Shown: positions 1 through 64,000 of the stretch, piece by piece
Position numbering within the stretch: position 1 is the stretch's first letter
How the letters are laid out: every line of letters starts with the position of its first letter
NCBI RefSeq assembly: GCF_002860325.1
Contig: NZ_PKOJ01000002.1
Span: 496,001 to 560,000 of the forward strand
DNA length: 64,000 nucleotides
Direction: 5' to 3'
Origin: Neptunicoccus cionae
GTDB lineage: Bacteria; Pseudomonadota; Alphaproteobacteria; Rhodobacterales; Rhodobacteraceae
Notes under the pieces: generated by a model
Seen by the model: the letters and a program-made list of their open reading frames with translations, nothing else
Database searches by the model: none
What the model was told of the DNA's origin: nothing
Program-made: the position numbers and the translations under genes

Positions 1-885
1 CAAACCCGCAATCGCCGGACGCAACCAGCCCGGAATGCGAAACCGTTGTTGCCAGTCATCACCCCAGTCTTCAGCCAGAAAGATGGATTTCATCATGATC
101 ACAGCGACTATTCCGCTGACGATCCCAAGAAGGACAAATGCCGGAAGCTCTACATAGAATTCCAGCTCGTGCGCTGGCAGGGTAAATTCCGTAATGTCAC
201 CAAAACCGAACCGGCTGATCAGGGCACCACACACCGATGCAAGCACAATCGGGCCGAAGGAATGCACCGCATAGTGGCGCAGAACCACCTCCATCGCAAA
301 AATCGTACCGGCAATCGGCGCGTTGAAAGAGGCAGCGACAGCACTGGCCACAGCGCAGCCCAGCAAATCCCGAGCCGTTATCCCGTTGGCCTTTATCAGA
401 CGTGACACTTTGGACGAGATCACAGCCGCCAGATGCACCACCGGCCCTTCCCGCCCAGACGATCCGCCGGTGGACAGGGTAATAAAGGATGCAACTGCCG
501 AGGCCAGACCTGCCTTGCCTTCAACCTTGCCATTGTTCAGCGCCGCGCCCTCTATCGCATGGGCCACCGTGCGCACACGGCCGTCCGGTGTATAGCGTTG
601 CAGAATGATCCCTACGACCAGCCCGCCAATGACCGGCACCACCAGCACCCAGAACCACGGCAACTGGCTGGCCGCCGATGCAAGCTGGACATCGCTCTCG
701 CCGTAAATCCACGTTTGCAGCGTCGAAATGCCGATACGAAACCCCAAAGTGGCCCAGCCCGCCGCGCAGCCGATCACCAGCGCCAGTCCCCAGAACATCA
801 GCGATGTTACCCCGTCCTTGCGAAGCGAGGGCAGACCTTTACGATCCAACAGCCGCAGCTTTCTCTCTGGATGATTTCTGGACAT
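1..885 (-). CDS. ClC-type chloride channel/transporter, C-terminus cut by window edge
   Basis: The reading frame is open from an ATG at 885 to the window edge (295 codons). It encodes a multi-span membrane protein of the ClC family, which moves chloride through channels or H+/Cl- exchangers. The family hallmark GREGP is at residues 144-148, and its Glu is the known gating residue. Hydrophobic helices lie around residues 27-45, 76-95 and 126-140, and further ones follow. The first ClC signature (GxGxP, which supplies the chloride-binding Ser in well-studied members) is not recognisable near residues 100-112, where DGRVRT occurs instead. It is divergent from the downstream dehydrogenase gene. 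The family call is firm, but channel versus exchanger is unknown. Confidence 0.88.
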   Translation of the reverse strand, partial: MSRNHPERKLRLLDRKGLPSLRKDGVTSLMFWGLALVIGCAAGWATLGFRIGISTLQTWIYGESDVQLASAASQLPWFWVLVVPVIGGLVVGIILQRYTPDGRVRTVAHAIEGAALNNGKVEGKAGLASAVASFITLSTGGSSGREGPVVHLAAVISSKVSRLIKANGITARDLLGCAVASAVAASFNAPIAGTIFAMEVVLRHYAVHSFGPIVLASVCGALISRFGFGDITEFTLPAHELEFYVELPAFVLLGIVSGIVAVIMMKSIFLAEDWGDDWQQRFRIPGWLRPAIAGL

Positions 886-977
886 GGGGCTTCTCCGAAG
901 ACTGACCCTGACAGGATTTTGCGCTTTCCACTTGGCCTACATGGATTTAGCTTGCGCTTCAATCAGGAGGAAGACGA

Positions 978-2354
978 ATGACTGACAATAAAGCCGCCAT
1001 TGAAGAACTGAAAACATTACTCGGAAAGCGGTTGTCCACCGCAGAAGCGATCCGGCACCAACACGGTGAAAACGAAAGCTATTTTGAAAACACACCGCCG
1101 GAAGCTGTGGCTTTCCCGAAAGACACGCAGGAAGTCTCGCAGATCATGAAAATCTGCTATAAACACGGCTGTCCGGTTGTGCCTTGGGGTGTTGGAACTT
1201 CGCTTGAAGGGCATGCACTGGCGGTGCGCGGCGGTGTGACTATCAATCTGGGTTCAATGGACAAACTGCTGCACGTTTCCCCCGAGGATCTTTACGCTGT
1301 GGTGCAGCCCGGCATCACGCGCGAAACCCTGAACACCGAACTGCGGGCCACCGGCCTGTTCTTTCCGGTGGATCCGGGTGCAAATGCCACCATCGGCGGG
1401 ATGACCGCAACTTCGGCATCGGGCACAACCACCGTGCGTTATGGCAAGATGAAAGACAATGTCATGGCGCTTGAAGTGGTGTTGGCGGACGGGCGGATCA
1501 TCCGGACCGGTTCCAAAGCCAAGAAAAGCAGCGCGGGATACGACCTGACACGGCTTTTCATCGGTTCTGAAGGAACGCTTGGAATTATCACGGAACTGAC
1601 ACTGAAGCTGCACGGACAACCGGAATCGGTGTCCGCCGCGGTCTGCGAATTCGAAGACACCGCAGGTGCAGTGAATGCCGTGATTATGGCAGTACAAATG
1701 GGCCTGCCCGTGGCGCGAATGGAATTCATTGACCCGCTGTCCATCCGTGCGATCAACGCTTATTCCAACATGACCATGCGCGAATGCCCCCATTTATTTA
1801 TGGAGTTTCACGGCACCGAAACAAGCGTCGCCGAAGAAGTACAGCGCATGAAAGAAGTGGCTGAAGAGTTCGGCGGCGGCGGTTTCCAATGGGCGACCAA
1901 GGCCGAAGATCGCAACAAGCTCTGGCATGCGCGCCACAACGCATATTTTGCGTTGAAATCCCAGAACCCCGGAGCGCAGGGGCTTTCAACGGATGTCTGT
2001 GTGCCCATCTCCAAGCTGGCACAGGCGATAGAGGAAACCATTGCGGATGTGGAAGCCCACGGCTGGCAGGCGCCTATCGTAGGCCATGTGGGCGATGGCA
2101 ACTACCACGTGTTGTTCCTGTTCGACCGCCAGAACGCCGAAGAATTTGCCCTTGCCAAAGAACTGACCCATCGCATGAACATGCGCGCTCTGGAACTTGG
2201 CGGCACGGTTACAGGAGAGCACGGGATCGGCATGGGCAAGATGAAATACCTCGACGACGAACACGGAGATGCGGTGGCCGTTATGGCCGATATCAAACGG
2301 GCCTTTGATCCGACAGGCATCATGAATCCGGGGAAAATCGTTTCGGCGAATTAA
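978..2354 (+). CDS. FAD-binding oxidoreductase, D-lactate dehydrogenase (cytochrome)/glycolate oxidase GlcD type
   Basis: This 458-residue flavoprotein probably oxidises a D-2-hydroxyacid such as D-lactate and passes electrons to cytochrome or quinone. The PCMH-type FAD domain has the phosphate-binding loop PWGVGTSLEGH (residues 69-79) and DPGANATIGG (132-141). The C-terminal cap has the metal- and substrate-associated motifs VGHVGDGNYH and GEHGIGMGK. The start is fixed by AGGAGG a few bases upstream of the ATG. It stands alone on the plus strand, divergent from the ClC gene. A second, only distantly similar member of the superfamily lies at 6269-7678. Glycolate or another hydroxyacid as substrate cannot be excluded. 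Confidence 0.9.
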   Translation: MTDNKAAIEELKTLLGKRLSTAEAIRHQHGENESYFENTPPEAVAFPKDTQEVSQIMKICYKHGCPVVPWGVGTSLEGHALAVRGGVTINLGSMDKLLHVSPEDLYAVVQPGITRETLNTELRATGLFFPVDPGANATIGGMTATSASGTTTVRYGKMKDNVMALEVVLADGRIIRTGSKAKKSSAGYDLTRLFIGSEGTLGIITELTLKLHGQPESVSAAVCEFEDTAGAVNAVIMAVQMGLPVARMEFIDPLSIRAINAYSNMTMRECPHLFMEFHGTETSVAEEVQRMKEVAEEFGGGGFQWATKAEDRNKLWHARHNAYFALKSQNPGAQGLSTDVCVPISKLAQAIEETIADVEAHGWQAPIVGHVGDGNYHVLFLFDRQNAEEFALAKELTHRMNMRALELGGTVTGEHGIGMGKMKYLDDEHGDAVAVMADIKRAFDPTGIMNPGKIVSAN

Positions 2355-2366
2355 GCTGCGAGCGGA

Positions 2367-2410
2367 CGGGGGCGCTGCCCCCGCTCCCCCGGGATATTTT
2401 ACCGAAAATG
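2367..2410 (+). terminator. GC hairpin plus GGGATATTTT motif, likely 3'-end element (repeat copy A)
   Basis: A 7-bp stem, CGGGGGC with a 3-base loop (2367-2383), follows the dehydrogenase stop codon. It is followed by CCGGGATATTTTACCGAAAA. Related motif copies occur at 25134, 52885 and 55351, in each case at gene ends. The gap lies between convergent genes, so it may serve both. There is no long T-run directly after the stem, so terminator function is inferred. Confidence 0.5.
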
Positions 2411-2424
2411 GAATTGATCGCGCT

Positions 2425-2916
2425 TCATGCCGCGCGGTCAATCAGCCCTTCAACACCCGCGAACGCATCAGGCTGTAGCGGAAGGCATAAAAGCCGGTCG
2501 GGGTTTGTTGGCGGCGGGAAGGTCATGGTTGTGCTCTTTTCAAAGCCGAACCTGCGGTAATAGGGGGCATCCCCGACAAGGATCACCCGCTCCCAGCCGG
2601 AAGACGTTGCCCTTTCGAGACTGTCGCGGATCAAAAGCCCCCCAAGTCCTTCGCCCTGATAGGTAGGATGCACAGCCACAGGACCAAGCAGCAAAGAGGC
2701 GTGGCGGGCCTTACCAACCACCACAGGCCAGTAACGGATTGCACCGGCAACGACGTTGTAATCATCCCGCGCCACCAGACAAAGGCCTGACACCGGTTTG
2801 ACCCCTTCACGCAAACGGTAGGAACTCAGCGCTTCACGTCCCGGCGCAAAACACAGGTCGTAAAGGTACTCGACCTCGTCCCGGTCGGTCTCTGTTTCAG
2901 GGGTCAGTTGAAACAT
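2425..2916 (-). CDS. GNAT family N-acetyltransferase (YhbS-like)
   Basis: This 163-residue single-domain acetyltransferase transfers an acetyl group from acetyl-CoA to an unknown amine. The acetyl-CoA pyrophosphate-binding motif A is visible as AVHPTYQGEGLGGLLI (about residues 81-96). The end of the fold is GDAPYYRRFGFEK, typical of YhbS/COG3153 members. Length is normal for the family. The ATG is immediately preceded by AAGG, which is too close for good Shine-Dalgarno spacing, but there is no better in-frame start. It is convergent with the upstream dehydrogenase. The substrate cannot be read from sequence. Confidence 0.82.
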   Translation of the reverse strand: MFQLTPETETDRDEVEYLYDLCFAPGREALSSYRLREGVKPVSGLCLVARDDYNVVAGAIRYWPVVVGKARHASLLLGPVAVHPTYQGEGLGGLLIRDSLERATSSGWERVILVGDAPYYRRFGFEKSTTMTFPPPTNPDRLLCLPLQPDAFAGVEGLIDRAA

Positions 2917-3027
2917 CCTTGAAAGTCAAACCTTTGAGAGCAACAGAGCGTTGCGGGGAAAACTGCTGGCACCCGCGATAGCAGACCGCTACAAAAGGGG
3001 CAACGCAATTGAAAACCGGAAACCCTA

Positions 3028-3636
3028 ATGTTTTACCGACCCGGCCATGACGACCACGGCCTGCCCCACAATCCCTATAAAGCGATTGTTTCTCCCCGAC
3101 CCATTGGCTGGATTTCAACGCTCACCCGTGACGGAACTGCCAATCTCGCCCCTTATTCTTTCTTTAACGGCGTGGCAGATGATCCTCCGATGGTGATGTT
3201 CTCGACCACCGGTAAGAAAATCGGGCGGGACGAGGTGAAGGACAGTCTGACCAACATCCGCGAAACCGGCGAATTTTGCGTCTCTATCGTGTCCCACGAT
3301 CTGAAAGACGCGATGAACCTGTCTTCGGGGCATTATGCGCCGGATGAGGATGAATTCACCATGGCCGGGCTGGAAAAAGGCACGTCCAACGTGGTGAAAG
3401 CGCCGTTTGTCGCTGCTGCCCCTGCGGCACTGGAATGTAAACTTTTCAAGGAAATCGAACTGCCCGGCGGCGCTGTTATGGTGCTTGGCGAGGTGGTGGG
3501 CATTCACATCCGCGAAGAGCACATTAAGGACGGCGTACTGGACGTAACCAGCTACCAGCCAATGGCACGGCTCGGCTATCGGGATTATTCCGCTGTGACG
3601 GATATTTTTTCTTTGAACCGACCCGGTCAAAAGTAG
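3028..3636 (+). CDS. Flavin reductase-like FMN-binding protein (DIM6/NTAB family)
   Basis: This 202-residue protein has the split-barrel flavin reductase fold. The N-terminal block PRPIGWISTLTRDGTANLAPYSFFN (broken here by the known FMN-contact residues) and the phrase DSLTNIRETGEFCVSIVS are characteristic of COG1853. Such proteins bind FMN and either reduce free flavin for a monooxygenase or act as uncharacterised oxidoreductases. No partner monooxygenase is nearby. It lies 36 bases ahead of mtnP on the same strand and may be co-transcribed with it. Family assignment is strong, but physiological role is unknown. Confidence 0.85.
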   Translation: MFYRPGHDDHGLPHNPYKAIVSPRPIGWISTLTRDGTANLAPYSFFNGVADDPPMVMFSTTGKKIGRDEVKDSLTNIRETGEFCVSIVSHDLKDAMNLSSGHYAPDEDEFTMAGLEKGTSNVVKAPFVAAAPAALECKLFKEIELPGGAVMVLGEVVGIHIREEHIKDGVLDVTSYQPMARLGYRDYSAVTDIFSLNRPGQK

Positions 3637-3672
3637 ACCCGAGACAGCACACGAGAATCAGGGGAAGTGTAG

Positions 3673-4542
3673 ATGGATACAGTGATCGGAATTATCGGCG
3701 GCAGCGGCGTTTATGATATTGAGGGATTGGAAAATCCGCAATGGATCCCTGTCGAAAGCCCGTTTGGAAAAGCGTCGGACGACCTGCTGCTTGGGCAGTT
3801 GAACGGGGTGAAGATGGTCTTTCTGCCCCGCCACGGGCGCGGCCATGTTCAGACGCCTTCCAGTATCAACTATCGTGCAAACATCGATGCCCTGAAGCGG
3901 GCGGGCGTCACGGATGTGATCTCTGTTTCAGCCTGCGGGTCATTTCGCGACGAAATGGCACCGGGTGATTTCGTGATTGTGGACCAGTTCATTGACCGCA
4001 CCTACCTGCGGGAGAAATCCTTCTTCGGTCCGGGTTGCGTTGCCCATGTCTCGGTGGCCCATCCCACCTGCCCCCGTCTTGGCAAAGCCTGTTACGAGGC
4101 GGCACGCGCTGAAGGGATCGTTGTGCATGACGGCGGCACTTATCTGGCAATGGAGGGGCCGCAGTTCTCTACTCTGGCAGAATCCCGCATGTACCGGGAA
4201 AGCTGGGGCTGTGATGTTATCGGCATGACGAATATGCCCGAAGCCAAACTCGCCCGCGAGGCGGAGCTGTGCTATGCCTCTGTTGCCATGATCACCGATT
4301 ATGACAGCTGGCATCCCGACCACGGCGAAGTGGATGTCACGCAGATTATTTCAACATTGATGGGCAATTCCTCCAAAGCCAAGGGTATGGTTGCCCGCCT
4401 GCCCGAACTGCTCGGCGCGACCCGCAAGGATTGCCCGCACGGTTGCGACAAGGCCTTGGAGTTCGCGGTTTTAACCGGACCGGCTGACCGCGACCCGGCC
4501 CTGGTGGCCAAACTCGATGCTGTTGCGGGGCGTGTACTGTGA
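3673..4542 (+). CDS. mtnP: S-methyl-5'-thioadenosine phosphorylase
   Basis: This 289-residue member of the purine nucleoside phosphorylase family II cleaves 5'-methylthioadenosine with phosphate, giving adenine and 5-methylthioribose-1-phosphate. It carries the phosphate-binding GGSGVYDIEG (residues 9-18), PRHGRGH in the first third, and the family signature around GGTYLAMEGPQFST with EMRMYR-like ESRMYRE following. GGGGAAG-like sequence (AGGGGAAG) precedes the ATG. Its stop overlaps the GTG start of the next gene by four bases. Together with apt about 1.2 kb downstream it completes a route from methylthioadenosine to AMP. Specificity for MTA over inosine is inferred from the family. Confidence 0.93.
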   Translation: MDTVIGIIGGSGVYDIEGLENPQWIPVESPFGKASDDLLLGQLNGVKMVFLPRHGRGHVQTPSSINYRANIDALKRAGVTDVISVSACGSFRDEMAPGDFVIVDQFIDRTYLREKSFFGPGCVAHVSVAHPTCPRLGKACYEAARAEGIVVHDGGTYLAMEGPQFSTLAESRMYRESWGCDVIGMTNMPEAKLAREAELCYASVAMITDYDSWHPDHGEVDVTQIISTLMGNSSKAKGMVARLPELLGATRKDCPHGCDKALEFAVLTGPADRDPALVAKLDAVAGRVL

Positions 4543-5615
4543 TCCTGTCACGTGTAGCGCTGGTTACGCGCGGTATGGTTCTGGCGCTGTTGCTGGCCGC
4601 CTGCGAGGATCGGGGTATGATTACAGTGGCCAAGAACACGCCACCGGACGCCGCGATTGAGAATATCTTTGTCGCCACTACCCGACAGCCTGCGGAGGGA
4701 AACCTCGTATTTTCCAGCTTGCGCACCTCGGTTTTGTCCTTCGCGCGTTTTGACATCTCCATTCCGCCGACCCATCAACCCGGGCGGATCGAATGGCCAG
4801 AGAAGCCGGAAAAGGGCGCGGACCCGTCAATTGATTTCGCCACGAGAGAGATTGTGCGCTACGCAACTGCGCGGGATTTCGGTTCTGCCTTGCGGGCAAA
4901 TGCGCAAAAGGCCCGGCGCGAAGCGATTGTCTACGTGCACGGTTTCAATATTACTTTTGCCGAAGGCACCTACCGGCTTGCCCAGCTGTCCCACGACCTT
5001 AAAAGCACCAGCACGGCAGTCCATTATTCCTGGCCTGCGACGCAGAACACGCTGGAATATACCCGTGATCGGGATAGTGTTCTGTTTGCGCGGGACGGCT
5101 TTCAATCCCTGCTTGAGATCCTGGCGGCACAACCCTACGACCGAATCGTGATTGTAGCCCATTCCATCGGTTCCAATTTGGTGGTCGAAACCTTGCGCCA
5201 GATTTATTTACAGCGGAAAACGGATGTGACCCGCAAGCTGGCAGGCGTGGTTCTGATATCGCCTGATATTGATACCAATCTGTTTGAAATGCAGCTGAGC
5301 CGGATCAAACCGCTGCCCGAACCTTTCGTTATTTTCGGAGACGAAGCGGACCTTGCCCTGAAGGCCTCCGCCTTTCTGACCGGCCAGAGTAATCGGGTAG
5401 GACAACTGAAAGATACTGAAATTCTGCGGCGATACGGTGTGCAGTTCGTTAATGTGACCGATGTATCCGATTCCGAAGACAAGCTGAGCCATACAGTTGC
5501 CATCACATCTCCGACGGTGCTGTCGATCTTGCAGAAACTTTCCATGACAGGGCCGCTATCCTATCCAGAAGAAGGCGCTGTCTTGCAAACCCTGATTGAT
5601 GCCGCAAACCTTTAG
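4539..5615 (+). CDS. Alpha/beta hydrolase lipoprotein (DUF900 family)
   Basis: This 358-residue protein has an N-terminal lipoprotein signal: hydrophobic stretch then LLAAC, with the Cys at about residue 22. It is probably anchored in the envelope facing the periplasm. The catalytic core has the oxyanion region VYVHGFNITF (about 130-139) and the nucleophile elbow AHSIGS, as in the DUF900/COG4782 hydrolases of unknown substrate. It starts with GTG inside the mtnP stop (GTGA overlap), which suggests translational coupling. It sits between two purine-salvage genes, yet nothing in the protein points to nucleosides. Function is unknown. Confidence 0.8.
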   Translation: MILSRVALVTRGMVLALLLAACEDRGMITVAKNTPPDAAIENIFVATTRQPAEGNLVFSSLRTSVLSFARFDISIPPTHQPGRIEWPEKPEKGADPSIDFATREIVRYATARDFGSALRANAQKARREAIVYVHGFNITFAEGTYRLAQLSHDLKSTSTAVHYSWPATQNTLEYTRDRDSVLFARDGFQSLLEILAAQPYDRIVIVAHSIGSNLVVETLRQIYLQRKTDVTRKLAGVVLISPDIDTNLFEMQLSRIKPLPEPFVIFGDEADLALKASAFLTGQSNRVGQLKDTEILRRYGVQFVNVTDVSDSEDKLSHTVAITSPTVLSILQKLSMTGPLSYPEEGAVLQTLIDAANL

Positions 5616-5631
5616 GATATGCGCCTTGAGA

Positions 5632-5671
5632 ACAGGCATGAATGCGGGCTGGTCCCCGCAGTCTTGCCTGT
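5632..5671 (+). other. Long hairpin between hydrolase gene and apt
   Basis: The sequence can fold as ACAGGCA/TGCCTGT (7 bp), then an interrupted segment (T.T mismatch, two pairs, A.G mismatch), then TGCGGG/CCCGCA around a 6-base loop. Fifteen of 17 positions pair. There is no T-run, so it is not a canonical terminator. It may be an RNA-processing or 5'-UTR element of apt. Confidence 0.5.
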
Positions 5672-5712
5672 GATACCCCGCCCCACAAAGACGACCCTGA
5701 AAGAGACACCCA

Positions 5713-6246
5713 ATGACCCGCGACATTACAGATTTTATCCGTACCATCCCTGACTTCCCCCAAAAGGGCGTGATGTTCCGCGATGTGACCACCCTGTTTG
5801 GCAACTCCGAAGGCATGAAAATGGCGGTGGGACAGATCGTAGAGGCTTTCAAGGATACCGAAATCACCGCTGTAGCCGGTCTGGAAGCACGCGGATTTAT
5901 CATCGGTGGTGCCGTGGCTGAACGGCTCGGCACAGGGTTTGTACCCTTGCGCAAGAAAGGCAAGTTACCCGGAAAAACCCTGTCGGAGGATTACACTCTG
6001 GAATATGGCACCGCGACGATTGAAGTGCATGATGATGCGCTGAAAGCAGGCGACAAGGTGCTGCTGATTGATGATCTGATCGCCACGGGCGGCACTGCTG
6101 CTGCGGGGATCAAACTGATCGAACGCTTGGGCGCGACAGTAGTACATGCTGCCTTTATCATTGATTTACCCGATCTGGGCGGAGCGCAGGTGGTCCGTGA
6201 TCTTGGCGTGCCGGTCACAGCCCTTTGCGCCTATGAGGGGGAGTGA
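5713..6246 (+). CDS. apt: Adenine phosphoribosyltransferase
   Basis: This 177-residue type I phosphoribosyltransferase joins adenine to PRPP to give AMP. The PRPP-binding motif VLLIDDLIATGGTA lies at about residues 116-129. The adenine-loop region VAGLEARGFIIGG and the flexible loop with RKKGKLPG are also present. Length is typical. The context with mtnP makes biological sense, because MTA cleavage releases the adenine that Apt recycles. A strong hairpin lies in the 97-base gap upstream, so it may be transcribed or processed separately. Confidence 0.96.
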   Translation: MTRDITDFIRTIPDFPQKGVMFRDVTTLFGNSEGMKMAVGQIVEAFKDTEITAVAGLEARGFIIGGAVAERLGTGFVPLRKKGKLPGKTLSEDYTLEYGTATIEVHDDALKAGDKVLLIDDLIATGGTAAAGIKLIERLGATVVHAAFIIDLPDLGGAQVVRDLGVPVTALCAYEGE

Positions 6247-6268
6247 TCCCCACAGCCGCTAAAAGCGG

Positions 6269-7678
6269 TTAAACATTGATCACCGCTCCGGGGTTCATGA
6301 TCCCTAAAGGATCAAACACCTGTTTAATTCCGCGCATGACGGTCAGCTTCGCGGGATCACCATATCGTTGAAGATCGGCAGCTTTCAGGCGGCCGATCCC
6401 GTGCTCTGCCGAAATTGATCCGTCATAGGCGTGAACCAGATCGTGGATCACCCGCATGACATCCGGTTTCAGATGTACCCAATCTGCCTTTTTCTCTCCT
6501 TTCGGAGGGAAAACGTTGTAGTGCAGATTGCCATCGCCGAGATGCCCGAAACTGTTCAGACGAACGGGGCCGAACTGCTTGAGCGCCTCTTGCCCTTCCG
6601 CGATAAACGCTGGCAGCCTATCAATCGGTATCGAAATATCGTGGCTGGAAATGGCACCGATCCGTTTGTTGGCTTCGGGTATGGTTTCGCGTACCGTCCA
6701 GAAGGCATCCCGCTGCGCTGCAGATTGGGCCAGCACGACGTCTTCGACCAAACCGTCCTCAACCGCCTGTTCCAGCACAGCCATCAAACGGCTGTCCACA
6801 CCACTACCGGCTCCGCCGCCGCATTCGGCCAGTACCATCCATTCGGAACGTTCTGCGAAGGGCAAGCGGATATCCGGCATGGTTTCTGACAAAAGATCAA
6901 AGCCGGTCCCGTGGACCAGTTCAAACGCGCTGACCAGCCCGTCAAGGGTGTCCTGCATCCGCGCCAGAAGTTGCGCGGCAGATTTCGGGTCGGGCACAAC
7001 CGCAAAGCAGGTGGCCAGTTCCACAGGCTTGGCCACCAGTTTCAGCACCGCAGCCGTGATCACCCCGAGCGATCCTTCGGAACCGATCAGAAGGTTGCGC
7101 AGATCATAGCCGGTATTGTCTTTACGCAGTCGCTTCAGCCCGTGGTGGATTGTGCCGTCCGGCAGCACAGCTTCAATCCCGAGACAGAGCTCCCGCGTGT
7201 TTCCATAACGCAACACCTGCACCCCTCCTGCATTGGTGGCAAGATTTCCCCCGATGCGGCAGGACCCTTCAGAGGCAAGAGAGAGCGGAAACATCCGGCC
7301 TGCGTCTGCTGCGGCGGCCTGAACCTCGGCCAGTGTCATGCCCGCCTCGACCGTGATCGTGTTTCCCACCGGATCAATGTGGCGCAGGGCCTTCATGCGC
7401 TCCAGCGACAGGATCACCGGCGCGGCCCCTTCCCCGAGAACCTGTCCGCCGACCAATCCGGTCCCCCCGCCATAAGGCACCACTCCGACACGGGCGTCGT
7501 TGCACATCCGCAGCACCAGAGAGACTTCCTCAACGCTGCGCGGGCGGACCAGAATGCCGCTAACGCCCTGCATCATCCCGCGCGGTTCTTCAAGATAGGT
7601 TGGCGGCACAGGACCGGCCAGGCCGGCGGACTCTGCGTTCAGTTGATTCTGGAGGGTTTCAGTGGCGGGGTTCAGCAT
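6269..7678 (-). CDS. FAD-binding oxidoreductase, D-2-hydroxyglutarate/glycolate dehydrogenase type
   Basis: This 469-residue flavoprotein has an N-terminal PCMH FAD domain with PYGGGTGLVGG (about residues 68-78) and GGNLATNAGG, and a C-terminal FAD-oxidase domain with GHLGDGNLHYN and SAEHGIGRLK. These histidines bind metal and substrate carboxylate in the D-lactate/D-2-hydroxyglutarate dehydrogenase family. The start is supported by AGGAG eight bases upstream of the ATG. It is convergent with apt. D-2-hydroxyglutarate is a likely substrate from overall similarity, but D-lactate or glycolate cannot be excluded. Confidence 0.87.
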   Translation of the reverse strand: MLNPATETLQNQLNAESAGLAGPVPPTYLEEPRGMMQGVSGILVRPRSVEEVSLVLRMCNDARVGVVPYGGGTGLVGGQVLGEGAAPVILSLERMKALRHIDPVGNTITVEAGMTLAEVQAAAADAGRMFPLSLASEGSCRIGGNLATNAGGVQVLRYGNTRELCLGIEAVLPDGTIHHGLKRLRKDNTGYDLRNLLIGSEGSLGVITAAVLKLVAKPVELATCFAVVPDPKSAAQLLARMQDTLDGLVSAFELVHGTGFDLLSETMPDIRLPFAERSEWMVLAECGGGAGSGVDSRLMAVLEQAVEDGLVEDVVLAQSAAQRDAFWTVRETIPEANKRIGAISSHDISIPIDRLPAFIAEGQEALKQFGPVRLNSFGHLGDGNLHYNVFPPKGEKKADWVHLKPDVMRVIHDLVHAYDGSISAEHGIGRLKAADLQRYGDPAKLTVMRGIKQVFDPLGIMNPGAVINV

Positions 7679-7736
7679 GTTCGGGCTCCTGTCTCGTCAA
7701 AGACCTAGCCAATGAATCAGGGGCTTACAAGCAGGG

Positions 7737-8537
7737 CTATTCGTATTCGGTAACGAAACGAGGCGGCACAATCATCACGGTCGGCCGGTTCGGCAATAAA
7801 TCCTGACTGATGACAAAGCTGCTGTCAGGCAGAGTGACGATTTCAAAAGAATCCCGCATTCCGGCCACAAAGCGGTTGAGTGTGGACTGGCTGAACCAGT
7901 GCATCGGCAGTACCACCGAGGCCCGCAGCCGTTTCAGGAGTGTCACCATGGACGGCAGGTCCAGCGTCATGCTGCCATCAACAGCAGCCATTACAACGTC
8001 GAGCCGCCCGATACGGGCGAATTGTTCATCCGTGGGTATGTGATGAAGGTGACCCAAATGGCCGATGCACAGGCCCGCAACCTCGAAGATGAAAATGGAA
8101 TTTCCGTCCGGTTCCTGCCCGGTGTAAGCGCTGCGAATATCCGTGGTCACGTTGCGGATCAGCATCTCGCCCAGTTCCAACTCGTGATCGGCAACACCGC
8201 CTTCTGGGTCCCAGCCCCGCAAGACGTGGGGGATCTGCGGATCCGGATGACTGGTGTAATGGCTGGAGTGACCCTTGTTCATCGTCACCACATCAGGGGC
8301 TTTTCCGGTTTGCCCGATGTAGCCGTTATAATCTGTAACCACCCGCAAACCGCCATAGGTATCAATCACATACATGGAATGATCGGCGTAACTGATTTGC
8401 ACCTGATCAAAGGTTAGCGCCGCACGGTGGACGATCGGGCCGTTGTCAGCAAACGCAAGACAATGGCTCGGCGTGCGGGTCTGCGCCGCAGCGGTCTGGG
8501 CAAGAAAGACACTTATCAGGATCAGAAAACGCCGGAT
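7737..8537 (-). CDS. Metallo-beta-lactamase-fold hydrolase, probably exported; apparent ATC start
   Basis: The MBL domain starts at QISYADHSMYVI and has unusual ligand motifs: GHSSHYTSH instead of the common HxHxDH, then GHLGHLHH and a final LPMHWF. The nearest conventional start is GTG at 8402, at the very first beta strand. The frame stays open upstream and encodes a signal peptide-like RRFLILISVFLAQTAAAQT and 25 more residues. The only codon well placed behind AAGGAG (spacing 7) is ATC at 8535-8537, so I give that start (266 residues). A TTGACA hexamer lies on the minus strand at 8629-8634. Substrate is unknown. The family is UlaG-like (COG2220). Confidence 0.7.
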   Translation of the reverse strand: MRRFLILISVFLAQTAAAQTRTPSHCLAFADNGPIVHRAALTFDQVQISYADHSMYVIDTYGGLRVVTDYNGYIGQTGKAPDVVTMNKGHSSHYTSHPDPQIPHVLRGWDPEGGVADHELELGEMLIRNVTTDIRSAYTGQEPDGNSIFIFEVAGLCIGHLGHLHHIPTDEQFARIGRLDVVMAAVDGSMTLDLPSMVTLLKRLRASVVLPMHWFSQSTLNRFVAGMRDSFEIVTLPDSSFVISQDLLPNRPTVMIVPPRFVTEYE

Positions 8538-8884
8538 GGCTAAACTCCTTCAGGTGATTCTGTTGCCAGTTTAACGCGAAGTTCAAAGGCTTCGGGAAAT
8601 TTTCTGTAACGTTTGAGTGAAGGCAGTTTGTCAACTGAGCAGCTGGCGGTTCACCAAAGACGCGAAAAGTTAACGAGGCTTGGACGCGAAAGATTACGTT
8701 TCAGGGAACAATCCTCATGCAACTCATTTAAACCAAATGCTAAAACGCATCATCATACTGCATATATGAAGCTTCTTATATGAAGCTTCATAAAGTTAAC
8801 GAACAGCATTTTCAGGCCGGTTCAACCACCACTGTTAACCTTCGATGAGGCCGAGAACTGGAAACGCCAGAACGCGAAAGGGCT
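8538..8884. other. 347-base gene-free region with a 28-bp dyad
   Basis: This gap between two minus-strand genes contains a TTGACA (minus strand, 8629-8634), two GACGCGAAA direct repeats near 8660 and 8690, several GTTAAC words, and the perfect inverted repeat at 8765-8792. I find no convincing gene in it. The short ORFs present show no family features. Confidence 0.5.
8748..8792. repeat. 28-bp perfect inverted repeat, copy 1
   Basis: TATGAAGCTTC (8765-8775), a 6-base spacer, then GAAGCTTCATA (8782-8792) form an 11-bp perfect dyad. Each arm also contains the palindrome GAAGCTTC. The left flank CTGCATA is shared with the second copy at 33936-33968, apart from one base. It is AT-rich and has no T-run. 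Confidence 0.75.
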
Positions 8885-9469
8885 CTACCCTGCGTCGGTT
8901 TTCCCGCGCCGGTCGCTGCGCAGATTCGCATAGAGCACATGGGTCCGCCAACGCCCTGCAATTTGCAGATAGCTCTGTGCGACCCCTTCGTATTTGAAAC
9001 CGGTTTTTTCCAGCAACCCGCGGGACGCCGCATTTTCCGGAAGTGTGGCCGCTTCGATCCGGCTGAGGTCCAACTGGTGAAATGCGTAATAGACCAACGC
9101 TTCGATCGCATCGGTCATATAGCCGGATCGGGCATAATCCGACCCGATCCAGTAACCAAGCGTACCCGCCATCGCAGGTCCGCGCCTGATATTATCCAGC
9201 GTGATCGCCCCCAAAAGCGCCTGATCGTCCCTGCGAATGATGAACAAAGGCAAGCCCTTGCCGGATTCATACGTCTTGCGGGCCCAGAACACGCGGTTGC
9301 TGAAGGCACGGCGGGAAAAATGGTCGGGGGACCAGACCGGCTCCCACGGTTTCAGAAAATCCTCACCATCCTGCCGCAAATGCACCCACGACAGATGGTC
9401 CCCCATCACAGGCATGCGCAGGGTCACATGCTCGGCTTCGATTATCACTTTAGGTCGGCGTTTGAACAT
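8885..9469 (-). CDS. GNAT acetyltransferase, RimJ/RimL type
   Basis: This 194-residue acetyltransferase resembles RimJ, which acetylates the N-terminus of ribosomal protein S5, but many relatives have other targets. The features are the N-terminal RLRMPVMGDHL-like entry (VTLRMPVMGDHLSW), the W-rich segment WSPDHFSRRAF, YWIGSDYARSGYMTDA (acetyl-CoA loop) and NAASRGLLEKTGFKYEG near the end. ATG 9469 has GGGGA five bases upstream. An alternative TTG at 9520 would overlap the glycerate kinase stop by four bases (TTGA) and add 17 residues that do not look conserved. It follows the kinase gene closely and is probably in its operon. Confidence 0.82.
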   Translation of the reverse strand: MFKRRPKVIIEAEHVTLRMPVMGDHLSWVHLRQDGEDFLKPWEPVWSPDHFSRRAFSNRVFWARKTYESGKGLPLFIIRRDDQALLGAITLDNIRRGPAMAGTLGYWIGSDYARSGYMTDAIEALVYYAFHQLDLSRIEAATLPENAASRGLLEKTGFKYEGVAQSYLQIAGRWRTHVLYANLRSDRRGKTDAG

Positions 9470-9516
9470 GAAGTCCCCAGTGTATCGGCACAATAAACCC
9501 TGCGGTGTGGCGGGCG

Positions 9517-10776
9517 TCAAGAACGGCGCAGAAACAGCTGCACATCTGCGACATTAGTACCTGTGCCGCCCGTGACCAACAAATCGCCGGCAGCTTGTAA
9601 AGCGTGATAGCTGTCATTGCGCGCCAGCATGGCATGCGGATCAAGTCCAGCCGCTTCAATCCGCGCGATGGTGCCGCCGTCCACCAATCCGCCTGCAGCA
9701 TCGGTCGGCCCGTCCCGCCCATCCGTGCCTCCGCTCAGAAACACCCAGTCGCCGCCCGTTTCGCGAGCGCCAAGCGCAACCCGCAGGGCCAGTTCCTGAT
9801 TGCGCCCGCCAAGCCCGTCGCCCCTTAACCGAACGGTCGTTTCCCCGCCAAAGACCAGCACCTGCCCGACTTCGGACTTCTCCATCTCGGACAGAATAAT
9901 CGCCGCTGCCTCCGACACATCCCCGCACAGAGCGTCCTCCACGATCTGCGCCTCGGGACAGTTCATCAGAACCGCTTCAAGACTGACGCGGTTGGACCCG
10001 ATAATCCGGTTAACAGCCCCCCCTTCAGATGCCCGCGTCACCGGCTCTGCCTGTTCCAGATGCAGGCGCACGGCAGCGGGCATATCCTCCCAGACACCGG
10101 CATCCTGCAAAACCTGTCTTGCATCTGCACAACTGCCCACCGGCGATACAGTCGGGCCGCTGGCGACCACCCTCAAATCGTCTCCGATCACATCGGACAG
10201 GATCAGGCTGTGGACCTCTGCCGGGGCGGCCGCACGCAGCAGCCCGCCTCCTTTGATCCGGCTCAGACACTGACGCACGAGGTTCATGCGGTTAATATCC
10301 AGCCCGCTTCCCAGCAACACGGCCCCCGCCTGTTGCTTCTCTTCAAAAGAGATTGCCGCAACAGGCGCAATGGCGAGTGCGGAGCCGCCACCGGACACAA
10401 GTGCAAGAACCTGATCCCCTGCGCCAAGCCCCTCCACCGCTGACAGCAGCGCTTCACCGGCTATCGCACTCCCGTTGCCTGGAACCGGATGTTCACCGCA
10501 GATCACTCGCACACCGTCCAGTTCCCGTAAGTTTTCGCGGTTTGTCACAGCGATTGCTTTTGAGGGCACCGGCAGATGTTTCAGCGCTTCCTCCATCATT
10601 GCGCAAGCCGCTTTACCGACAGCAAGAACCACCAACTGTCCTTCGCATTCAGGCAGGGGATCACTGGCAAGGGCACGACGCACGGCACCTGCGGGATCCG
10701 CAGCCGCCACCGCCGCGTCAAATAATTCCACTGCGGTGCTTCGTAATTCCGGTCCAGTCATCGTGGCCAACTCCAT
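9517..10776 (-). CDS. Glycerate 2-kinase (DUF4147/MOFRL, GckA/TtuD type)
   Basis: This 419-residue protein phosphorylates D-glycerate to 2-phosphoglycerate, a step in serine-cycle, glyoxylate or tartrate metabolism. It shows the N-terminal DUF4147 pattern: VLAVGKAACAMMEEA, then GEHPVPGNGS and LVSGGGSALA (about 125-134). It also has the C-terminal MOFRL region GGETTVRLRGDGLGGRNQELALR and SGGTDGRDGPTDAAGG. Start choices are GTG 10800, ATG 10776 (GAGG upstream) and ATG 10761 (GGAG upstream); I use 10776. It is divergent from the M20 gene and probably heads the operon with the RimJ-like gene. Confidence 0.88.
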   Translation of the reverse strand: MELATMTGPELRSTAVELFDAAVAAADPAGAVRRALASDPLPECEGQLVVLAVGKAACAMMEEALKHLPVPSKAIAVTNRENLRELDGVRVICGEHPVPGNGSAIAGEALLSAVEGLGAGDQVLALVSGGGSALAIAPVAAISFEEKQQAGAVLLGSGLDINRMNLVRQCLSRIKGGGLLRAAAPAEVHSLILSDVIGDDLRVVASGPTVSPVGSCADARQVLQDAGVWEDMPAAVRLHLEQAEPVTRASEGGAVNRIIGSNRVSLEAVLMNCPEAQIVEDALCGDVSEAAAIILSEMEKSEVGQVLVFGGETTVRLRGDGLGGRNQELALRVALGARETGGDWVFLSGGTDGRDGPTDAAGGLVDGGTIARIEAAGLDPHAMLARNDSYHALQAAGDLLVTGGTGTNVADVQLFLRRS

Positions 10777-10868
10777 TGGTTTTGCCTCACAATAAGGCAC
10801 TGTAAAAATTGCGCAAACCCCATTTTAACCTCTTGATAACCCTCATGGTTCCGGCGCAAGGTGACGCC

Positions 10869-12167
10869 ATGGCACATCAAGACTATATAGACCGACTGAA
10901 CATGGAACTGGATCGCCGCAAGGACGATCTGATCGCGCTGACGCAGGACCTGATCCGGATTCCCACACTCAACCCCCCGGGCGAGAACTATCGCCTGATT
11001 TGCGAATATCTCCGCGACCGTCTGGCGCCGCGTTACTTTCAGTGTGAACTGATCCGCGCCCACGACACACCGGGAGATTGCGAAAAATATCCCCGATGGA
11101 ACATTGTTGCCCGACGCGAAGGCGCGCGAAGTGGCGAATGTGTTCACTTTAACAGCCACACGGACATTGTGGAGTTGGGCCAGGACTGGACCCGCGATCC
11201 TTTCGGCGGGGAACTGGACGGCGACAAGATTTACGGGCGCGGTGCTTGCGATATGAAAGGCGGGCTTGCCGCTTCGATAATCGCAGCCGAGGCTTTCGTA
11301 GACACCTTCCCCGACTTTGCCGGCGCTGTTGAAATTTCAGGCACCGCAGATGAGGAAACAGGCGGTTTTGGCGGCGTCGCCTATCTGGCGGAAAAAGGCT
11401 ATTTTGCACCGGCCCGTGTGCAGCATGTGATTATCCCCGAGCCGCTCGGGCTTGATTCCATCTGTCTTGGCCACCGCGGCGCGTGGTGGGCTGAAATCGA
11501 AACCAAGGGACGGATTGCCCACGGTTCCATGCCATTTCTGGGCGATTGTGCCGTGCGCCACATGGGTGCGGTGCTGAACGAAATGGAAACAGAACTTTAC
11601 CCCGCACTGGCACAAAAACGTACCGATATGCCCGTAATCCCGAAAGGCGCGCGCCAGTCCACAATGAATATCAACTCTTTCCACGGCGGACAGAGCGAAC
11701 CCGAAGAAGGCTTTACCGGCCTGCCAAGCCCTTGCGTGCCCGACAGCGCGCGCATGGTGATCGACCGCCGTTTCCTGATCGAGGAAAACATAGAGGACGT
11801 ACAAAAAGAGATTACGGATGTTCTGGAGAAGGTGAAATCGGAACGGGAAGGCTTTGCCTACAGCATCCGCGAAATCCAGCGGATTATTCCGACAATGACT
11901 GCGAAAGACGCGCCGGTGGTCACTTCTGTGGCCAGTGCGATTCAGAACGTTTTGGGCAAACCGGCGGAATATGTGGTTTCACCCGGATCCTATGACCAGA
12001 AGCATATCGACCGGATCGGACAGTTGAAAAACTGTATCGCCTATGGTCCGGGAATTCTGGAACTGGCCCACCAGCCTGACGAATACGTCGAAGTATCCGC
12101 CATGATGGATAGCGCAAAGATCATGGGCCAGAGCCTGATCGACCTGCTGGTTGAAAAACCGGCCTGA
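10869..12167 (+). CDS. M20 family metallopeptidase/deacylase (ArgE/DapE type)
   Basis: This 432-residue dinuclear zinc amidohydrolase belongs to the ArgE/DapE/ACY1 family, which removes acyl groups from amino acids or small peptides. The metal ligand motifs are in order: FNSHTDIVE (His and Asp), GRGACDMKGG (bridging Asp), ADEETGG (catalytic Glu pair), IIPEP and, near the end, ELAHQPDE. ATG 10869 is chosen because AAGGTG sits five bases upstream; longer starts at 10809 or 10845 lack a good site. The neighbouring peptide-type ABC importer suggests it processes imported N-acyl or peptide substrates. The exact substrate is not readable. Confidence 0.86.
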   Translation: MAHQDYIDRLNMELDRRKDDLIALTQDLIRIPTLNPPGENYRLICEYLRDRLAPRYFQCELIRAHDTPGDCEKYPRWNIVARREGARSGECVHFNSHTDIVELGQDWTRDPFGGELDGDKIYGRGACDMKGGLAASIIAAEAFVDTFPDFAGAVEISGTADEETGGFGGVAYLAEKGYFAPARVQHVIIPEPLGLDSICLGHRGAWWAEIETKGRIAHGSMPFLGDCAVRHMGAVLNEMETELYPALAQKRTDMPVIPKGARQSTMNINSFHGGQSEPEEGFTGLPSPCVPDSARMVIDRRFLIEENIEDVQKEITDVLEKVKSEREGFAYSIREIQRIIPTMTAKDAPVVTSVASAIQNVLGKPAEYVVSPGSYDQKHIDRIGQLKNCIAYGPGILELAHQPDEYVEVSAMMDSAKIMGQSLIDLLVEKPA

Positions 12168-12171
12168 GCCT

Positions 12172-12205
12172 GCAGCAGGGGAAAGTGCCGGTTTTTCCCT
12201 GCTGC
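12172..12205 (+). terminator. 13-bp hairpin after the M20 gene
   Basis: GCAGCAGGGGAAA (12172-12184) pairs with TTTTCCCTGCTGC (12193-12205), with one G.T wobble and an 8-base loop, directly after the stop codon. No U-tract follows. It may be a Rho-assisted 3' end or a processing site before the binding-protein gene. Confidence 0.5.
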
Positions 12206-12230
12206 TGACGCAACCCACTGGCGGCCGCTC

Positions 12231-12259
12231 TTGACCGCTTACGCCAATCCGCGTCAACT
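12231..12259 (+). promoter_or_regulatory. Candidate sigma-70 promoter of the binding-protein gene
   Basis: TTGACC (12231-12236) matches the -35 consensus in five of six bases. It is followed after 17 bases by TCAACT (three of six). It would give a 5'-UTR of roughly 50 bases before the ATG at 12318. It is only a pattern match. Confidence 0.3.
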
Positions 12260-12317
12260 GAACCGGCAAATTTAAGCGCCACCCACAAATCAGGCGCCAA
12301 TCAACGGAGAGACTTTT

Positions 12318-13790
12318 ATGACCTTTTTCAAAGCTACAGTGACGGCCGGTGCTGTCCTGCTTGCGACAACCGCCTATGCAAAGACCGATCTTACCCTTGC
12401 CATGCAGTTGGAACCGCCCCACCTTGATCCGACATCCGCAGCCGCAGGTGCCATTGATAACGTTGTCTATTCCAATATCTTTGAAGGGCTGACACGCTTT
12501 GGTCCGGACGGGTCCGTAAATCCGGGACTAGCAGAATCATGGGACATTTCCGAAGACGGTCTGACCTACACCTTCCATTTGCGCGAGGGCGTGAAGTTCC
12601 ACGACGGCACCGATTTTGAGGCCAGCGATGTAGTGTTCTCGCTTGACCGTGCCCGTGCCGAGGACAGTGCAAACGCCCAGAAAGCCTTGTTCGCCGGTAT
12701 TTCTGCAGTGGAAGCGGTCGATCCGAAAACCGTCAAGATCACACTCGAAGCGCCAAACGGCTCTTTGCTGTTCAACCTCGCCTGGGGCGATGCAGTGATT
12801 GTAGCCCCCGAAAGCATTGAGGGTATCAAGCAAAACCCCGTTGGCACCGGCGCTTTCAAATTTGATAATTGGGTACAGGGTGACAAGATCGACCTCACCC
12901 GCAATGAAGCCTATTGGGGCACACCGGCGAAACTGGACAAGGCTACTTTCAAATTCATCTCCGACCCGACCGCGGGTTTTGCTGCGATGATGGCCGAAGA
13001 CATTGACGTTTTCATCAGCTACCCTGCCCCCGAAAATATCCCCCAATTCGAAGCTGATCCCCGCTTTCAGGTGATCCTTGGCAATACCGAAGGGGAAACC
13101 ATTCTGGGCACCAACAACAAGCAGGCACCGTTTGACAATGTCAAAGTGCGCAAGGCGCTTGCCCATGCGATCGACCGTCAGGCGATCATCGACGGTGCCA
13201 TGTTCGGCCTCGGCACGCCGATCGGGTCCCATTTTGCACCGCACAATCCTGACTACGTGGATCTGACCGGCAACAGCCAGTATGATCCGGAGCTGGCCAA
13301 GCAACTGCTGGCCGAAGCAGGATTTGCCGACGGGTTCAAAACGACGCTGAAACTCCCTCCGCCCTCCTATGCCCGTCGCGGTGGTGAAATCATCGCAGCG
13401 CAACTCCGCGCAGTGGGGATCGAAGCCGAAATCAGCAATCTGGAATGGGCGCAATGGCTGGAACAGGTGTTCCGTGGCAAAGACTATGGTCTGACAATTG
13501 TCTCCCATACAGAACCGTTCGACATCGGTATCTATGCCCGCCCCGATTACTATTTCCAGTATGACAACGCGGATTTCCAAGCCCTGATCGAGGATCTGAA
13601 CGTAGAAGCCGATCCGGACAAGCGGTCCGAAATGATCAAAAAAGCGCAGAACATGATCTCGGAAGATTATGTAAACGCCTATCTTTTCCAGTTGGCCATT
13701 CCGACCATTGCCAAAGCCGGAGTACAGGGACTGTGGAAAGACGCACCGACCCAAGCGGTTGATCTGACAGCTGTGGGTTGGGCTGAATAA
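12318..13790 (+). CDS. ABC transporter substrate-binding protein, peptide/nickel type (SBP_bac_5)
   Basis: This 490-residue periplasmic binding protein delivers oligopeptides, opines or similar ligands to the permease pair encoded at 15214-16988. The N-terminal signal peptide ends at TTAYA (about residue 21). Family blocks follow: EPPHLDPTSA, the YSNIFEGL and LAESWDISEDGLTYTFHLREGVKFHDG signature (about 75-100), DVVFSLDRA, and the DNVKVRKALAHAIDRQ block in the middle. AACGGAGAG lies upstream of the ATG. It is separated from its presumed permeases by a terminator and an opposite-strand response regulator gene. Ligand is unknown. Confidence 0.92.
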   Translation: MTFFKATVTAGAVLLATTAYAKTDLTLAMQLEPPHLDPTSAAAGAIDNVVYSNIFEGLTRFGPDGSVNPGLAESWDISEDGLTYTFHLREGVKFHDGTDFEASDVVFSLDRARAEDSANAQKALFAGISAVEAVDPKTVKITLEAPNGSLLFNLAWGDAVIVAPESIEGIKQNPVGTGAFKFDNWVQGDKIDLTRNEAYWGTPAKLDKATFKFISDPTAGFAAMMAEDIDVFISYPAPENIPQFEADPRFQVILGNTEGETILGTNNKQAPFDNVKVRKALAHAIDRQAIIDGAMFGLGTPIGSHFAPHNPDYVDLTGNSQYDPELAKQLLAEAGFADGFKTTLKLPPPSYARRGGEIIAAQLRAVGIEAEISNLEWAQWLEQVFRGKDYGLTIVSHTEPFDIGIYARPDYYFQYDNADFQALIEDLNVEADPDKRSEMIKKAQNMISEDYVNAYLFQLAIPTIAKAGVQGLWKDAPTQAVDLTAVGWAE

Positions 13791-13814
13791 GCGCGACTTC
13801 GCTTTCACAAAACC

Positions 13815-13847
13815 AAACGCCCCGATCAATGGTCGGGGCGTTTTTTT
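13815..13847 (+). terminator. Rho-independent terminator of the binding-protein gene
   Basis: AAACGCCCCGA pairs with TCGGGGCGTTT (11 bp) around a 7-base loop, followed directly by a run of seven T. It lies 25 bases after the stop codon and so ends the transcript before the convergent response regulator. Confidence 0.88.
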
Positions 13848-13867
13848 ATCAGGCGTTTTTGCTCAGC

Positions 13868-14929
13868 TTATCGGGAACGACCGACTGCTTTGGGGCGGGC
13901 TAGCAATTGAGACACACCTCCAAGAAGCCCCGAGGCTGCCGGTTCCGGTGCCTTCAGACTGTTCACTTTTGGACGGGGCGTTGCGGCTGAATGATCGGCA
14001 CAGGGGGCGGAACCTTTGTGCATGACGCTGTCCCGCGCCACCGTCAGACTGTCGATGCGAGCCTCCGTGCTCTCGGTCTGGAAGGGCTTCGGCTCCCCCA
14101 AGCGGACCTCGGCATGTCCGTCAAAGCCGTAGCTTCCGGCCAGATCGGCAATAACAGGAGACAACGACAACTGATACGAAGCTGTGCGCGTCTTCGGAAC
14201 AGGACGCGGCGACATCACAAGAAACCGCCCGTCTCCTTCGTAGGCGATCAGCGCACCCCGTCCCGCAACTGCATTACGTATCTTTTCCCCTGTCGAGTTA
14301 ATGAATGCGCGGAAGTCTGTAGCGGAAAGCTGTTCAAAAACTTCGGCTACATTTTCCAGCCGCACCGCCAAAAGACAGCCGGAAAATCCGGTGTCGGGCA
14401 TCCGCATCAGGATATTTTCCTGCATCAGTGTATCTACGGCCCCGTCAAACCCCTGAAGGGTAATCTTGTCCGAAAGATCCAGCGCGTTCATTGCATCCAG
14501 TTTTTCCCGCCATTGCATTGCCACGGCTTCGAACTGTTTGTGCTGGTTGACCTGCGCGCTCAGGATATTTGCGGCGCGAATACGTGCGCCCAGTTCCAGC
14601 CCGTTAAAAGGTTTGGTAACAAAATCCGTAGCCCCGGCCCCATAGGCCCGATCCATAGAGCTTTGGTCGCTCAGACCCGTGATCATAAGAACCGGCGTCT
14701 TTTGATAGGCCTCCATACTGCGGATTTGCGTGCAAAGTTCTACACCGTCCAGATCCGGCATCAGAATATCCAGCAGGAAACAGTCAAAAGGCGTATCCGT
14801 TTCCCCGATCGCGGCCAGCGCCTCTGCGCCACTCTGTGCAGGAGTGACATCGGTATACCCGCCCGCTTCCAGTGTCGCCTGAAGAACGCTCAGTGCGAGA
14901 GAATCGTCGTCCACCGCAAGAATCTTCAT
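13868..14929 (-). CDS. Response regulator with degenerate GGDEF-like output domain
   Basis: The receiver domain covers residues 1-120, with acidic pocket VDDD (6-9), phospho-acceptor Asp54 in LLDILMPD, and conserved Lys106 in TKPF. Residues about 183-305 look like a degraded GGDEF domain: the expected GGDEF loop reads GDGRF (232-236) and the closing helix reads SLTVARDSVMHKG. Diguanylate cyclase activity is therefore unlikely. A low-complexity tail follows. ATG 14929 is favoured by AGGAGAAACAC upstream; the longer frame start at 14950 adds only MRCKEKH. No histidine kinase is nearby. It lies between a binding-protein gene and its permeases on the other strand. Confidence 0.8.
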   Translation of the reverse strand: MKILAVDDDSLALSVLQATLEAGGYTDVTPAQSGAEALAAIGETDTPFDCFLLDILMPDLDGVELCTQIRSMEAYQKTPVLMITGLSDQSSMDRAYGAGATDFVTKPFNGLELGARIRAANILSAQVNQHKQFEAVAMQWREKLDAMNALDLSDKITLQGFDGAVDTLMQENILMRMPDTGFSGCLLAVRLENVAEVFEQLSATDFRAFINSTGEKIRNAVAGRGALIAYEGDGRFLVMSPRPVPKTRTASYQLSLSPVIADLAGSYGFDGHAEVRLGEPKPFQTESTEARIDSLTVARDSVMHKGSAPCADHSAATPRPKVNSLKAPEPAASGLLGGVSQLLARPKAVGRSR

Positions 14930-15213
14930 GTGTTTCTCCTTACACCGCATTTAGCCGAAAACCGTCGGTGAGATTCTCCCTGCGGTTAAAAGTTGCCTAG
15001 AATTAGTACAGGAAGCGCTTAAAATTATGCGCTAAATGTGTTGATTTTGCGTCGCAGGTCGCAGACGAACGGAATAGCCGACGGCATTTGGCAGGCCGGA
15101 TTGCCAAAGAAACAAGGGACTAGCCAACGTCGTTCCGGATTTTATCGCAAGAGGTTGAAATCCTTTGCATTATCCTCTTTACCAGCGACGCATGCCTGCC
15201 TAATCTCCGCCCC
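14930..15213. other. Divergent intergenic region between response regulator and permease genes
   Basis: The 284-base gap must hold the start signals of both genes. I see the inverted repeat AGCGC-N10-GCGCT at 15014-15033. I also see a weak promoter-like pair on the plus strand, TTGAAA (15155-15160) and TTTACC (15178-15183), 31 bases before the permease ATG. No gene is supported here. Confidence 0.35.
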
Positions 15214-16158
15214 ATGCTGCGCTATACATTATCACGACTCCAGTCTCTTATTCTCAGCCTGATTGTTGCATCCATTGTGATCTTCGCAACTGTTGAGATC
15301 GTCCCCGGTGATCCGGCAAGTTTCATGCTCGGGATGAATGCCCAACCCGATACCATCGCCGCGCTACGTGAACAGCTCGGTCTCGATGTGCCGCTGTGGC
15401 AACGGTATCTGCACTGGGCGACCGGCCTGCTCGGCGGGGACTTCGGCACGTCTTACACTTACCGCACGCCAATTGCAGAAATGATCGCAGAGCGGCTCTG
15501 GATCAGTCTGCCACTGGCCATTTATGCGCTTACCCTCTCCACGCTGATCGCCTTTCCCGCGGGTATTCTGGCGGCAACGCGGCGCGGGTCTGCTGCCGAT
15601 GTCAGCGTGATGGGGTTCACCCAGCTTGGCGTGGCCATCCCGAACTTCTGGTTTGCCATGCTGATGGTTCTTGTCTTTGCGATCTACCTGCGCTGGTTCT
15701 CTGCGGGCGGGTTTCCCGGCTGGGAAAATCCACTTCTGGCAATGAAGGCGCTGACGCTTCCCGCAGTAGCGCTGGCCTTGCCCCAAGCCTCTATTCTTGC
15801 GCGGGTCATGCGCTCCGCGCTGCTTGATACGCTGTCCGAAGATTATGTACGCACGGCACGCGCCAAAGGTCTGACCCGTCGGCAGACCTTGTGGCGCCAC
15901 GCGCTGCGCAACGCGCTGATTCCGGTGCTGACCATCATCGGGTTACAATTCTCTTTCCTGATGGCAGGCGCCATTATTATTGAAAACGTCTTCTTCCTGC
16001 CCGGTCTCGGGCGGCTGGTGTTTCAGGCCATCAGCCAGCGGGATCTTATCGTAGTAGAGAGCGTGGTGATGCTGCTGGTCTTTGCCGTGATTATCGTGAA
16101 TTTCGCCGTCGACATTGCCTATGCCATTGTGGACCCTAGACTGCGGGGCAACCGATGA
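15214..16158 (+). CDS. ABC transporter permease, DppB/OppB type
   Basis: This 314-residue inner-membrane permease forms half of the translocation channel of a peptide/nickel-type importer. It has the N-terminal TM helix (about 9-30), the extracytoplasmic loop with VPGDPA and MLGMNA, and five further helices. The cytoplasmic EAA coupling motif is EDYVRTARAKGL followed by HALRNALIPV. No clear Shine-Dalgarno precedes the ATG. Its stop overlaps the next permease by four bases (ATGA), so the pair is coupled. Confidence 0.93.
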   Translation: MLRYTLSRLQSLILSLIVASIVIFATVEIVPGDPASFMLGMNAQPDTIAALREQLGLDVPLWQRYLHWATGLLGGDFGTSYTYRTPIAEMIAERLWISLPLAIYALTLSTLIAFPAGILAATRRGSAADVSVMGFTQLGVAIPNFWFAMLMVLVFAIYLRWFSAGGFPGWENPLLAMKALTLPAVALALPQASILARVMRSALLDTLSEDYVRTARAKGLTRRQTLWRHALRNALIPVLTIIGLQFSFLMAGAIIIENVFFLPGLGRLVFQAISQRDLIVVESVVMLLVFAVIIVNFAVDIAYAIVDPRLRGNR

Positions 16159-16988
16159 GAGCCTTACTGACCAACCGGAACTTTGCTATCGGTCTGCTGC
16201 TGACCTGCGTCTTTGTGGCCGGCGCGCTGATTTCCTTTCTGTGGACCCCCCATGACACCAGCGGCGTCGATATTGCCAACAAACTGAAGAAACCGCTGAG
16301 CGAGGGATACCTGCTGGGGACGGATCATTTCGGGCGGGATATCCTGTCGATGATCATGGTGGGGGCGCGTACCTCTATTGCTGTGGCTTTCGTGGCTGTT
16401 GGGATCGGGATTGTTATCGGCGTCCCTTTGGGGCTGGCAGCAGCCGCGTCAAAAGGATCGTTGATGGACGAGATTATCATGCGCTCCAACGATCTGGTCT
16501 TTGCCTTTCCCTCTCTGGTGATCGCCATCCTGATTACCGCGATTTTCGGACCCTCCGCAGTGAATGCAATCATCGCCATCGGAATTTTCAATATACCGGT
16601 CTTTGCACGACTGACCCGCGGCGCGGCGCTTTCCCTGTGGCAAAGGGATTATGTCCTGTCAGCACAAGTTGCGGGTAAGGGACCAGCACGGATTTCCTTT
16701 GAACACATCCTGCCCAATGTCACCAACCTGCTGATCGTTCAGGGAACCATCCAGTTCTCGCTTGGCATTCTGGCCGAAGCCGGTCTGTCCTATGTGGGCC
16801 TTGGCGCGCAGCCGCCGATCCCGTCATGGGGGCGTATGCTGGCAGAATCCCAGACCATGATTTCCTTTGCCCCCCACATGGCCCTGCTGCCCGGCCTTGC
16901 CATCGTCTTTACCGTTCTGGGATTGAACCTGATGGGTGACGGGCTGCGGGATATTTTTGACCCACGTATCCGGCGGGAAAAACGATGA
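16155..16988 (+). CDS. ABC transporter permease, DppC/OppC type
   Basis: This 277-residue permease is the partner of the preceding DppB-type subunit. It contains an N-terminal helix (about 10-32), the loop segment LGTDHFGRDILSMIMVGART typical of DppC, and the EAA motif RDYVLSAQVAGKGPARISF with HILPN following. The C-terminus FDPRIRR is typical. It overlaps the genes on both sides by four bases, consistent with tight co-translation of the importer. Ligand specificity lies in the binding protein and is unknown. Confidence 0.93.
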   Translation: MRALLTNRNFAIGLLLTCVFVAGALISFLWTPHDTSGVDIANKLKKPLSEGYLLGTDHFGRDILSMIMVGARTSIAVAFVAVGIGIVIGVPLGLAAAASKGSLMDEIIMRSNDLVFAFPSLVIAILITAIFGPSAVNAIIAIGIFNIPVFARLTRGAALSLWQRDYVLSAQVAGKGPARISFEHILPNVTNLLIVQGTIQFSLGILAEAGLSYVGLGAQPPIPSWGRMLAESQTMISFAPHMALLPGLAIVFTVLGLNLMGDGLRDIFDPRIRREKR

Positions 16989-18577
16989 GCTTACTGTCCA
17001 TTTCAAACCTGAACCTTTCGATCCGCAAGAAGCCGATCCTGCGGGATGTGTCCCTTACGGTGGATGCAGGCCAGATCGTTGGTATCATCGGCGAGAGCGG
17101 TTCGGGCAAATCCATGACAGCCTATTGTGTGACCCAGCTTCTGCCCGAGGGGCTGGAGCCGTCAGGGAACATCCGGTTTAACGGCAAGGACATCCTGCAA
17201 ACCAGTGAAGCGGATATGTGCGCCATTCGTGGCGCCGAGGTGTCTATGGTCTTTCAGGAACCGATGACCGCGCTGAACCCTGTGCATACTATCGGGCAGC
17301 AGGTCGCGGAAACCATTTTGATCCATGAACCGGAAACTTCCAAGTCCGAGGCATTGGAGCGCGCACGGGATGCGCTTAACCGTGTGGAACTGCCGGAAAG
17401 CCGCTTCCCTCTATCCCGATACCCGCATGAGATGTCGGGTGGTCAGCGTCAGAGGGTTGTTATTGCAATGGCCATAGCCCTGCGTCCCAAACTTCTGATC
17501 GCGGATGAGCCGACCACCGCCCTTGATGTGACAACGCAAGCGGAAATCCTGACCCTTCTGACCCGCCTTGTCCGCGAGGACGGTATGGGACTGATGATCA
17601 TCACCCATGACCTCGCCGTGGTGGCGGATATGGCCGATCACATCCACATCATGCAAAAGGGACAGATCGTTGAACACGGCCCCGCCGACCGGCTGTTCCA
17701 GACCATGCAGCACCCCTATTCCAAGGCGCTGCTGGCGGCATCGTCCCATGTACCGGACCGTGAACAGCCCCAAGGGGAGACGCCTCTGCTTGAAGTGCGA
17801 AACGTGCTGCGGGATTATCCCCTGCCCCGCACCAAACTCTTTGCCAAACCCGAAAGCTTCCGTGCTGTGAACGATGTGTCCTTCACAATCCGCAAGGGCG
17901 AAAGCCTCGGACTGGTGGGCGAAAGCGGTTGTGGCAAATCCACCCTGACACGGGCCATTCTGGGGTTGGAAGAAATTCAGGGCGGTGAAATACTTCTGTC
18001 CGGCGAACCTGTGTTTACCGGAAAGAAACCCAACCGCGCTGTGCGGCGCAAGATGCAGGTGGTGTTTCAGGACCCTTACGGCAGTTTTAACCCGCGCCAC
18101 CGCGTGGACCGGCTCATAACGGAACCGTTTCACCTGCTCGATTCCGCACCGTCAGATCGTGCGGACCGGATTGCCGAAGCCTTGCGCTCGGTCGGGCTGA
18201 CACCGGATGATGCGTTCAAATACCCTCATGAATTTTCCGGCGGCCAGCGCCAGCGTATTGCCATTGCCCGCGCCCTGATCATCAAACCTGAACTGATTAT
18301 TCTGGATGAGGCGGTTTCGGCCCTTGATGTTTCGATCCGCGCCCAAATTCTCGATCTGCTTGCAGAACTGTCAGAGACCCACGGGCTGACCTATCTGTTT
18401 ATCTCTCATGATTTGTCTGTGGTGCGTTCCATCACCGACCGTGTTCTGGTAATGCAGCACGGAAAAATCGTCGAACAGGGCGAGACGCAGAGCGTCTTTG
18501 ACAACCCCACCGACATCTACACACAAACCCTAATTGCAGCCGCCCCGCGTCTGCCTGAAGACCTGAGGAATTTCTAA
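16985..18577 (+). CDS. ABC transporter ATPase, fused double ATP-binding subunit (DppD-DppF type)
   Basis: The 530-residue protein contains two complete ABC ATPase domains that energise the importer. The first half has Walker A GESGSGKS, signature MSGGQRQR and Walker B LLIADEPTTALD. The second half has GESGCGKS, FSGGQRQR and LIILDEAVSALD; DEA in place of DEP is a small deviation, with the catalytic Glu retained. An oligopeptide-type C-terminal extension follows the first domain. In many bacteria these are two separate genes. It overlaps the permease by four bases and the aldehyde dehydrogenase start by one (TAATG). Confidence 0.93.
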   Translation: MSLLSISNLNLSIRKKPILRDVSLTVDAGQIVGIIGESGSGKSMTAYCVTQLLPEGLEPSGNIRFNGKDILQTSEADMCAIRGAEVSMVFQEPMTALNPVHTIGQQVAETILIHEPETSKSEALERARDALNRVELPESRFPLSRYPHEMSGGQRQRVVIAMAIALRPKLLIADEPTTALDVTTQAEILTLLTRLVREDGMGLMIITHDLAVVADMADHIHIMQKGQIVEHGPADRLFQTMQHPYSKALLAASSHVPDREQPQGETPLLEVRNVLRDYPLPRTKLFAKPESFRAVNDVSFTIRKGESLGLVGESGCGKSTLTRAILGLEEIQGGEILLSGEPVFTGKKPNRAVRRKMQVVFQDPYGSFNPRHRVDRLITEPFHLLDSAPSDRADRIAEALRSVGLTPDDAFKYPHEFSGGQRQRIAIARALIIKPELIILDEAVSALDVSIRAQILDLLAELSETHGLTYLFISHDLSVVRSITDRVLVMQHGKIVEQGETQSVFDNPTDIYTQTLIAAAPRLPEDLRNF

Positions 18578-20034
18578 TGCCCCTACCCCCCGATCTGTGG
18601 TTCGATCCAACCAAATGTTTCATCAACGGTGAATGGGTTGCCCCGCTGGGCGGCGAACAACTGGGCTTGACCGATCCTTCTACCGGCGCAGAAATTGGGA
18701 CAATTGCCCGTGGCACAGCCCCAGATGTGGATGCCGCTGTTGCAGCCTCTGATGCTGCGCGCAAGGGCGAGTGGGGCCGGATGCCCGCGTTTGAACGGGG
18801 GCGTATTCTGGCCAAGCTCGGCCAGTTGATCCTAACCAAAACCGAAGAACTCGCCCGCCTAGAATCTACTGACGTGGGAAAGCCGCTGACACAGGCCCGC
18901 GCCGATGCGGTGGCCATGGCCCGCTATATGGAATTTTATGCCGGTGCTGCGGACAAAGTGCACGGCGAAACCATCCCCTATCTGGACGGCTACACGGTTT
19001 ATACCCTGCGCGAACCGCACGGGGTGACAGGCCATATCGTGCCTTGGAACTATCCCATGCAGATCATCGGACGCTCTGTCGGGGCCGCGCTGACCATGGG
19101 CAACACCTGTATTTTGAAACCGGCGGAAGAAGCTTGTCTGACAGCGCTGGCCTTTGCCGATCTGGCCCATCAGGCCGGCCTGCCTGCCGGTGTGCTGAAC
19201 GTCGTTCCCGGTCTTGGCGCCGAGGCCGGCGCTGCGCTATCGTCCCACAAAGGCGTGCACCACATGTCCTTTACCGGATCGGTTGCAACAGGCGTGCGCA
19301 TCCAGACAGCAGCGGCGCAGAATGTCATTCCGGTGACGCTGGAACTTGGCGGCAAATCCCCGCAACTGGTGTTTGACGATGCAGATATTGACGCAGCCCT
19401 GCCGTTTCTAGTGAACGGTGGCATCCAGAACGCGGGTCAAACCTGTTCGGCAGCCTCCCGTATTCTGGTGCAGCGTGGCGTTTATGACGAAGTTCTGACA
19501 AAAATGGCGGCAAAATACAGCGAATTGCGCGTTGGTCCGGCTCTGTCCGATCTGAACGTTGGCCCGCTGATCTCTGCCCGCCAGAAACAGATTGTGACCG
19601 GTTTCCTCGATAAAGGCAGCGATCTGGAGACCGCAGCGCAGGCTGTGATCGTCGATGACGCACCGGAAGGCGGGCATTACGTGGCCCCGACCCTCTTTGC
19701 CGGTGTCAGCGCCGATCACACGCTGGCGCAGGACGAAATTTTCGGGCCCGTTCAGGTGGTCATTCCGTTTGACAGCGAAGAGGAAGCCGTGGCGATTGCC
19801 AATGGCACCGATTACGGCTTGGTGGCTTCGGTCTGGTCGCAAAACGGCGCACGGCAGATGCGGCTTGCCAAAGCGATCGATACCGGACAGGTTTTCCTGA
19901 ACAACTACGGCGCAGGCGGCGGTGTCGAACTGCCCTTCGGCGGGGTCGGCAAATCCGGTCACGGACGGGAAAAAGGCTTCGAGGCGCTGTTCGGCTTTTC
20001 AAAACTGAAAACCGTTGCAGCGCTGCACGGGTAG
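18577..20034 (+). CDS. NAD(P)-dependent aldehyde dehydrogenase
   Basis: This 485-residue ALDH oxidises an aldehyde to its acid with NAD(P)+. It has the Rossmann segment PWNYPMQI, the cofactor motif FTGSVATG, the general-base Glu in LELGGKSP, the catalytic Cys290 in NAGQTCSA, and EIFGPV near the C-terminus. Its ATG overlaps the transporter ATPase stop by one base. It is therefore the last gene of the ABC operon, which suggests that it acts on an aldehyde derived from the imported compound. Betaine-, aminobutyr- or other aldehyde specificity cannot be told. Confidence 0.93.
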   Translation: MPLPPDLWFDPTKCFINGEWVAPLGGEQLGLTDPSTGAEIGTIARGTAPDVDAAVAASDAARKGEWGRMPAFERGRILAKLGQLILTKTEELARLESTDVGKPLTQARADAVAMARYMEFYAGAADKVHGETIPYLDGYTVYTLREPHGVTGHIVPWNYPMQIIGRSVGAALTMGNTCILKPAEEACLTALAFADLAHQAGLPAGVLNVVPGLGAEAGAALSSHKGVHHMSFTGSVATGVRIQTAAAQNVIPVTLELGGKSPQLVFDDADIDAALPFLVNGGIQNAGQTCSAASRILVQRGVYDEVLTKMAAKYSELRVGPALSDLNVGPLISARQKQIVTGFLDKGSDLETAAQAVIVDDAPEGGHYVAPTLFAGVSADHTLAQDEIFGPVQVVIPFDSEEEAVAIANGTDYGLVASVWSQNGARQMRLAKAIDTGQVFLNNYGAGGGVELPFGGVGKSGHGREKGFEALFGFSKLKTVAALHG

Positions 20035-20048
20035 GAAAGATATTCCCC

Positions 20049-20073
20049 CTTGGCCCGGCATCACCGGGCCAAG
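20049..20073 (+). terminator. 10-bp GC hairpin after the aldehyde dehydrogenase gene
   Basis: CTTGGCCCGG and CCGGGCCAAG pair perfectly around a CATCA loop, 15 bases after the stop codon. A pyrimidine-rich but not U-only stretch follows. It is the likely 3' end of the ABC transporter operon. Confidence 0.6.
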
Positions 20074-20178
20074 CCACCCTTTCCCCATGGAAGGGCATTA
20101 AATGCTAGCGCATCCTGTCATATTGTAGGACACTCGCCCTTTGTCGCCTCATCTCAATAGGGCCACACGAGGTCGTGC

Positions 20179-20607
20179 ATGACTATTTTGCTGGAAACAA
20201 ATATGCTGAACACCCATAATTTCACTGTCCGTCCTTCTGACTGCGACCCGCTTGGACATATGAACGTAGCACGGTATTTGGACGGGTGTTCTGATGCAGG
20301 GTTCAACCTGCAGTCCGCTTGGTCGCTAACGCCTCAGGACATCCGCGACGGGCGCAAGCTGGCCTTCGTGGTGGTAAACGCCAATTCCAATTTCATCCGC
20401 GAATTGCATATCGGTGAAACGGTGAATATCCAGTCAGAACTGCTTAAAATTGGCGGCAAATCCTGTCAGGTCTGCCACCATTTCATGAAGGGTGAGACAG
20501 AAGTGTTCAACTCGACCTTCACACTGGTGCTGATGAACCTGCAAAGCCGCAGTGCAGAGCCGATCCCCGATGACCTGCGAGCGGCCATGCAAAAGGCCCA
20601 TGCTTAG
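20179..20607 (+). CDS. Acyl-CoA thioesterase, hot-dog fold (4HBT)
   Basis: This 142-residue thioesterase-like protein has the catalytic-region motif DCDPLGHMNVARYL (about residues 21-34), typical of 4HBT/FadM-type enzymes that hydrolyse acyl-CoA thioesters. CGAGGT lies five bases ahead of the ATG; a second ATG at 20203 is also possible. The stop codon lies inside the next gene (8-base overlap), so the two are co-translated even though the partner is a DNA-repair-like protein. Substrate chain length is unknown. Confidence 0.85.
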   Translation: MTILLETNMLNTHNFTVRPSDCDPLGHMNVARYLDGCSDAGFNLQSAWSLTPQDIRDGRKLAFVVVNANSNFIRELHIGETVNIQSELLKIGGKSCQVCHHFMKGETEVFNSTFTLVLMNLQSRSAEPIPDDLRAAMQKAHA

Positions 20608-21766
20608 GATCAGCAACAAATCGGCCCGTGCGCTCTGGCTGCACAGCAACGGGCTTTCGGGCAATCCGACCGGCCCGCTTGATGTGATGCAGATGATCCG
20701 CGATCTGGGATTTGTACAGATTGATACCATCCGCAACGTTACCCGCGCGCACCATCATATCTTGTGGTCACGCAACCAGAACTACCGTGAAAAGATGCTT
20801 TGGCCCCTGCTGGGCACGCACCGCCAGATCTTTGAACATTTCACCCATGACGCCTCTTTGCTTCCCATGGAGTTTTACCCCATGTGGGCACGCCAGTTCC
20901 GCCGTTGGGGCGAGAGGGTGGCCCGCGCGCCGTGGTATCAATCCGGACTGGCGCAATCCGCCAAACAAGAGATTTTGCAACGGATAGAAGCAGAAGGCGC
21001 CCTATCCACCCATGCCTTTGACACAAAGATAGAAGGCCCGCGTGAAATGTGGGCCCGCCCGCCCCACAAAAAGGCACTGGACCAGATGTGGTATGCGGGG
21101 GAACTCTCAACCTGCTACCGCGCCAATTTCATCAAATACTACAACCTCACGGATCGGGTTGTACCTGCGCATCTGCGAGAACCGGCCTGTGATGATGCAG
21201 GCCAGATCGACTGGCTCTGCCGCAATGCTTTGACAAGGCTGTCCTTTGGCACACAAGGCGAAATCCAAAGGTTCTGGGAAGCAATGGACGCCAAAGAGAC
21301 CCGCAATTGGGTCGCGGCGCAAAACGGACTGGTGCCGGTGGAAATCGAACTGGCTGACGGCAGCCTCTATCCGGTGCTGGGCGCCCCCGACATCGAACAA
21401 CGCCTCACCGATTGCCCCGACCCAAGCAGCCGGTTGCGTCTGCTCAACCCGTTTGATCCGGCAATCCGAGACCGCAACCGCCTCAAACGACTGTTCGGGT
21501 TTGAATATGTGAACGAAATGTTCGTTCCCGCTGCCAAACGCCGCTGGGGCTATTACGTTTACCCTCTGCTGGAGCGGGACAGATTTGTCGGGCGGATAGA
21601 GCTGAAGGCAGACCGCAGCAGGAACATCATGCAAGTGACCGGCTTCTGGGCAGAGCCAAAGATCGCATGGGGCCCGCCCCGCCTGCGAAAACTGGACAGC
21701 GAGTTAACCCGCTTTGCGCGGCTCGCCGGTATCACACAGATCGACTGGATTGCGCAGCGCCCCTAA
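20600..21766 (+). CDS. Winged-helix DNA glycosylase-like protein (YcaQ/AlkZ family)
   Basis: This 388-residue protein belongs to the HTH_42 family, whose characterised members unhook interstrand cross-links and excise alkylated bases. The catalytic motif of the E. coli YcaQ subgroup (QxD) is visible as FVQIDTI, with Gln40 and Asp42. The hallmark THDASLLPMEFYP and the C-terminal LLNPFDPAIRDRNRLKRLFGFEY block are also present. Start 20600 overlaps the thioesterase end; the frame extends to 20552, but those residues are not family-like. A repair role is inferred from the family. Confidence 0.85.
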   Translation: MLRISNKSARALWLHSNGLSGNPTGPLDVMQMIRDLGFVQIDTIRNVTRAHHHILWSRNQNYREKMLWPLLGTHRQIFEHFTHDASLLPMEFYPMWARQFRRWGERVARAPWYQSGLAQSAKQEILQRIEAEGALSTHAFDTKIEGPREMWARPPHKKALDQMWYAGELSTCYRANFIKYYNLTDRVVPAHLREPACDDAGQIDWLCRNALTRLSFGTQGEIQRFWEAMDAKETRNWVAAQNGLVPVEIELADGSLYPVLGAPDIEQRLTDCPDPSSRLRLLNPFDPAIRDRNRLKRLFGFEYVNEMFVPAAKRRWGYYVYPLLERDRFVGRIELKADRSRNIMQVTGFWAEPKIAWGPPRLRKLDSELTRFARLAGITQIDWIAQRP

Positions 21767-21905
21767 TACCACCCGACAATCTGAAGTTCTGCGGAGCACC
21801 GAAAACCGAATTAATTTTCTTAGCGTCAAATGCCCCATTCATTGCCTCTTGGACTTGCAATTACCGCGATATGGGCAGAACCATACGCCAAACGAGGATT
21901 GAACC

Positions 21906-22517
21906 ATGATTACTGTCCATCACCTGAACCGCTCCCGCAGTTTGCGCATCCTATGGCTTCTGGAGGAACTGGGCCTTGAATATAAAGTCATCCGCTACGA
22001 ACGGGATGCGCAGACCAACCTTGCGCCGCCCGAGCTGCTGGCGCTGCACCCGTTAGGCAAAAGCCCGATGGTGGAACTGGACGGCCGGTTGATCAGCGAG
22101 TCCGCTGCAATTGTCGAAACCCTCTGCGCAAAGCACGGTCCTCATCTGGTGCCCCCGCGTGACACTGATGCCTATACTAAACATTTGGAACTGATGCATT
22201 TTGCCGAAGGTTCAGCCATGACGCCGATCTTGCTCAACCTGTACACAGGGCGGCTCGGAGAAGCGGCAGCCCCATTGCAGCCCCGCATCCAGTCTGAGCT
22301 AACAAGCCATTTTTCCTATATGGAACAAATGCTCCGTTCGTCGGGCCACTTTGTATTGGACGACCTGTCAGCCGCAGATGTCATGCTCAGCTTTCCGGCC
22401 ACTGTTGCCCTGCGCATGAACCGCGGCGCAGACTTTCCCAAACTTGCCGCTTTCGTAGACTGGATGAACAACCGGCCCGCGTTTCAGGCAGCTTTAGCAA
22501 AGGGTGGCGGGGATTGA
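21906..22517 (+). CDS. Glutathione S-transferase family protein
   Basis: This 203-residue protein has an N-terminal thioredoxin-like domain with SRSLRILWLLEELGL (residues 10-24) and the glutathione-contact block GKSPMVELDGRLISESAAI (about 51-69), followed by an all-helical C-terminal domain with DDLSAADVML. This matches the GST subgroup of YfcG/GstB-like bacterial enzymes. GAGG sits upstream of the ATG. Its substrate is unknown. The SDR gene follows 50 bases later on the same strand. Confidence 0.9.
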   Translation: MITVHHLNRSRSLRILWLLEELGLEYKVIRYERDAQTNLAPPELLALHPLGKSPMVELDGRLISESAAIVETLCAKHGPHLVPPRDTDAYTKHLELMHFAEGSAMTPILLNLYTGRLGEAAAPLQPRIQSELTSHFSYMEQMLRSSGHFVLDDLSAADVMLSFPATVALRMNRGADFPKLAAFVDWMNNRPAFQAALAKGGGD

Positions 22518-22567
22518 CCCCACCGCCCGACCCATTTTCACAAGACCAAGACACAGGAATACCACAC

Positions 22568-23314
22568 ATGAAACTTGCAGGAAAAACCGCGATTGTCACC
22601 GGCGCAGCTTCTGGCTTTGGCGCAGGGATTGCAGCCAAGTTCATTCAGGAAGGCGCAAAGGTGCTGCTGGCAGACATCAACGGCGAAGGTGCTGCGGAAA
22701 CAGCTTCTTCTCTGGGCGAAAACGCGTTCGGCTGCCAGGCTGATGTTGCCTCGGCAGACTCCGTCGAGTCCATGCTCCAAACCGCGCTTGATCGTTTCGG
22801 CACGCTGGACATTCTGGTAAACAATGCCGGAGTGACACACCTTCCGGCGCCCATGGAAGAGGTCAGCGAGGAGGATTTCAACCGCGTGTTCAATGTGAAC
22901 ATGAAGTCGATTTATCTGTCGGGGCGTATTATCGTACCCCATATGAAAGCCAATAAATCCGGCGCTATCCTGAACATAGCCTCTACCGCCGGTGTCAGCC
23001 CGCGCCCGAACCTGAACTGGTACAACGCTTCTAAAGGCTGGGCGATTACCGCAACCAAAGCGATGGCCGTGGAACTCGCCCCCTTTGGTGTGCGGGTGAA
23101 TGCACTGAATCCTGTGGCAGGAGAAACTCCGTTGCTGAAATCTTTCATGGGTGAGGACACACCGGAAGTGCGTGCGAAATTTGTATCGACCATTCCGCTC
23201 GGGCGTTTTTCCACCGCAGAGGATATGGGCAATGCCGCAAGCTTCCTGTGCTCGGAAGAAGCTTCGATGATCACTGGCGTTGCCATGGAAGTGGACGGCG
23301 GGCGCTGCATCTGA
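22568..23314 (+). CDS. Short-chain dehydrogenase/reductase
   Basis: This 248-residue classical SDR uses NAD(P)H for oxidation or reduction of a hydroxyl/keto group. The cofactor motif TGAASGFG (residues 11-18), NNAG, the catalytic Ser in NIASTAG, YNASKG with Tyr and Lys, and the C-terminal GVAMEVDGGRCI are all present. CAGGA upstream supports ATG 22568; the frame begins 54 bases earlier inside the GST end. Its stop overlaps the next ATG (TGATG). FabG-like sequences often act on varied small molecules, so the substrate is not assigned. Confidence 0.9.
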   Translation: MKLAGKTAIVTGAASGFGAGIAAKFIQEGAKVLLADINGEGAAETASSLGENAFGCQADVASADSVESMLQTALDRFGTLDILVNNAGVTHLPAPMEEVSEEDFNRVFNVNMKSIYLSGRIIVPHMKANKSGAILNIASTAGVSPRPNLNWYNASKGWAITATKAMAVELAPFGVRVNALNPVAGETPLLKSFMGEDTPEVRAKFVSTIPLGRFSTAEDMGNAASFLCSEEASMITGVAMEVDGGRCI

Positions 23315-24333
23315 TGCAGGTCGGCGCACGTAATCTGATCACCGATGTTCCCGGCCTGAAAGTCGGGAACGCGCAGGACGACGGGCTAAAGTCCGGCACC
23401 ACCGTCCTGCTCGGGGATGCGCCTTTTATCGCCTCTGTCGCGGTGATGGGCGGGGCGCCTGGCACGCGGGAAACCGACCTGCTAGAGCCTGACAAGATGG
23501 TAGACCGGATCGACGCTTTGGTGCTGTCTGGCGGATCTGCCTACGGGCTGGATGCAGCGACCGGTGTGCAGGAACGGCTGCGTCAGAACCGGCGCGGCTT
23601 TGCAATCGGGCCGGCAATCATCCCGCTGGTTCCGGCCGCGATCATCTTTGACCTGTTAAACAACGGGAACAAGGACTGGCAGCGCAATCCCTATTACGAT
23701 CTCGGCAAGGCGGCTTTTGACAATGCGGCTGAAACCTTTGATCTGGGCAGCACGGGCGCAGGCACGGGTGCGCTCGCAGCGATGCACAAAGGCGGGCTTG
23801 GCTCTGCGTCTTTCGTGCTCGACAGCGGTCACACTGTCGGCGCACTGGTGGCAGCCAATCCTGTAGGCTCTGTCACACAGCCAGGCGGGCGCCATTTCTG
23901 GGCTGCTCCGTTCGAGATGAATAATGAATTCGGCGGACTTGGCCTTTCCGGTGAGTCCGGCTTCACACTGCCCGAAGCAAGCCGGAAAATGGCGGCCTTT
24001 GCACGGCAGGCCGAAATTCCCGAAACGGCCCCCCTGAACACCACTGTTGCCATCATCGCCACCGATGCGCCCCTGACCAAGGCCGAGTGCAAACGCCTTG
24101 CTACGGTCGCCCATGACGGGATGGCCCGTGCCATTATGCCAAGTCACACGCCCCATGACGGTGATCTGGTCTTTGCACTTTCCACCGTACAACGCAGCAC
24201 CGAACCCGCGCCGGACCTGACCACACTTGGCACTGCGGCAGCTCACTGCCTGTCCCGCGCCATTGCCCGCGCGGTCTATTGCGCCACCCCCAAAGCAGGG
24301 GACCTGTTGCCCTGCTGGACCGAGGATACCTGA
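23314..24333 (+). CDS. P1 family peptidase (DmpA/NylC type, self-cleaving N-terminal nucleophile hydrolase)
   Basis: This 339-residue member of the S58/DmpA fold matures by cleaving itself between Asn and Thr/Ser. The expected site is N242-T243 (LNTTVAIIATDA), which would give subunits of 242 and 97 residues. The N-terminal ITDVPGLKVG, GGAPGTRETDLL, and LSGGSAYGLDAATGV blocks are diagnostic. Relatives include beta-peptidyl aminopeptidases and nylon-oligomer hydrolase. ATG 23314 overlaps the SDR stop and its own stop overlaps the next start, so three genes are co-translated. Natural substrate is unknown. Confidence 0.9.
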   Translation: MQVGARNLITDVPGLKVGNAQDDGLKSGTTVLLGDAPFIASVAVMGGAPGTRETDLLEPDKMVDRIDALVLSGGSAYGLDAATGVQERLRQNRRGFAIGPAIIPLVPAAIIFDLLNNGNKDWQRNPYYDLGKAAFDNAAETFDLGSTGAGTGALAAMHKGGLGSASFVLDSGHTVGALVAANPVGSVTQPGGRHFWAAPFEMNNEFGGLGLSGESGFTLPEASRKMAAFARQAEIPETAPLNTTVAIIATDAPLTKAECKRLATVAHDGMARAIMPSHTPHDGDLVFALSTVQRSTEPAPDLTTLGTAAAHCLSRAIARAVYCATPKAGDLLPCWTEDT

Positions 24334-25133
24334 TGCCAATACTCCCCCGCCCCGATGTCGATCTCTATTATGAAATCTCGGGCGAGGGACCGCCCCTGCT
24401 GCTGATACCGGGCATGTTGTCCGACAGCGCAAGCTGGCTGCCGGTAATTCCGCTTCTCACTCCCCACTTCAAGCTGATCCGCGTGGACAACCGTGCCACA
24501 GGACGGATGCAGGATTGCGGCCCGTTCCGGCTTGAAGATTGTGTCAAAGATATTGCGGCGCTGCTGGAGCATTTAGACCTGAAGGAAGTTCATGTCGCAG
24601 GGCACTCAATGGGCGGTTTCCTGACGTTGATGCTCGCGGACCGCGCGCCGGAACGGCTCGCCTCCATCAGCCTGTTGACATCCGCGCCGACCAACGGACC
24701 GCGTAACTTTCTGTTGTTTGATATGGCCCTGCGGATGCGCCGCGACCCCGATCTGCCCGAAGGCTTCTGGCTGCGTAACCTGTTCCCGTGGTTCATGTCA
24801 CCTGCATTCTTCAGCAATCCGGCCAATCTGGACGCCTCGATCGCCGCATCACACGCCTATCCTTTTGCACAAACCACGGACTCCATGCAGTTGCAGTTGG
24901 ATGCGCTGTCCGGCTTTGATGCCGCACCTTACGTGAAACCCCTGCCCTGCCGCGCGCAAGCGATCCTCGGCGCGAACGATCTGCTGTTCAGCGAAGCCGA
25001 CGCGAAAGAGGCGCTGGCCCCGATCCCCGACCTGACGATTTCAACAATTGAAAACGCAGCCCATTCGGTCCACTGGGAACAGCCGCACAAAGTGGCAGAG
25101 GCGCTCAGGTCTTTTGCCCTGAACGCCCCTTAA
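24333..25133 (+). CDS. Alpha/beta hydrolase
   Basis: This 266-residue serine hydrolase has the oxyanion-hole region LLLIPGMLSDSASW, the nucleophile elbow GHSMGG, and the catalytic His in AAHSVHWEQP near the end. It resembles 3-oxoadipate enol-lactonase and peroxidase-like hydrolases, but the exact substrate cannot be assigned. ATG 24333 overlaps the peptidase stop (TGATG). It is the last gene of the SDR-peptidase-hydrolase set and is convergent with argF. Confidence 0.87.
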   Translation: MPILPRPDVDLYYEISGEGPPLLLIPGMLSDSASWLPVIPLLTPHFKLIRVDNRATGRMQDCGPFRLEDCVKDIAALLEHLDLKEVHVAGHSMGGFLTLMLADRAPERLASISLLTSAPTNGPRNFLLFDMALRMRRDPDLPEGFWLRNLFPWFMSPAFFSNPANLDASIAASHAYPFAQTTDSMQLQLDALSGFDAAPYVKPLPCRAQAILGANDLLFSEADAKEALAPIPDLTISTIENAAHSVHWEQPHKVAEALRSFALNAP

Positions 25134-25163
25134 CTTCTTCTGGCCTTAAATATCCCCGCGCGG
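25134..25163 (-). repeat. Intergenic GGGGATATTT..CAGAAGAAG motif (copy B)
   Basis: On the minus strand this reads GCGGGGATATTT, then AAGGCCAGAAGAAG. It lies between the convergent hydrolase and argF genes. It matches copy C at 55351-55377 in nearly every position and resembles copies A (2389) and D (52885). Confidence 0.6.
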
Positions 25164-25177
25164 AGCGCTTGGAATTC

Positions 25178-26104
25178 TTACACACCCAGACAGTGCCGCA
25201 TGACGGCTTTTTGCGCGTGAAGCCGGTTTTCTGCTTCGTCGAAAATCACCGATTGCGGGCCGTCCATAACGGCGCTGGTAACTTCTTCGTCGCGGTGCGC
25301 AGGCAGACAATGCATGAACAGCGCGTCCGGTTTGGCCTGCGCCATCAGCGCCTCGTTCACCTGATAGGGCCGTAGCTGGTTGTGCCGCCGCTGACGCGAG
25401 GACTGGTCGTCGTGCATGGACAGCCATGTGTCTGCAACGATCAGGTCCGCGCCTTCTACAGCCTTACCTGCGTCCCGCTCGATCGTCACATTGACACCCT
25501 GCTCCCGTGCCAGACCGATGAACTCTGCTTCCGGGTCCAGCCGTTCCGGCCCCGAGAAGGTAAAGTCAAATCCGAACTGACCGGCAGCATGAAGGAAAGA
25601 GGCACAGACATTGTTGCCATCCCCCATCCAGACCACTTTCTTGCCTTTGATCGGACCACGGTGTTCTTCATAGGTCATCACATCCGCCATGATCTGGCAG
25701 GGGTGGGTCCGGTCCGTCAGACCGTTTATCACCGGCACATCGGAAAATTCCGCAAGTTCCAGCAGGATGCTTTCGTCAAAGGTGCGGATCATGATCATAT
25801 CCACATAACGCGACAGCACCCGCGCCGTATCGGCAATGGTTTCACCGTGGCCAAGCTGCATTTCCGCCCCGGACAGCACCATTGTCTGCCCGCCCATTTG
25901 GCGCACGCCCAGATCAAAGGACACCCGCGTGCGTGTGGAAGGTTTCTCGAAAATCAGCGCGACCATTTTATTGGCGAGCGGCTGTTCTGCATCCGGAGTA
26001 CCTTTGGACTGGCCAAGGCGGGCCTGCTTCATAGCGTTAGCCTGATCCAGAATATCCCGCAGAACGGCTTTGTCGGTTTTGTGAATGTCCAGAAAATGGG
26101 TCAT
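25178..26104 (-). CDS. argF: Ornithine carbamoyltransferase
   Basis: This 308-residue enzyme makes citrulline from ornithine and carbamoyl phosphate, the sixth step of arginine synthesis. The carbamoyl-phosphate site STRTR is at residues 56-60, HPCQ follows in the first half, and the ornithine-loop HCLP is near the C-terminus. Length is typical. Its ATG overlaps the argD stop by four bases (ATGA), so the two arginine genes are translated together and share any upstream control. Confidence 0.97.
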
Positions 26105-27279
26105 TGTGCTGCCTTCAATTGTGTTGCGGCCTGATCCAGCAGATCAATGGCCTGACCGATCTCGGCCTCTGAAATGTTAAGGGGGGGCAACAGGCGGATC
26201 ACATTATCTCCGCCCGGTACCGTCAGAATACCTGCGTCATAACCTGCACGCACGACATCAAGATTGGTAACCTTGCATTTCACGCCGATCATCAGGCCAA
26301 GTCCCCGCACCTCTTCGAAAATTTCGGGATGACTTGCGACCAACCCTTCGAGCTTCTGCCGTAGCAGTCCCGATTTCGCGGAGACTTCGCCCAGAAACTC
26401 CGGTGTTGCAACAATATCCATCACGGCGCCACCCACAGCGCAGGCCATCGGGTTGCCGCCGTAGGTTGATCCGTGCGTACCTGCCACCATCCCGCTGGCC
26501 GCCTCTTCAGTGGCCAGACAGGCGCCAAGCGGAAAGCCTCCGCCGATGCCTTTTGCAACAGCCATAATATCAGGGGTCACGCCGGACCATTCGTGAGCAA
26601 ACAGCTTGCCTGTCCGCCCCATACCGCACTGGATCTCATCACAAATCAGCAGCAGACCATGCTCGTCGCACAGGCTGCGCAAGGCTTTCATCTTTGCGTC
26701 CGAAACCGGCACGATACCGCCTTCGCCCTGCACAGGCTCGATCAGGATCGCTGCGGTTTCGTTGTCAATTGCGGCTGTAAGGGCTTCGTCATCGTTAACT
26801 TCAACATGGACAAAACCGGGCAACATCGGGCCGAACCCTTTGGTCAGTTTCTCAGCCCCGGCAGCGGCGATCATGCCGAGCGAACGGCCATGGAAGCTGT
26901 CTTTGAACGCGATGATCTTGTACCGTTCAGGCTGGCCTTTATGGCTGAAATATTTCCGCGCCATTTTCACCGCGCATTCCATGCTCTCGGTGCCGGAATT
27001 GGTGAAGAACACCGTGTCTGCAAAGGTTGCTTCTACCAGTTTGTCCGCCAGCGCCTGCTGGTTAGGGATCTGGTACAGGTTGGACGTGTGCCACAGCTGG
27101 GTCGCCTGATGTTGCAGAACTTCCACCAGTTTGGGATGCGCATGGCCAAGTGCGTTCACCGCAATGCCTGCCCCCATATCGAGAAAGCGGCGGTCCTGAT
27201 CATCCACCAGCCAGCTTCCTTCGCCTTTGACAAACGTCAAAGGAGCGCGCGCGTATGTAGGCAGAATTGCGGGGATCAT
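26101..27279 (-). CDS. argD: Acetylornithine aminotransferase
   Basis: This 392-residue class III PLP-dependent aminotransferase converts N-acetylglutamate semialdehyde to N-acetylornithine in arginine synthesis. It can also serve lysine synthesis in some bacteria. The PLP-Lys is in [14 protein letters not shown], the cofactor-binding [13 protein letters not shown] comes earlier, and [13 protein letters not shown] precedes the Lys. ATG 27279 is chosen because AAGGAAAA lies about seven bases upstream; the frame extends 57 bases further into a hairpin region. A short ORF with four Arg codons and hairpins lies upstream, suggesting attenuation control. Confidence 0.96.
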
Positions 27280-27460
27280 CAGGATTTTCCTTTTCTTAAA
27301 AAATGAAGCCAATCCGTGCCGGATTGAAAGCATCAAGTCAATTGTGGATAGGGGGTTGGTTCAAACAAACGGATACGGGCCCGCGGGTGGGGCCTTCTGG
27401 ACGTTAGCGTCGGCGTCGCGACGAAAGGGTATCGTTGGTCATGAACATGCGAACCGCATA
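27280..27460 (-). promoter_or_regulatory. Candidate arginine attenuator/leader region of argDF
   Basis: Read on the minus strand, this leader holds in order: a hairpin AUGCG-GUU-CGCAU at the start of the leader ORF (27447-27459); the ORF ending in CGA CGC CGA CGC TAA; a GC stem GGCCC/GGGCC (27378-27394); the segment GUAUCCG (27371-27377); and a stem CAAUCCG-GCA-CGGAUUG (27310-27326) followed six bases later by UUUUUU, just before the argD ribosome site. AUCCG at 27371-27375 can pair with the right arm of the last stem, so alternative folds are possible. The layout resembles transcription attenuators of other amino-acid operons. This is inference from sequence only. Confidence 0.45.
27404..27448 (-). 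CDS. Putative arginine leader peptide (MFMTNDTLSSRRRR)
   Basis: A 14-codon ORF (12 codons if the second ATG at 27442 is used) ends in four consecutive Arg codons and TAA, 125 bases before argD on the same strand. Arg-rich short ORFs ahead of an arginine biosynthetic gene are what an attenuator leader would look like. The ribosome-binding site is weak. A six-codon ORF from 27459 (MRFACS) has AGG upstream, and its TGA overlaps the second ATG, which could couple translation. Expression is unproven. Confidence 0.5.
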   Translation of the reverse strand: MFMTNDTLSSRRRR

Positions 27461-27604
27461 GGGCCTGTTTGGGCGCTTGTCCAGTAAAGATCGCGCAAGA
27501 CCGGATTTTGCCCGCCCCCGCTGGCTGCAGGTTTGCCGCTTGCTGCTTGCAGATCACAGCCGTGCGGGATAGGTCCGTGCTATCCCTTACTTAAGGTTAT
27601 TTCC

Positions 27605-28477
27605 TTGTCTCCCGCAGTCCATAGCCCCAAACGCGCCGCCCTGATGACCCTGCTGGCCGCCAGCCTGATCGCAAGCACTACAATCGTTGCGAAGTACCTT
27701 GGTACGCTGGGCACGCCCCTGCACCCGTTTCAGGTCTCGGCGGGCCGATTTGTCTTTGCCTTCCTCGCGCTTTTAGTGTTTTCAGCCATGACACAGCCTA
27801 AAATCTCCAATCCGAAAATCGGGTTACATCTGGGACGCTCGCTGTTCGGCTGGATGGGCGTCACGCTGATGTTTACCGCCGTTGCACATATTCCGGTCTC
27901 GGACGCCACTGCCATCAGCTTTCTGAACCCTGTCTTCGGCATGATGCTTGCCATCCCCATTCTGGGGGAAAAAGTTGGCAAGTGGCGCTGGTCAGCTGCC
28001 GGCATTGCCCTGTGCGGCGCGGTTATTCTGTTGCGACCAGGTGCTGGCAGTTTCCAGCCGGCTGCGCTGTTTGCCCTTCTCGCAGCCCTTTTCATGGGGT
28101 TGGAGGTGGTTTTGATCAAGCTCTTGTCAGGACGCGAACCCCCTATGCAAATTCTGCTATTTAACAACGGGATAGGCGCAACCCTTGCCCTAACGGCGGC
28201 ATTGTTTGTCTGGACAAGCCCAACGTGGGACCAGTGGATCGGCCTTTGCCTGATCGGATTGCTTATGGTTTGCGGTCAAGCGCTTTTCATTCAGGCGATG
28301 CGCAGTGCAGAGGCGTCTTTTGTCCTTCCGTTTTCCTATTCTACGCTGGTTTTCGCTACCCTCTACGATTTTTGGACCTTTGGTGCACAGCCCGATGCAA
28401 TTTCGATCACCGGCGCGACAGTAATTCTTGGGGGCGCGGCCTTGCTGGCCTGGCGGGAAATGCGGATAAAAACCTGA
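27605..28477 (+). CDS. EamA/DMT family transporter
   Basis: This 290-residue integral membrane protein has about ten hydrophobic helices arranged as two EamA repeats, typical of drug/metabolite exporters. Helix-rich blocks such as GRSLFGWMGVTLMFTAVAH and ISFLNPVFGMMLAIPILGEK are characteristic. The chosen TTG at 27605 has AAGG eight bases upstream; the frame extends to 27533, and ATG 27644 is a shorter option. A small inverted repeat GGGATA/TATCCC (27566-27586) lies in its upstream region. Transported compound is unknown. Confidence 0.85.
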   Translation: MSPAVHSPKRAALMTLLAASLIASTTIVAKYLGTLGTPLHPFQVSAGRFVFAFLALLVFSAMTQPKISNPKIGLHLGRSLFGWMGVTLMFTAVAHIPVSDATAISFLNPVFGMMLAIPILGEKVGKWRWSAAGIALCGAVILLRPGAGSFQPAALFALLAALFMGLEVVLIKLLSGREPPMQILLFNNGIGATLALTAALFVWTSPTWDQWIGLCLIGLLMVCGQALFIQAMRSAEASFVLPFSYSTLVFATLYDFWTFGAQPDAISITGATVILGGAALLAWREMRIKT

Positions 28478-28664
28478 TCCAAGCCCATTTTCACACCCCG
28501 ATACATGCCACCCTTTCGGTATAACTTCGCCTTAATGAAAGCGGCTGTTTCCTTTCGGCTTGTCATCAACCTGTGACACGGTAGAATGACGTTTGACCAG
28601 AAAAATAGCGCCAGCCGCCGTGCGGCGCAGGGGAATGCCCCGGAAATGACTGTGGAGTGATACG

Positions 28665-29249
28665 ATGTCCTGGACTGATGACCGCGTAGAAATGCTGAAG
28701 ACCATGTGGGGCGAAGGCAAAAGCGCCAGCCAGATCGCCAAGGAACTGGGCGGCGTTACACGCAACGCCGTTATTGGCAAGGTGCACCGTCTTGGCCTGT
28801 CTAACCGCGCGGCCCCTGCAAAAACGACGAAAGAAAAGCCTGCTGTAAAAGAGGCAGCCAAGCCAAAACCGGCAGCCAAGCCTGCTACGGAAACTGCGGC
28901 TGAACCTGCTGCCGAGGCAGCGCCGGCGCCAAAAGCAGCTGAAAAGCCTGTCAGCCTGCCTGCGCGCAAGCCGATCATCACAGCCGGTCAGCCATTGCCT
29001 CCGCAACCGTCCAATTCCGAAATCAGTGCAGAAGCTCTGGCCACTGTCGCCGAGGTCGAGAAGAAAGCCAAAAAGCTGGTGTTGATGGAACTGACGGAAC
29101 GCACCTGCAAATGGCCCATCGGGGATCCGGCGACCGAGGACTTCTGGTTCTGCGGCCTGAGTGTTCAGACAGGCAAGCCGTACTGCGAAGCCCATAACGC
29201 TGTCGCCTTCCAGCCGATGTCCGCCCGTCGCGACCGCCGCGCCCGCTAA
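28665..29249 (+). CDS. gcrA: GcrA cell-cycle regulator
   Basis: This 194-residue transcription factor of alphaproteobacteria binds sigma-70 holoenzyme and activates promoters carrying GANTC sites methylated by CcrM. The N-terminal helix-turn-helix SWTDDRVEMLKTMWGEGKSA with ASQIAKELGGVTRNAVIGKVHRLGLS covers residues 2-47. A long Ala/Lys/Pro/Glu-rich linker follows (about 48-105). The C-terminal sigma-binding region has CKWPIGDP, FWFCG and PYCEAH, with Cys148, Cys163, Cys174 and His177 spaced like a metal site. GGAG lies upstream of the ATG. Its likely target ftsZ is in the same window. Confidence 0.95.
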   Translation: MSWTDDRVEMLKTMWGEGKSASQIAKELGGVTRNAVIGKVHRLGLSNRAAPAKTTKEKPAVKEAAKPKPAAKPATETAAEPAAEAAPAPKAAEKPVSLPARKPIITAGQPLPPQPSNSEISAEALATVAEVEKKAKKLVLMELTERTCKWPIGDPATEDFWFCGLSVQTGKPYCEAHNAVAFQPMSARRDRRAR

Positions 29250-29260
29250 GACAGCAAGAA

Positions 29261-29620
29261 ATGCACGCCTGCATTCCTATCCTGCGCATGTTTGACGAAA
29301 AACGTGCGCGGGAGTTCTATCTCGACTATCTCGGGTTCAAGATCCGTTTTGAACATCGTTTCAGCGATGATGCGCCCCTCTACATCGGCATCTGCCGCGG
29401 GGATTGTGAAATCCATTTGTCAGAACATCACGGAGATGGCTCTCCGGGGGCGCGTATCCGCGTTCCAGTTGATGATATCGACAGTTTCCACAGCAGCCTT
29501 GATCCTGCTTATAAATACGCGCGTCCGGGCATTCATACGCAACCGTGGGGAATGCGCGAAGTCATGATTGCGGACCCTTTCGGCAATACGATTGTATTTT
29601 GTCAGGACGTTAAAGACTGA
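29261..29620 (+). CDS. VOC superfamily (glyoxalase/bleomycin-resistance-like) protein
   Basis: This 119-residue single-module protein has FDEKRAREFYLDYLGFKI at the N-terminus (residues 11-28) and the closing strand MREVMIADPFGNTIVF, as in the bleomycin-resistance/glyoxalase fold. Such proteins bind drugs or act as metal-dependent lyases or dioxygenases. Usual metal-ligand positions are not obvious, so a binding role is as likely as catalysis. It starts 11 bases after gcrA and may share its transcript. Confidence 0.82.
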   Translation: MHACIPILRMFDEKRAREFYLDYLGFKIRFEHRFSDDAPLYIGICRGDCEIHLSEHHGDGSPGARIRVPVDDIDSFHSSLDPAYKYARPGIHTQPWGMREVMIADPFGNTIVFCQDVKD

Positions 29621-29766
29621 CCGCTGATGCCGCATAGACACTGGCACATGTCTGTTTACAAGCAGCCGATATTTAACAGGTGATTGACCTTCCACGACGA
29701 AGCTGAATATTGTCATTGCAATCCAACGCCCTAAGTTAGGTATAGGGTGAAGAAATGAGCTAGGAC

Positions 29767-30210
29767 ATGATTACCTACACTTTGAAATGCGAACACGGCC
29801 ATACATTTGATAGCTGGTTTCAGTCGGCAGAGGCTTTTGACAAGCTTCATGCCGCCAAGATGGTGACATGTTCGGTTTGCGGGGCTCTGGGCGTTGAAAA
29901 AGCCGTTATGGCCCCCCGTGTACGTCCTGCCCGGGACGCAGCCCCCCGCCCTGCTGTTGACAAGGCTTCCGGCCCTCTTTCCGCACCGGCATCTCCGGCG
30001 GAACAGGCCCTCGCAGAGCTGCGCAAGATGGTCGAGAAGAACTCTGAAAACGTTGGCGACAATTTTGCCAAAGAGGCCCGCCGCATCCATGAAGGTGATG
30101 CACCGGAGCGGTCCATTTACGGACAGGCCAAACCGGAAGAGGCCAAAGCGCTTATTGAAGAGGGTATCCCCGTAGCACCGCTGCCTTGGGGCAACCGCCG
30201 CACCAACTAG
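29767..30210 (+). CDS. DUF1178 family protein
   Basis: This 147-residue conserved protein has the N-terminal signature MITYTLKCEHGHTFDSWFQS and a CSVCG pair (Cys35, Cys38). Together with Cys8 and His10 or His12 these could bind zinc in a rubredoxin-like knuckle. An Ala/Pro-rich middle and a C-terminal EGIPVAPLPW motif complete the family pattern. DUF1178 proteins are common in alphaproteobacteria and have no known function. It precedes lysC on the same strand. Confidence 0.88.
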   Translation: MITYTLKCEHGHTFDSWFQSAEAFDKLHAAKMVTCSVCGALGVEKAVMAPRVRPARDAAPRPAVDKASGPLSAPASPAEQALAELRKMVEKNSENVGDNFAKEARRIHEGDAPERSIYGQAKPEEAKALIEEGIPVAPLPWGNRRTN

Positions 30211-30316
30211 CAGAAGCTGCGCGGCTTCCGCACAACACACGCCTTTTCTCTTTCCCTTGGCGGTCAACCCGCGTAAAAGACGCGCGAATTGACAACAGCC
30301 GTGGACCCATCCCGAT

Positions 30317-31567
30317 ATGCCCCGTTTGGTTATGAAATTTGGCGGAACTTCCGTGGCCGATCTGGCCCGGATTGCAAACGCCGCAGATAAAGTACGACAG
30401 GAAGTCGAAAACGGCTATGAAGTCGTTGTAATTGTGTCCGCGATGTCCGGTAAAACGAACGAACTGGTGGGCTGGGTGCGTGAAAGTGCACCGGAAAACG
30501 GCATCTACGACCGTGCGGAATATGACGCAGTCGTGTCTTCGGGGGAGAATGTGACCTCGGGACTTATGGCGTTGCGCCTGCAACAAATGGGCGTTCCGGC
30601 CCGAAGCTGGCAGGGCTGGCAGGTACCGCTGAAGTGTACCGGAAACCACGAAAGCGCGCGGATCGATGCGATCCCGACTGAAAACCTCGATGCCTCTTTT
30701 GCCTCGGGCTGCAAAGTCGCTGTGGTCGCCGGTTTTCAGGGCGTCATGGATGACGGACGTATCGCGACCCTTGGTCGGGGTGGTTCGGACACAACCGCTG
30801 TAGCCTTTGCAGCCGCGCTCGACGCGGAACGTTGCGACATCTACACAGATGTGGACGGGATTTACACAACCGACCCGCGCATCGTGTCGGACGCTCGCAA
30901 ATTGCACCGCATCTCTTATGAAGAAATGCTCGAACTTGCGTCACTCGGGGCGAAAGTACTCCAGACCCGCTCTGTCGAACTCGCCCGCTCCTACCGCGTG
31001 CGCCTGCGGGTTCTGTCCAGTTTTGAAGACGATATCTCTGCCGACGTTGGCACACTTGTATGTTCAGAGGAAGAAATCATGGAAAACATTCGCGTTGTTA
31101 AGGGCGTGGCCTACTCTCGTGACGAAGCCAAGATGACCCTCGTTTCTGTTGCAGACCGCCCCGGCGTGGCCGCTGCAATCTTTGGTCCGCTGGCAGATGC
31201 CGGTGTGAACGTGGATATGATTGTGCAGAACATTTCGGAAGACGGTCGCACCGACATGACCTTCTCCTGCCCGACAGATCACGTACCGCTCGCCGAAGCC
31301 GCCATGCAGGCCGCTGCAGATGCGGGCGAACTGAATTACCGCGACCTGATCACCGATAAAAACGTTGCCAAGATTTCGATCGTCGGGAACGGTATGCGTT
31401 CTCAAGCGGGTGTGGCCAAGAAAATGTTCAAGATTCTGGCCAACGAGGGCGTGAACATTCGAGTCATCACAACCTCCGAGATCAAAATTTCTGTGCTAGT
31501 CGACCGGAAATATATGGAACTGGCCGTCCGCGCACTGCATGATGAGTTCGAACTCGCAGTGGAATAG
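30317..31567 (+). CDS. lysC: Aspartate kinase
   Basis: This 416-residue monofunctional aspartokinase phosphorylates aspartate, the first step to lysine, threonine and methionine. KFGGTSV is at residues 7-13, the kinase block GRGGSDTTAVA is in the middle, and two ACT domains occupy the last 150 residues, where feedback inhibitors bind in relatives. No strong ribosome site precedes the ATG, but MPRLVMKFGG is the normal N-terminus. ptsP starts eight bases after its stop, so the two are probably co-transcribed. I see no lysine riboswitch or leader peptide in the 106-base upstream gap. Confidence 0.96.
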   Translation: MPRLVMKFGGTSVADLARIANAADKVRQEVENGYEVVVIVSAMSGKTNELVGWVRESAPENGIYDRAEYDAVVSSGENVTSGLMALRLQQMGVPARSWQGWQVPLKCTGNHESARIDAIPTENLDASFASGCKVAVVAGFQGVMDDGRIATLGRGGSDTTAVAFAAALDAERCDIYTDVDGIYTTDPRIVSDARKLHRISYEEMLELASLGAKVLQTRSVELARSYRVRLRVLSSFEDDISADVGTLVCSEEEIMENIRVVKGVAYSRDEAKMTLVSVADRPGVAAAIFGPLADAGVNVDMIVQNISEDGRTDMTFSCPTDHVPLAEAAMQAAADAGELNYRDLITDKNVAKISIVGNGMRSQAGVAKKMFKILANEGVNIRVITTSEIKISVLVDRKYMELAVRALHDEFELAVE

Positions 31568-31575
31568 GCGGTACG

Positions 31576-33828
31576 GTGGTACACTCACGGCTCGATAGCA
31601 GGCAACTGCTAACCAAACTTCGCGACACGCTCGCAGAAGACGGTGACGGACAGCAACGGTTGGATCACATCACCCAACTGGTTGCGCAGGGCGTGGGCAC
31701 GGAAGTGTGCTCTGTCTATCTGCGTCGGGACCGCCAGACACTGGAACTTTGCGCGACGGAGGGCCTGAAAAAGGAATCCGTCCACGTCACCCGCCTGCGC
31801 TATGGCGAAGGTCTGGTGGGCCGTGTGGCCAAAGAGGCCCAGCCGATCAACGCGCAGAACGCTACGGCCGAACGGGGCTTCCGGTATATGCCGGAAACCG
31901 GCGAGGAATTGTATTCTTCCTTCCTTGGCGTACCCGTTCAAAGGCTCGGCGAAGTGCTGGGGGTTCTTGTCGTCCAGAGCCGCGATCCGCGCGAATACAC
32001 AGAAGATGAGGTCTACGCCCTTGAAGTCGTAGCCATGGTGCTCGCCGAGATGAAAGAGCTTGGCGCATTTGTCGCCGAGGGCGAGGCGATGACGCCCCCC
32101 CACCAACGACCGATCATGTTTAGCGGTGCCTCCGCTCAGGAAGGGGCTGCGCGCGGTTCTGTAGTCCTGCATGACCCCAAGATCGTGATCACTAACCCTG
32201 TGGCCGACGACCCCGAAGCGGAAAAAGAACGCCTGAACGCGGCAATGGATAGCCTGCGCATTTCGGTCAACGATTTGTTAAACACCTCCCGCAGTGACAC
32301 GGATGTGGAACAGTTGGAGGTGATGGAAACCTACCGGATGTTCGCAAACTCCAAAGGCTGGCGCGCACGGTTGGAAGCCAGTATCGACAGAGGACTTGCC
32401 GCCGAAGTAGCGGTAGAGAAAGAACAATCCGCGACCCGCGCCCGAATGGCCCGCGTGCCCGATCCCTACCTGCGGGAAAGGCTGCACGATCTGGATGACC
32501 TGTCCAACCGCCTGCTACGGATCCTGACCGGTCAGGGCCGCTCCGCCGGCGACGAACTGCCAGACCGTCCGGTGTTGGTTGCACGGAATATCGGCCCGGC
32601 TGAATTGTTGGAATACGGCAAGAAACTGCGTGGTATAGTACTGGAACAGGGTTCTGTTGGTTCCCATGCTGCAATTATCGCGCGGGCTTGGGCTATCCCT
32701 ATGGTCATCCACGCCGAGGATATTACCCGCGAAGCACTGAACGGTGATACAATTCTGGTAGACGGGGATCAGGGCATCGCCCATCTGCGTCCCGACGACA
32801 ACGTTGCCAATGCGTTCAACGATAAAATCGCAATGGCCAATCAGGCGCTGGAACGGTTTTCAGAAATTCGTGACAAACCGGCAGTGACCAAGGACGGCAC
32901 CCGTATCAACCTTCTGATGAACGCGGGTCTGCTTGCCGATTTGCCCAGTCTGGAAGGCTCTGGCGCGGAAGGCGTGGGCCTGTTTCGCACCGAATTGCAG
33001 TTTCTGGTGCGCAGCGAAATGCCCAAACGTACCGATCTGGCCCAACAATACGGGCGGGTGTTCGAAGCGGCCAAAGGTAAACCAATTACCTTCCGTACCC
33101 TTGATATCGGGTCGGATAAGGTTGTCCCATTCCTGAAACCCGAGGACGAACCGAACCCCGCGCTCGGCTGGCGGGCTATCCGGATTTCGCTCGACAAGCC
33201 GGGCATCATGCGGATGCAGCTTGAGGCGATTTTGCGCGCCGCCAAAGGGCGACCTGTCAATATCATGTTTCCCTTCGTAGCCCAGTTCGACGAATTCAAA
33301 GCCGCCAAGGCAATCCTTGAAAAAACCATCGACAACGAATTGCGCCTTGGTCACGTTATCCCAAGCGACATCAAGGTCGGCGCGATGCTGGAAACGCCCA
33401 GCCTTGCCTTTGCCCCGAACCAGTTCTTTGAAATGGCGGACTTTATTTCCATCGGCGGCAACGACCTAAAACAGTTTTTCTTCGCAGCGGACCGCGAAAA
33501 CGAGCGAGTGCGGCGGCGGTATGACACGCTCAACGTCAGCTTCCTGACTTTTCTGGAGCAGATTTGTAACCGCTGCTTTGAATTTGACACACCTGTCAGT
33601 TTCTGCGGTGAGGACGCGGGGCGGCCTCTGGAAGCCATGTGCTTTGCTGCGATCGGCCTGCGCACCCTGTCCATGCGCCCTGCCTCCATCGGGCCTGTGA
33701 AGGACCGCTTGCGCTCTGTCAATCTGGCGGAGGCGAAAGAGGCGATAAGGGAAGCCTGCCTTTCTGGGGATCAATCCGTCCGCGACCGGATGCGCAAATG
33801 GTATGCGGATCATCTGGCCAGCGGGTAA
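31576..33828 (+). CDS. ptsP: PEP-protein phosphotransferase of the nitrogen PTS (EI-Ntr)
   Basis: This 750-residue protein takes phosphate from PEP and passes it to NPr and EIIA-Ntr, a regulatory chain linked to nitrogen and potassium status. An N-terminal GAF domain covers about residues 17-160. The phospho-His domain has His364 in GSVGSHAAIIARAW. The C-terminal PEP-binding barrel has EGVGLFRTELQFL and CGEDAG with the catalytic Cys. It starts with GTG behind AGGCGG. The order lysC-ptsP links it to amino-acid supply. No NPr or EIIA gene is in the window. Confidence 0.94.
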   Translation: MVHSRLDSRQLLTKLRDTLAEDGDGQQRLDHITQLVAQGVGTEVCSVYLRRDRQTLELCATEGLKKESVHVTRLRYGEGLVGRVAKEAQPINAQNATAERGFRYMPETGEELYSSFLGVPVQRLGEVLGVLVVQSRDPREYTEDEVYALEVVAMVLAEMKELGAFVAEGEAMTPPHQRPIMFSGASAQEGAARGSVVLHDPKIVITNPVADDPEAEKERLNAAMDSLRISVNDLLNTSRSDTDVEQLEVMETYRMFANSKGWRARLEASIDRGLAAEVAVEKEQSATRARMARVPDPYLRERLHDLDDLSNRLLRILTGQGRSAGDELPDRPVLVARNIGPAELLEYGKKLRGIVLEQGSVGSHAAIIARAWAIPMVIHAEDITREALNGDTILVDGDQGIAHLRPDDNVANAFNDKIAMANQALERFSEIRDKPAVTKDGTRINLLMNAGLLADLPSLEGSGAEGVGLFRTELQFLVRSEMPKRTDLAQQYGRVFEAAKGKPITFRTLDIGSDKVVPFLKPEDEPNPALGWRAIRISLDKPGIMRMQLEAILRAAKGRPVNIMFPFVAQFDEFKAAKAILEKTIDNELRLGHVIPSDIKVGAMLETPSLAFAPNQFFEMADFISIGGNDLKQFFFAADRENERVRRRYDTLNVSFLTFLEQICNRCFEFDTPVSFCGEDAGRPLEAMCFAAIGLRTLSMRPASIGPVKDRLRSVNLAEAKEAIREACLSGDQSVRDRMRKWYADHLASG

Positions 33829-33832
33829 GCCC

Positions 33833-33851
33833 GAAAGCGGTTCCTGCTTTC
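33833..33851 (+). terminator. Weak hairpin after ptsP
   Basis: GAAAGCGG pairs with CTGCTTTC (8 bp, one G.T) around TTC, four bases after the stop codon. No U-run follows, so termination is uncertain. Confidence 0.3.
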
Positions 33852-33935
33852 ATCCTGACAATCTGTAAGGTTTACCGGATGCCACATATCGGGTGCGCTG
33901 AAACAGGTGCGCACGGACGGGCGGGTTTTCACCCT

Positions 33936-33968
33936 GCAAATATGAAGCTTCATTTAAGAAGCTTCATA
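33936..33968. repeat. 28-bp perfect inverted repeat, copy 2
   Basis: TATGAAGCTTC (33941-33951), a 6-base spacer ATTTAA, then GAAGCTTCATA (33958-33968), with the same arms and spacer length as the copy at 8765-8792. The left flank CTGCAA also matches. It lies in the 234-base gap between the convergent ptsP and recN genes, so it is not in a promoter position for either. I see no gene in this gap. Confidence 0.75.
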
Positions 33969-34062
33969 TAAGAAGTATGTTAAAGCGATTTATCCATTGA
34001 AAACAAGGATCAGGCACCGCCTTCGCCGCGCCTTTTTGTGCTACAGAAGACGGTAGTAGGAT

Positions 34063-35715
34063 CTACGACCGGCGGGTCAGCAGTGTGCGCGCTGCGGCCT
34101 CTGCTTCGGGAGTGATAACATCCCCCGCCAGCATCCGTGCGATTTCCCGCGTGCGCTCATCCACATCCAGTTTCGCCACCGTACTCAGCGTTTCGCCCTT
34201 TTTCACGGATTTGGACACCTGCCACTGATGCGCCCCTTGCGCGGCCACTTGAGGAGAATGTGTCACTACCAGAATTTGTGCGCTCTGCGCCAACGCCGCC
34301 AGACGGCGCCCGACTGCATCTGCGGTCGCGCCGCCAACGCCCCTGTCGATTTCGTCGAAGATCAGCGTCACACCCTCGCTGCGTTTGGTAAGGCAAACCT
34401 TCAAGGCCAGCAAAAAGCGCGACAATTCCCCGCCCGACGCGATTTTGTCAATCGGACCTGACGGCGCGCCCGGATTTGTGGCGACGGTGAAAGCAACATC
34501 ATCGCGCCCCTCCGGTCCAGCCTCTCCATCAGTGATTTGCGTGGTAAATACCGCCCGCTCCATCTTCAGCGGTGCCAATTCTGCCAGCATTGCCTTGTCG
34601 AGCTTCAAAGCGGCCTTGCGCCGTGTCTCGCCCAGCTTTGCAGCCAGAGCATCGTAGTGTGCCGCTGCGTCCCGCACAGCCTTGTCCAGCGCATCTATCT
34701 GATCGGCACCGCCATCTATCGCCGCCAACCGTCCCCGCAGATCGTCTGCAAACTCAGCCAGTGCATCGGGGACAACGTTATGTTTGCGCGCCAGCCCGCG
34801 TATTGCAAACAACCGCTCCTCGGTGGCTTCCAGTTCCAGCGGGTTGAAATCCAGTGCGTTGAGGCAATCCTCGACCCCCTGTTGTGCATCCGCCAGTTCA
34901 GAAAGGGCCCGTGAGAGTGCTCCGATGGCAGGCTCAAGCTGTTCGCCTGCATGATCCGATGCCCCTTCCAGCCAGCGCATGGCATCTGTCATGGCCCCTT
35001 CTGCAGCATCATCCCCCAGCGCATTCGCTGCCTTGGCAATATCTTCGCGAATACGCTCTGCGCCCTGCATCAATCGGCGACGGGTATCGAGGGTCTCTTC
35101 CTCTCCCGCCTGAGGGTCCAGCTTGTCCAACTCCTCTACCGCATGACGGAGATAGTCCTCATCAGCTTTGGCCTGCCTCAGGGCTTCCTGCGCCTTGCCC
35201 AGTGTATCACGGGCCGCGCGTAGCGATTTCCAGGCGCCCTGGATCGGTGAGAGATCGACTCCCGCGAAAGCATCAAGCAGAAGGCGGTGGCCTCTGGGGT
35301 TCAGCAATCCACGGTCATCGTGCTGACCGTGCAATTCCACCAGCAACTCGGAAAGATTGCGCAGGGTTTCACCGGACACCCGACGATCATTCACAAAGGC
35401 AGTTTTGCGTCCGCTTGGGGTGTTTGTGCGGCGCAGGATCAGTTCTCCCTCGTCAAGCGAGAGTTCCTGTTCGGCCAGAACACGGTGAACCGGATGATCC
35501 TCTGCGATTTCAAAAACCGCCGTAACCTCGCCCTGCTCTGCCCCGCTGCGCACCAGATCGGCCCGCCCGCGCCAGCCGAGCACGAAACCGAGACTGTCCA
35601 GCAAAATGGATTTACCTGCTCCGGTCTCACCTGTGAGCACATTCAGACCCGACTGGAAATCCAGATCCAGCCGGTCGATCAATAACATGTTACGAATGGA
35701 AAGGCCGCGCAGCAT
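34063..35715 (-). CDS. recN: DNA repair protein RecN
   Basis: This 550-residue SMC-like ATPase acts in recombinational repair of double-strand breaks. Walker A GETGAGKS is at residues 29-36. Long coiled-coil arms occupy the middle (about 155-370), and the C-terminal lobe has the ABC signature SGGELSRF and Walker B LIFDEIDRGVGG. Length is typical. It is the last gene of the minus-strand run bamD-recN. I did not find an alphaproteobacterial LexA box (GTTC-N7-GTTC) in the short gap to bamD. Confidence 0.96.
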   Translation of the reverse strand: MLRGLSIRNMLLIDRLDLDFQSGLNVLTGETGAGKSILLDSLGFVLGWRGRADLVRSGAEQGEVTAVFEIAEDHPVHRVLAEQELSLDEGELILRRTNTPSGRKTAFVNDRRVSGETLRNLSELLVELHGQHDDRGLLNPRGHRLLLDAFAGVDLSPIQGAWKSLRAARDTLGKAQEALRQAKADEDYLRHAVEELDKLDPQAGEEETLDTRRRLMQGAERIREDIAKAANALGDDAAEGAMTDAMRWLEGASDHAGEQLEPAIGALSRALSELADAQQGVEDCLNALDFNPLELEATEERLFAIRGLARKHNVVPDALAEFADDLRGRLAAIDGGADQIDALDKAVRDAAAHYDALAAKLGETRRKAALKLDKAMLAELAPLKMERAVFTTQITDGEAGPEGRDDVAFTVATNPGAPSGPIDKIASGGELSRFLLALKVCLTKRSEGVTLIFDEIDRGVGGATADAVGRRLAALAQSAQILVVTHSPQVAAQGAHQWQVSKSVKKGETLSTVAKLDVDERTREIARMLAGDVITPEAEAAARTLLTRRS

Positions 35716-35805
35716 GGCGATTTATGTCCTGTAAAGACGATGGGTTAAGCGACAGTATCCGACAGTTGCACGGATGGTCCGTTCAAAACAGCAGCCGACC
35801 ATCAA

Positions 35806-36654
35806 TCAGAGCCATTCACCCCGTGCCACCTGACGCCAGATATTCTTCAGCCATCCCTGACTTTCAGCACTGGCTTCTTCAGTGGAGATTCCCCGCCCTG
35901 TCAGCAGAACATGGGTATCCTTGTACCAGTTGGTGCCTTGAAAGTTATGACCCAGTATGGCCCCGGCGGTTTGGGCATCACTGTCCAGACCAAGCGACAC
36001 ATAAGCCTCTACCAGACGGTGCAGCGCTTCGGGTGTATGGGTGGTGGTCTGGAAATCTTCAACGACGACGCGGAACCGGTTGATCGCAGCACCGAAGTGA
36101 CCTTTTTTCATATAGAACCGGCCAATATCCATTTCCTTGCCTGCAAGATGATCGAGGGCAAGATCGAATTTCAACAAGGCCGAAGAGGCATATTCGCTGT
36201 CCGGATAGTTCTCAACCGTACTGCGCAGTGCTTGCAACGCCTGAAAGGTAATACCCTGATCGCGGCTTACATCGTCAATCTGGTCGTAAAAGCTGAGCGC
36301 GATAAGATACTGCGCATAGGCTGCATCTTCATCCTGCGGATAGAATTCAAGATAGCGCTGCGCCGCGCCGCGGCTTTCCTCATAGAGCCGTGCCTGATGA
36401 TAGGCAAAGGCCGACATGATCATAGAGCGTTTTGCCCAGTCGGAATAGGGATAGAGGCGCTCGACTTCGGTAAACAGTTTGGCCGCGTCTTCGGCACCCT
36501 TGCGGGTGGCGAGTTTGGCTTCGGCCTGCTGGTAAATCATCTCGGGCGGCTGGTTTTCGAGGGAAACTTCCTGTTCGCGCTGCCCGCAACCGGCAACCAG
36601 AACAACCGAAGCTGTCAGAATACCGTAAACTGCCTTCTTGCCTAAGTGCATCAT
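35806..36654 (-). CDS. bamD: Outer membrane assembly lipoprotein BamD
   Basis: This lipoprotein (282 residues from ATG 36654) is an essential part of the BAM complex that folds beta-barrel proteins into the outer membrane. The lipobox VLVAGC follows a short hydrophobic segment. The mature part consists of TPR-like repeats with the typical AEAKLATRKGAEDAAKLF and LYPYSDWAKRSMIMSAFAYH phrases. The frame extends to 36696, but the extra residues would make an odd signal peptide. It lies between lpxC and recN, grouping envelope functions. Confidence 0.92.
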   Translation of the reverse strand: MMHLGKKAVYGILTASVVLVAGCGQREQEVSLENQPPEMIYQQAEAKLATRKGAEDAAKLFTEVERLYPYSDWAKRSMIMSAFAYHQARLYEESRGAAQRYLEFYPQDEDAAYAQYLIALSFYDQIDDVSRDQGITFQALQALRSTVENYPDSEYASSALLKFDLALDHLAGKEMDIGRFYMKKGHFGAAINRFRVVVEDFQTTTHTPEALHRLVEAYVSLGLDSDAQTAGAILGHNFQGTNWYKDTHVLLTGRGISTEEASAESQGWLKNIWRQVARGEWL

Positions 36655-36783
36655 ACCCGCATTACCCTGTCCCGCTCGCCCGACGATAGGCTGCATTTTA
36701 CGGGTTAACTAGCACAAAACCAGCCGAGTAAAAACGCTTTCGTCCGGTTTTGCACGAAGATTTGTGATTTGTTTGTAACAGGT

Positions 36784-37701
36784 TCAGGCCAGCACAAAAT
36801 CGCTGGGTTTGATATGTGCGCCGGGCAGATCGTGCCACTGGCTCGGGGTGCACTCGACCATTTCCCACGCATCGGGCTGTGCAAACAGTTCGCGCAGCAA
36901 CAAATTTGTGGCACGGTGGCCGGCTTTATCGCCGTGATACCGCCCGATGATCGGATGACCTGCCAGAGCCAGATCGCCCAGAGCATCCAGCATTTTATGG
37001 CGCACGCATTCGTCATCGCGGCGGAACCCTTCAGGGTTCAACACAGTATCGCCGTCCACAACAATTGCATTTTCAAGTCCACCACCCAGCGCCAGACCGG
37101 CGGATTGCATCATATCCACATCGCGGCGCAGGCAGAAAGTGCGGCAGTTAGAAAGTTCCCGAACAAAGGCACCATTGGACATTTGCAACGTTTTTGACTG
37201 TTTTCCGATGGCAGCCTCGTCAAAATCTATGGCAAATTCGATCTCGATCTTTTCAGACGGGGCAAGGCTCGCAGAGAAGCCGTCTACATTGATGCTGACG
37301 GGTTTCAGGATGCGGATTGCTTTCAGCGGCGCGTCGAGCTCTTTAAGACCGGCTTTCAGGATCGCAGCAACAAACGGCGCAGAGCTGCCGTCCATGATTG
37401 GAATTTCCGGACCGTCGATTTCAATCATTGCGTTGTGGATACCGGTTCCGGCAAGAGCCGCCATCAGGTGCTCTACAGTGGAAACCTCGACACCGGCATC
37501 ATTGGCAAGACGGGTGCACAGACGGGTATCGTTGACGTGATCGTAACGGGCGGGAATCATGTTATCGCGGTCCGTGACATCGACACGCTGGATCCAGATG
37601 CCGAAATCAGCGACGGACGGGGACACACGCAACGCGGCACGCTTGCCGGAATGGAGTCCTTTTCCAACAATCTCGATCGGGGTTTTCAGTGTTCTTTGCA
37701 T
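36784..37701 (-). CDS. lpxC: UDP-3-O-acyl-N-acetylglucosamine deacetylase
   Basis: This 305-residue zinc amidase commits UDP-GlcNAc to lipid A synthesis. Zinc-binding and catalytic motifs include STVEHLMAAL near residue 80 and RHKMLDALGDLALAG with zinc ligands His and Asp; GRYHGDKAGH near the end holds the catalytic His. AGGTG upstream fixes ATG 37701. It follows ftsZ but is separated from it by a strong terminator and has its own promoter-like sequence. Confidence 0.96.
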   Translation of the reverse strand: MQRTLKTPIEIVGKGLHSGKRAALRVSPSVADFGIWIQRVDVTDRDNMIPARYDHVNDTRLCTRLANDAGVEVSTVEHLMAALAGTGIHNAMIEIDGPEIPIMDGSSAPFVAAILKAGLKELDAPLKAIRILKPVSINVDGFSASLAPSEKIEIEFAIDFDEAAIGKQSKTLQMSNGAFVRELSNCRTFCLRRDVDMMQSAGLALGGGLENAIVVDGDTVLNPEGFRRDDECVRHKMLDALGDLALAGHPIIGRYHGDKAGHRATNLLLRELFAQPDAWEMVECTPSQWHDLPGAHIKPSDFVLA

Positions 37702-37727
37702 GATGCACCTGTGGCTTTGCTTAACCA

Positions 37728-37758
37728 ATTATCTAGGGAACACCTCGCAAAAGCTCAA
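37728..37758 (-). promoter_or_regulatory. Candidate lpxC promoter
   Basis: On the minus strand TTGAGC (37753-37758) is followed by GATAAT (37728-37733, five of six to consensus) with a 19-base spacer; TAGATA with a 17-base spacer is an alternative. It lies after the ftsZ terminator and about 27 bases before the lpxC ATG. Confidence 0.35.
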
Positions 37759-37794
37759 ATAACGCTTTGTGACGCTATGTGACAATGCTGAAAC

Positions 37795-37821
37795 AAAAAA
37801 GGCACGTCGCTGACGTGCCTT
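37795..37821 (-). terminator. Rho-independent terminator of ftsZ
   Basis: On the minus strand AAGGCACGTC and GACGTGCCTT form a perfect 10-bp stem with a 3-base loop, followed by six T. It begins 29 bases after the ftsZ stop codon and isolates lpxC from the dcw transcript. Confidence 0.9.
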
Positions 37822-37849
37822 GTTCAAATTCGGTGTATGCGGCTTCGAA

Positions 37850-39535
37850 TTAATTCGCTTGGCGCCGCAAAAACGCTGGAATTTCAATGCGTTCCTGTTC
37901 CGGATCGGCGTGATCTTCTTCTTCCGCATATTGTGGCGCTGCAGAGCTGACCTGCGGCTGTTCACGATGCGCGGAGGGCTGCACGTCACTGTGACCGGTC
38001 ATGCGAGAGATCAAGCTGTTCAGACGGAAACCTTTTGGCTTCTCTTCGTGGGCTTCACCGCTAAAGAACTTCGGCGTCTCTGCCGCAGCTTCCTGAGCAC
38101 GGGGCGCTTTGGCAACCGCAGCTTCCAGGCGTTTCATGGTTTCAGGGCTGACCTCGCCTGGCTTTGCCGCCTGAGGCGCAACAAAACCGGACCGCTGGTC
38201 AAAGAAGTTGTCAGGGGCTTCAACCGATTCAACCTGTGTCTGCTGTGGCTGGTAAGCCGGTGCAGGCAGGCCGTCTTCGGTTGTCGGCTCTTCAATGACG
38301 TTTTCGTCTTGCGCTGTCTCTTGGGGCAGTTGCTCGAACAGGCTTGGCTCTGAGCTGTTGGCTTGCGCAGCTACAGGCTCGGGTTTGGATTGAACCGGCT
38401 CCTGTTCAGCCATCGGGGCCGGTGCGGCTTCCTGCGCGGCAACAGGTTGTTCGGCAGGTGTTTCAGCGACAGGCGACGGTGTTGGCACAGACACTTTGAT
38501 TTCGGCGGCACTTTGGGCCAGCGGTTCTTTCAAAGTGCGACGTGGTACAGGAATATCCCCTGCCCCGACCGCAGCGTCGATACCGGTTGCAACAACGGAA
38601 ACGCGCATCACATCTTCCATGCTCGGATCCATGGTGGAACCGACGATGATGTTGGCTTCCGGATCCACTTCCTCGCGGATACGGTTTGCCGCTTCGTCCA
38701 GTTCGAACAGCGTCAGGTCGTTGCCGCCAGTGATGTTGATCAGAACACCGCGGGCACCTTGCAGGGAAATCTCGTCCAGCAGCGGGTTCGCGATGGCTTT
38801 CTCGGCGGCCTGAATGGCACGATCTTCGCCAGTGGCTTCGCCTGTCCCCATCATGGCTTTACCCATTTCGTCCATTACGGAACGGATATCGGCAAAGTCG
38901 AGGTTGATGATACCCGGACGGACCATCAGGTCTGTCACGCCTTTAACGCCCTGATACAGAACATCATCTGCAAGGCTGAAGGCTTCGGTGAATGTGGTTT
39001 GTTCGTTGGCGATCCGGAACAGGTTCTGGTTCGGAATGATGATCAGCGTGTCCACAACCTTTTGCAGACATTCAACGCCTTCTTCCGCCTGACGCATACG
39101 GCGGGTGCCTTCAAACTGGAACGGTTTGGTTACAACGCCAACGGTCAGGATACCCAACTCGCGCGCGGCTTGTGCCACGATCGGCGCGCCACCCGTGCCG
39201 GTGCCACCGCCCATACCAGCGGTGATGAAACACATGTGGCTGCCCACAAGGTGATCCACGATTTGCTCGATGCTTTCTTCGGCAGCGGCAGCGCCCACGC
39301 TTGGACGGGCGCCAGCGCCCAGACCTTCGGTGATTTTCTCGCCCAGCTGGATCTTACAAGTCGCCTTTGTGGATTGCAGTGCCTGTGCGTCCGTGTTCGC
39401 GACGACAAAATCAACACCGTCCAGCGCCTTGTCGATCATGTTGTTGACCGCGTTGCCACCGGCCCCACCAATACCGAATACTGTGATCCGTGGTTTTAAA
39501 TCTACCATCTCTGGCATACGCAAATTCAATGTCAT
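37850..39535 (-). CDS. ftsZ: Cell division protein FtsZ
   Basis: This tubulin-like GTPase forms the division ring. The GTP signature [11 protein letters not shown], the N-terminal [15 protein letters not shown], and the T7 synergy loop [11 protein letters not shown] are all intact in the first 320 residues. At 561 residues it is far longer than the E. coli protein (383). The extra length is a Pro/Ala/Glu/Gln-rich linker of about 200 residues before the conserved C-terminal peptide [12 protein letters not shown], which binds FtsA and other partners. A 175-base gap with a promoter candidate and GANTC sites precedes it. Confidence 0.97.
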
Positions 39536-39655
39536 GTTCTATCCGCCTGTAGTTTTTTTGTTTCGCCGTCTGACCAACGGTCGCTTACGCCCTGATTCGG
39601 TATGCTAAACGACTGATTCGCTCAGGTCACGAAAAATCGTCGGAATTGCGCCCAT

Positions 39656-39683
39656 ATTGTAACGCATACAGGGGATTCTGCAA
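39656..39683 (-). promoter_or_regulatory. Candidate ftsZ promoter with overlapping GANTC site
   Basis: On the minus strand TTGCAG (39678-39683) and TACAAT (39656-39661, five of six) are 16 bases apart. A GAATC (GANTC) at 39674-39678 starts in the last base of the -35 hexamer. Two more GANTC sites lie downstream at 39615-39619 and 39594-39598, still upstream of the ftsZ ATG. GANTC is the CcrM methylation target read by GcrA in alphaproteobacteria. Confidence 0.45.
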
Positions 39684-39710
39684 GATTTTGCCGAACCTCC
39701 CACAGCTAGT

Positions 39711-41045
39711 CTACCAGTTCTCTTTGAACCACCGCATAGCGCGTTTCAGGGGCTGTCTGCCCTGCCCCGCCATGGGTAGGTTAAAGTCCCAACATTCGTC
39801 CTGCGGATGGGCTGCATGCAGCGCCAGACCGACGCTCGCCGCAAAGGCGGGGCCGGTTGCAGCCTGTGGAAGCCCTTGTATCCGCAACGGTTTTCCAAGC
39901 CGAACCTGCTGACCGAGAATCCGGCTCGCAAGTCCTTCGAGACCCGGAATTTGGCTGCCTCCGCCCGTCAATACAATGCGCTGGCTTGGCAGGTGGTCAA
40001 AACCGGCAGCATCCAGCCGAGCACGGACCTCTTCCAAAATCTCTTCAACGCGAGGGCGCATCACCCCGATCAGTTCGGACCGGCTGATCCGGCGGCGGTC
40101 GTGATCGAAATCACCTGTATCGCCGCCTATCTCGATCATATCGCGGTCATCCATCCCCGTGGCGACAACGCCACCGTGGAAGGTCTTGATCCGCTCGGCC
40201 GTGGGGGTCGCCACTTGCAAGCCCTGACTGATGTCAGAGGTCACAAGATCACCACCCATACGCACGGAATCTGCAAAAATCATGTGCTTTTTCAAAAAGA
40301 TGGAAACGCTGGTCGCGCCACCGCCAAAGTCGACACACGCGCCGCCCAACTCTTGCTCATCCTCAACCAGAGCCGACACACCGGCCACATAGGAGGAGGA
40401 TGCAAAACCGGCCAGTTCCAGATCGCAGCGTTTGATACATTTCAGCAGGTTCTCGATCGCGCCGGTATCAATGGTCAGCAGGTGCATATCCACAGACAGA
40501 CGGTTGCCAATCTGGCCGCGCGGGTCGGACAGGCCGGAACGGTGATCGAGCGCAAAGTTCACCGGCATAGCGTGGATCGCTTCACGGCCCATGCCATAAT
40601 CCGGCACATCGCATTCCGCCAGTACCCGCCCGATGTCATAATCCATCACCGAGCCGTTTTCCAGTTGCACCGCCCCTGTCACCCCGTAAGAGCGCGGCTC
40701 TGCGCCGGACATGCAGGCAATGACGTGATCAACACGGGTGTTCGCCATCTTCTGCGCCGCCTGAACCGCGGTACGGATCGCCCGCTCGGTCTCTTCCATC
40801 GTGCTGACTTCGCCAAAGCGAACGCCGCGGGAACGGGTGGTGGCCACGCCAATCACGCGGAACGCCCCGTGATTGGCCATCGCCGTCATGCCCTCTTGCG
40901 CATTCATCTGCACCGAAGGATCGAATTGCAGGATCATACATGCAATTTTCGATGTCCCCACATCCAGAATGGCCACCACGCCCCGTTGCAGGGCCGCGCG
41001 GCGGCGTTGTCTCATAGCGCGTTGTGTTTCGTATAGTTGTGTCAT
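39711..41045 (-). CDS. ftsA: Cell division protein FtsA
   Basis: This 444-residue actin-like ATPase tethers FtsZ filaments to the membrane. The phosphate-1 motif VAILDVGTSKIACMI is at about residues 25-39. The phosphate-2 region CVDFGGGATSVSIF and the adenosine motif VLTGGGSQIPGLEGLA follow. The C-terminal amphipathic helix is MRWFKENW. An N-terminal basic extension (residues 1-23) is longer than in E. coli. Its ATG overlaps the ftsQ stop (TGATG), indicating coupled synthesis. Confidence 0.95.
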   Translation of the reverse strand: MTQLYETQRAMRQRRRAALQRGVVAILDVGTSKIACMILQFDPSVQMNAQEGMTAMANHGAFRVIGVATTRSRGVRFGEVSTMEETERAIRTAVQAAQKMANTRVDHVIACMSGAEPRSYGVTGAVQLENGSVMDYDIGRVLAECDVPDYGMGREAIHAMPVNFALDHRSGLSDPRGQIGNRLSVDMHLLTIDTGAIENLLKCIKRCDLELAGFASSSYVAGVSALVEDEQELGGACVDFGGGATSVSIFLKKHMIFADSVRMGGDLVTSDISQGLQVATPTAERIKTFHGGVVATGMDDRDMIEIGGDTGDFDHDRRRISRSELIGVMRPRVEEILEEVRARLDAAGFDHLPSQRIVLTGGGSQIPGLEGLASRILGQQVRLGKPLRIQGLPQAATGPAFAASVGLALHAAHPQDECWDFNLPMAGQGRQPLKRAMRWFKENW

Positions 41046-42004
41046 CAGGTTTCACTTTCCCCATCGGCTATGGCCCGCAGCCGGTGCAGTTCTTCGACCG
41101 CTGCTGCAGTTAAACGAAGGACCGGACGGCGCCCGTCCCTCATGTCTACGACCGTTACATCCCGCCCAAGCAGGTCACGGGCCCGTTGCAGGGCAACAAC
41201 CCGCTCCAAGGCGGCAACCGGACGGTTGACCGGCAGCTGGATAATCTGACCACGGTCCAGCATCACATCCCAGCGGCGCTCCCCGACACGGCGCAAACCG
41301 CGAATGCGGTCCGCAAGGGGGCCAGCAGCCGCCAGAAGACGCAAAGCCTGCCCTGCATGGTCCTGCGCACCTTTGCCAAGGATCAACGGCAGTTCAAGAT
41401 ACCCTTCGCGGGTTTCCAGAACACCGGCCCGCGCCCCGAAACTGTCAACCAGTTCAAGATGGTCGGCACCGCGCCAGACCAGAGCAGGAACCCGCTCTAC
41501 GATTTCTACATCAAGGACACCGCCGCGCAGAAACACATCCGCACTTTTCACGGCATCAATTGCTTCGATTTTCTCTTTCAGCGCTGCGAGATCCAGTTGC
41601 AGGGAACTCACCGGAAATACCATCGGAATGGCTTCGCGGACCTGTTTGGATACAACAGCGCTGCCGCCCTGCACCTGCATCAGGTTCACGGCAAATTCGG
41701 GACGGTTTTCAATCATGGTGCGTGCGTTGGTCACGCTTTGTGCAAGACGGGCCTGCACTTCCGGATCGGAGAAATGGTTCGCGACCAGTCCAACCACAAT
41801 CGCAATCGGCAGGCCGGTGCGGATCAGGGACCGGTAAAGCGGTGTCAGCCAGATCCGTTCCAGCCGGTATTTGATGCGGCTCGGGCTTGGGTCGGGCCGC
41901 GCGGCGGGCTGGTGCGCAGAGCGTTCGGTCCGGTCCATATAGGAGGGTTGCGTATCGGGATCACGGTAGACCAACCGCTGGCGCGGCATATCTATCGCTG
42001 ACAT
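41045..42004 (-). CDS. ftsQ: Cell division protein FtsQ
   Basis: This 319-residue bitopic membrane protein of the divisome links FtsZ-ring assembly to septal cell-wall synthesis. A cytoplasmic basic N-terminus of about 60 residues precedes one membrane helix ([15 protein letters not shown]). A POTRA domain then begins at [21 protein letters not shown], and the beta domain has the typical VDSFGARAG segment. The start overlaps the ddl end by 13 bases. It sits in the usual place between ddl and ftsA. Confidence 0.93.
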
Positions 42005-42906
42005 GATGCGTCCTCCACCAGCCAGCTCACCAATTTACCAAAGGAAATGCCACATTCCGCGGCCTGCTCGGGCGCAAGGGACGTGGGCGTCATGCCGGGC
42101 TGTGTATTGGTTTCCAGCAGGATCAACCCGTCAAGACCGAGGGACTCATCCCAGCGGAAATCCGTCCGGCTCAGCCCGCGACAACCCAAGGCATCATGGG
42201 CACGCAATGCGTAATCAAGACAGGCTTCAAAAATCTCGGCAGGTACATTTGCCGGCACCTCGTGACGGGACCCGCCCGGTTTGTATTTGGCGTCGTAATC
42301 ATACCAGCCGTCGGTCAGGATATCAGTCACGGTCAGCGCCTTGTCCCCCATCACCGCTGTCGTCAGTTCCCGACCCGGAACAAACTTTTCCACCATCAGC
42401 ACGTCAGGCATGTCATCGCTGATTTGCGCCGGACCATTGGCCGCTTCGTTCACCAGATAGACCCCGACGGAAGACCCTTCGTTGAACGGCTTCACCACAT
42501 AGGGTGGCGCGATCGGATGGCTTTTCATGACCTCCTCGCGGGAGACAAGACGGTGTTCGGCCACTGGCAATCCGGCGGCAGCGAAAACCTCCTTGGATTT
42601 CTCTTTATCCATCGCAAGGGCAGAGGCAAACACGCCGGAATGGGTATAGGGTATCCGCATCCATTCAAGAATGCCCTGAACACAGCCGTCTTCGCCCCAG
42701 CGCCCATGAAGCGCATTAAAAACCACATCGGGATTGGTTGCACGCAAATCGGCCATCAAATCCGGACCTGCGTCCAGTTCGGTGACTTCATAACCTTCCG
42801 TGCGCAACGCCTTGGCGACTTCGTGACCGGAGGAGAGAGAGACCTCACGTTCAGCCGAAGGGCCGCCTTGTAGAACTGTTACGCGGTGAAATGCCCTGCT
42901 CGACAT
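41992..42906 (-). CDS. ddl: D-alanine-D-alanine ligase
   Basis: This 304-residue ATP-grasp enzyme makes D-Ala-D-Ala for peptidoglycan. The N-terminal [14 protein letters not shown] (residues 14-27), [13 protein letters not shown], the ATP-grasp region [16 protein letters not shown], and the closing [20 protein letters not shown] are all diagnostic. Its place between murB and ftsQ is the standard dcw order. The short variant (DdlB size) fits the dcw-encoded type. Confidence 0.96.
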
Positions 42907-42956
42907 GACCGCCTCGTCTTTTGCCCCGGCCTTTTTCGGCTCTCACGGGCTATGCC

Positions 42957-43898
42957 TTATTGTGCCGCCGGTTTGCCGACGCGCATGATTTCCCATACTA
43001 GGGTTATTCCACTGTTTTCGAAAACCCTTTTTCGCACCAATTCTCCTAAATTTTCCAAATCTGCGGCAGAAGCGCCACCTTTGTTAATCAGAAAGTTGGA
43101 ATGCATCTCGCTCATCTGTGCTCCGCCGACGCTGGCACCGCGCATTCCCGCGTCATCTATTACCTTCCACGCCTTAAGCTCATGGGTATCGTCGGCCTCT
43201 CCCGTGGACGAATAGCCTGCGGGATTGCGGAAGGTCGAACCACAGGAACGCTCCTTGGTGGGCTGGGTCGCTTCGCGCTTGGCAAGGGCCTCTGCCATTT
43301 TCGCTTCAATCGCCTCCGGCTCACCTGCACGCCCTTGCAGCACAACAGATGTCAGGATCATCCCCTCGGGCAACGAGGTAGAGCGATAGGCAAACCCCAT
43401 ATCCGCCGGTGTCAGCGTAACCAACTCGCCCGAGCGTGTCAGCGCCTCTGCCTGCACAAAAACATCCGCCAGATAGGTGCCATAGCACCCCGCATTCATC
43501 TTTGCCGCGCCGCCAATAGCGCCCGGAATGGTGCGCAGAAAAGCCAGATCAATGCCCGCCTGTGCGGCTTTGCGGGCAACGTGGGCGTCAAGCGCACCGA
43601 CACCGGCACGGATGCGGTTTCCCTCCAGCACCTCTATCCCGTTGAAACCACGTCCAAAACGCACCACTACCCCGTCCAGACCACCATCGCGGATGATCAG
43701 ATTGGAACAGACCCCGATTGGAAAGACCGGCACAGACGGATCAAGCGCGGCCAGAAAATCCTGCAAATCCGCCAGATCCGCCGGTTGGTACAAAACTTCC
43801 GCAGGGCCACCCACGCGCAGCCAGCTTAATGCATCCATCGGGCGGTTTGGCGTCAGCGTGCCGCGCACCGGCGGCAGGGTCTCAATACTCAGGCTCAT
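42957..43898 (-). CDS. murB: UDP-N-acetylenolpyruvoylglucosamine reductase
   Basis: This 313-residue FAD enzyme reduces enolpyruvyl-UDP-GlcNAc to UDP-MurNAc with NADPH. It shows the FAD-binding [33 protein letters not shown], the catalytic Ser region [13 protein letters not shown], and GGASAADL near the end (MurB type II pattern). ATG 43898 lies inside the end of the upstream DUF2484 gene (17-base overlap); a TTG at 43922 would extend it by eight residues. The overlap suggests translational coupling to the small membrane protein. Confidence 0.95.
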
Positions 43899-44211
43899 TC
43901 GGGTTTCTTTCGCCGTCTTCAAGTTTGTGTTCTTCCAGCCAGGTGAACGGCTTTCCGGTGATCCGCGCCCATGTGAACCGCCCTATATAGTATAGCGGCC
44001 AGCGCATGATCGAACCGACACCTGCCACAAACATGAACGCGATGAAAGGGTTTCCGGCGATCCACAAGTAGGGGATCAACGGAACAAGAAGCAAAAGCAG
44101 CAGGAACGCTCCGGGGGGATGATAGGGCCTGCGGCACAGGGCCACCACGGTTCCCATTCCGACCCAACAGGCGGCAAACACAATGGCCGAATTCAACCCG
44201 ATATCAAACAC
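43882..44211 (-). CDS. DUF2484 family small membrane protein (copy 2)
   Basis: This 109-residue protein has three or four hydrophobic helices and a charged C-terminal tail. It begins with GTG. Blocks such as [21 protein letters not shown] match the paralogue just upstream almost word for word. DUF2484 is a Rhodobacterales family of unknown function. Its end overlaps murB by 17 bases, so it is an integral part of the dcw operon. A role in envelope or divisome assembly is a guess from context only. Confidence 0.85.
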
Positions 44212-44226
44212 GCGCCCCGGCCTTTC

Positions 44227-44520
44227 CTAATAAAAATCAAACTTCGGTCCCTGAAAATCCTCACCCGTGAACTTGGAGCGGATATAGCGCCCGAGATAAA
44301 CAATCGGCCAGCGCAACAGCGACCCGACCGCCGCCAGAAACAGAACCGCCAGAAACGGATTTCCTGCGATCCACAGATACGGCATTAACGGCACCAGTAG
44401 CAGCATCAGCAAAAAGGCTCCGGGTGGGATGTAGCGGGCTGGCAAAAGGGCTACAACGGTGCCGATCCCGACCCAAGCGGCCGCAAACACAATCGCGGAA
44501 TGCAGCCCGACCCCGAACAC
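44227..44520 (-). CDS. DUF2484 family small membrane protein (copy 1)
   Basis: This 97-residue paralogue of the next gene has the same helix layout: SAIVFAAAWVGIGTVVALLP, then [41 protein letters not shown], and a shorter tail. It starts with GTG overlapping the murC stop by one base. Tandem duplication is the simplest explanation, followed by divergence of the C-terminal tail. Function is unknown. Confidence 0.85.
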   Translation of the reverse strand: MFGVGLHSAIVFAAAWVGIGTVVALLPARYIPPGAFLLMLLLVPLMPYLWIAGNPFLAVLFLAAVGSLLRWPIVYLGRYIRSKFTGEDFQGPKFDFY

Positions 44521-45914
44521 TACCCCAAAGCTTTCGGCAGGTTATTGGCCCAAGCGCTGATCGTTCCCGCCCCGAGGCAGACCAGCAAGTCGCCCTTTTC
44601 ACAGTTTTCCTGAACAAAGGCCTGCAAAGCGGCCTCATCCGGCACAGCAACCGCCTTGCGATGGCCGTGGGCCGTCAGCCCCGCCACCAGCCCGTCCCGG
44701 TCCGCCCCCGCAATCGGGTCTTCTCCGGCTGCGTAAACATCGGAAATGCCGACAACATCCGCGTCGTTGAAACAGGAACAGAAATCCTCAAACAAATCGT
44801 TCAGGCGGGAATATCTGTGAGGTTGATGCACCGCCACAACGCGCCCTTTGGTGGCTTGTTTTGCCGCCGACAAAACGGCAGTGATCTCTACCGGATGATG
44901 GGCGTAATCGTCGATCACAGTCACACCATTCACCACACCCACGCGGGTAAAGCGGCGGTTGACCCCTTTGAAATTCTTCAACGCCTCGCGGATTTCAGTC
45001 CGCTTCAGCCCCAAATGCCGCGCAACCGCAATGGCCGCCAGAGCGTTGGAAACGTTATGGTCGCCGGGCATCGGCAGTACCACATTCTGGATGTGGGTAT
45101 CCTCGGATTGCAGGTAAACGTCAAAATAGGCCTGACCGTTTTCGTAACGCAGGTTATCAGCCCGCACATCGGCCTGCTTGTTAAACCCGTAGGTCATCAC
45201 CCGCCGGTCCCCCAGACGTCCGACAAGCGCCTGCACCTCGTGGTGGTCCGTGTTGCAGATCGCCACGCCATAAAAGGGGATATTCGAAACAAATGTATGG
45301 AATGCCTCGCGCAGGTTTTCGAAGCTGCCGTAATGCTCCATATGCTCTGGATCGATGTTTGTGACTACGGCAATTGTAGCTGGCAAACGGTTGAAAGTGC
45401 CGTCACTTTCATCCGCTTCCACGACCATCCATTCGCCATCACCCATCCGCGCGTTAGAGCCATAGGCATGGATGATTCCGCCGTTGATCACGGTCGGGTC
45501 AAGCCCGCCCGCGTCCAGAAGGGTCGCAACCATAGTCGTCGTAGTGGTTTTACCATGTGTGCCCGCAATGGCGACGTTGGATTTCAGGCGCATCAGTTCG
45601 GCCAGCATTTCCGCGCGGCGCACAATCGGCAGCCCGCGGGCCCGCGCGCTGTCCAGCTCCGGATTGCCCGGTTTGATGGCGCTTGAAATCACAACAACTT
45701 CGGCGTCTTCCAGATTTTCGGCCATCTGCGGAAAAGAAATCCGTGCGCCCATATCTGCCAGCCGGTCTGTAATCTTTGAGGGCCGCAAATCCGATCCCTG
45801 CACCGTGTAGCCGTGGTTGATCAGCACTTCGGCAATGCCTGACATCCCGATCCCGCCGATACCGACAAAATGGATCGGCCCCAGCTTGGTTGGCAGTTTG
45901 GTTGCTGCGTTCAT
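44520..45914 (-). CDS. murC: UDP-N-acetylmuramate-L-alanine ligase
   Basis: This 464-residue Mur ligase adds L-Ala to UDP-MurNAc, using ATP. The N-terminal [16 protein letters not shown], the ATP P-loop [20 protein letters not shown] and the central [13 protein letters not shown] and [10 protein letters not shown] motifs are present. ATG 45914 follows GGAGAG at good spacing; the longer frame overlaps murG and lacks family features. Only one base separates it from the murG stop codon. Confidence 0.96.
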
Positions 45915-45915
45915 C

Positions 45916-47004
45916 TTACTCTCCTGCCAGTTGGGCCACCAGATCGCCAAGCTCTCTGGCGGCATCGGGTTTGCCTTGGGTCAATGCGGCGGCGGCCATT
46001 TGCGCAGCCCCCTCCCCGTCCATAAGCACGGTTGCGATATGTTCGGCCAGAACTTCGGCCGAAAGCTGTGATTCCGGTATGACGATCGCAGCCCCTGCGC
46101 TGGCCAGTCCTCTGGCATTGGCGCTCTGCTCGTCGCGGATTGCTATGGCTAGCGGGATCAGGATGGAAGGACGCCCGATGATGGAAATATCCGCCACGCT
46201 GGAGGCACCCGACCGGCTGATCACCAACTGGCATTCGGACATCCGCGCCGGAATATCGTCAAAGAAAGGGGAAACATCTGCGTCAACGCCTGCTGCGGCA
46301 TAGGCGGCAACCGTGTCGTCATGATCCTCAGCGCGCGCCTGCTGTGAAACCCGAACACGGCGCTTCAGTTCTTCGGGAAGCAAAGCAACCGCTGCCGGAA
46401 CAGTTTGGGACAAGATACGGCTGCCCTGACTGCCACCGATGGCCAGCACGGACATGGGCCAGTCCCCCGGCGCGATATAGCCTGCTCCGGCTCGCTCCAG
46501 CACAGCGCTACGCACCGGATTGCCGGTGAAGACACCTTCCACACCGTCCGGAAGTTCGGTCGGCCAGGTACCACACGCCACGGTGTTTACCCGTTTGGCG
46601 AAGGCCTGATTGACCCGCCCCAGAACGCCGTTCTGTTCGTGAATAAGACGCGGTGTTTTGGTTAACATCGCGGCGATCATCGCCGGCAGGGCCGGATAAC
46701 CGCCAAAACCCGCGACCACAGCGGGGGGATCTTTCCGCATCCGACGCCACGCAGACAGCGCGCCCCCGGCAATGCGAAACGGCACGCCGAGTTTGGCAGA
46801 CAATCCGCCCCGCGCGAATGTGCCGGAGTTCACGACCTCGACTTCTACTGCCTCTGGAAAGCCGCCGGTATAGCGCGCGCCCCTTGGGTCAGTGCTCAGC
46901 CGGACACGCCAGCCCCGTGACAGCATTTCTTCGGCAAGCGCCTGTGCGGGGAACATATGCCCGCCTGTGCCGCCTGCTGCGATGACCAATAATTTATCTG
47001 ACAT
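45916..47004 (-). CDS. murG: UDP-GlcNAc:lipid I N-acetylglucosaminyltransferase
   Basis: This 362-residue GT-B glycosyltransferase adds GlcNAc to lipid I, making lipid II on the inner face of the membrane. The N-terminal [17 protein letters not shown] (residues 11-27), [21 protein letters not shown], the [11 protein letters not shown] loop, and [13 protein letters not shown] in the donor-binding half are diagnostic. It follows ftsW with an eight-base gap. Confidence 0.96.
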
Positions 47005-47012
47005 AATACCCC

Positions 47013-48185
47013 TTATCCGCCCCGGTTCTCATTGCCGAAAACGTCGCTGATATCCCCTTGGGGACGGGTGCGTGTAAAGGCCAAAAGAAAGCCAAGGCCA
47101 ATTCCCGCCGCCACCAGCGAGGAACCGCCGTAAGACACGAAGGGTAGCGTCATTCCCTTGGCGGGCAACAGCCGAACAGCCACGCCCATATTGATCAGGG
47201 CTTGCATTCCGAACAAGGCCGCAAGGCCGGTTCCGGCAAAACGGATAAAGGGATCACGTTCGTGGATCAGACGCAGGAAAGAGCGCACGGTCACAATCAT
47301 AAACAGGAAGATAATCGCCAGCACAAGGATCAGGCCATATTCCTCAGCCGCAACGGCGATGATAAAATCCGTATGTGCATCCGGCAGGGACCATTTCACA
47401 CGGCCCTCCCCGACACCAACCCCGAAGAAACCCCCTTCCTGAATGGCATTTGTTGCATAGCCGATCTGGGTGCGCGGATCGATTTCGGGGTTAAGATAAC
47501 CGTCGATCCGGCGGGCAAAGTGCTCTGAGGAATTATAGGCTATGAACCCTGCCCCTACGACGCCCCCTGCCAGCCCTGCCAGCAACAGCATCGGTGCTCC
47601 GGCTACGAAATACATCAACGTCCAGCTTGCAAGGATCAGGCAGGCCTGTCCGAAATCCGGTTGCAGCGCCAAAAGGAAGGCAATCAGTACTGTTACCGCA
47701 AAAGACATACGCTTGCCAGGCGGTCCGCCGACCTCAAAGCTCGCAGCCATCAGCCACGCGGAAAACACAACGAAACCGGGCTTCAGGAATTCTGACGGTT
47801 GCACGGAAGCAAAACCGAGCGAAATCCAGCGCGTCGCGCCCTTACCGAAGTCCGTACCGATAAATGGCAGGGCGCAGATTGCTATGAGACAGCAAATAAA
47901 ACCGAACACACCAAGACGGCGCACGTGTTTGGGTGACATCATCGACACAAGGATCATGGTCACCAGCGCGATGGAACCGAAGAACAACTGTTTGTAAACG
48001 TAGTAAAACTGTGTCAGCCCGTTGCGTTCCGCCAGTGGCACCGAGGCCGCAAGCCCTAGCAGGATACCGATAAGAAACAGCATCATGATCGCCGAAAGCG
48101 CCCATTTATCCACCGTCCGCCACCATTTTGGCAACACGGGTTCACCGGGCTTTGAAGCCACAGTGCCAAACACCATTTCCGTCAT
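47013..48185 (-). CDS. ftsW: Peptidoglycan polymerase/division protein FtsW
   Basis: This SEDS-family septal glycosyltransferase has about ten membrane helices. The motifs [50 protein letters not shown] and [19 protein letters not shown] are all present, including the catalytic Asp region. ATG 48185 (390 residues) gives the usual Rhodobacterales N-terminus; the frame continues to a TTG at 48260. It is the first dcw gene in this window. Upstream genes of the canonical cluster (mraY, murD) are not adjacent. Confidence 0.95.
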
Positions 48186-48363
48186 CGTAAACGCCTGTCC
48201 TTGCCTTTGCTCTGCCACATCCCGCCGCCTCTTGTTCGGGCTGACTGGGACATCTGACAAAGTCTAGTCGTGATAAACGCAAAAAGCTAGGGGTGATTCG
48301 GTAGCGAACAAAATCCCGCCCGCAACTGTAGCGTGCATGCGACCGCTGCAGCACGCGCGCAAG

Positions 48364-48394
48364 AAAAAGGCCGCTGGTGCTTCCACCAACGGCC
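48364..48394 (-). terminator. Rho-independent terminator of carD
   Basis: On the minus strand GGCCGTTGGTG and CACCAGCGGCC (11 bp, one G.U) enclose a GAAG loop and are followed by five T. It starts 24 bases after the carD stop codon and separates carD from the ftsW operon. Confidence 0.88.
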
Positions 48395-48417
48395 CTTCGA
48401 TCCGACAGGATCTTTGC

Positions 48418-48945
48418 TTAAGCAGCGGCTGCCGCACGGCTGGACAGAACTTCGTCAATGCGGGTCTGCGCCTTCATCTCATCGTCGCCCTCAACCGCAG
48501 CAACCTCGCGCGTCAGACGCTCCAGCGCAGCTTCGTAAAGCTGACGCTCGGAATAAGACTGTTCGCGCTGGTCATCGTTGCGGTGCAGGTCGCGCACCAC
48601 TTCTGCGATCGAAATCAGATCGCCGGAGTTGATCTTTTGTTCGTATTCCTGCGCACGGCGGGACCACATGGCACGTTTCACACGGGCGCGCCCTTTCAGT
48701 GTAGTCATGGCCTTGGCCACAACCTCGGGGCTGGACAATCCGCGCATGCCAACAGCCGTAGCCTTGGCTGTAGGAACCCGCAGGGTCATCTTGTCTTTTT
48801 CAAAAGCAATCACAAACAGCTCCATATGGGTGCCGGCGATTTCCTGCTCTTCGATATTTACAATTTTGCCCACACCGTGGGAGGGGTAGACGACAAAGTC
48901 GTCCGGATTGAAGTCCAAGTTCTTTTTCTTAGCCATATAGTCCAT
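48418..48945 (-). CDS. carD: CarD family transcriptional regulator
   Basis: This 175-residue protein has an N-terminal RNA-polymerase interaction domain (DFVVYPSHGVGKIVNIEEQEI, about residues 16-36). A helical C-terminal domain follows with RARVKRAMWSRRAQEYEQKINSGDLISIAEVVRDLHR. CarD binds the RNAP beta subunit and stabilises open complexes at many promoters, including rRNA promoters, in relatives. ATG 48945 follows AAAAGGA closely; MAKKK three codons later is an alternative. It has its own terminator. Confidence 0.93.
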   Translation of the reverse strand: MDYMAKKKNLDFNPDDFVVYPSHGVGKIVNIEEQEIAGTHMELFVIAFEKDKMTLRVPTAKATAVGMRGLSSPEVVAKAMTTLKGRARVKRAMWSRRAQEYEQKINSGDLISIAEVVRDLHRNDDQREQSYSERQLYEAALERLTREVAAVEGDDEMKAQTRIDEVLSSRAAAAA

Positions 48946-49129
48946 GGTCCTTTTCTAACGGCCCTTACGCCAGCCACCCGATCCGCGAGTGCCAGCATTT
49001 AACACAACGAAAGCTGCTGCCTTGGCTGAACGGGTTCGCCAATACATCAGAGTTTCAAAGCGGCAAATGAAACGGGAGCGAGCAGCCTCCGCCGTAAATC
49101 GGGCCTATTTCCGGTAATCACCATACCAC

Positions 49130-49160
49130 AAAACGGCCCCCTTTCCTAGAGGCCGCTAAA
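49130..49160 (-). terminator. Possible weak terminator of fdxA
   Basis: On the minus strand CGGCC and GGCCG are separated by 12 bases and followed by TTTTG. The stem is only five base pairs, so the call is tentative. Confidence 0.25.
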
Positions 49161-49180
49161 ATCGCAGATAGTCCGGTGGA

Positions 49181-49519
49181 TTATTCGCCTTTACCAGGCT
49201 TGGGCGAGAAGTATTTCTCCATCTTGCCCTCTTCCCCGTCGCGTTCCTCGGCTTCCGGCAGCGCGTCGATCTTGGTGATCAGCACCGGCCATTTTTCCGA
49301 ATACTCGCGGTTGAATTCTACCCATTTTTCCATATCCGGCTCGGTGTCCGGACGGATCGCATCTACAGGGCATTCCGGCTCACATACACCGCAGTCGATG
49401 CATTCATCGGGATGAATGACCAGCATGTTTTCACCCTCGTAGAAGCAATCCACGGGGCAGACTTCCACGCAATCGGTGTGTTTGCAGGCGATGCAGTTTT
49501 CGATAACCACATAAGTCAT
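49181..49519 (-). CDS. fdxA: Seven-iron ferredoxin FdxA
   Basis: This 112-residue electron carrier has the Cys arrangement of Azotobacter ferredoxin I. Cys9, Cys17 and Cys50 would hold the [3Fe-4S] cluster, and Cys21, Cys40, Cys43 and Cys46 the [4Fe-4S] cluster. A C-terminal extension rich in acidic residues follows, as in the family. It is widely conserved in alphaproteobacteria, though its redox partner is unclear. A TATAAC hexamer lies about 40 bases upstream, but no good -35 box pairs with it. Confidence 0.95.
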
Positions 49520-49640
49520 TAGTATACTCTCAAACTTTCGGCGTTACTCGCGTTATAGGCTTGTTTTACAGTCGCGGCCAGAGCGAATTTTCTCCCACCA
49601 AATCACGGTTTCGCAGGCCAAAAGCACCGATCAGAGCGAC

Positions 49641-50027
49641 CTAGACAGCACTGTTGTCCTTGAACCGGTCCATCGCGGCCCGTTCCTGCCGGTTGGGACG
49701 CCCGCTGCGTTCGGCTTCGGGATTCGGCGGATGGTAGGGTTTGTCCTTTTTCTGCGGGGGCGACAGGTCGGAATAAAGCGCTTGCGCTTCGGGTGCGGGC
49801 CCACGCCGCTCTCCGATCGCGACAACCTCTATCACCCGCACGTGATCCCCTTGCGGAAAGGTCAGCACGTCACCGGCACCGATGCCAAAACTGCCCTTGG
49901 AAACCCTTTCGGAGTTCACCCGCATATGTCCGCCCGCAACCAGTTTGGCGCTGAGGCTGCGCGATTTGAAAAACCGCGCAAACCACAGCCACTTGTCGAT
50001 CCGGATTGTCGGGCGGGCCGCGTTCAA
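49641..50027 (-). CDS. S4 domain RNA-binding protein (HslR-like)
   Basis: This 128-residue protein starts with an S4 RNA-binding domain, RIDKWLWFARFFKSRSLSAKLVAGGHMRVN (residues 9-38, split here by key residues Asp11, Trp13 and Arg22), and has a basic C-terminal tail. It resembles Hsp15/HslR, which binds stalled 50S subunits carrying nascent chains. The start is TTG at 50027, supported by AGGTACAG directly upstream; it lies ten bases after the helicase stop. Coupled expression with an RNA helicase fits an RNA-related function. Confidence 0.87.
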   Translation of the reverse strand: MNAARPTIRIDKWLWFARFFKSRSLSAKLVAGGHMRVNSERVSKGSFGIGAGDVLTFPQGDHVRVIEVVAIGERRGPAPEAQALYSDLSPPQKKDKPYHPPNPEAERSGRPNRQERAAMDRFKDNSAV

Positions 50028-50037
50028 CTGTACCTGC

Positions 50038-52809
50038 TCAGGATTTGTTCTTGAGCGCCATCAGGGCCGCAAACGGATTGTCAGGGTCAATCGGCTTGTC
50101 CCTGTTCGGGGCCGGCTTGCCGCCACGCGGCTTGCCTTTATGCTCCGGCTTCTTGCCGTTGCCACGGGGCTGGCCCTTTCCCTGCCCCTTGCCCTTAGGC
50201 CCTGCGTTGCGCGCACGTCCCTGTTCGGCAGGGCGTTTCTTGGGCACCCACCGGAAGGTGTAGAAGACTTCCATCTCGGCGCCATCCGCATCGGCTTCGC
50301 CTTGAGCAACTGTCTCTGCGGGTGCAACCTCGGCTGCCTCTTCCGGGGCGACATCCGTCGCTGTCGCCTCGGCAACCTCTGTTGGTGCGGTTACTTGCGT
50401 CCCTTCCGAAGGCGCAGCTTCGGCAGGCTTCACCTTGGCCCGCTCGCCCCGCTCTCCGGCATAACCGAGACCACCCATCAGATCCGCGAACTGTTCCAGT
50501 GTCATACCGGTGATGGACAACATATCCGCCGTCGCCTCGAACCCGCCGCGGGTGTCCACGCCACGCAGCATATCCGCAAGTCGTTCCAGCATATCGATAC
50601 GAATCGCGCGTTCGCCCGCAAGACGATAGCCCGCACGGGGGTAATAGCCCTTCGGCGCATCAGGTACGGCCGGAATTGTCACCAGACCGGGGGGCGGTGC
50701 TTCCGGGAATTCGGAGAGGCCTTCCTGCAAGGACCACAACACAAGACGCAGACGGGTCGGCGCAGGTTTAAGCATCAGGTGCTGGAAAATGGTGAACTGG
50801 CCGAAACGGATACCGTGTTTACGAAGCAGGCCCCGAGCGTCCTGATCCAGTGCCTTCACATCGTCTGCAATCACCGAACGGGGAATAACCCCGAGCGATT
50901 CCACCAGACGGAAGGCCACACCACGGGCCAGTCCGGTAACAGTTTCGTCGTTCTTCAGCGCAATCAGCGGCTCGAAAACCGCTTCGATCTTGCGGTTGAT
51001 AAAATGGCTCAACCGGCGGCGCAGCTTTTCTGCAACCTCCGCTCCGGCTTCATCATCGACAAAAGGTTCCACAATCGGGGACAGCGCATCGGCACCGGCA
51101 ACCAGTTTGCCTACGGCATACTCGCCCCACATCAGCCCGCCTTGCTCTGTGAAGTCGAACTCGGTGTCCGGCGCATTATAGAACCGGTCAGACATCAGCT
51201 TGAATTGTGGCTGCAATGCCTGCAATGCCGCAGAGCGCAGTGTTTTTGCCTCTTCACCGGTTGCTTTGGGGTCCAGTTGAAACCTGAACCCTGTCAATTT
51301 ACCGGCAAACTGCCCCTCTACGGTCACTTCACCCTTGTCGTTCACTTCAGCCACAAGGCTCTCCTTCTGCTTCAACCGCCGCATCAAAACGCTGGTGCGC
51401 CGGTCGACAAATCTCTGTGTTAACGCGCCGTGCAGCGCATCTGATAGGCGATCTTCTACTGCACGGGTTTCCCCGCGCCAATAGTTTTCATCCTGAACCC
51501 AGCCCTTTCGTTGGGCTACATAGGTCCATGTGCGGATATATGCCAGTCTTTTGGACAAGGCATCTATGTCTCCGGCGGGCTTGTCGATCCGTGCCACGCG
51601 GTCCTGCAACCACCCCTGGCTGATCTGTCCGTCCTGATGCAGGAACTCGAAAATCCGCTGCACAATGGCGTTGTGCTCGTTGAAAGAGACCTGCCTGAAA
51701 TCCGGTATCTGACAAACGTCCCACAACAGGCGCACCGCCGCTGGGGTACGCGCCCGTGCGGCAACTTCCGGTATCTGGCTCAGTGCCTGCAAGGTGCGGT
51801 GGTCGTCCGCGTCCCGCGTACGGGCCAGTTGCATTTCGCCTGACGGGGCCGACAACGAGTTCAACAAAGCGTCCAGTGTGCCGAATTCCAGCCGGTTATT
51901 GCGCCATTGCAGCTTTTTGATCGGAGTAAAGCGATGGTTTTCAATCGCCTCGACCACTTCGGGATCAAGCGGCGGCGCCTCTCCCGTCACACCGAAAGTC
52001 CCGTTATTGGTGTGGCGCCCTGCCCGACCGGCAATCTGGCTCAACTCGTTCGGCATCAGGTGCCGCATCTTGCGGCCGTCGAATTTGGTCAGACTGGAAA
52101 AAGCCACATGGTTCACATCCAGATTGAGCCCCATCCCAATGGCATCGGTCGCCACCAGATATTCCACATCACCGTTTTGGTACATCTCTACTTGCGCATT
52201 TCTCGTGCGCGGTGAAAGCGCCCCCATAACGACCGCTGCTCCACCCTTCTGGCGGCGCAGCAATTCGGCTATGGCATAGACATTTTCAACCGAAAACCCG
52301 ACAATCGCAGAGCGGGCGGGCATCCGGCTTGTCTTTTTCGGACCTGTATAGCTGAGTTGCGAGAATCTCTCGCGGCGCATGAACTCTGCTTTCGGCACCA
52401 GTTGCGCAATCACACCGCGCATGGTTTCAGCCCCCAGAAACAATGTCTCATGGGTGCCCCGCATGTGCAGCAGGCGGTCTGTAAACACATGCCCCCGCTC
52501 CGGATCAGCGCAGAGCTGGACCTCGTCGATGGCGACAAAATCCGCACCGATCCCTTGCGGCATCGCCTCGACAGTACACACCCAATAGGCCGCGCGGGGC
52601 GGCACGATCCGCTCCTCGCCCGTCACCAGCGCCACCACCGACGGGCCGCGCAGCGCGACGATCTTGTCGTAAACCTCCCGCGCCAGCAGACGCAAAGGCA
52701 GGCCGATCACGCCGGTTCGATGCGCCAGCATACGCTCGATCGCGTAATGGGTTTTTCCGGTATTGGTCGGCCCCAGAACCGCACAGATGCGCGCAGGCAA
52801 ATTAGACAT
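50038..52809 (-). CDS. Suv3-like DExH-box RNA helicase with basic C-terminal tail
   Basis: This 923-residue protein resembles the mitochondrial Suv3 helicase. Walker A GPTNTGKT is at residues 13-20, followed by DEVQLCADPERGHVF, ATDAIGMGLNLDV and QIAGRAGR. After the helicase core comes a long middle region of helicase-associated sequence. The last 180 residues are Ala/Glu-rich and then Gly/Lys/Arg-rich, probably disordered and RNA-binding, ending in DKPIDPDNPFAALMALKNKS. Suv3 works with an exonuclease in mitochondria; the partner here is unknown. S4, fdxA and carD follow on the same strand. Confidence 0.93.
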   Translation of the reverse strand: MSNLPARICAVLGPTNTGKTHYAIERMLAHRTGVIGLPLRLLAREVYDKIVALRGPSVVALVTGEERIVPPRAAYWVCTVEAMPQGIGADFVAIDEVQLCADPERGHVFTDRLLHMRGTHETLFLGAETMRGVIAQLVPKAEFMRRERFSQLSYTGPKKTSRMPARSAIVGFSVENVYAIAELLRRQKGGAAVVMGALSPRTRNAQVEMYQNGDVEYLVATDAIGMGLNLDVNHVAFSSLTKFDGRKMRHLMPNELSQIAGRAGRHTNNGTFGVTGEAPPLDPEVVEAIENHRFTPIKKLQWRNNRLEFGTLDALLNSLSAPSGEMQLARTRDADDHRTLQALSQIPEVAARARTPAAVRLLWDVCQIPDFRQVSFNEHNAIVQRIFEFLHQDGQISQGWLQDRVARIDKPAGDIDALSKRLAYIRTWTYVAQRKGWVQDENYWRGETRAVEDRLSDALHGALTQRFVDRRTSVLMRRLKQKESLVAEVNDKGEVTVEGQFAGKLTGFRFQLDPKATGEEAKTLRSAALQALQPQFKLMSDRFYNAPDTEFDFTEQGGLMWGEYAVGKLVAGADALSPIVEPFVDDEAGAEVAEKLRRRLSHFINRKIEAVFEPLIALKNDETVTGLARGVAFRLVESLGVIPRSVIADDVKALDQDARGLLRKHGIRFGQFTIFQHLMLKPAPTRLRLVLWSLQEGLSEFPEAPPPGLVTIPAVPDAPKGYYPRAGYRLAGERAIRIDMLERLADMLRGVDTRGGFEATADMLSITGMTLEQFADLMGGLGYAGERGERAKVKPAEAAPSEGTQVTAPTEVAEATATDVAPEEAAEVAPAETVAQGEADADGAEMEVFYTFRWVPKKRPAEQGRARNAGPKGKGQGKGQPRGNGKKPEHKGKPRGGKPAPNRDKPIDPDNPFAALMALKNKS

Positions 52810-52884
52810 AATATACGGCTTCCAGATTCTCGAGGGTCACATCTACACTGAAACGAAGGCCGGCCTCAACCACAGACCGGAACA

Positions 52885-52927
52885 GGCTTCAATGTTCCCC
52901 AAATACTCCCGTTGCTGCGGCAGCAAC
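52885..52927 (-). terminator. Hairpin plus GGGAGTATTT motif, likely 3' element of the TPR gene (copy D)
   Basis: GTTGCTGC and GCAGCAAC form a perfect 8-bp stem (52911-52927), followed on the minus strand by GGGAGTATTTGGGGAACATT. It lies 20 bases past the TPR stop codon. The tail is a variant of the motif at 2389, 25134 and 55351. Confidence 0.5.
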
Positions 52928-52946
52928 AGGGACTGCGGCAATCGGC

Positions 52947-53513
52947 CTAGAGGGCGACGCCTTCCAGATCGGCACCCAACCGTTCTATGGCCGGTTCCAC
53001 CTCGGGGCGGTTGGGGTGGATTTCGCGCACCTGTTTATAAATCTCGAGCGCATCTTTCTTGCGGTCCAGCCGCTCAAGAATGAGAGCCAACCCCATCAAC
53101 GCACGGAAATGGCGGGGTTCCAGCAAAAGGGTCTGGCGGATATCCACCATCGACAGACCGTAGCGTTCTTTGGCAAACCACGCGGTGGCCCGCGCATTCC
53201 AGCCTTCGGCAAATTCCGGCGCATGGTCGATCAGCGCCGAGAAATGCATGATCGCCACATCAAAGTTTCCTTCGCGTAATTCGTCGCGGCCCCGCTCCAG
53301 CAGAAGGTCCATAGCCGCAGAACCGGATTTCGACAATTCCTGAAAGATCTGTTTTTCGATGCCTTCCCACTGGTCCGGTTCGGCGGTCTTCAGCTCCTGA
53401 AACAGCTGGTCCAAAGTTTCGGTTTGCCCTAACGCAGAAGTTGCGGCAAATTGCATCCCGAAGATGATCGAGATTGATGAGATTAACGCCACGGCACGGT
53501 TTGCAGTTTTCAT
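52947..53513 (-). CDS. Exported tetratricopeptide repeat protein
   Basis: This 188-residue protein has a signal peptide (basic MKTANR, hydrophobic core, cut near ALGQ at about residue 30) and then two or three TPR units. ERGRDELREGNFDVAIMHFSALIDHAPEF and GLALILERLDRKKDALEIYKQVREIHP are clear examples (each broken in my reading by helix turns). It is probably a periplasmic scaffold; no enzyme domain is visible. It has no strong link to the helicase gene 137 bases downstream. Confidence 0.82.
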   Translation of the reverse strand: MKTANRAVALISSISIIFGMQFAATSALGQTETLDQLFQELKTAEPDQWEGIEKQIFQELSKSGSAAMDLLLERGRDELREGNFDVAIMHFSALIDHAPEFAEGWNARATAWFAKERYGLSMVDIRQTLLLEPRHFRALMGLALILERLDRKKDALEIYKQVREIHPNRPEVEPAIERLGADLEGVAL

Positions 53514-53587
53514 AAAGAGTCACCATGTTTGGTTCTGCATATCAAATTAGGTCAAAACCAGAAAATTGAAACCCGAAAGGATCAAAC

Positions 53588-53878
53588 ATGAGTGATGTAA
53601 TCAACCAGGCGGTCGAAGCGCTGAACGCGAAACTCGGCGGTGGCGGCTTTGACGGCTCTGTCAAAGTTGAAATCACCGGCGAAGGCTCGCTGGTTGTGGA
53701 CTCTGACGGCGCACGCGCCGGTGACGAGGAAACAGATTGCACCCTGACCGCAGACGCCGAGACTTTCGTTGGCATGATGGACGGCGATGTGAACCCGACC
53801 TCCGCTTTCATGACCGGCAAACTGGCTGTGGATGGCGACATGGGCGTTGCCATGAAACTGGGCACATTGCTGGCCTGA
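53588..53878 (+). CDS. SCP2 sterol-binding domain protein
   Basis: This 96-residue single-domain protein resembles sterol carrier protein 2, a lipid-binding fold: CTLTADAETFVGMMDGDVNPTSAFM leads into TGKLAVDGDMGVAMKLG. It probably binds a hydrophobic ligand such as an acyl-CoA or hopanoid-like lipid, but the ligand is unknown. AAAGGA precedes the ATG. A lysophospholipase-like gene follows about 100 bases later, which would fit lipid handling. Confidence 0.88.
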   Translation: MSDVINQAVEALNAKLGGGGFDGSVKVEITGEGSLVVDSDGARAGDEETDCTLTADAETFVGMMDGDVNPTSAFMTGKLAVDGDMGVAMKLGTLLA

Positions 53879-53977
53879 TCCAGAAGGGCTACGCCCCGCC
53901 CTTTGATAAACATACCGGCAGCGAGGAGTTTCGGTGCCGGACCCCGCCAATTCAGGCCCGAAGAGGAAGGCGCACCG

Positions 53978-54904
53978 ATGGAAGCCGCACCGTTGCACAC
54001 CGATCTGGAGCGTATGCCCGAAGGCGGAAAAGCCTACTGGCGAAAGTGCGCAGACGGAACCCGCATCCGCGTTGCGGTCTGGCAGGGAAGCGGCGAAAAG
54101 ACGGTACTGGTCTTTCCCGGTCGCACCGAATTTATCGAAAAATACGGCGATGTGACGGACCGTCTGCTGGATCGCGGCTATAGTGTGGCTGTGGTGGACT
54201 GGCGCGGACAGGGTCTGTCGGACCGACATCCCGTGCATCCGCCGATGGGCTGGGTGAAAGAGTTCAGCGATTACCAGCTGGATGTGGCCGAAGTACTGGC
54301 TTTGGTCCGCGATACCGGCCTACCCGACCCTTACGCAATGATTGCCCATTCCATGGGCGGGGCCATCGGCCTGCGCGCCCTGCTGGACGGTTTGCCCGTC
54401 GAGAAAGCGATTTTCAGCGCTCCCATGTGGGACATCTACGTCGCCTCCCATATGCGGGTGCCTGCATGGATCGTTTCGACGTTCGGGCCCGGTATCGGGC
54501 TGGGCCAACGGTTCGTTCCAACTGGCGGGCCGTCGAATTATGTTCAGGAACAACCCTTTGAAGGCAACACCCTGACCAACGACAAAGACAGCTACGCTGT
54601 TATGCAGAGCCATATCAAGCAACATCCGGAAATGGGGCTGGGCGGCCCGTCTGTCCACTGGCTGAACCGCGCCAAACGGGAAACCCGTGCGCTGCAGGCC
54701 GCTGCACCTCCGCCGCAGGACTGTTTGTGTTTTCTCGGTTCCAGGGAAGCGATCGTCTCCAAGGATGCGATCAGGCGTATTATGGGCAAGTGGACCAATG
54801 GCAATCTGGTTGAACTGGAAGGTGCCCAACACGAGGTTCTGATGGAAGAACCCCATATAATAAAGCAGGTCTGGCTGGAAATTGACGCCCATCTGGACGA
54901 ATAA
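53978..54904 (+). CDS. Alpha/beta hydrolase, lysophospholipase (PldB) type
   Basis: This 308-residue serine hydrolase has DWRGQGLSDR after the oxyanion strand, the nucleophile elbow AHSMGGAIGLRALL, and the catalytic His in GAQHEVLMEEP near the end, the usual layout of PldB/monoacylglycerol-lipase-like proteins. ATG 53978 is favoured by GAGGAAGG seven to eight bases upstream; the frame begins at a TTG at 53903. The neighbouring SCP2 gene hints at lipid substrates. Confidence 0.87.
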   Translation: MEAAPLHTDLERMPEGGKAYWRKCADGTRIRVAVWQGSGEKTVLVFPGRTEFIEKYGDVTDRLLDRGYSVAVVDWRGQGLSDRHPVHPPMGWVKEFSDYQLDVAEVLALVRDTGLPDPYAMIAHSMGGAIGLRALLDGLPVEKAIFSAPMWDIYVASHMRVPAWIVSTFGPGIGLGQRFVPTGGPSNYVQEQPFEGNTLTNDKDSYAVMQSHIKQHPEMGLGGPSVHWLNRAKRETRALQAAAPPPQDCLCFLGSREAIVSKDAIRRIMGKWTNGNLVELEGAQHEVLMEEPHIIKQVWLEIDAHLDE

Positions 54905-54974
54905 CCCTTTCCAAGACGCCTGATTCCCACTACAGCGGCGTCTTGAACTTTGCTGATCCAAGGAGCGATCTGTT

Positions 54975-55304
54975 ATGCCTACTCTGAAACCCGGCGATTT
55001 GGCCGCACTTATTTCCGGCTCCCCCCGTATGGCGGTTGAAGCTGTGGACGGGGATGCCGTCTCTCTCGTCTGGTGCAACGAAGGCGTGATCCATCGCGAT
55101 ACCTTTGACAACATCCTGCTGAAAAAATGGGAATCCCGCGAAGGTGACGACCGTGGCGGAAAACGTCCTTTCGACAAAGGCGGTCGCGGTGGTGATCGTG
55201 GTGGCGATAGAGGCGGTGATCGCGGCGGTGACCGTGGTGGTGATCGTGGTAAAACCGGCTGGCACGGCAAACCACGTGAAAAATCCCACTTCCGTAAAGA
55301 CTGA
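54975..55304 (+). CDS. DUF2158-like protein with tandem GGDR repeats
   Basis: This 109-residue protein starts with a DUF2158-like domain (KPGDLAALISGSPRMAVEAV, then VSLVWCNEG, about residues 5-40). From about residue 57 it becomes a Gly/Arg/Asp repeat (GGDR in five tandem copies), ending in basic HFRKD. RGG-type repeats usually bind RNA or drive phase separation in other proteins. The function here is unknown. A clear ribosome site (AAGGAG) and a terminator enclose it as a single-gene unit. Confidence 0.78.
   Translation: MPTLKPGDLAALISGSPRMAVEAVDGDAVSLVWCNEGVIHRDTFDNILLKKWESREGDDRGGKRPFDKGGRGGDRGGDRGGDRGGDRGGDRGKTGWHGKPREKSHFRKD
55180..55250 (+). repeat. 12-bp tandem repeat coding GGDR units
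   Basis: Five to six imperfect copies of GGTGATCGTGGT lie within the DUF2158-like gene. Third-position changes between copies keep the amino acids the same, so the protein repeat appears to be under selection. Confidence 0.75.
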
Positions 55305-55350
55305 GACTTCAGTTCTTCGTTTGGGGCGCTGTAAAAGATTCACAGCCTCC

Positions 55351-55377
55351 GGCGGGGATATTTTACGCCAGAAGAAA
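55351..55377 (+). repeat. Intergenic GGGGATATTT..CAGAAGAA motif (copy C)
   Basis: It reads CCGGCGGGGATATTTT, then ACGCCAGAAGAA, directly before a terminator hairpin. It is nearly identical to copy B on the other strand at 25134-25163. Confidence 0.6.
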
Positions 55378-55405
55378 GCCGGACTGTATTGGGTCCGGCT
55401 TTTTG
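55376..55405 (+). terminator. Bidirectional Rho-independent terminator
   Basis: AAAGCCGGA pairs with TCCGGCTTT (9 bp) around a 10-base loop, followed by TTTTT on the plus strand and TTTCTTCT on the minus strand. It sits between the convergent DUF2158-like and EI24 genes and can end both transcripts. Confidence 0.85.
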
Positions 55406-55409
55406 CATT

Positions 55410-56102
55410 TCAGAGTTCAGGAAGACCTGTTTTGTTCACACGGTGAAACAGGTGGGTGAAGGTTGCAACGCCCAACACCGGAATGACCAGATTTAAAACA
55501 GGCACCGTCAAAGGAATTGCCATCAGTGCGCCTGCAAGCCAGATTTGCCCGCGATGACGGGCACGAAGCTGCTTGGCCCCTGCCCGTCCCAGCCGCCGCA
55601 TTGCAACCATCTGAAAATATTCACGCCCCAGCATCACGCCGTTCACAGCCCAGAACACCAGCGGAGCGGCCAGTGTGGACAGCAGGTAGATGACGAGGGC
55701 CAGCAGGTTCACAACCACCAACAACCCGAAAAAGCCAAGCGCATCAATCAGGGTTTCTGAAAAGGAGACCGAACTGGCCGGTTCCAGTGCAGGGAAATGT
55801 TTTGCCTCTACCGCATCGACCACCTGATCAAGGAAAAAACCGGTAAACAAAGACGCCACCGGCACCATAAGGATAACTGACAGGCCGATCATCGCCACCA
55901 GTACAAAACCGGACAGAAGGGTAGACAGCCAACCGATTTCACCGAACCACGGCAGACTGACGCTGTCGGGCAGCAGGAATTGCACCCCTGCCGTTACTCC
56001 GGCAAGCAACAGAACCGTCAGTCCGATCCCGCGCAGCAGGACGCTTCGGAACTTCGGATCTCCGATCTGGCCGAGCGCTTTGGCAAAATCGTCAAAAATC
56101 AT
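55410..56102 (-). CDS. EI24 domain (CysZ-like) membrane protein
   Basis: This 230-residue protein has four hydrophobic helical regions (about residues 22-42, 60-90, 130-165 and 195-220) and the motif LSTLAAPLVFWAVNGVMLGREYFQMVAMRRLG seen across the EI24/CysZ family (broken by the conserved NG and GREYF). CysZ in E. coli imports sulfate, but most relatives are uncharacterised. ATG 56102 overlaps the nitroreductase stop by four bases; the long frame upstream is antisense-like filler. No sulfur gene is nearby. Confidence 0.85.
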   Translation of the reverse strand: MIFDDFAKALGQIGDPKFRSVLLRGIGLTVLLLAGVTAGVQFLLPDSVSLPWFGEIGWLSTLLSGFVLVAMIGLSVILMVPVASLFTGFFLDQVVDAVEAKHFPALEPASSVSFSETLIDALGFFGLLVVVNLLALVIYLLSTLAAPLVFWAVNGVMLGREYFQMVAMRRLGRAGAKQLRARHRGQIWLAGALMAIPLTVPVLNLVIPVLGVATFTHLFHRVNKTGLPEL

Positions 56103-56677
56103 GTCTCTACCCAAGTTGTAATAGCGTCCAGATCCGGGCGTTTGCGGTCCGTCGGTTCCGATTTCGGTGTTCCGACAAAGATGAACCCCGCGACATATTC
56201 TCCGGTCTTCAACCCCATGTTGGCCTGAAGAAACGGATGATCGAAGGCGGCCCAGCCGGTGATCCAGTTCGCGCCCCATCCGCTGGCAAGGGCCGCGTTC
56301 AGCACGCTCAGGCAGCAGGCGCCTACGGCAAGGGTTTGTTCCACCTCGGGGATCGCCTCATTCGGTTTCAGGCTCGCTACCACGGCAATACCTAGCGGCG
56401 CGTTGGAGAAATTGAAAACCGCCTTTTCGATCTTGTCCTGCGGCAGGCCGATGCTTTCGCCGTATCCCTGCACCGCGGTTCCAAGACGGTTCAGTGCGGC
56501 ATCCTGCAAGACCACAAAACGGAACGGTTCCAGCATCTTGTGATCCGGCACACGGGCACCTGCGGTCAGGATTGTTTCGATTTCCGCGCGATCCGGCACC
56601 GGATGGGTCAGTGTCTTGTGGGAGGTCGAGCGGCGCGTCAGCATGAATTCCAGCGCTTGCGCATTCTTCTTGGGCAT
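56099..56677 (-). CDS. Nitroreductase family protein (YdjA-like)
   Basis: This 192-residue FMN oxidoreductase has the YdjA-type N-terminus (RRSTSHKTLTHPVPD, residues 15-29) and AGARVPDHKMLEPFRFVVL, followed by ACCLSVLNAALASGWGANW in the second half. Such minimal nitroreductases use NAD(P)H to reduce nitro groups or quinones; natural substrates are unknown. It overlaps both neighbours, by one base upstream and four downstream, and so belongs to an acetyltransferase-nitroreductase-EI24 operon. Confidence 0.88.
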   Translation of the reverse strand: MPKKNAQALEFMLTRRSTSHKTLTHPVPDRAEIETILTAGARVPDHKMLEPFRFVVLQDAALNRLGTAVQGYGESIGLPQDKIEKAVFNFSNAPLGIAVVASLKPNEAIPEVEQTLAVGACCLSVLNAALASGWGANWITGWAAFDHPFLQANMGLKTGEYVAGFIFVGTPKSEPTDRKRPDLDAITTWVET

Positions 56678-57396
56678 TATGGCTCCAGTGTTGGATCGGA
56701 GGCGACACGCACGAGCGCGGTGAGATTGTCGAGCGAGTCGATCTGTCGCCCCTCAGTGGTAAAGTTGGACGGGTCAAGCCATGCCTGAAACGCCGCTTCC
56801 AGTGCAGGCCATTCCTTGTCAATCGCAGCAAACCAAGCGGTGTCACGGTTGCGGCCCTTGTACATTGTGGCCTGACGGAACACGCCTTCATAGGAAAAGC
56901 CGAGCCGCTGGGCCGCGCGCCGCGATCCTGCATTGAGGGCATCGCATTTCCATTCGTAGCGGCGATAACCGGCTTCAAAGGCCCACTTCATCATCAGATA
57001 CATCGCTTCGGTCGCAGCGCGGGTCCGTTGCAGGGCCGGTGCGAAATTGATGTGGCCGACTTCGATTGAACCGGCGTCGGGATCAATCCGCAGGTAAGAG
57101 GCCACTCCACAAAAGCGGCCCAGTTCCTTGTTCTTGATCGCATAGAAGAAAGGATCATCCTTCTGCGCCATGTCGCGCAGCCATTTATGATAGGTGGCCT
57201 GCGCATGATAAGGACCGTAGGGCAGATAGTCCCAAATACCTTCCGAGGCATCCTCGGAATTGGCCTTGAACAGATCACCGCTATGGGCTTCGGCATTGAT
57301 ACGTTCCAGACGGGCGTAGCGCCCTTCCATTGCGCTATCCTGCGGACGGGGTGGCGCAACCCAGTCCTTCACTTCAAAACCCACAGGTTTGCCCAT
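56677..57396 (-). CDS. GNAT acetyltransferase, RimJ/RimL-like
   Basis: This 239-residue protein is longer than usual for RimJ-like acetyltransferases, with an extra 40-residue C-terminal tail. Motifs include GHINFAPALQRTRAATEAMYLMM (acetyl-CoA loop region, split by Arg) and the NAGSRRAAQRLGFSYEGVFRQ signature. The N-terminal GFEVKDWVAPPRP is typical of the COG1670 subgroup acting on small molecules or proteins. It is the first gene of the operon with the nitroreductase. Confidence 0.85.
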   Translation of the reverse strand: MGKPVGFEVKDWVAPPRPQDSAMEGRYARLERINAEAHSGDLFKANSEDASEGIWDYLPYGPYHAQATYHKWLRDMAQKDDPFFYAIKNKELGRFCGVASYLRIDPDAGSIEVGHINFAPALQRTRAATEAMYLMMKWAFEAGYRRYEWKCDALNAGSRRAAQRLGFSYEGVFRQATMYKGRNRDTAWFAAIDKEWPALEAAFQAWLDPSNFTTEGRQIDSLDNLTALVRVASDPTLEP

Positions 57397-57481
57397 TCCC
57401 TGTCACCTTTTCTTAAGTAATTCCTGACAATTCACATAAACATGCCTGCGCAAATGTCCATAAGCAGGGCGCATTTGATGG

Positions 57482-58708
57482 TCAGCGCAGAAAACCGGGA
57501 TTGGTGGCCATGTCTACGCCGGGGAATACCGTGTTTTCGATCTGTCCTACAGACAGGCCAAACAGATCATGGGCAGCCCAGCCGGCATAGCGGCGCAGGT
57601 CGGCGGTGGGCATCAGGTCGCGCCGCTCGTAAAGGGCGGCTTCTTCCAGTCCGGGCCAGTCGCCATAGACCTTGCGCCCCTTGATCGCACCACCAGCCAT
57701 AATCATCGCCCCGCCCGTGCCGTGATCCGTCCCGCCAGACCCGTTTTCGCGCACGGTGCGTCCGAATTCCGTCATGCACAAGACGCAGGTTTTGTCCCAG
57801 ACCGGTCCGAGCTGTTGGTGCAGGGTCAGCAAAGCAGCCTGCAATTCCTTGGACGCATTCCGGATCGCGCGATCCTGCCGCAGATGGGTATCCCAGCCAC
57901 CGATAGAGAAGGTGGCAAATCGCGTATCTTCCTTCAACCGCTCTGCTGCGAAGGCGGCCAGGCCGCTGGCCTGCTGCGCTTCCTGCGAGGATCTCATGCT
58001 CTTGAGCATTTCCGCCATCATCTCGGCGTCTTCCTCATCGCCGTCGCCCTGCATCTGCTCCATCGAAAGTTGCGCGGCAAGCGTCAGCGCCGTCTGGCCT
58101 GCCTGCGCAAACAACGGGTCTTTGGCATAGATTGCATCCAGCAGCATCTGTCCGTGGGGGGACATATCCACCCGGCTTTCCGGCGCCCAGCTTGTCACCG
58201 GAAAATCGCCCCGCAGGATCAGCATGCTTTCGCGCCCGACACTAAAGGCACTGTCCTGTTCTGCACCGGGGATGAGCGAGAGCATCCGGTTGATCCAGCC
58301 ACTGTCCCGCACATTGCCCCCTTCTTCGGCCAGTCCGGCCTCCAGCAGGTCCTGCCCGTCGAAATGGCTGCGTTTGTCTCGGTACGGCGTGGACACCGCC
58401 TGCACAAACCCCAACTCCCCTGCCTTCCACAAAGGCATCAGATCGGCGAGGTTCTCGTTCAGTGCAAAAAACCCGTCCAGATCGCGGAAGTCCCGCTTCG
58501 AGAGCCCGGGGCGGTACTGTTTAAACACGGGTTCCCCGAGCGGCGCGCAGATATCCAGTCCGTCCATCGCACCGCGCAGCACGATCACAACCAGCCGGTT
58601 GTCCGACGGGATGGAGGCAAAGGTCACAGGGGTGACAAAGGGGCTTGCCGCAGCAGAGCACCCGATGGCGAGGCTTTGTGCCAGAAACTTGCGTCGTGAA
58701 GCATCCAT
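57482..58708 (-). CDS. DUF1501 family protein with Tat signal
   Basis: This 408-residue protein starts with a twin-arginine signal (SRRKFLAQS, residues 4-12), so it is likely exported folded. The DUF1501 core has VVIVLRGAMDGLDICAP near the start and TEFGRTVRENGSGGTDHGTGG toward the end, a block related to sulfatase-like phosphohydrolases. Its partner DUF1800 gene ends five bases upstream. Function of the pair is unknown. Confidence 0.9.
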   Translation of the reverse strand: MDASRRKFLAQSLAIGCSAAASPFVTPVTFASIPSDNRLVVIVLRGAMDGLDICAPLGEPVFKQYRPGLSKRDFRDLDGFFALNENLADLMPLWKAGELGFVQAVSTPYRDKRSHFDGQDLLEAGLAEEGGNVRDSGWINRMLSLIPGAEQDSAFSVGRESMLILRGDFPVTSWAPESRVDMSPHGQMLLDAIYAKDPLFAQAGQTALTLAAQLSMEQMQGDGDEEDAEMMAEMLKSMRSSQEAQQASGLAAFAAERLKEDTRFATFSIGGWDTHLRQDRAIRNASKELQAALLTLHQQLGPVWDKTCVLCMTEFGRTVRENGSGGTDHGTGGAMIMAGGAIKGRKVYGDWPGLEEAALYERRDLMPTADLRRYAGWAAHDLFGLSVGQIENTVFPGVDMATNPGFLR

Positions 58709-58712
58709 CGGC

Positions 58713-60074
58713 CTATCTCCTGTTAAATTCGGGTGAGGCCAGAACCAAAGTCAGCCCTTCTACCCGCCGTTCCGCACCGGACACGGCAAATTTTAAAGTT
58801 CCGCCGGACAGTTCCCGCAAGGCCGTGTCAATAAAGACGCGCGGATCCAGATCCTGCCCCCATTGCGTTGTCGTGGACAAAGCCCATTGCAGCCGCCCCG
58901 CCAGACCCTGGGGTGTTATCCAGGCTTCGGCCTCTTCCGGCCAGCCGTTGGGACCGGGCGCCTTGCGCAGGGGTTGGCCCATAAACTGCATCGGCAGGAT
59001 CAGCTGTTTGTTGACCTGCCCGTTTGAAGGTTTCTTGTAATCCTGGGGTGTGACGCCCAGCGCACGATAGCTCGACACCATGAAATCGAAAGGTTGTTTG
59101 GTTTTCTGGCCCAAGGGTTCCCATGCAGAGGGATGGTCAAGCATGGCGCCGTAAACGCTGGGCAGATCACCGTCGGTTTGCAGGAAAGCCTGTTCCATAT
59201 GGTCAGTGAGAGATTGCTCTGGCGTGTCAGAGATGAAATGAACCGCAAGCTTGCGGGCGATATGACGGGCCGTGTCCGGATGGCGTGCCACATCACGCAG
59301 GAATGCTTCAATATGGCTGCGCTGCGCAGGATCACCGCCATAGGTTTTGCCAAGTACGGTTTCCGCCCCCGGCTCTGCCTTGCGTTTATTAAACTTGGCG
59401 CCGTCCTTGTCGAAATCCAGTCCCGTTAACAGTTCGGCCAGCTGGCGCACATCGCTTTGGGTATAGGAACCGCCGACGCCCATTGTGTGCAGTTCCAGCA
59501 CCTCTCGGGCAAGGTTTTCGTTCAACCCCTGTTTCTTGCGTTTTCCCACAGGGGAGTTCGGACCGGTAGAGCGCACCTGATCAAGATAGATCAGCATCGA
59601 CGGATGCGTCACGGCAGAAACCAGAAGATCACCGAAGCTTCCGGTAATATGGGGGCGCAAAGCTTCTTCAATGTAATTCCCCCAAAGCGCATTGCCTGCA
59701 CGCCCCTTTGGGATCACTGTAAAGTGGTCCATCCAGAAAAAAGCGATCCTCTCGCGAAAGCCCTGTCCGTCCATCATGGCCCGCTGGAACAGATGACGGG
59801 TGTCGTCACCGCGCATACGGTTGCGCAGGCGCGTGGCCTTCTTCAACGCGTCCTTAACGGTTTCATCACCCTTTTTCATCTTGTTGCGCAGTTGCTGATA
59901 ATCCCGCTGGATCGCCAACCGCTCTTCCAGCATCGGTCCGGCAAACTGTGCCACGCCGTGATCAGGACCGCGCAGTTGCGCCAGCAGGTCGTCAATATCG
60001 CGGATGTCGCGATCTGTCGGGGAAAACCCGTAGCCAAAGCGAAACGCCGACTTGGTTGCAAAGCTCTGTTCCAT
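58713..60074 (-). CDS. DUF1800 family protein
   Basis: This 453-residue protein has the DUF1800 features RIAFFWMDHFTVIP, NLAREVLELHTMGVGGSYTQ and YTQSDVRQLAELLTGL (the last two adjoining), and DVARHPDTARHIARKLAVHFISD. No clear signal peptide is visible at the N-terminus. It is encoded with DUF1501 in many bacteria, and the two are presumed to work together, but no activity is established. It is divergent from the GST gene; the AT-rich gap between them contains a perfect TATAAT at 60143-60148. Confidence 0.9.
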   Translation of the reverse strand: MEQSFATKSAFRFGYGFSPTDRDIRDIDDLLAQLRGPDHGVAQFAGPMLEERLAIQRDYQQLRNKMKKGDETVKDALKKATRLRNRMRGDDTRHLFQRAMMDGQGFRERIAFFWMDHFTVIPKGRAGNALWGNYIEEALRPHITGSFGDLLVSAVTHPSMLIYLDQVRSTGPNSPVGKRKKQGLNENLAREVLELHTMGVGGSYTQSDVRQLAELLTGLDFDKDGAKFNKRKAEPGAETVLGKTYGGDPAQRSHIEAFLRDVARHPDTARHIARKLAVHFISDTPEQSLTDHMEQAFLQTDGDLPSVYGAMLDHPSAWEPLGQKTKQPFDFMVSSYRALGVTPQDYKKPSNGQVNKQLILPMQFMGQPLRKAPGPNGWPEEAEAWITPQGLAGRLQWALSTTTQWGQDLDPRVFIDTALRELSGGTLKFAVSGAERRVEGLTLVLASPEFNRR

Positions 60075-60242
60075 CTGAGACCTGTATCCTTACCCTGCAC
60101 AGCGCCTGACTGTGCGCCCTGTGCCTGTCTGATATCTATGCTTATAATCCGGATATACAAACCTTTGATATAAATTCTCTGCCGCTCTGGTTTTTGCGCG
60201 AAAACCGACGCATGGTGCCCGAAAATGACTCAAGGATACCCG

Positions 60243-60848
60243 ATGGAACTGTTCTATGCCCCCGGCACTGTTGCCCTTGCCAGCCTGATTGCCCTGCATG
60301 AAGTCGAGCTGCCCTTCACCGCGACACTGGTTGATTTCGGATCAACCCAGCAGCAATCGAAAGAGTATCTGCAAACCAACCCCAAGGGGCGCGTGCCTGC
60401 GCTGGTTTGCGATCAGGGCATCCTGAGCGAGACGCCCGCAATACTGGCTTACATCGCAGCTTTGGTGCCAGAGCGCGAGCTTGCGCCGCGCGACCCTTTT
60501 GCCTTTGCCAAATGGCAGGAATTCAACAGCTATCTGGCCTCCACCGTGCATGTAAACCATGCTCATCGCAAGCGTGGGCATCGCTGGGCGAAGCAACCTA
60601 CCAGCCTTGAAGATATGGCTTCACAGGTCAAAACCACGATGTTTGAGAGTTTTGCCCTGATACAGGAGCATTACCTGAAGGGGCCTTGGGTGATGGGCGA
60701 GCAATATACGCTAGCGGACGGTTACCTGTTTAAAGCTGCAAGCTGGCTGGAAGGCGACGGGGTGGATATTGCCACCCTGCCCCGTATTGCCGCCCATTTC
60801 GAGGCAATGAAACAGCGCCCTGCCGTGCAAGCGGCGCTGTCGTATTAG
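60243..60848 (+). CDS. Glutathione S-transferase family protein
   Basis: This 201-residue GST has the thioredoxin-like start MELFYAPGTVALASLIALHEV, the glutathione-binding NPKGRVPALVCDQGILSETPAI (about residues 46-67), and a helical C-terminal domain with GEQYTLADGYLF. AAGGA lies upstream of ATG 60243; the frame extends six codons further without support. It is similar in type to the GST at 21906 but clearly not a recent duplicate. Substrate is unknown. Confidence 0.9.
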   Translation: MELFYAPGTVALASLIALHEVELPFTATLVDFGSTQQQSKEYLQTNPKGRVPALVCDQGILSETPAILAYIAALVPERELAPRDPFAFAKWQEFNSYLASTVHVNHAHRKRGHRWAKQPTSLEDMASQVKTTMFESFALIQEHYLKGPWVMGEQYTLADGYLFKAASWLEGDGVDIATLPRIAAHFEAMKQRPAVQAALSY

Positions 60849-60868
60849 CGTAAGCCCGTTAGACCGGA

Positions 60869-61681
60869 CTAGCGCAGGGCGATCCCGTTCTGCGCCAGCC
60901 ACATCCGCCAGAGCGCGGGCGTGCCATCAAACACGTTAAGGTCAATATCACCGGGTGAGCCGGGAACACGACCTGTGCCGCTGTATTGCCAGAACACCCA
61001 GCGTTCGCCCGGATAGACGTTAGACGGGTGATCCGCGACCGAACGCAGCCAGTAAGGATAGCCGTTCAACCGCCCCAGATCGTTTTCCTTGTAGAAATCC
61101 GGCGTGGTGTAGATCACCGGACGCTTGCCGTAATGGGCCTCTACGATCCGCAAAAAGGTACGCATGTCATTGCGCACGGTTTCCCCGTCAGGGCGCAGGC
61201 GGCAGGTGCGCGACTGGTGGTTCCATTCAATATCCAGAACCGGCGGCAGCGCGGCCGGATCTTTGGGCACGTGCTGGATAAACCAACGGGCCTGTTCTTC
61301 GGGTGTACGGCAGAAATAGTAGAAGTGATAGGCGCCGCGCGGAATGCCCACCCGCTCTGCCTCCCGCCAGTGATTGTAGAACTGGGGATCGGTGTGATCG
61401 CCTCCTTCGGTCGCTTTGATAAACCCGAAGGAAATATGATTGGCTCGCAACTGGTCCCAATCTAGCCCGACCTGATAGCGCGAGACATCCACACCGTGCA
61501 CCGGATAGTGCCACGGTTTGGAGCCTGTCCATTCCACCGGATCGCTGTCGGCAAATTTCGGGTTGCCGGAAACCATCTCTGGTGGCGGTTGAACTTTGGT
61601 TGTTTTCGGAACCTGTTGTTGGCGGTTGTTCCCGCAACTGACCAGTCCGATGACCATTAATAGAATTAAAAAATACCGCAC
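60869..61681 (-). CDS. GH25 muramidase lipoprotein
   Basis: This 270-residue protein has a lipoprotein signal with the lipobox GLVSC (Cys at residue 16) and then a glycoside hydrolase family 25 domain. Key features are HGVDVSRYQ, SFGFIKATEGGDHTD, RGAYHFYYF, and the catalytic pair Asp and Glu in PVLDIEWN. GH25 enzymes cleave the MurNAc-GlcNAc bond of peptidoglycan. It starts with GTG. It is likely anchored in the outer membrane facing the periplasm and may remodel the cell wall. Confidence 0.9.
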   Translation of the reverse strand: MRYFLILLMVIGLVSCGNNRQQQVPKTTKVQPPPEMVSGNPKFADSDPVEWTGSKPWHYPVHGVDVSRYQVGLDWDQLRANHISFGFIKATEGGDHTDPQFYNHWREAERVGIPRGAYHFYYFCRTPEEQARWFIQHVPKDPAALPPVLDIEWNHQSRTCRLRPDGETVRNDMRTFLRIVEAHYGKRPVIYTTPDFYKENDLGRLNGYPYWLRSVADHPSNVYPGERWVFWQYSGTGRVPGSPGDIDLNVFDGTPALWRMWLAQNGIALR

Positions 61682-61810
61682 GCTGCCCCCTACGTTTCCG
61701 GCTGGAATTATTTTGCCTGTTTTTCTTTTTCAATCTAACGCATCCCACGCAAAGACCACATGAAAAATCCGCTCGAATTGCAGCATCGGCAAAAATCCCC
61801 CATAGGGTTG

Positions 61811-64000
61811 CTACGGCTCGTCCGGAGCGGGTTTGGGCGGACCTGAAGGTTTGTCGATTGCGTCCTGCGCTGCACCGGCCACAGCCTTTTGCGTATCAGG
61901 ATCAAGCTGATCGCCCCCTGCGATTTCGACCTTCACGTTGCGCTCTGCCATGCGGATGCCGTTGGCTTCGAAGATGTCGCGCACTTTCTGGTAGGCATCA
62001 CGGCGCACAAGCCACTGTTCGCCCGGTTTGGTCATGAACTTCACGCCCACCACCATGTTGAACTCCTCCATGCGGCGCACGCCCTGGGATTTCAGCGTGG
62101 ACAGGATGCTCGGTCCGTAGTGTTCGTTTGCCTTTAACTCCGCACCCACTTTCTTGATTAGTTTCTTGACCAGCATCAGGTCGGTATCAAACGGCACGCG
62201 GAACTCCAGCTTCATGATCACCCAGTCGCGGGAATGGTTGGTCAGGGACTTCAACTCTCCGTAGGGAACCGTGTGGACCTTGCCGCGGTGGTGACGAATG
62301 CGCATGGAACGGATCGAAATACTTTCGACCGTTCCGACCAGATCCCCCACCTCGATGTATTCTCCCAAACGGAAGGCATCGTCGATTAGGAAGAAAATTC
62401 CCGCCACAATGTCACGCACCAGAGATTGCGTGCCAAAGCCGATGGCGATGCCAAGGATACCCGCCCCGGCCAAAAGCGGTGCAATATTCACGCCAAGCGC
62501 TGTCAGAACGCTGAGACCCACCATCGCCAACAGCGTGACCATAAGCATCGTGCGCAGCAATGGCAGAAGCGTAATCATCCGCGCCTCTGGTCCAGGGGCC
62601 TGACCGTCTACCGGAGGCTCGTAATCCGCTATGCGCTTGTCGATAACGGTTTTCGCCCAGGTCCAGACAAGATCTGCAAAGAGCAAGGCTACGAAACTGT
62701 CCACCAGCACTTCAAGCGCGCGCCCCGCCATACTCCGATCCTCAGACAGGGACAGTATGTTTACCCCCCATACAGATGCCAGCGCCAATACCGCTGCAAT
62801 CAGCAACACAAAACGGGCAGCCCGCTTCACAATAGGCCGTGTGGTTGCATAAGGGTCGTGGAACTCGGGAACAGCGGGTGGTTCTACGACCAGCGCTGAC
62901 TCTTCCGTTTCGGCCTCCTGCGCTGCCTCCGCTTGTCGTGCTGCTTCCGCTGCCTCAAATGCGGCAAGTTCTGCAGCCGCTTCGGCCTCGTGTTCTTCGT
63001 GCAATGCTGCGGTGGATTGATCGAAAAAATGGTCGATCCATGCCGCGAGCAATCTTAGCCCCGGAACCAGCAGACCGACGATCACCAAACTCCACATCAG
63101 CGAAAAGGCCCCGACCAGCCAGCACCCGAATACGGCACCGACCCAAACCAATGCGTAGTTGCGCCAGAAACGGGTTACAGCGGGATCGCAGGGTGACTCG
63201 GTCAGACGGGGCACACGGCGGAACCCGACCCAGATGCAGCCCCATGTTACCAGTAAAACCAACCCCGCCAGCATGACGCTCTGGGCCAACACCACTGCTT
63301 GTAAATCTGCGGCCATATCCTGAAACGCTGACATCCGCGCCAACACAAAAGACAGCACAACGGCGAGTCCGACCGACACCGACAGCACACAAAGTAACCT
63401 GTGCAGATGTTTCGCAACGGGTGTGCCATAAGGCACCAACCGCAGTTCCGGAGCAAAAGGCGCCTGAACGAACAGGGACAGAGTTAAAACCGCCCTGACA
63501 ACCAGCACAAGTGTCAGGAAGTCCAGCACAACGGATTGCACCAGTGGAGGCCAGTCGAACATCTCGAACGTACCGATACTTCCGATGGCAAAGACCAGCA
63601 GCCCGCCGGATATGATCGCTGCCCGCGACGCTGCTCCGGCAAGTTTTTGCAACGGGGCTTCTTTCGGGGCGAGTTCGATACGCAGCAAAACCATATTGAG
63701 ATAACGCCGGTAAAGCCACTCCAGCCCGAAACCGATCACAAGAAAGGTCAATAAATAGGTCAGCGACCGAACTTTTTGCGCCGGTGAAAGCTGACTTTCC
63801 CAATGGGCGCCAAGCACCTCAGGGATGCGCGGGATAATTTGCCATGCAAGCCCCAGCGCCTGTACCCGATCCCCGAAAGCCGCCAGCCGTGTTTCAACAT
63901 TCTGGCGAAAGCTCTGCTTGGCGGCATTTGCGACCGCCTCTTCTGAAGGGCTGGCAGCCTCCTGCAACCAGTTTTGTATCTGTGGATCAGCCAGCAGACG
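61811..64000 (-). CDS. MscS family mechanosensitive channel, N-terminus beyond window edge
   Basis: The reading frame stays open to the window end, so the N-terminus (probably with a signal peptide) is missing; 729 residues are visible. A periplasmic helical part is followed by about ten membrane helices, including the pore-lining region with GAGILGIAIGFGTQSLVRDIVAG. The MscS beta domain follows (GDLVGTVESISIRSMRIRHH and YGELKSLTNHSRDW), then a cytoplasmic cage domain. The cytoplasmic loop in the middle is Ala/Glu-rich. Such large MscS/MscK-like channels release solutes on osmotic downshock. A TTG at 63967 is in frame but not convincing as a start. Confidence 0.9.
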   Translation of the reverse strand, partial: RLLADPQIQNWLQEAASPSEEAVANAAKQSFRQNVETRLAAFGDRVQALGLAWQIIPRIPEVLGAHWESQLSPAQKVRSLTYLLTFLVIGFGLEWLYRRYLNMVLLRIELAPKEAPLQKLAGAASRAAIISGGLLVFAIGSIGTFEMFDWPPLVQSVVLDFLTLVLVVRAVLTLSLFVQAPFAPELRLVPYGTPVAKHLHRLLCVLSVSVGLAVVLSFVLARMSAFQDMAADLQAVVLAQSVMLAGLVLLVTWGCIWVGFRRVPRLTESPCDPAVTRFWRNYALVWVGAVFGCWLVGAFSLMWSLVIVGLLVPGLRLLAAWIDHFFDQSTAALHEEHEAEAAAELAAFEAAEAARQAEAAQEAETEESALVVEPPAVPEFHDPYATTRPIVKRAARFVLLIAAVLALASVWGVNILSLSEDRSMAGRALEVLVDSFVALLFADLVWTWAKTVIDKRIADYEPPVDGQAPGPEARMITLLPLLRTMLMVTLLAMVGLSVLTALGVNIAPLLAGAGILGIAIGFGTQSLVRDIVAGIFFLIDDAFRLGEYIEVGDLVGTVESISIRSMRIRHHRGKVHTVPYGELKSLTNHSRDWVIMKLEFRVPFDTDLMLVKKLIKKVGAELKANEHYGPSILSTLKSQGVRRMEEFNMVVGVKFMTKPGEQWLVRRDAYQKVRDIFEANGIRMAERNVKVEIAGGDQLDPDTQKAVAGAAQDAIDKPSGPPKPAPDEP

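Follow-up and report, generated by a model that had tools for sequence, protein, structure and literature searches.

A conserved arginine-codon leader ahead of argDF in Rhodobacteraceae as a putative attenuator

Ribosome-mediated attenuators are well described for the trp, his, leu, ilv, thr and phe operons, and Vitreschak et al. are said to have described those of proteobacteria in 2004. To our knowledge, arginine is absent from the list of proteobacterial attenuators. In tnaC of E. coli, the ribosome is held at the end of the leader ORF beside a Rho-loading site, in an arrest on free Trp that acts via the peptide. Leaderless polycysteine ORFs of mycobacteria were reportedly described by Canestrari et al. 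in 2020.

We analysed a window (the whole stretch of DNA under study, 64,000 nucleotides long) from Neptunicoccus cionae, in which an initial annotation had pointed to a short ORF with four Arg codons before argD, followed by a GC stem, a CAATCCG-GCA-CGGATTG stem and six Ts. All are present, the ORF at 27448-27404, the stems at 27394-27378 and 27326-27310 and the Ts at 27303-27298. The ORF reads ATG TTC ATG ACC AAC GAT ACC CTT TCG TCG CGA CGC CGA CGC TAA on the minus strand, with a gap of 124 bases between its stop and the argD ATG at 27279. Judged by sequence comparison, its reading as a putative arginine-sensing leader before argDF is well supported. The genes and the leader are arranged as follows:

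25178..26104, minus strand: argF, ornithine carbamoyltransferase (NCBIfam model passed), overlapping the argD stop
26101..27279, minus strand: argD, acetylornithine transaminase (NCBIfam model passed)
27378..27394, minus strand: GC stem GGCCC-CACCCGC-GGGCC, 3' of the leader stop, with a 7-nt loop, read in the window
27404..27448, minus strand: leader ORF MFMTNDTLSSRRRR with its stop, probably leaderless, predicted transcript start 27448
27407..27418, minus strand: Arg run CGA CGC CGA CGC, read in the window and conserved in the family

Like the proteobacterial attenuators, this locus has a short ORF with end-product codons ahead of a biosynthetic operon and a hairpin near the gene, but here the amino acid is arginine, no conserved U-tract or antiterminator was found, a separate promoter adjoins the gene and the ORF looks leaderless. 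By analogy, we consider the mycobacterial polycysteine ORFs and the orf34 leader of Salmonella the nearest in design. The former carry a run of end-product codons near the stop, according to PMC9031893, and for the cys leaders PMC1262725 indicates no conserved terminator, a suggestion of Rho made in 2005 and candidate Rho sites that are not conserved. Both share with the argD leader the codon run near the stop, the lack of a conserved terminator and the suggested role of Rho, and the mycobacterial ones also the leaderless start; they differ in their Cys codons, in belonging to Actinobacteria and in the non-conserved Rho sites, whereas the C>G bias of the argD leader is nearly universal. The orf34 leader of speF senses arginine through consecutive Arg codons and undergoes Rho-dependent termination, as PMC6386406 describes, and would resemble the argD leader in both respects, Rho-dependent termination being proposed here. 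It differs in its 34 codons with Arg at 12 and 13, its ornithine decarboxylase gene, its gammaproteobacterial host and its RNase G switch, all according to the same paper. Also named as a Rho-dependent parallel in PMC1262725, tnaC differs in that free Trp acts through the peptide, whereas the argD leader is proposed to sense a shortage of charged tRNA. Among Alphaproteobacteria, rnTrpL/peTrpL of Sinorhizobium meliloti is a 14-codon leaderless leader ORF that starts at the AUG of its transcript (PMC10117765), with Trp there and Arg here; we claim no sequence relation. In the same order as our locus, uORFC-8-2, the cysS leader of Rhodobacterales, likewise has tandem end-product codons, but these are Cys codons ahead of an aminoacyl-tRNA synthetase gene, and a 3' U run is present in all cases (PMC8632094). 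Searches of an open PMC library, whose scope leaves out subscription journals, brought up no report of argD preceded by an arginine leader. The Arg-codon leader ahead of argDF is probably a variant build of an arginine attenuator.

The initial annotation had suggested aligning argD upstream regions across Rhodobacteraceae. We applied one fixed rule that ignores codon identity (an ATG ORF of 6-24 codons with at least two consecutive Arg among the last nine and a stop 88-210 bases before argD) and recovered a leader in 140 of 166 genomes, the Arg run, the stop and their position being kept in most genera. The first set of 117 genomes (105 with a leader) consisted of 8 loci of the own genus and 109 loci from the best 150 of 292 argD matches; the 49 held-out genomes (35 with a leader) were the 40 remaining loci among the matches listed (including L198) and nine other argD of the own genus, the 142 lower-scoring matches of the 292 lying outside all counts. 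The share fell when the held-out set was added (105/117 to 140/166). In the first set, the same rule was satisfied by 4.9% of shuffles, by 10/117 regions on the reverse strand and by 2/116 regions further upstream, and at argD of other alphaproteobacterial families by 2/40. The 166 genomes bear 149 genus labels, and the leader occurs in 132/148 outside the own genus and in 8/18 within it, one of these eight being weak. Amylibacter-like members of the own genus have no leader. With the leader absent from 26/166 genomes, including 10/18 of the own genus, it must be dispensable; it appears to have been kept in most genera and to have disappeared from some members of the own genus. Loci without a detected leader that retained TTGAC before argD include L007, L009 and L245-L252 under the own genus label (L246 with only 155 bases upstream) and the named Amylibacter loci L043, L046, L048, L061 and L078; such leader-free relatives form a natural test of what replaces the leader.

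A run of four CGN codons with TAA or TGA directly behind it, as in CGNCGNCGNCGNTRA, turns up 25 times in this genome of 4.29 Mb, against 23 occurrences of the reversed control. The string of an Arg run plus stop is common genome-wide, and its rarity lies in its placement ahead of a given gene. The earlier argument that chance would hardly put an Arg run here stands for the place and for the conservation across genera, which settles that the leader is more than chance, but not for the string, which is not rare.

The codon choice in the run was counted on the 105 leaders of the first set and the 35 held-out ones, because leader choice in the set of 120 leaders introduced below carried a small bonus for CGACG. 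CGA opened the run in 132/140 leaders (98/105 and 34/35, respectively). The 489 run codons comprised 260 CGA, 203 CGC, 23 CGT, 2 AGG and a single CGG, the latter found once among 364 codons of the first set and not at all among the 125 held-out codons. For comparison, CGA and CGG make up 5.7% and 26.5% of the Arg codons of the window, and 10.8% and 23.6% of those in long ORFs of L001-L037. The most frequent run was CGA CGC CGA CGC, and another common form was just CGA CGA. A single tRNA decodes CGA, CGC and CGT, and a different one decodes CGG; avoidance of CGG, common in these genomes, and a start with the rare CGA would be expected if the charging of one isoacceptor were the signal, and the leaders amount to a natural experiment in codon choice. 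Arginine is kept with other bases in variants such as CGA CGT CGA CGT or CGA CGT AGG CGC (L187), and broken runs also exist, such as RRRH (L152) and RRRG (L035). Since the rule selects in-frame Arg runs, this keeping of frame is partly by construction and cannot serve as independent evidence of coding.

The set of 120 leaders was built from 157 upstream regions, of which 150 had distinct last 150 bases; 121 had both a leader and TTGAC, and one was excluded for an odd distance to P2, the promoter beside argD. The leader ORFs in this set measure 9-22 codons, and the run ended 0-4 codons before the stop in 115/120, where the rule permits at most about seven. Aligned on the leader ATG, the 120 regions exhibited a T-rich -35 signal at -36..-34, T/A at -12, A at -11 and C/T at -1. 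The corresponding elements of the window, TGGACA-17-TATGCG-6-ATG, are:

27455..27460, minus strand: -10-like hexamer TATGCG of promoter P1, 6 nt before the leader ATG, at a family-wide signal
27478..27483, minus strand: -35-like hexamer TGGACA of promoter P1, 17 nt from the -10, at the family-wide T-rich signal

A P1 score of at least 7 of 9 was reached at 55% of the 120 leader ATGs vs. 1% of background positions. The promoter survey PMC8407463 finds 17 bp and 6 bp to be the most frequent spacings. An SD-like 4-mer preceded the leader ATG in only 10/120 regions and argD in 118/120. From this low count and the placement of the P1 signal we infer a transcript start at the leader AUG; the leader transcript is very probably leaderless and made from its own promoter P1.

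Between the leader stop and P2 lies a spacer of distinctive composition:

27342..27403, minus strand: C-rich, G-poor spacer, candidate Rho-loading region, 26 C and 12 G in 62 nt
27348..27360, minus strand: G-free tract ACCAACCCCCTAT directly before P2, low in G across leader genomes

C exceeded G from the leader stop to P2 in 119/120 leader genomes and in 30/31 held-out ones, compared with 39/120 for regions upstream of P1, 11/25 for leader-free genomes and 55/99 for the upstream regions of other genes. A rut-like stretch of 78 nt (spaced Cs, C/G of at least 1.5) was present in 114 of the 120 leader transcripts, the controls giving 9/120 upstream, 4/19 in leader-free genomes, 8/33 in the outgroup and 0/120 on the reverse strand. 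The share of G in the 13 bases before P2 was 0.10 with a leader (n=120), 0.27 without (n=19) and 0.31 in the outgroup (n=33). Rho-loading sites are characterised by a C-rich, G-poor composition. The spacer is a candidate for such a site, having the composition expected of one, composition alone being no proof of Rho.

The elements found beside argD are:

27336..27341, minus strand: -35 TTGACT of promoter P2, with TTGAC conserved at this place
27313..27318, minus strand: -10 position of P2, CACGGA, without T at -7, aligned with GATACT of other Alphaproteobacteria
27310..27326, minus strand: hairpin CAATCCG-GCA-CGGATTG overlapping P2 (z -2.4), classed as terminator-like
27298..27303, minus strand: tract of six Ts, read in the window

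TTGAC was recovered 54-94 bases before argD in 114/117 genomes of the first set (5.7% of shuffles) and in 43/49 held-out genomes, 157/166 in total; of the 12 genomes in the first set that have no leader, 11 carry it as well. When several TTGAC were present the first was taken, and P2 is misplaced in a few genomes (e.g. L018, L023). In other Alphaproteobacteria, TTGAC preceded argD in 33/40 genomes, mostly further upstream, and 26 of these 33 had a near-consensus -10, typically GATACT, at the right distance; their argD (L199-L238) mostly has TTGACA-N17-GATACT and no Arg leader. A near-consensus -10 of P2 was present in none of 120 leader genomes and in 1/19 leader-free relatives. The -10 position of leader genomes is mostly CACnnA, with the A at -11 retained and the T at -7 lost, a pattern shown, according to PMC8407463, by most of the alphaproteobacterial promoters analysed there. 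We thus predict a second conserved promoter, P2, adjoining argD, also in most leader-free genomes. Near P2, GGCAC-N10-GC could by eye be taken for a sigma-54 site; this reading was set aside because other Alphaproteobacteria have a near-consensus sigma-70 -10 there.

The explanation that we favour, and hold to be probable, is a leaderless Arg-codon attenuator that gates read-through from P1 into argDF, probably in a Rho-dependent way, with P2 adding a basal contribution. P1 would begin the transcript with the first base of the leader AUG, and a ribosome would translate the short ORF ending in Arg codons, CGA first, nearly all of them readable by one isoacceptor. With plentiful arginyl-tRNA, the ribosome would finish and leave, exposing the C-rich, G-poor RNA past the stop; transcription would then end short of argD, most likely because Rho loads onto the exposed spacer, with the help of hairpins in some genera. 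When arginyl-tRNA is short, the ribosome would stall at the Arg codons next to the stop, so that the loading site would be covered or the folding shifted, and polymerase would continue into argD-argF. P2, beside argD, would supply basal expression of argDF, and since it can transcribe the operon bypassing the leader, the attenuator may govern only part of that expression. Points against the model are that a stalled ribosome would mask just part of the C-rich region, that 26/166 genomes do without the leader, that a conserved antiterminator was not found and that no such leader was seen before argJ, argG, argC and carA of the own genome.

Part of this picture departs from the initial annotation, whose idea of an arginine-sensing leader we retain and whose terminator and single transcript running through the leader we do not. 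The predicted P2, lying downstream of the leader in 157/166 genomes, argues against a single transcript. A transcription start downstream of 27404 had been named as a result that would speak against attenuation, and P2 is predicted to be such a start for part of the transcription.

The classical form of attenuation, in which an Arg stall would free an antiterminator, the CAATCCG stem and U6 otherwise terminating before argD, and argDF would lie on a single transcript, appears unlikely, although the hairpin beside argD does track the leader. Its fold at the P2 offset had a mean z of -1.46 in leader genomes (n=121), -0.41 in leader-free genomes (n=19; p 5e-4 against leader genomes) and -0.16 in the outgroup (n=33; p 2e-6), and in the held-out genomes -1.23 with a leader (n=31) and 0.02 without (n=12). 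The hairpin is thus not merely a by-product of the promoter, folding better with a leader than in leader-free relatives and outgroups. Against termination by this stem, it spans the spacer and the -10 of P2, and the U-tract is not conserved even inside the genus: T5-T6 is found in L001-L003 (five Ts in L002 and L003), which suits the classical form, and is absent in L004, L005, L006 and L008, and the longest T run after the hairpin averages 2.5 with a leader and 3.3 without. The earlier identification of the CAATCCG stem with U6 as a terminator is thus borne out as to a hairpin linked to the leader, but not as to a conserved terminator. A terminator-like hairpin with at least 5 Ts was present in 27/120 regions (23%) vs. 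8% of shuffles, so intrinsic terminators may be used in some genera. The GC stem sequence is retained only in the closest relatives L002 and L003 among seven aligned.

RNA pairing was likewise of mixed bearing on the classical form. The strongest pairing in the leader, in its favour, is the hairpin itself (T5 x T3, mean z -0.90 vs. shuffles), and the hairpin's 3' part is a weak partner of the Arg run (-0.28), which also pairs with the second half of the spacer (-0.40). Leader codons 1-6 pair with the second and first halves of the spacer (z -0.61 and -0.47), and the two spacer halves with each other (-0.27). The 5' part of the hairpin, however, had no pairing partner in the spacer or the leader clear of shuffles (best -0.18, SE 0.10). 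A ribosome-masking model leans in the direction expected of the classical form, the probability of the P2 hairpin going from 0.69 with the ribosome at the stop to 0.63 when it stalls on the first Arg codon; the shift exceeded 0.2 in the expected direction in 19/120 genomes and in the opposite one in 9, compared with 35 and 26 of 240 shuffled spacers, whose mean change was 0.01. Clade-wise RNAalifold on four small clades found no shared antiterminator structure, gapless covariation of the P2/hairpin region gave no clear nested set of pairs, and the complete leader folded no better than shuffles (z -0.43). The modelled pairings are suggestive and define no antiterminator, so that the extra segment earlier proposed to pair with the right arm of the next stem receives weak backing from the small masking shift and the weak pairings, without the antiterminator being convincingly shown. 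By eye, the last Arg codons seemed to match the bases directly behind the stop; a stem score of at least 5 was reached in 53% vs. 40% of shuffled sequences, a slight excess on which we base no claim. Many MIK-type leaders (e.g. L017, L118) have AUGAUCAAACG within codons 1-4, able to pair over a long range with CGUUUGAUC located 3' of the stop; translation of the leader by a ribosome would open this pairing.

We consider it quite unlikely that P1 yields an independent small RNA or small mRNA acting in trans, via its C-rich region or its peptide, with P2 alone driving argDF. Such an RNA would suit the leaderless promoter of its own, the C-rich tract free of G and an argD equipped with its own promoter, and rnTrpL/peTrpL of Sinorhizobium would be a precedent (PMC10117765), but the Arg codons and the place beside argD favour control in cis by arginyl-tRNA. 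It is very improbable that what has been conserved is a protein-binding site on DNA or RNA (CGACGC repeats) or a promoter structure, with an incidental ORF, for although CGACGCCGACGC is strongly conserved at the nucleotide level, P1 would place the transcript start exactly at the ATG of the ORF and the variants noted above keep arginine with other bases, an argument weakened by the partly built-in frame and the RRRH and RRRG runs.

The leaderless attenuator above basal P2 can be extended into a fuller scheme, which we offer tentatively and regard as possible rather than probable. In it, a family-wide arginine attenuator would gate Rho entry onto the C-rich spacer through a leaderless, CGA-headed run read by a single tRNA, and would have been joined to the ancestral promoter of the operon, whose core would have been remodelled so that the same DNA serves as a weak promoter and, in read-through RNA from upstream, as a hairpin; the whole would stand in for ArgR in Rhodobacteraceae. 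A search for ArgR (PF01316) detected it in 0/100 genomes of the family, the own genome included, and in 9 of 14 control genomes, in agreement with the earlier statement that ArgR is usually absent from this group. If the attenuator is real, a conserved Arg-codon leader would explain control without ArgR at the argDF step in a large marine and model group, and arginine would join the amino acids whose own biosynthetic operons are controlled by a leader peptide.

Upstream of argJ, argG, argC and carA of the own genome no such leader was seen, and Rfam gave 0 matches at the gathering score over the whole window. The commonest dipeptide before the Arg run was HI (31/939). Leaders of the form ...HIRR... 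(L155, L027, L255, L259, L262) resemble the HIRR core of ORF34 (PMC6386406), the SpeFL/ORF34 leader peptides (DUF2618) being marked by HIRRT..HIMM, a likeness that is probably convergent.
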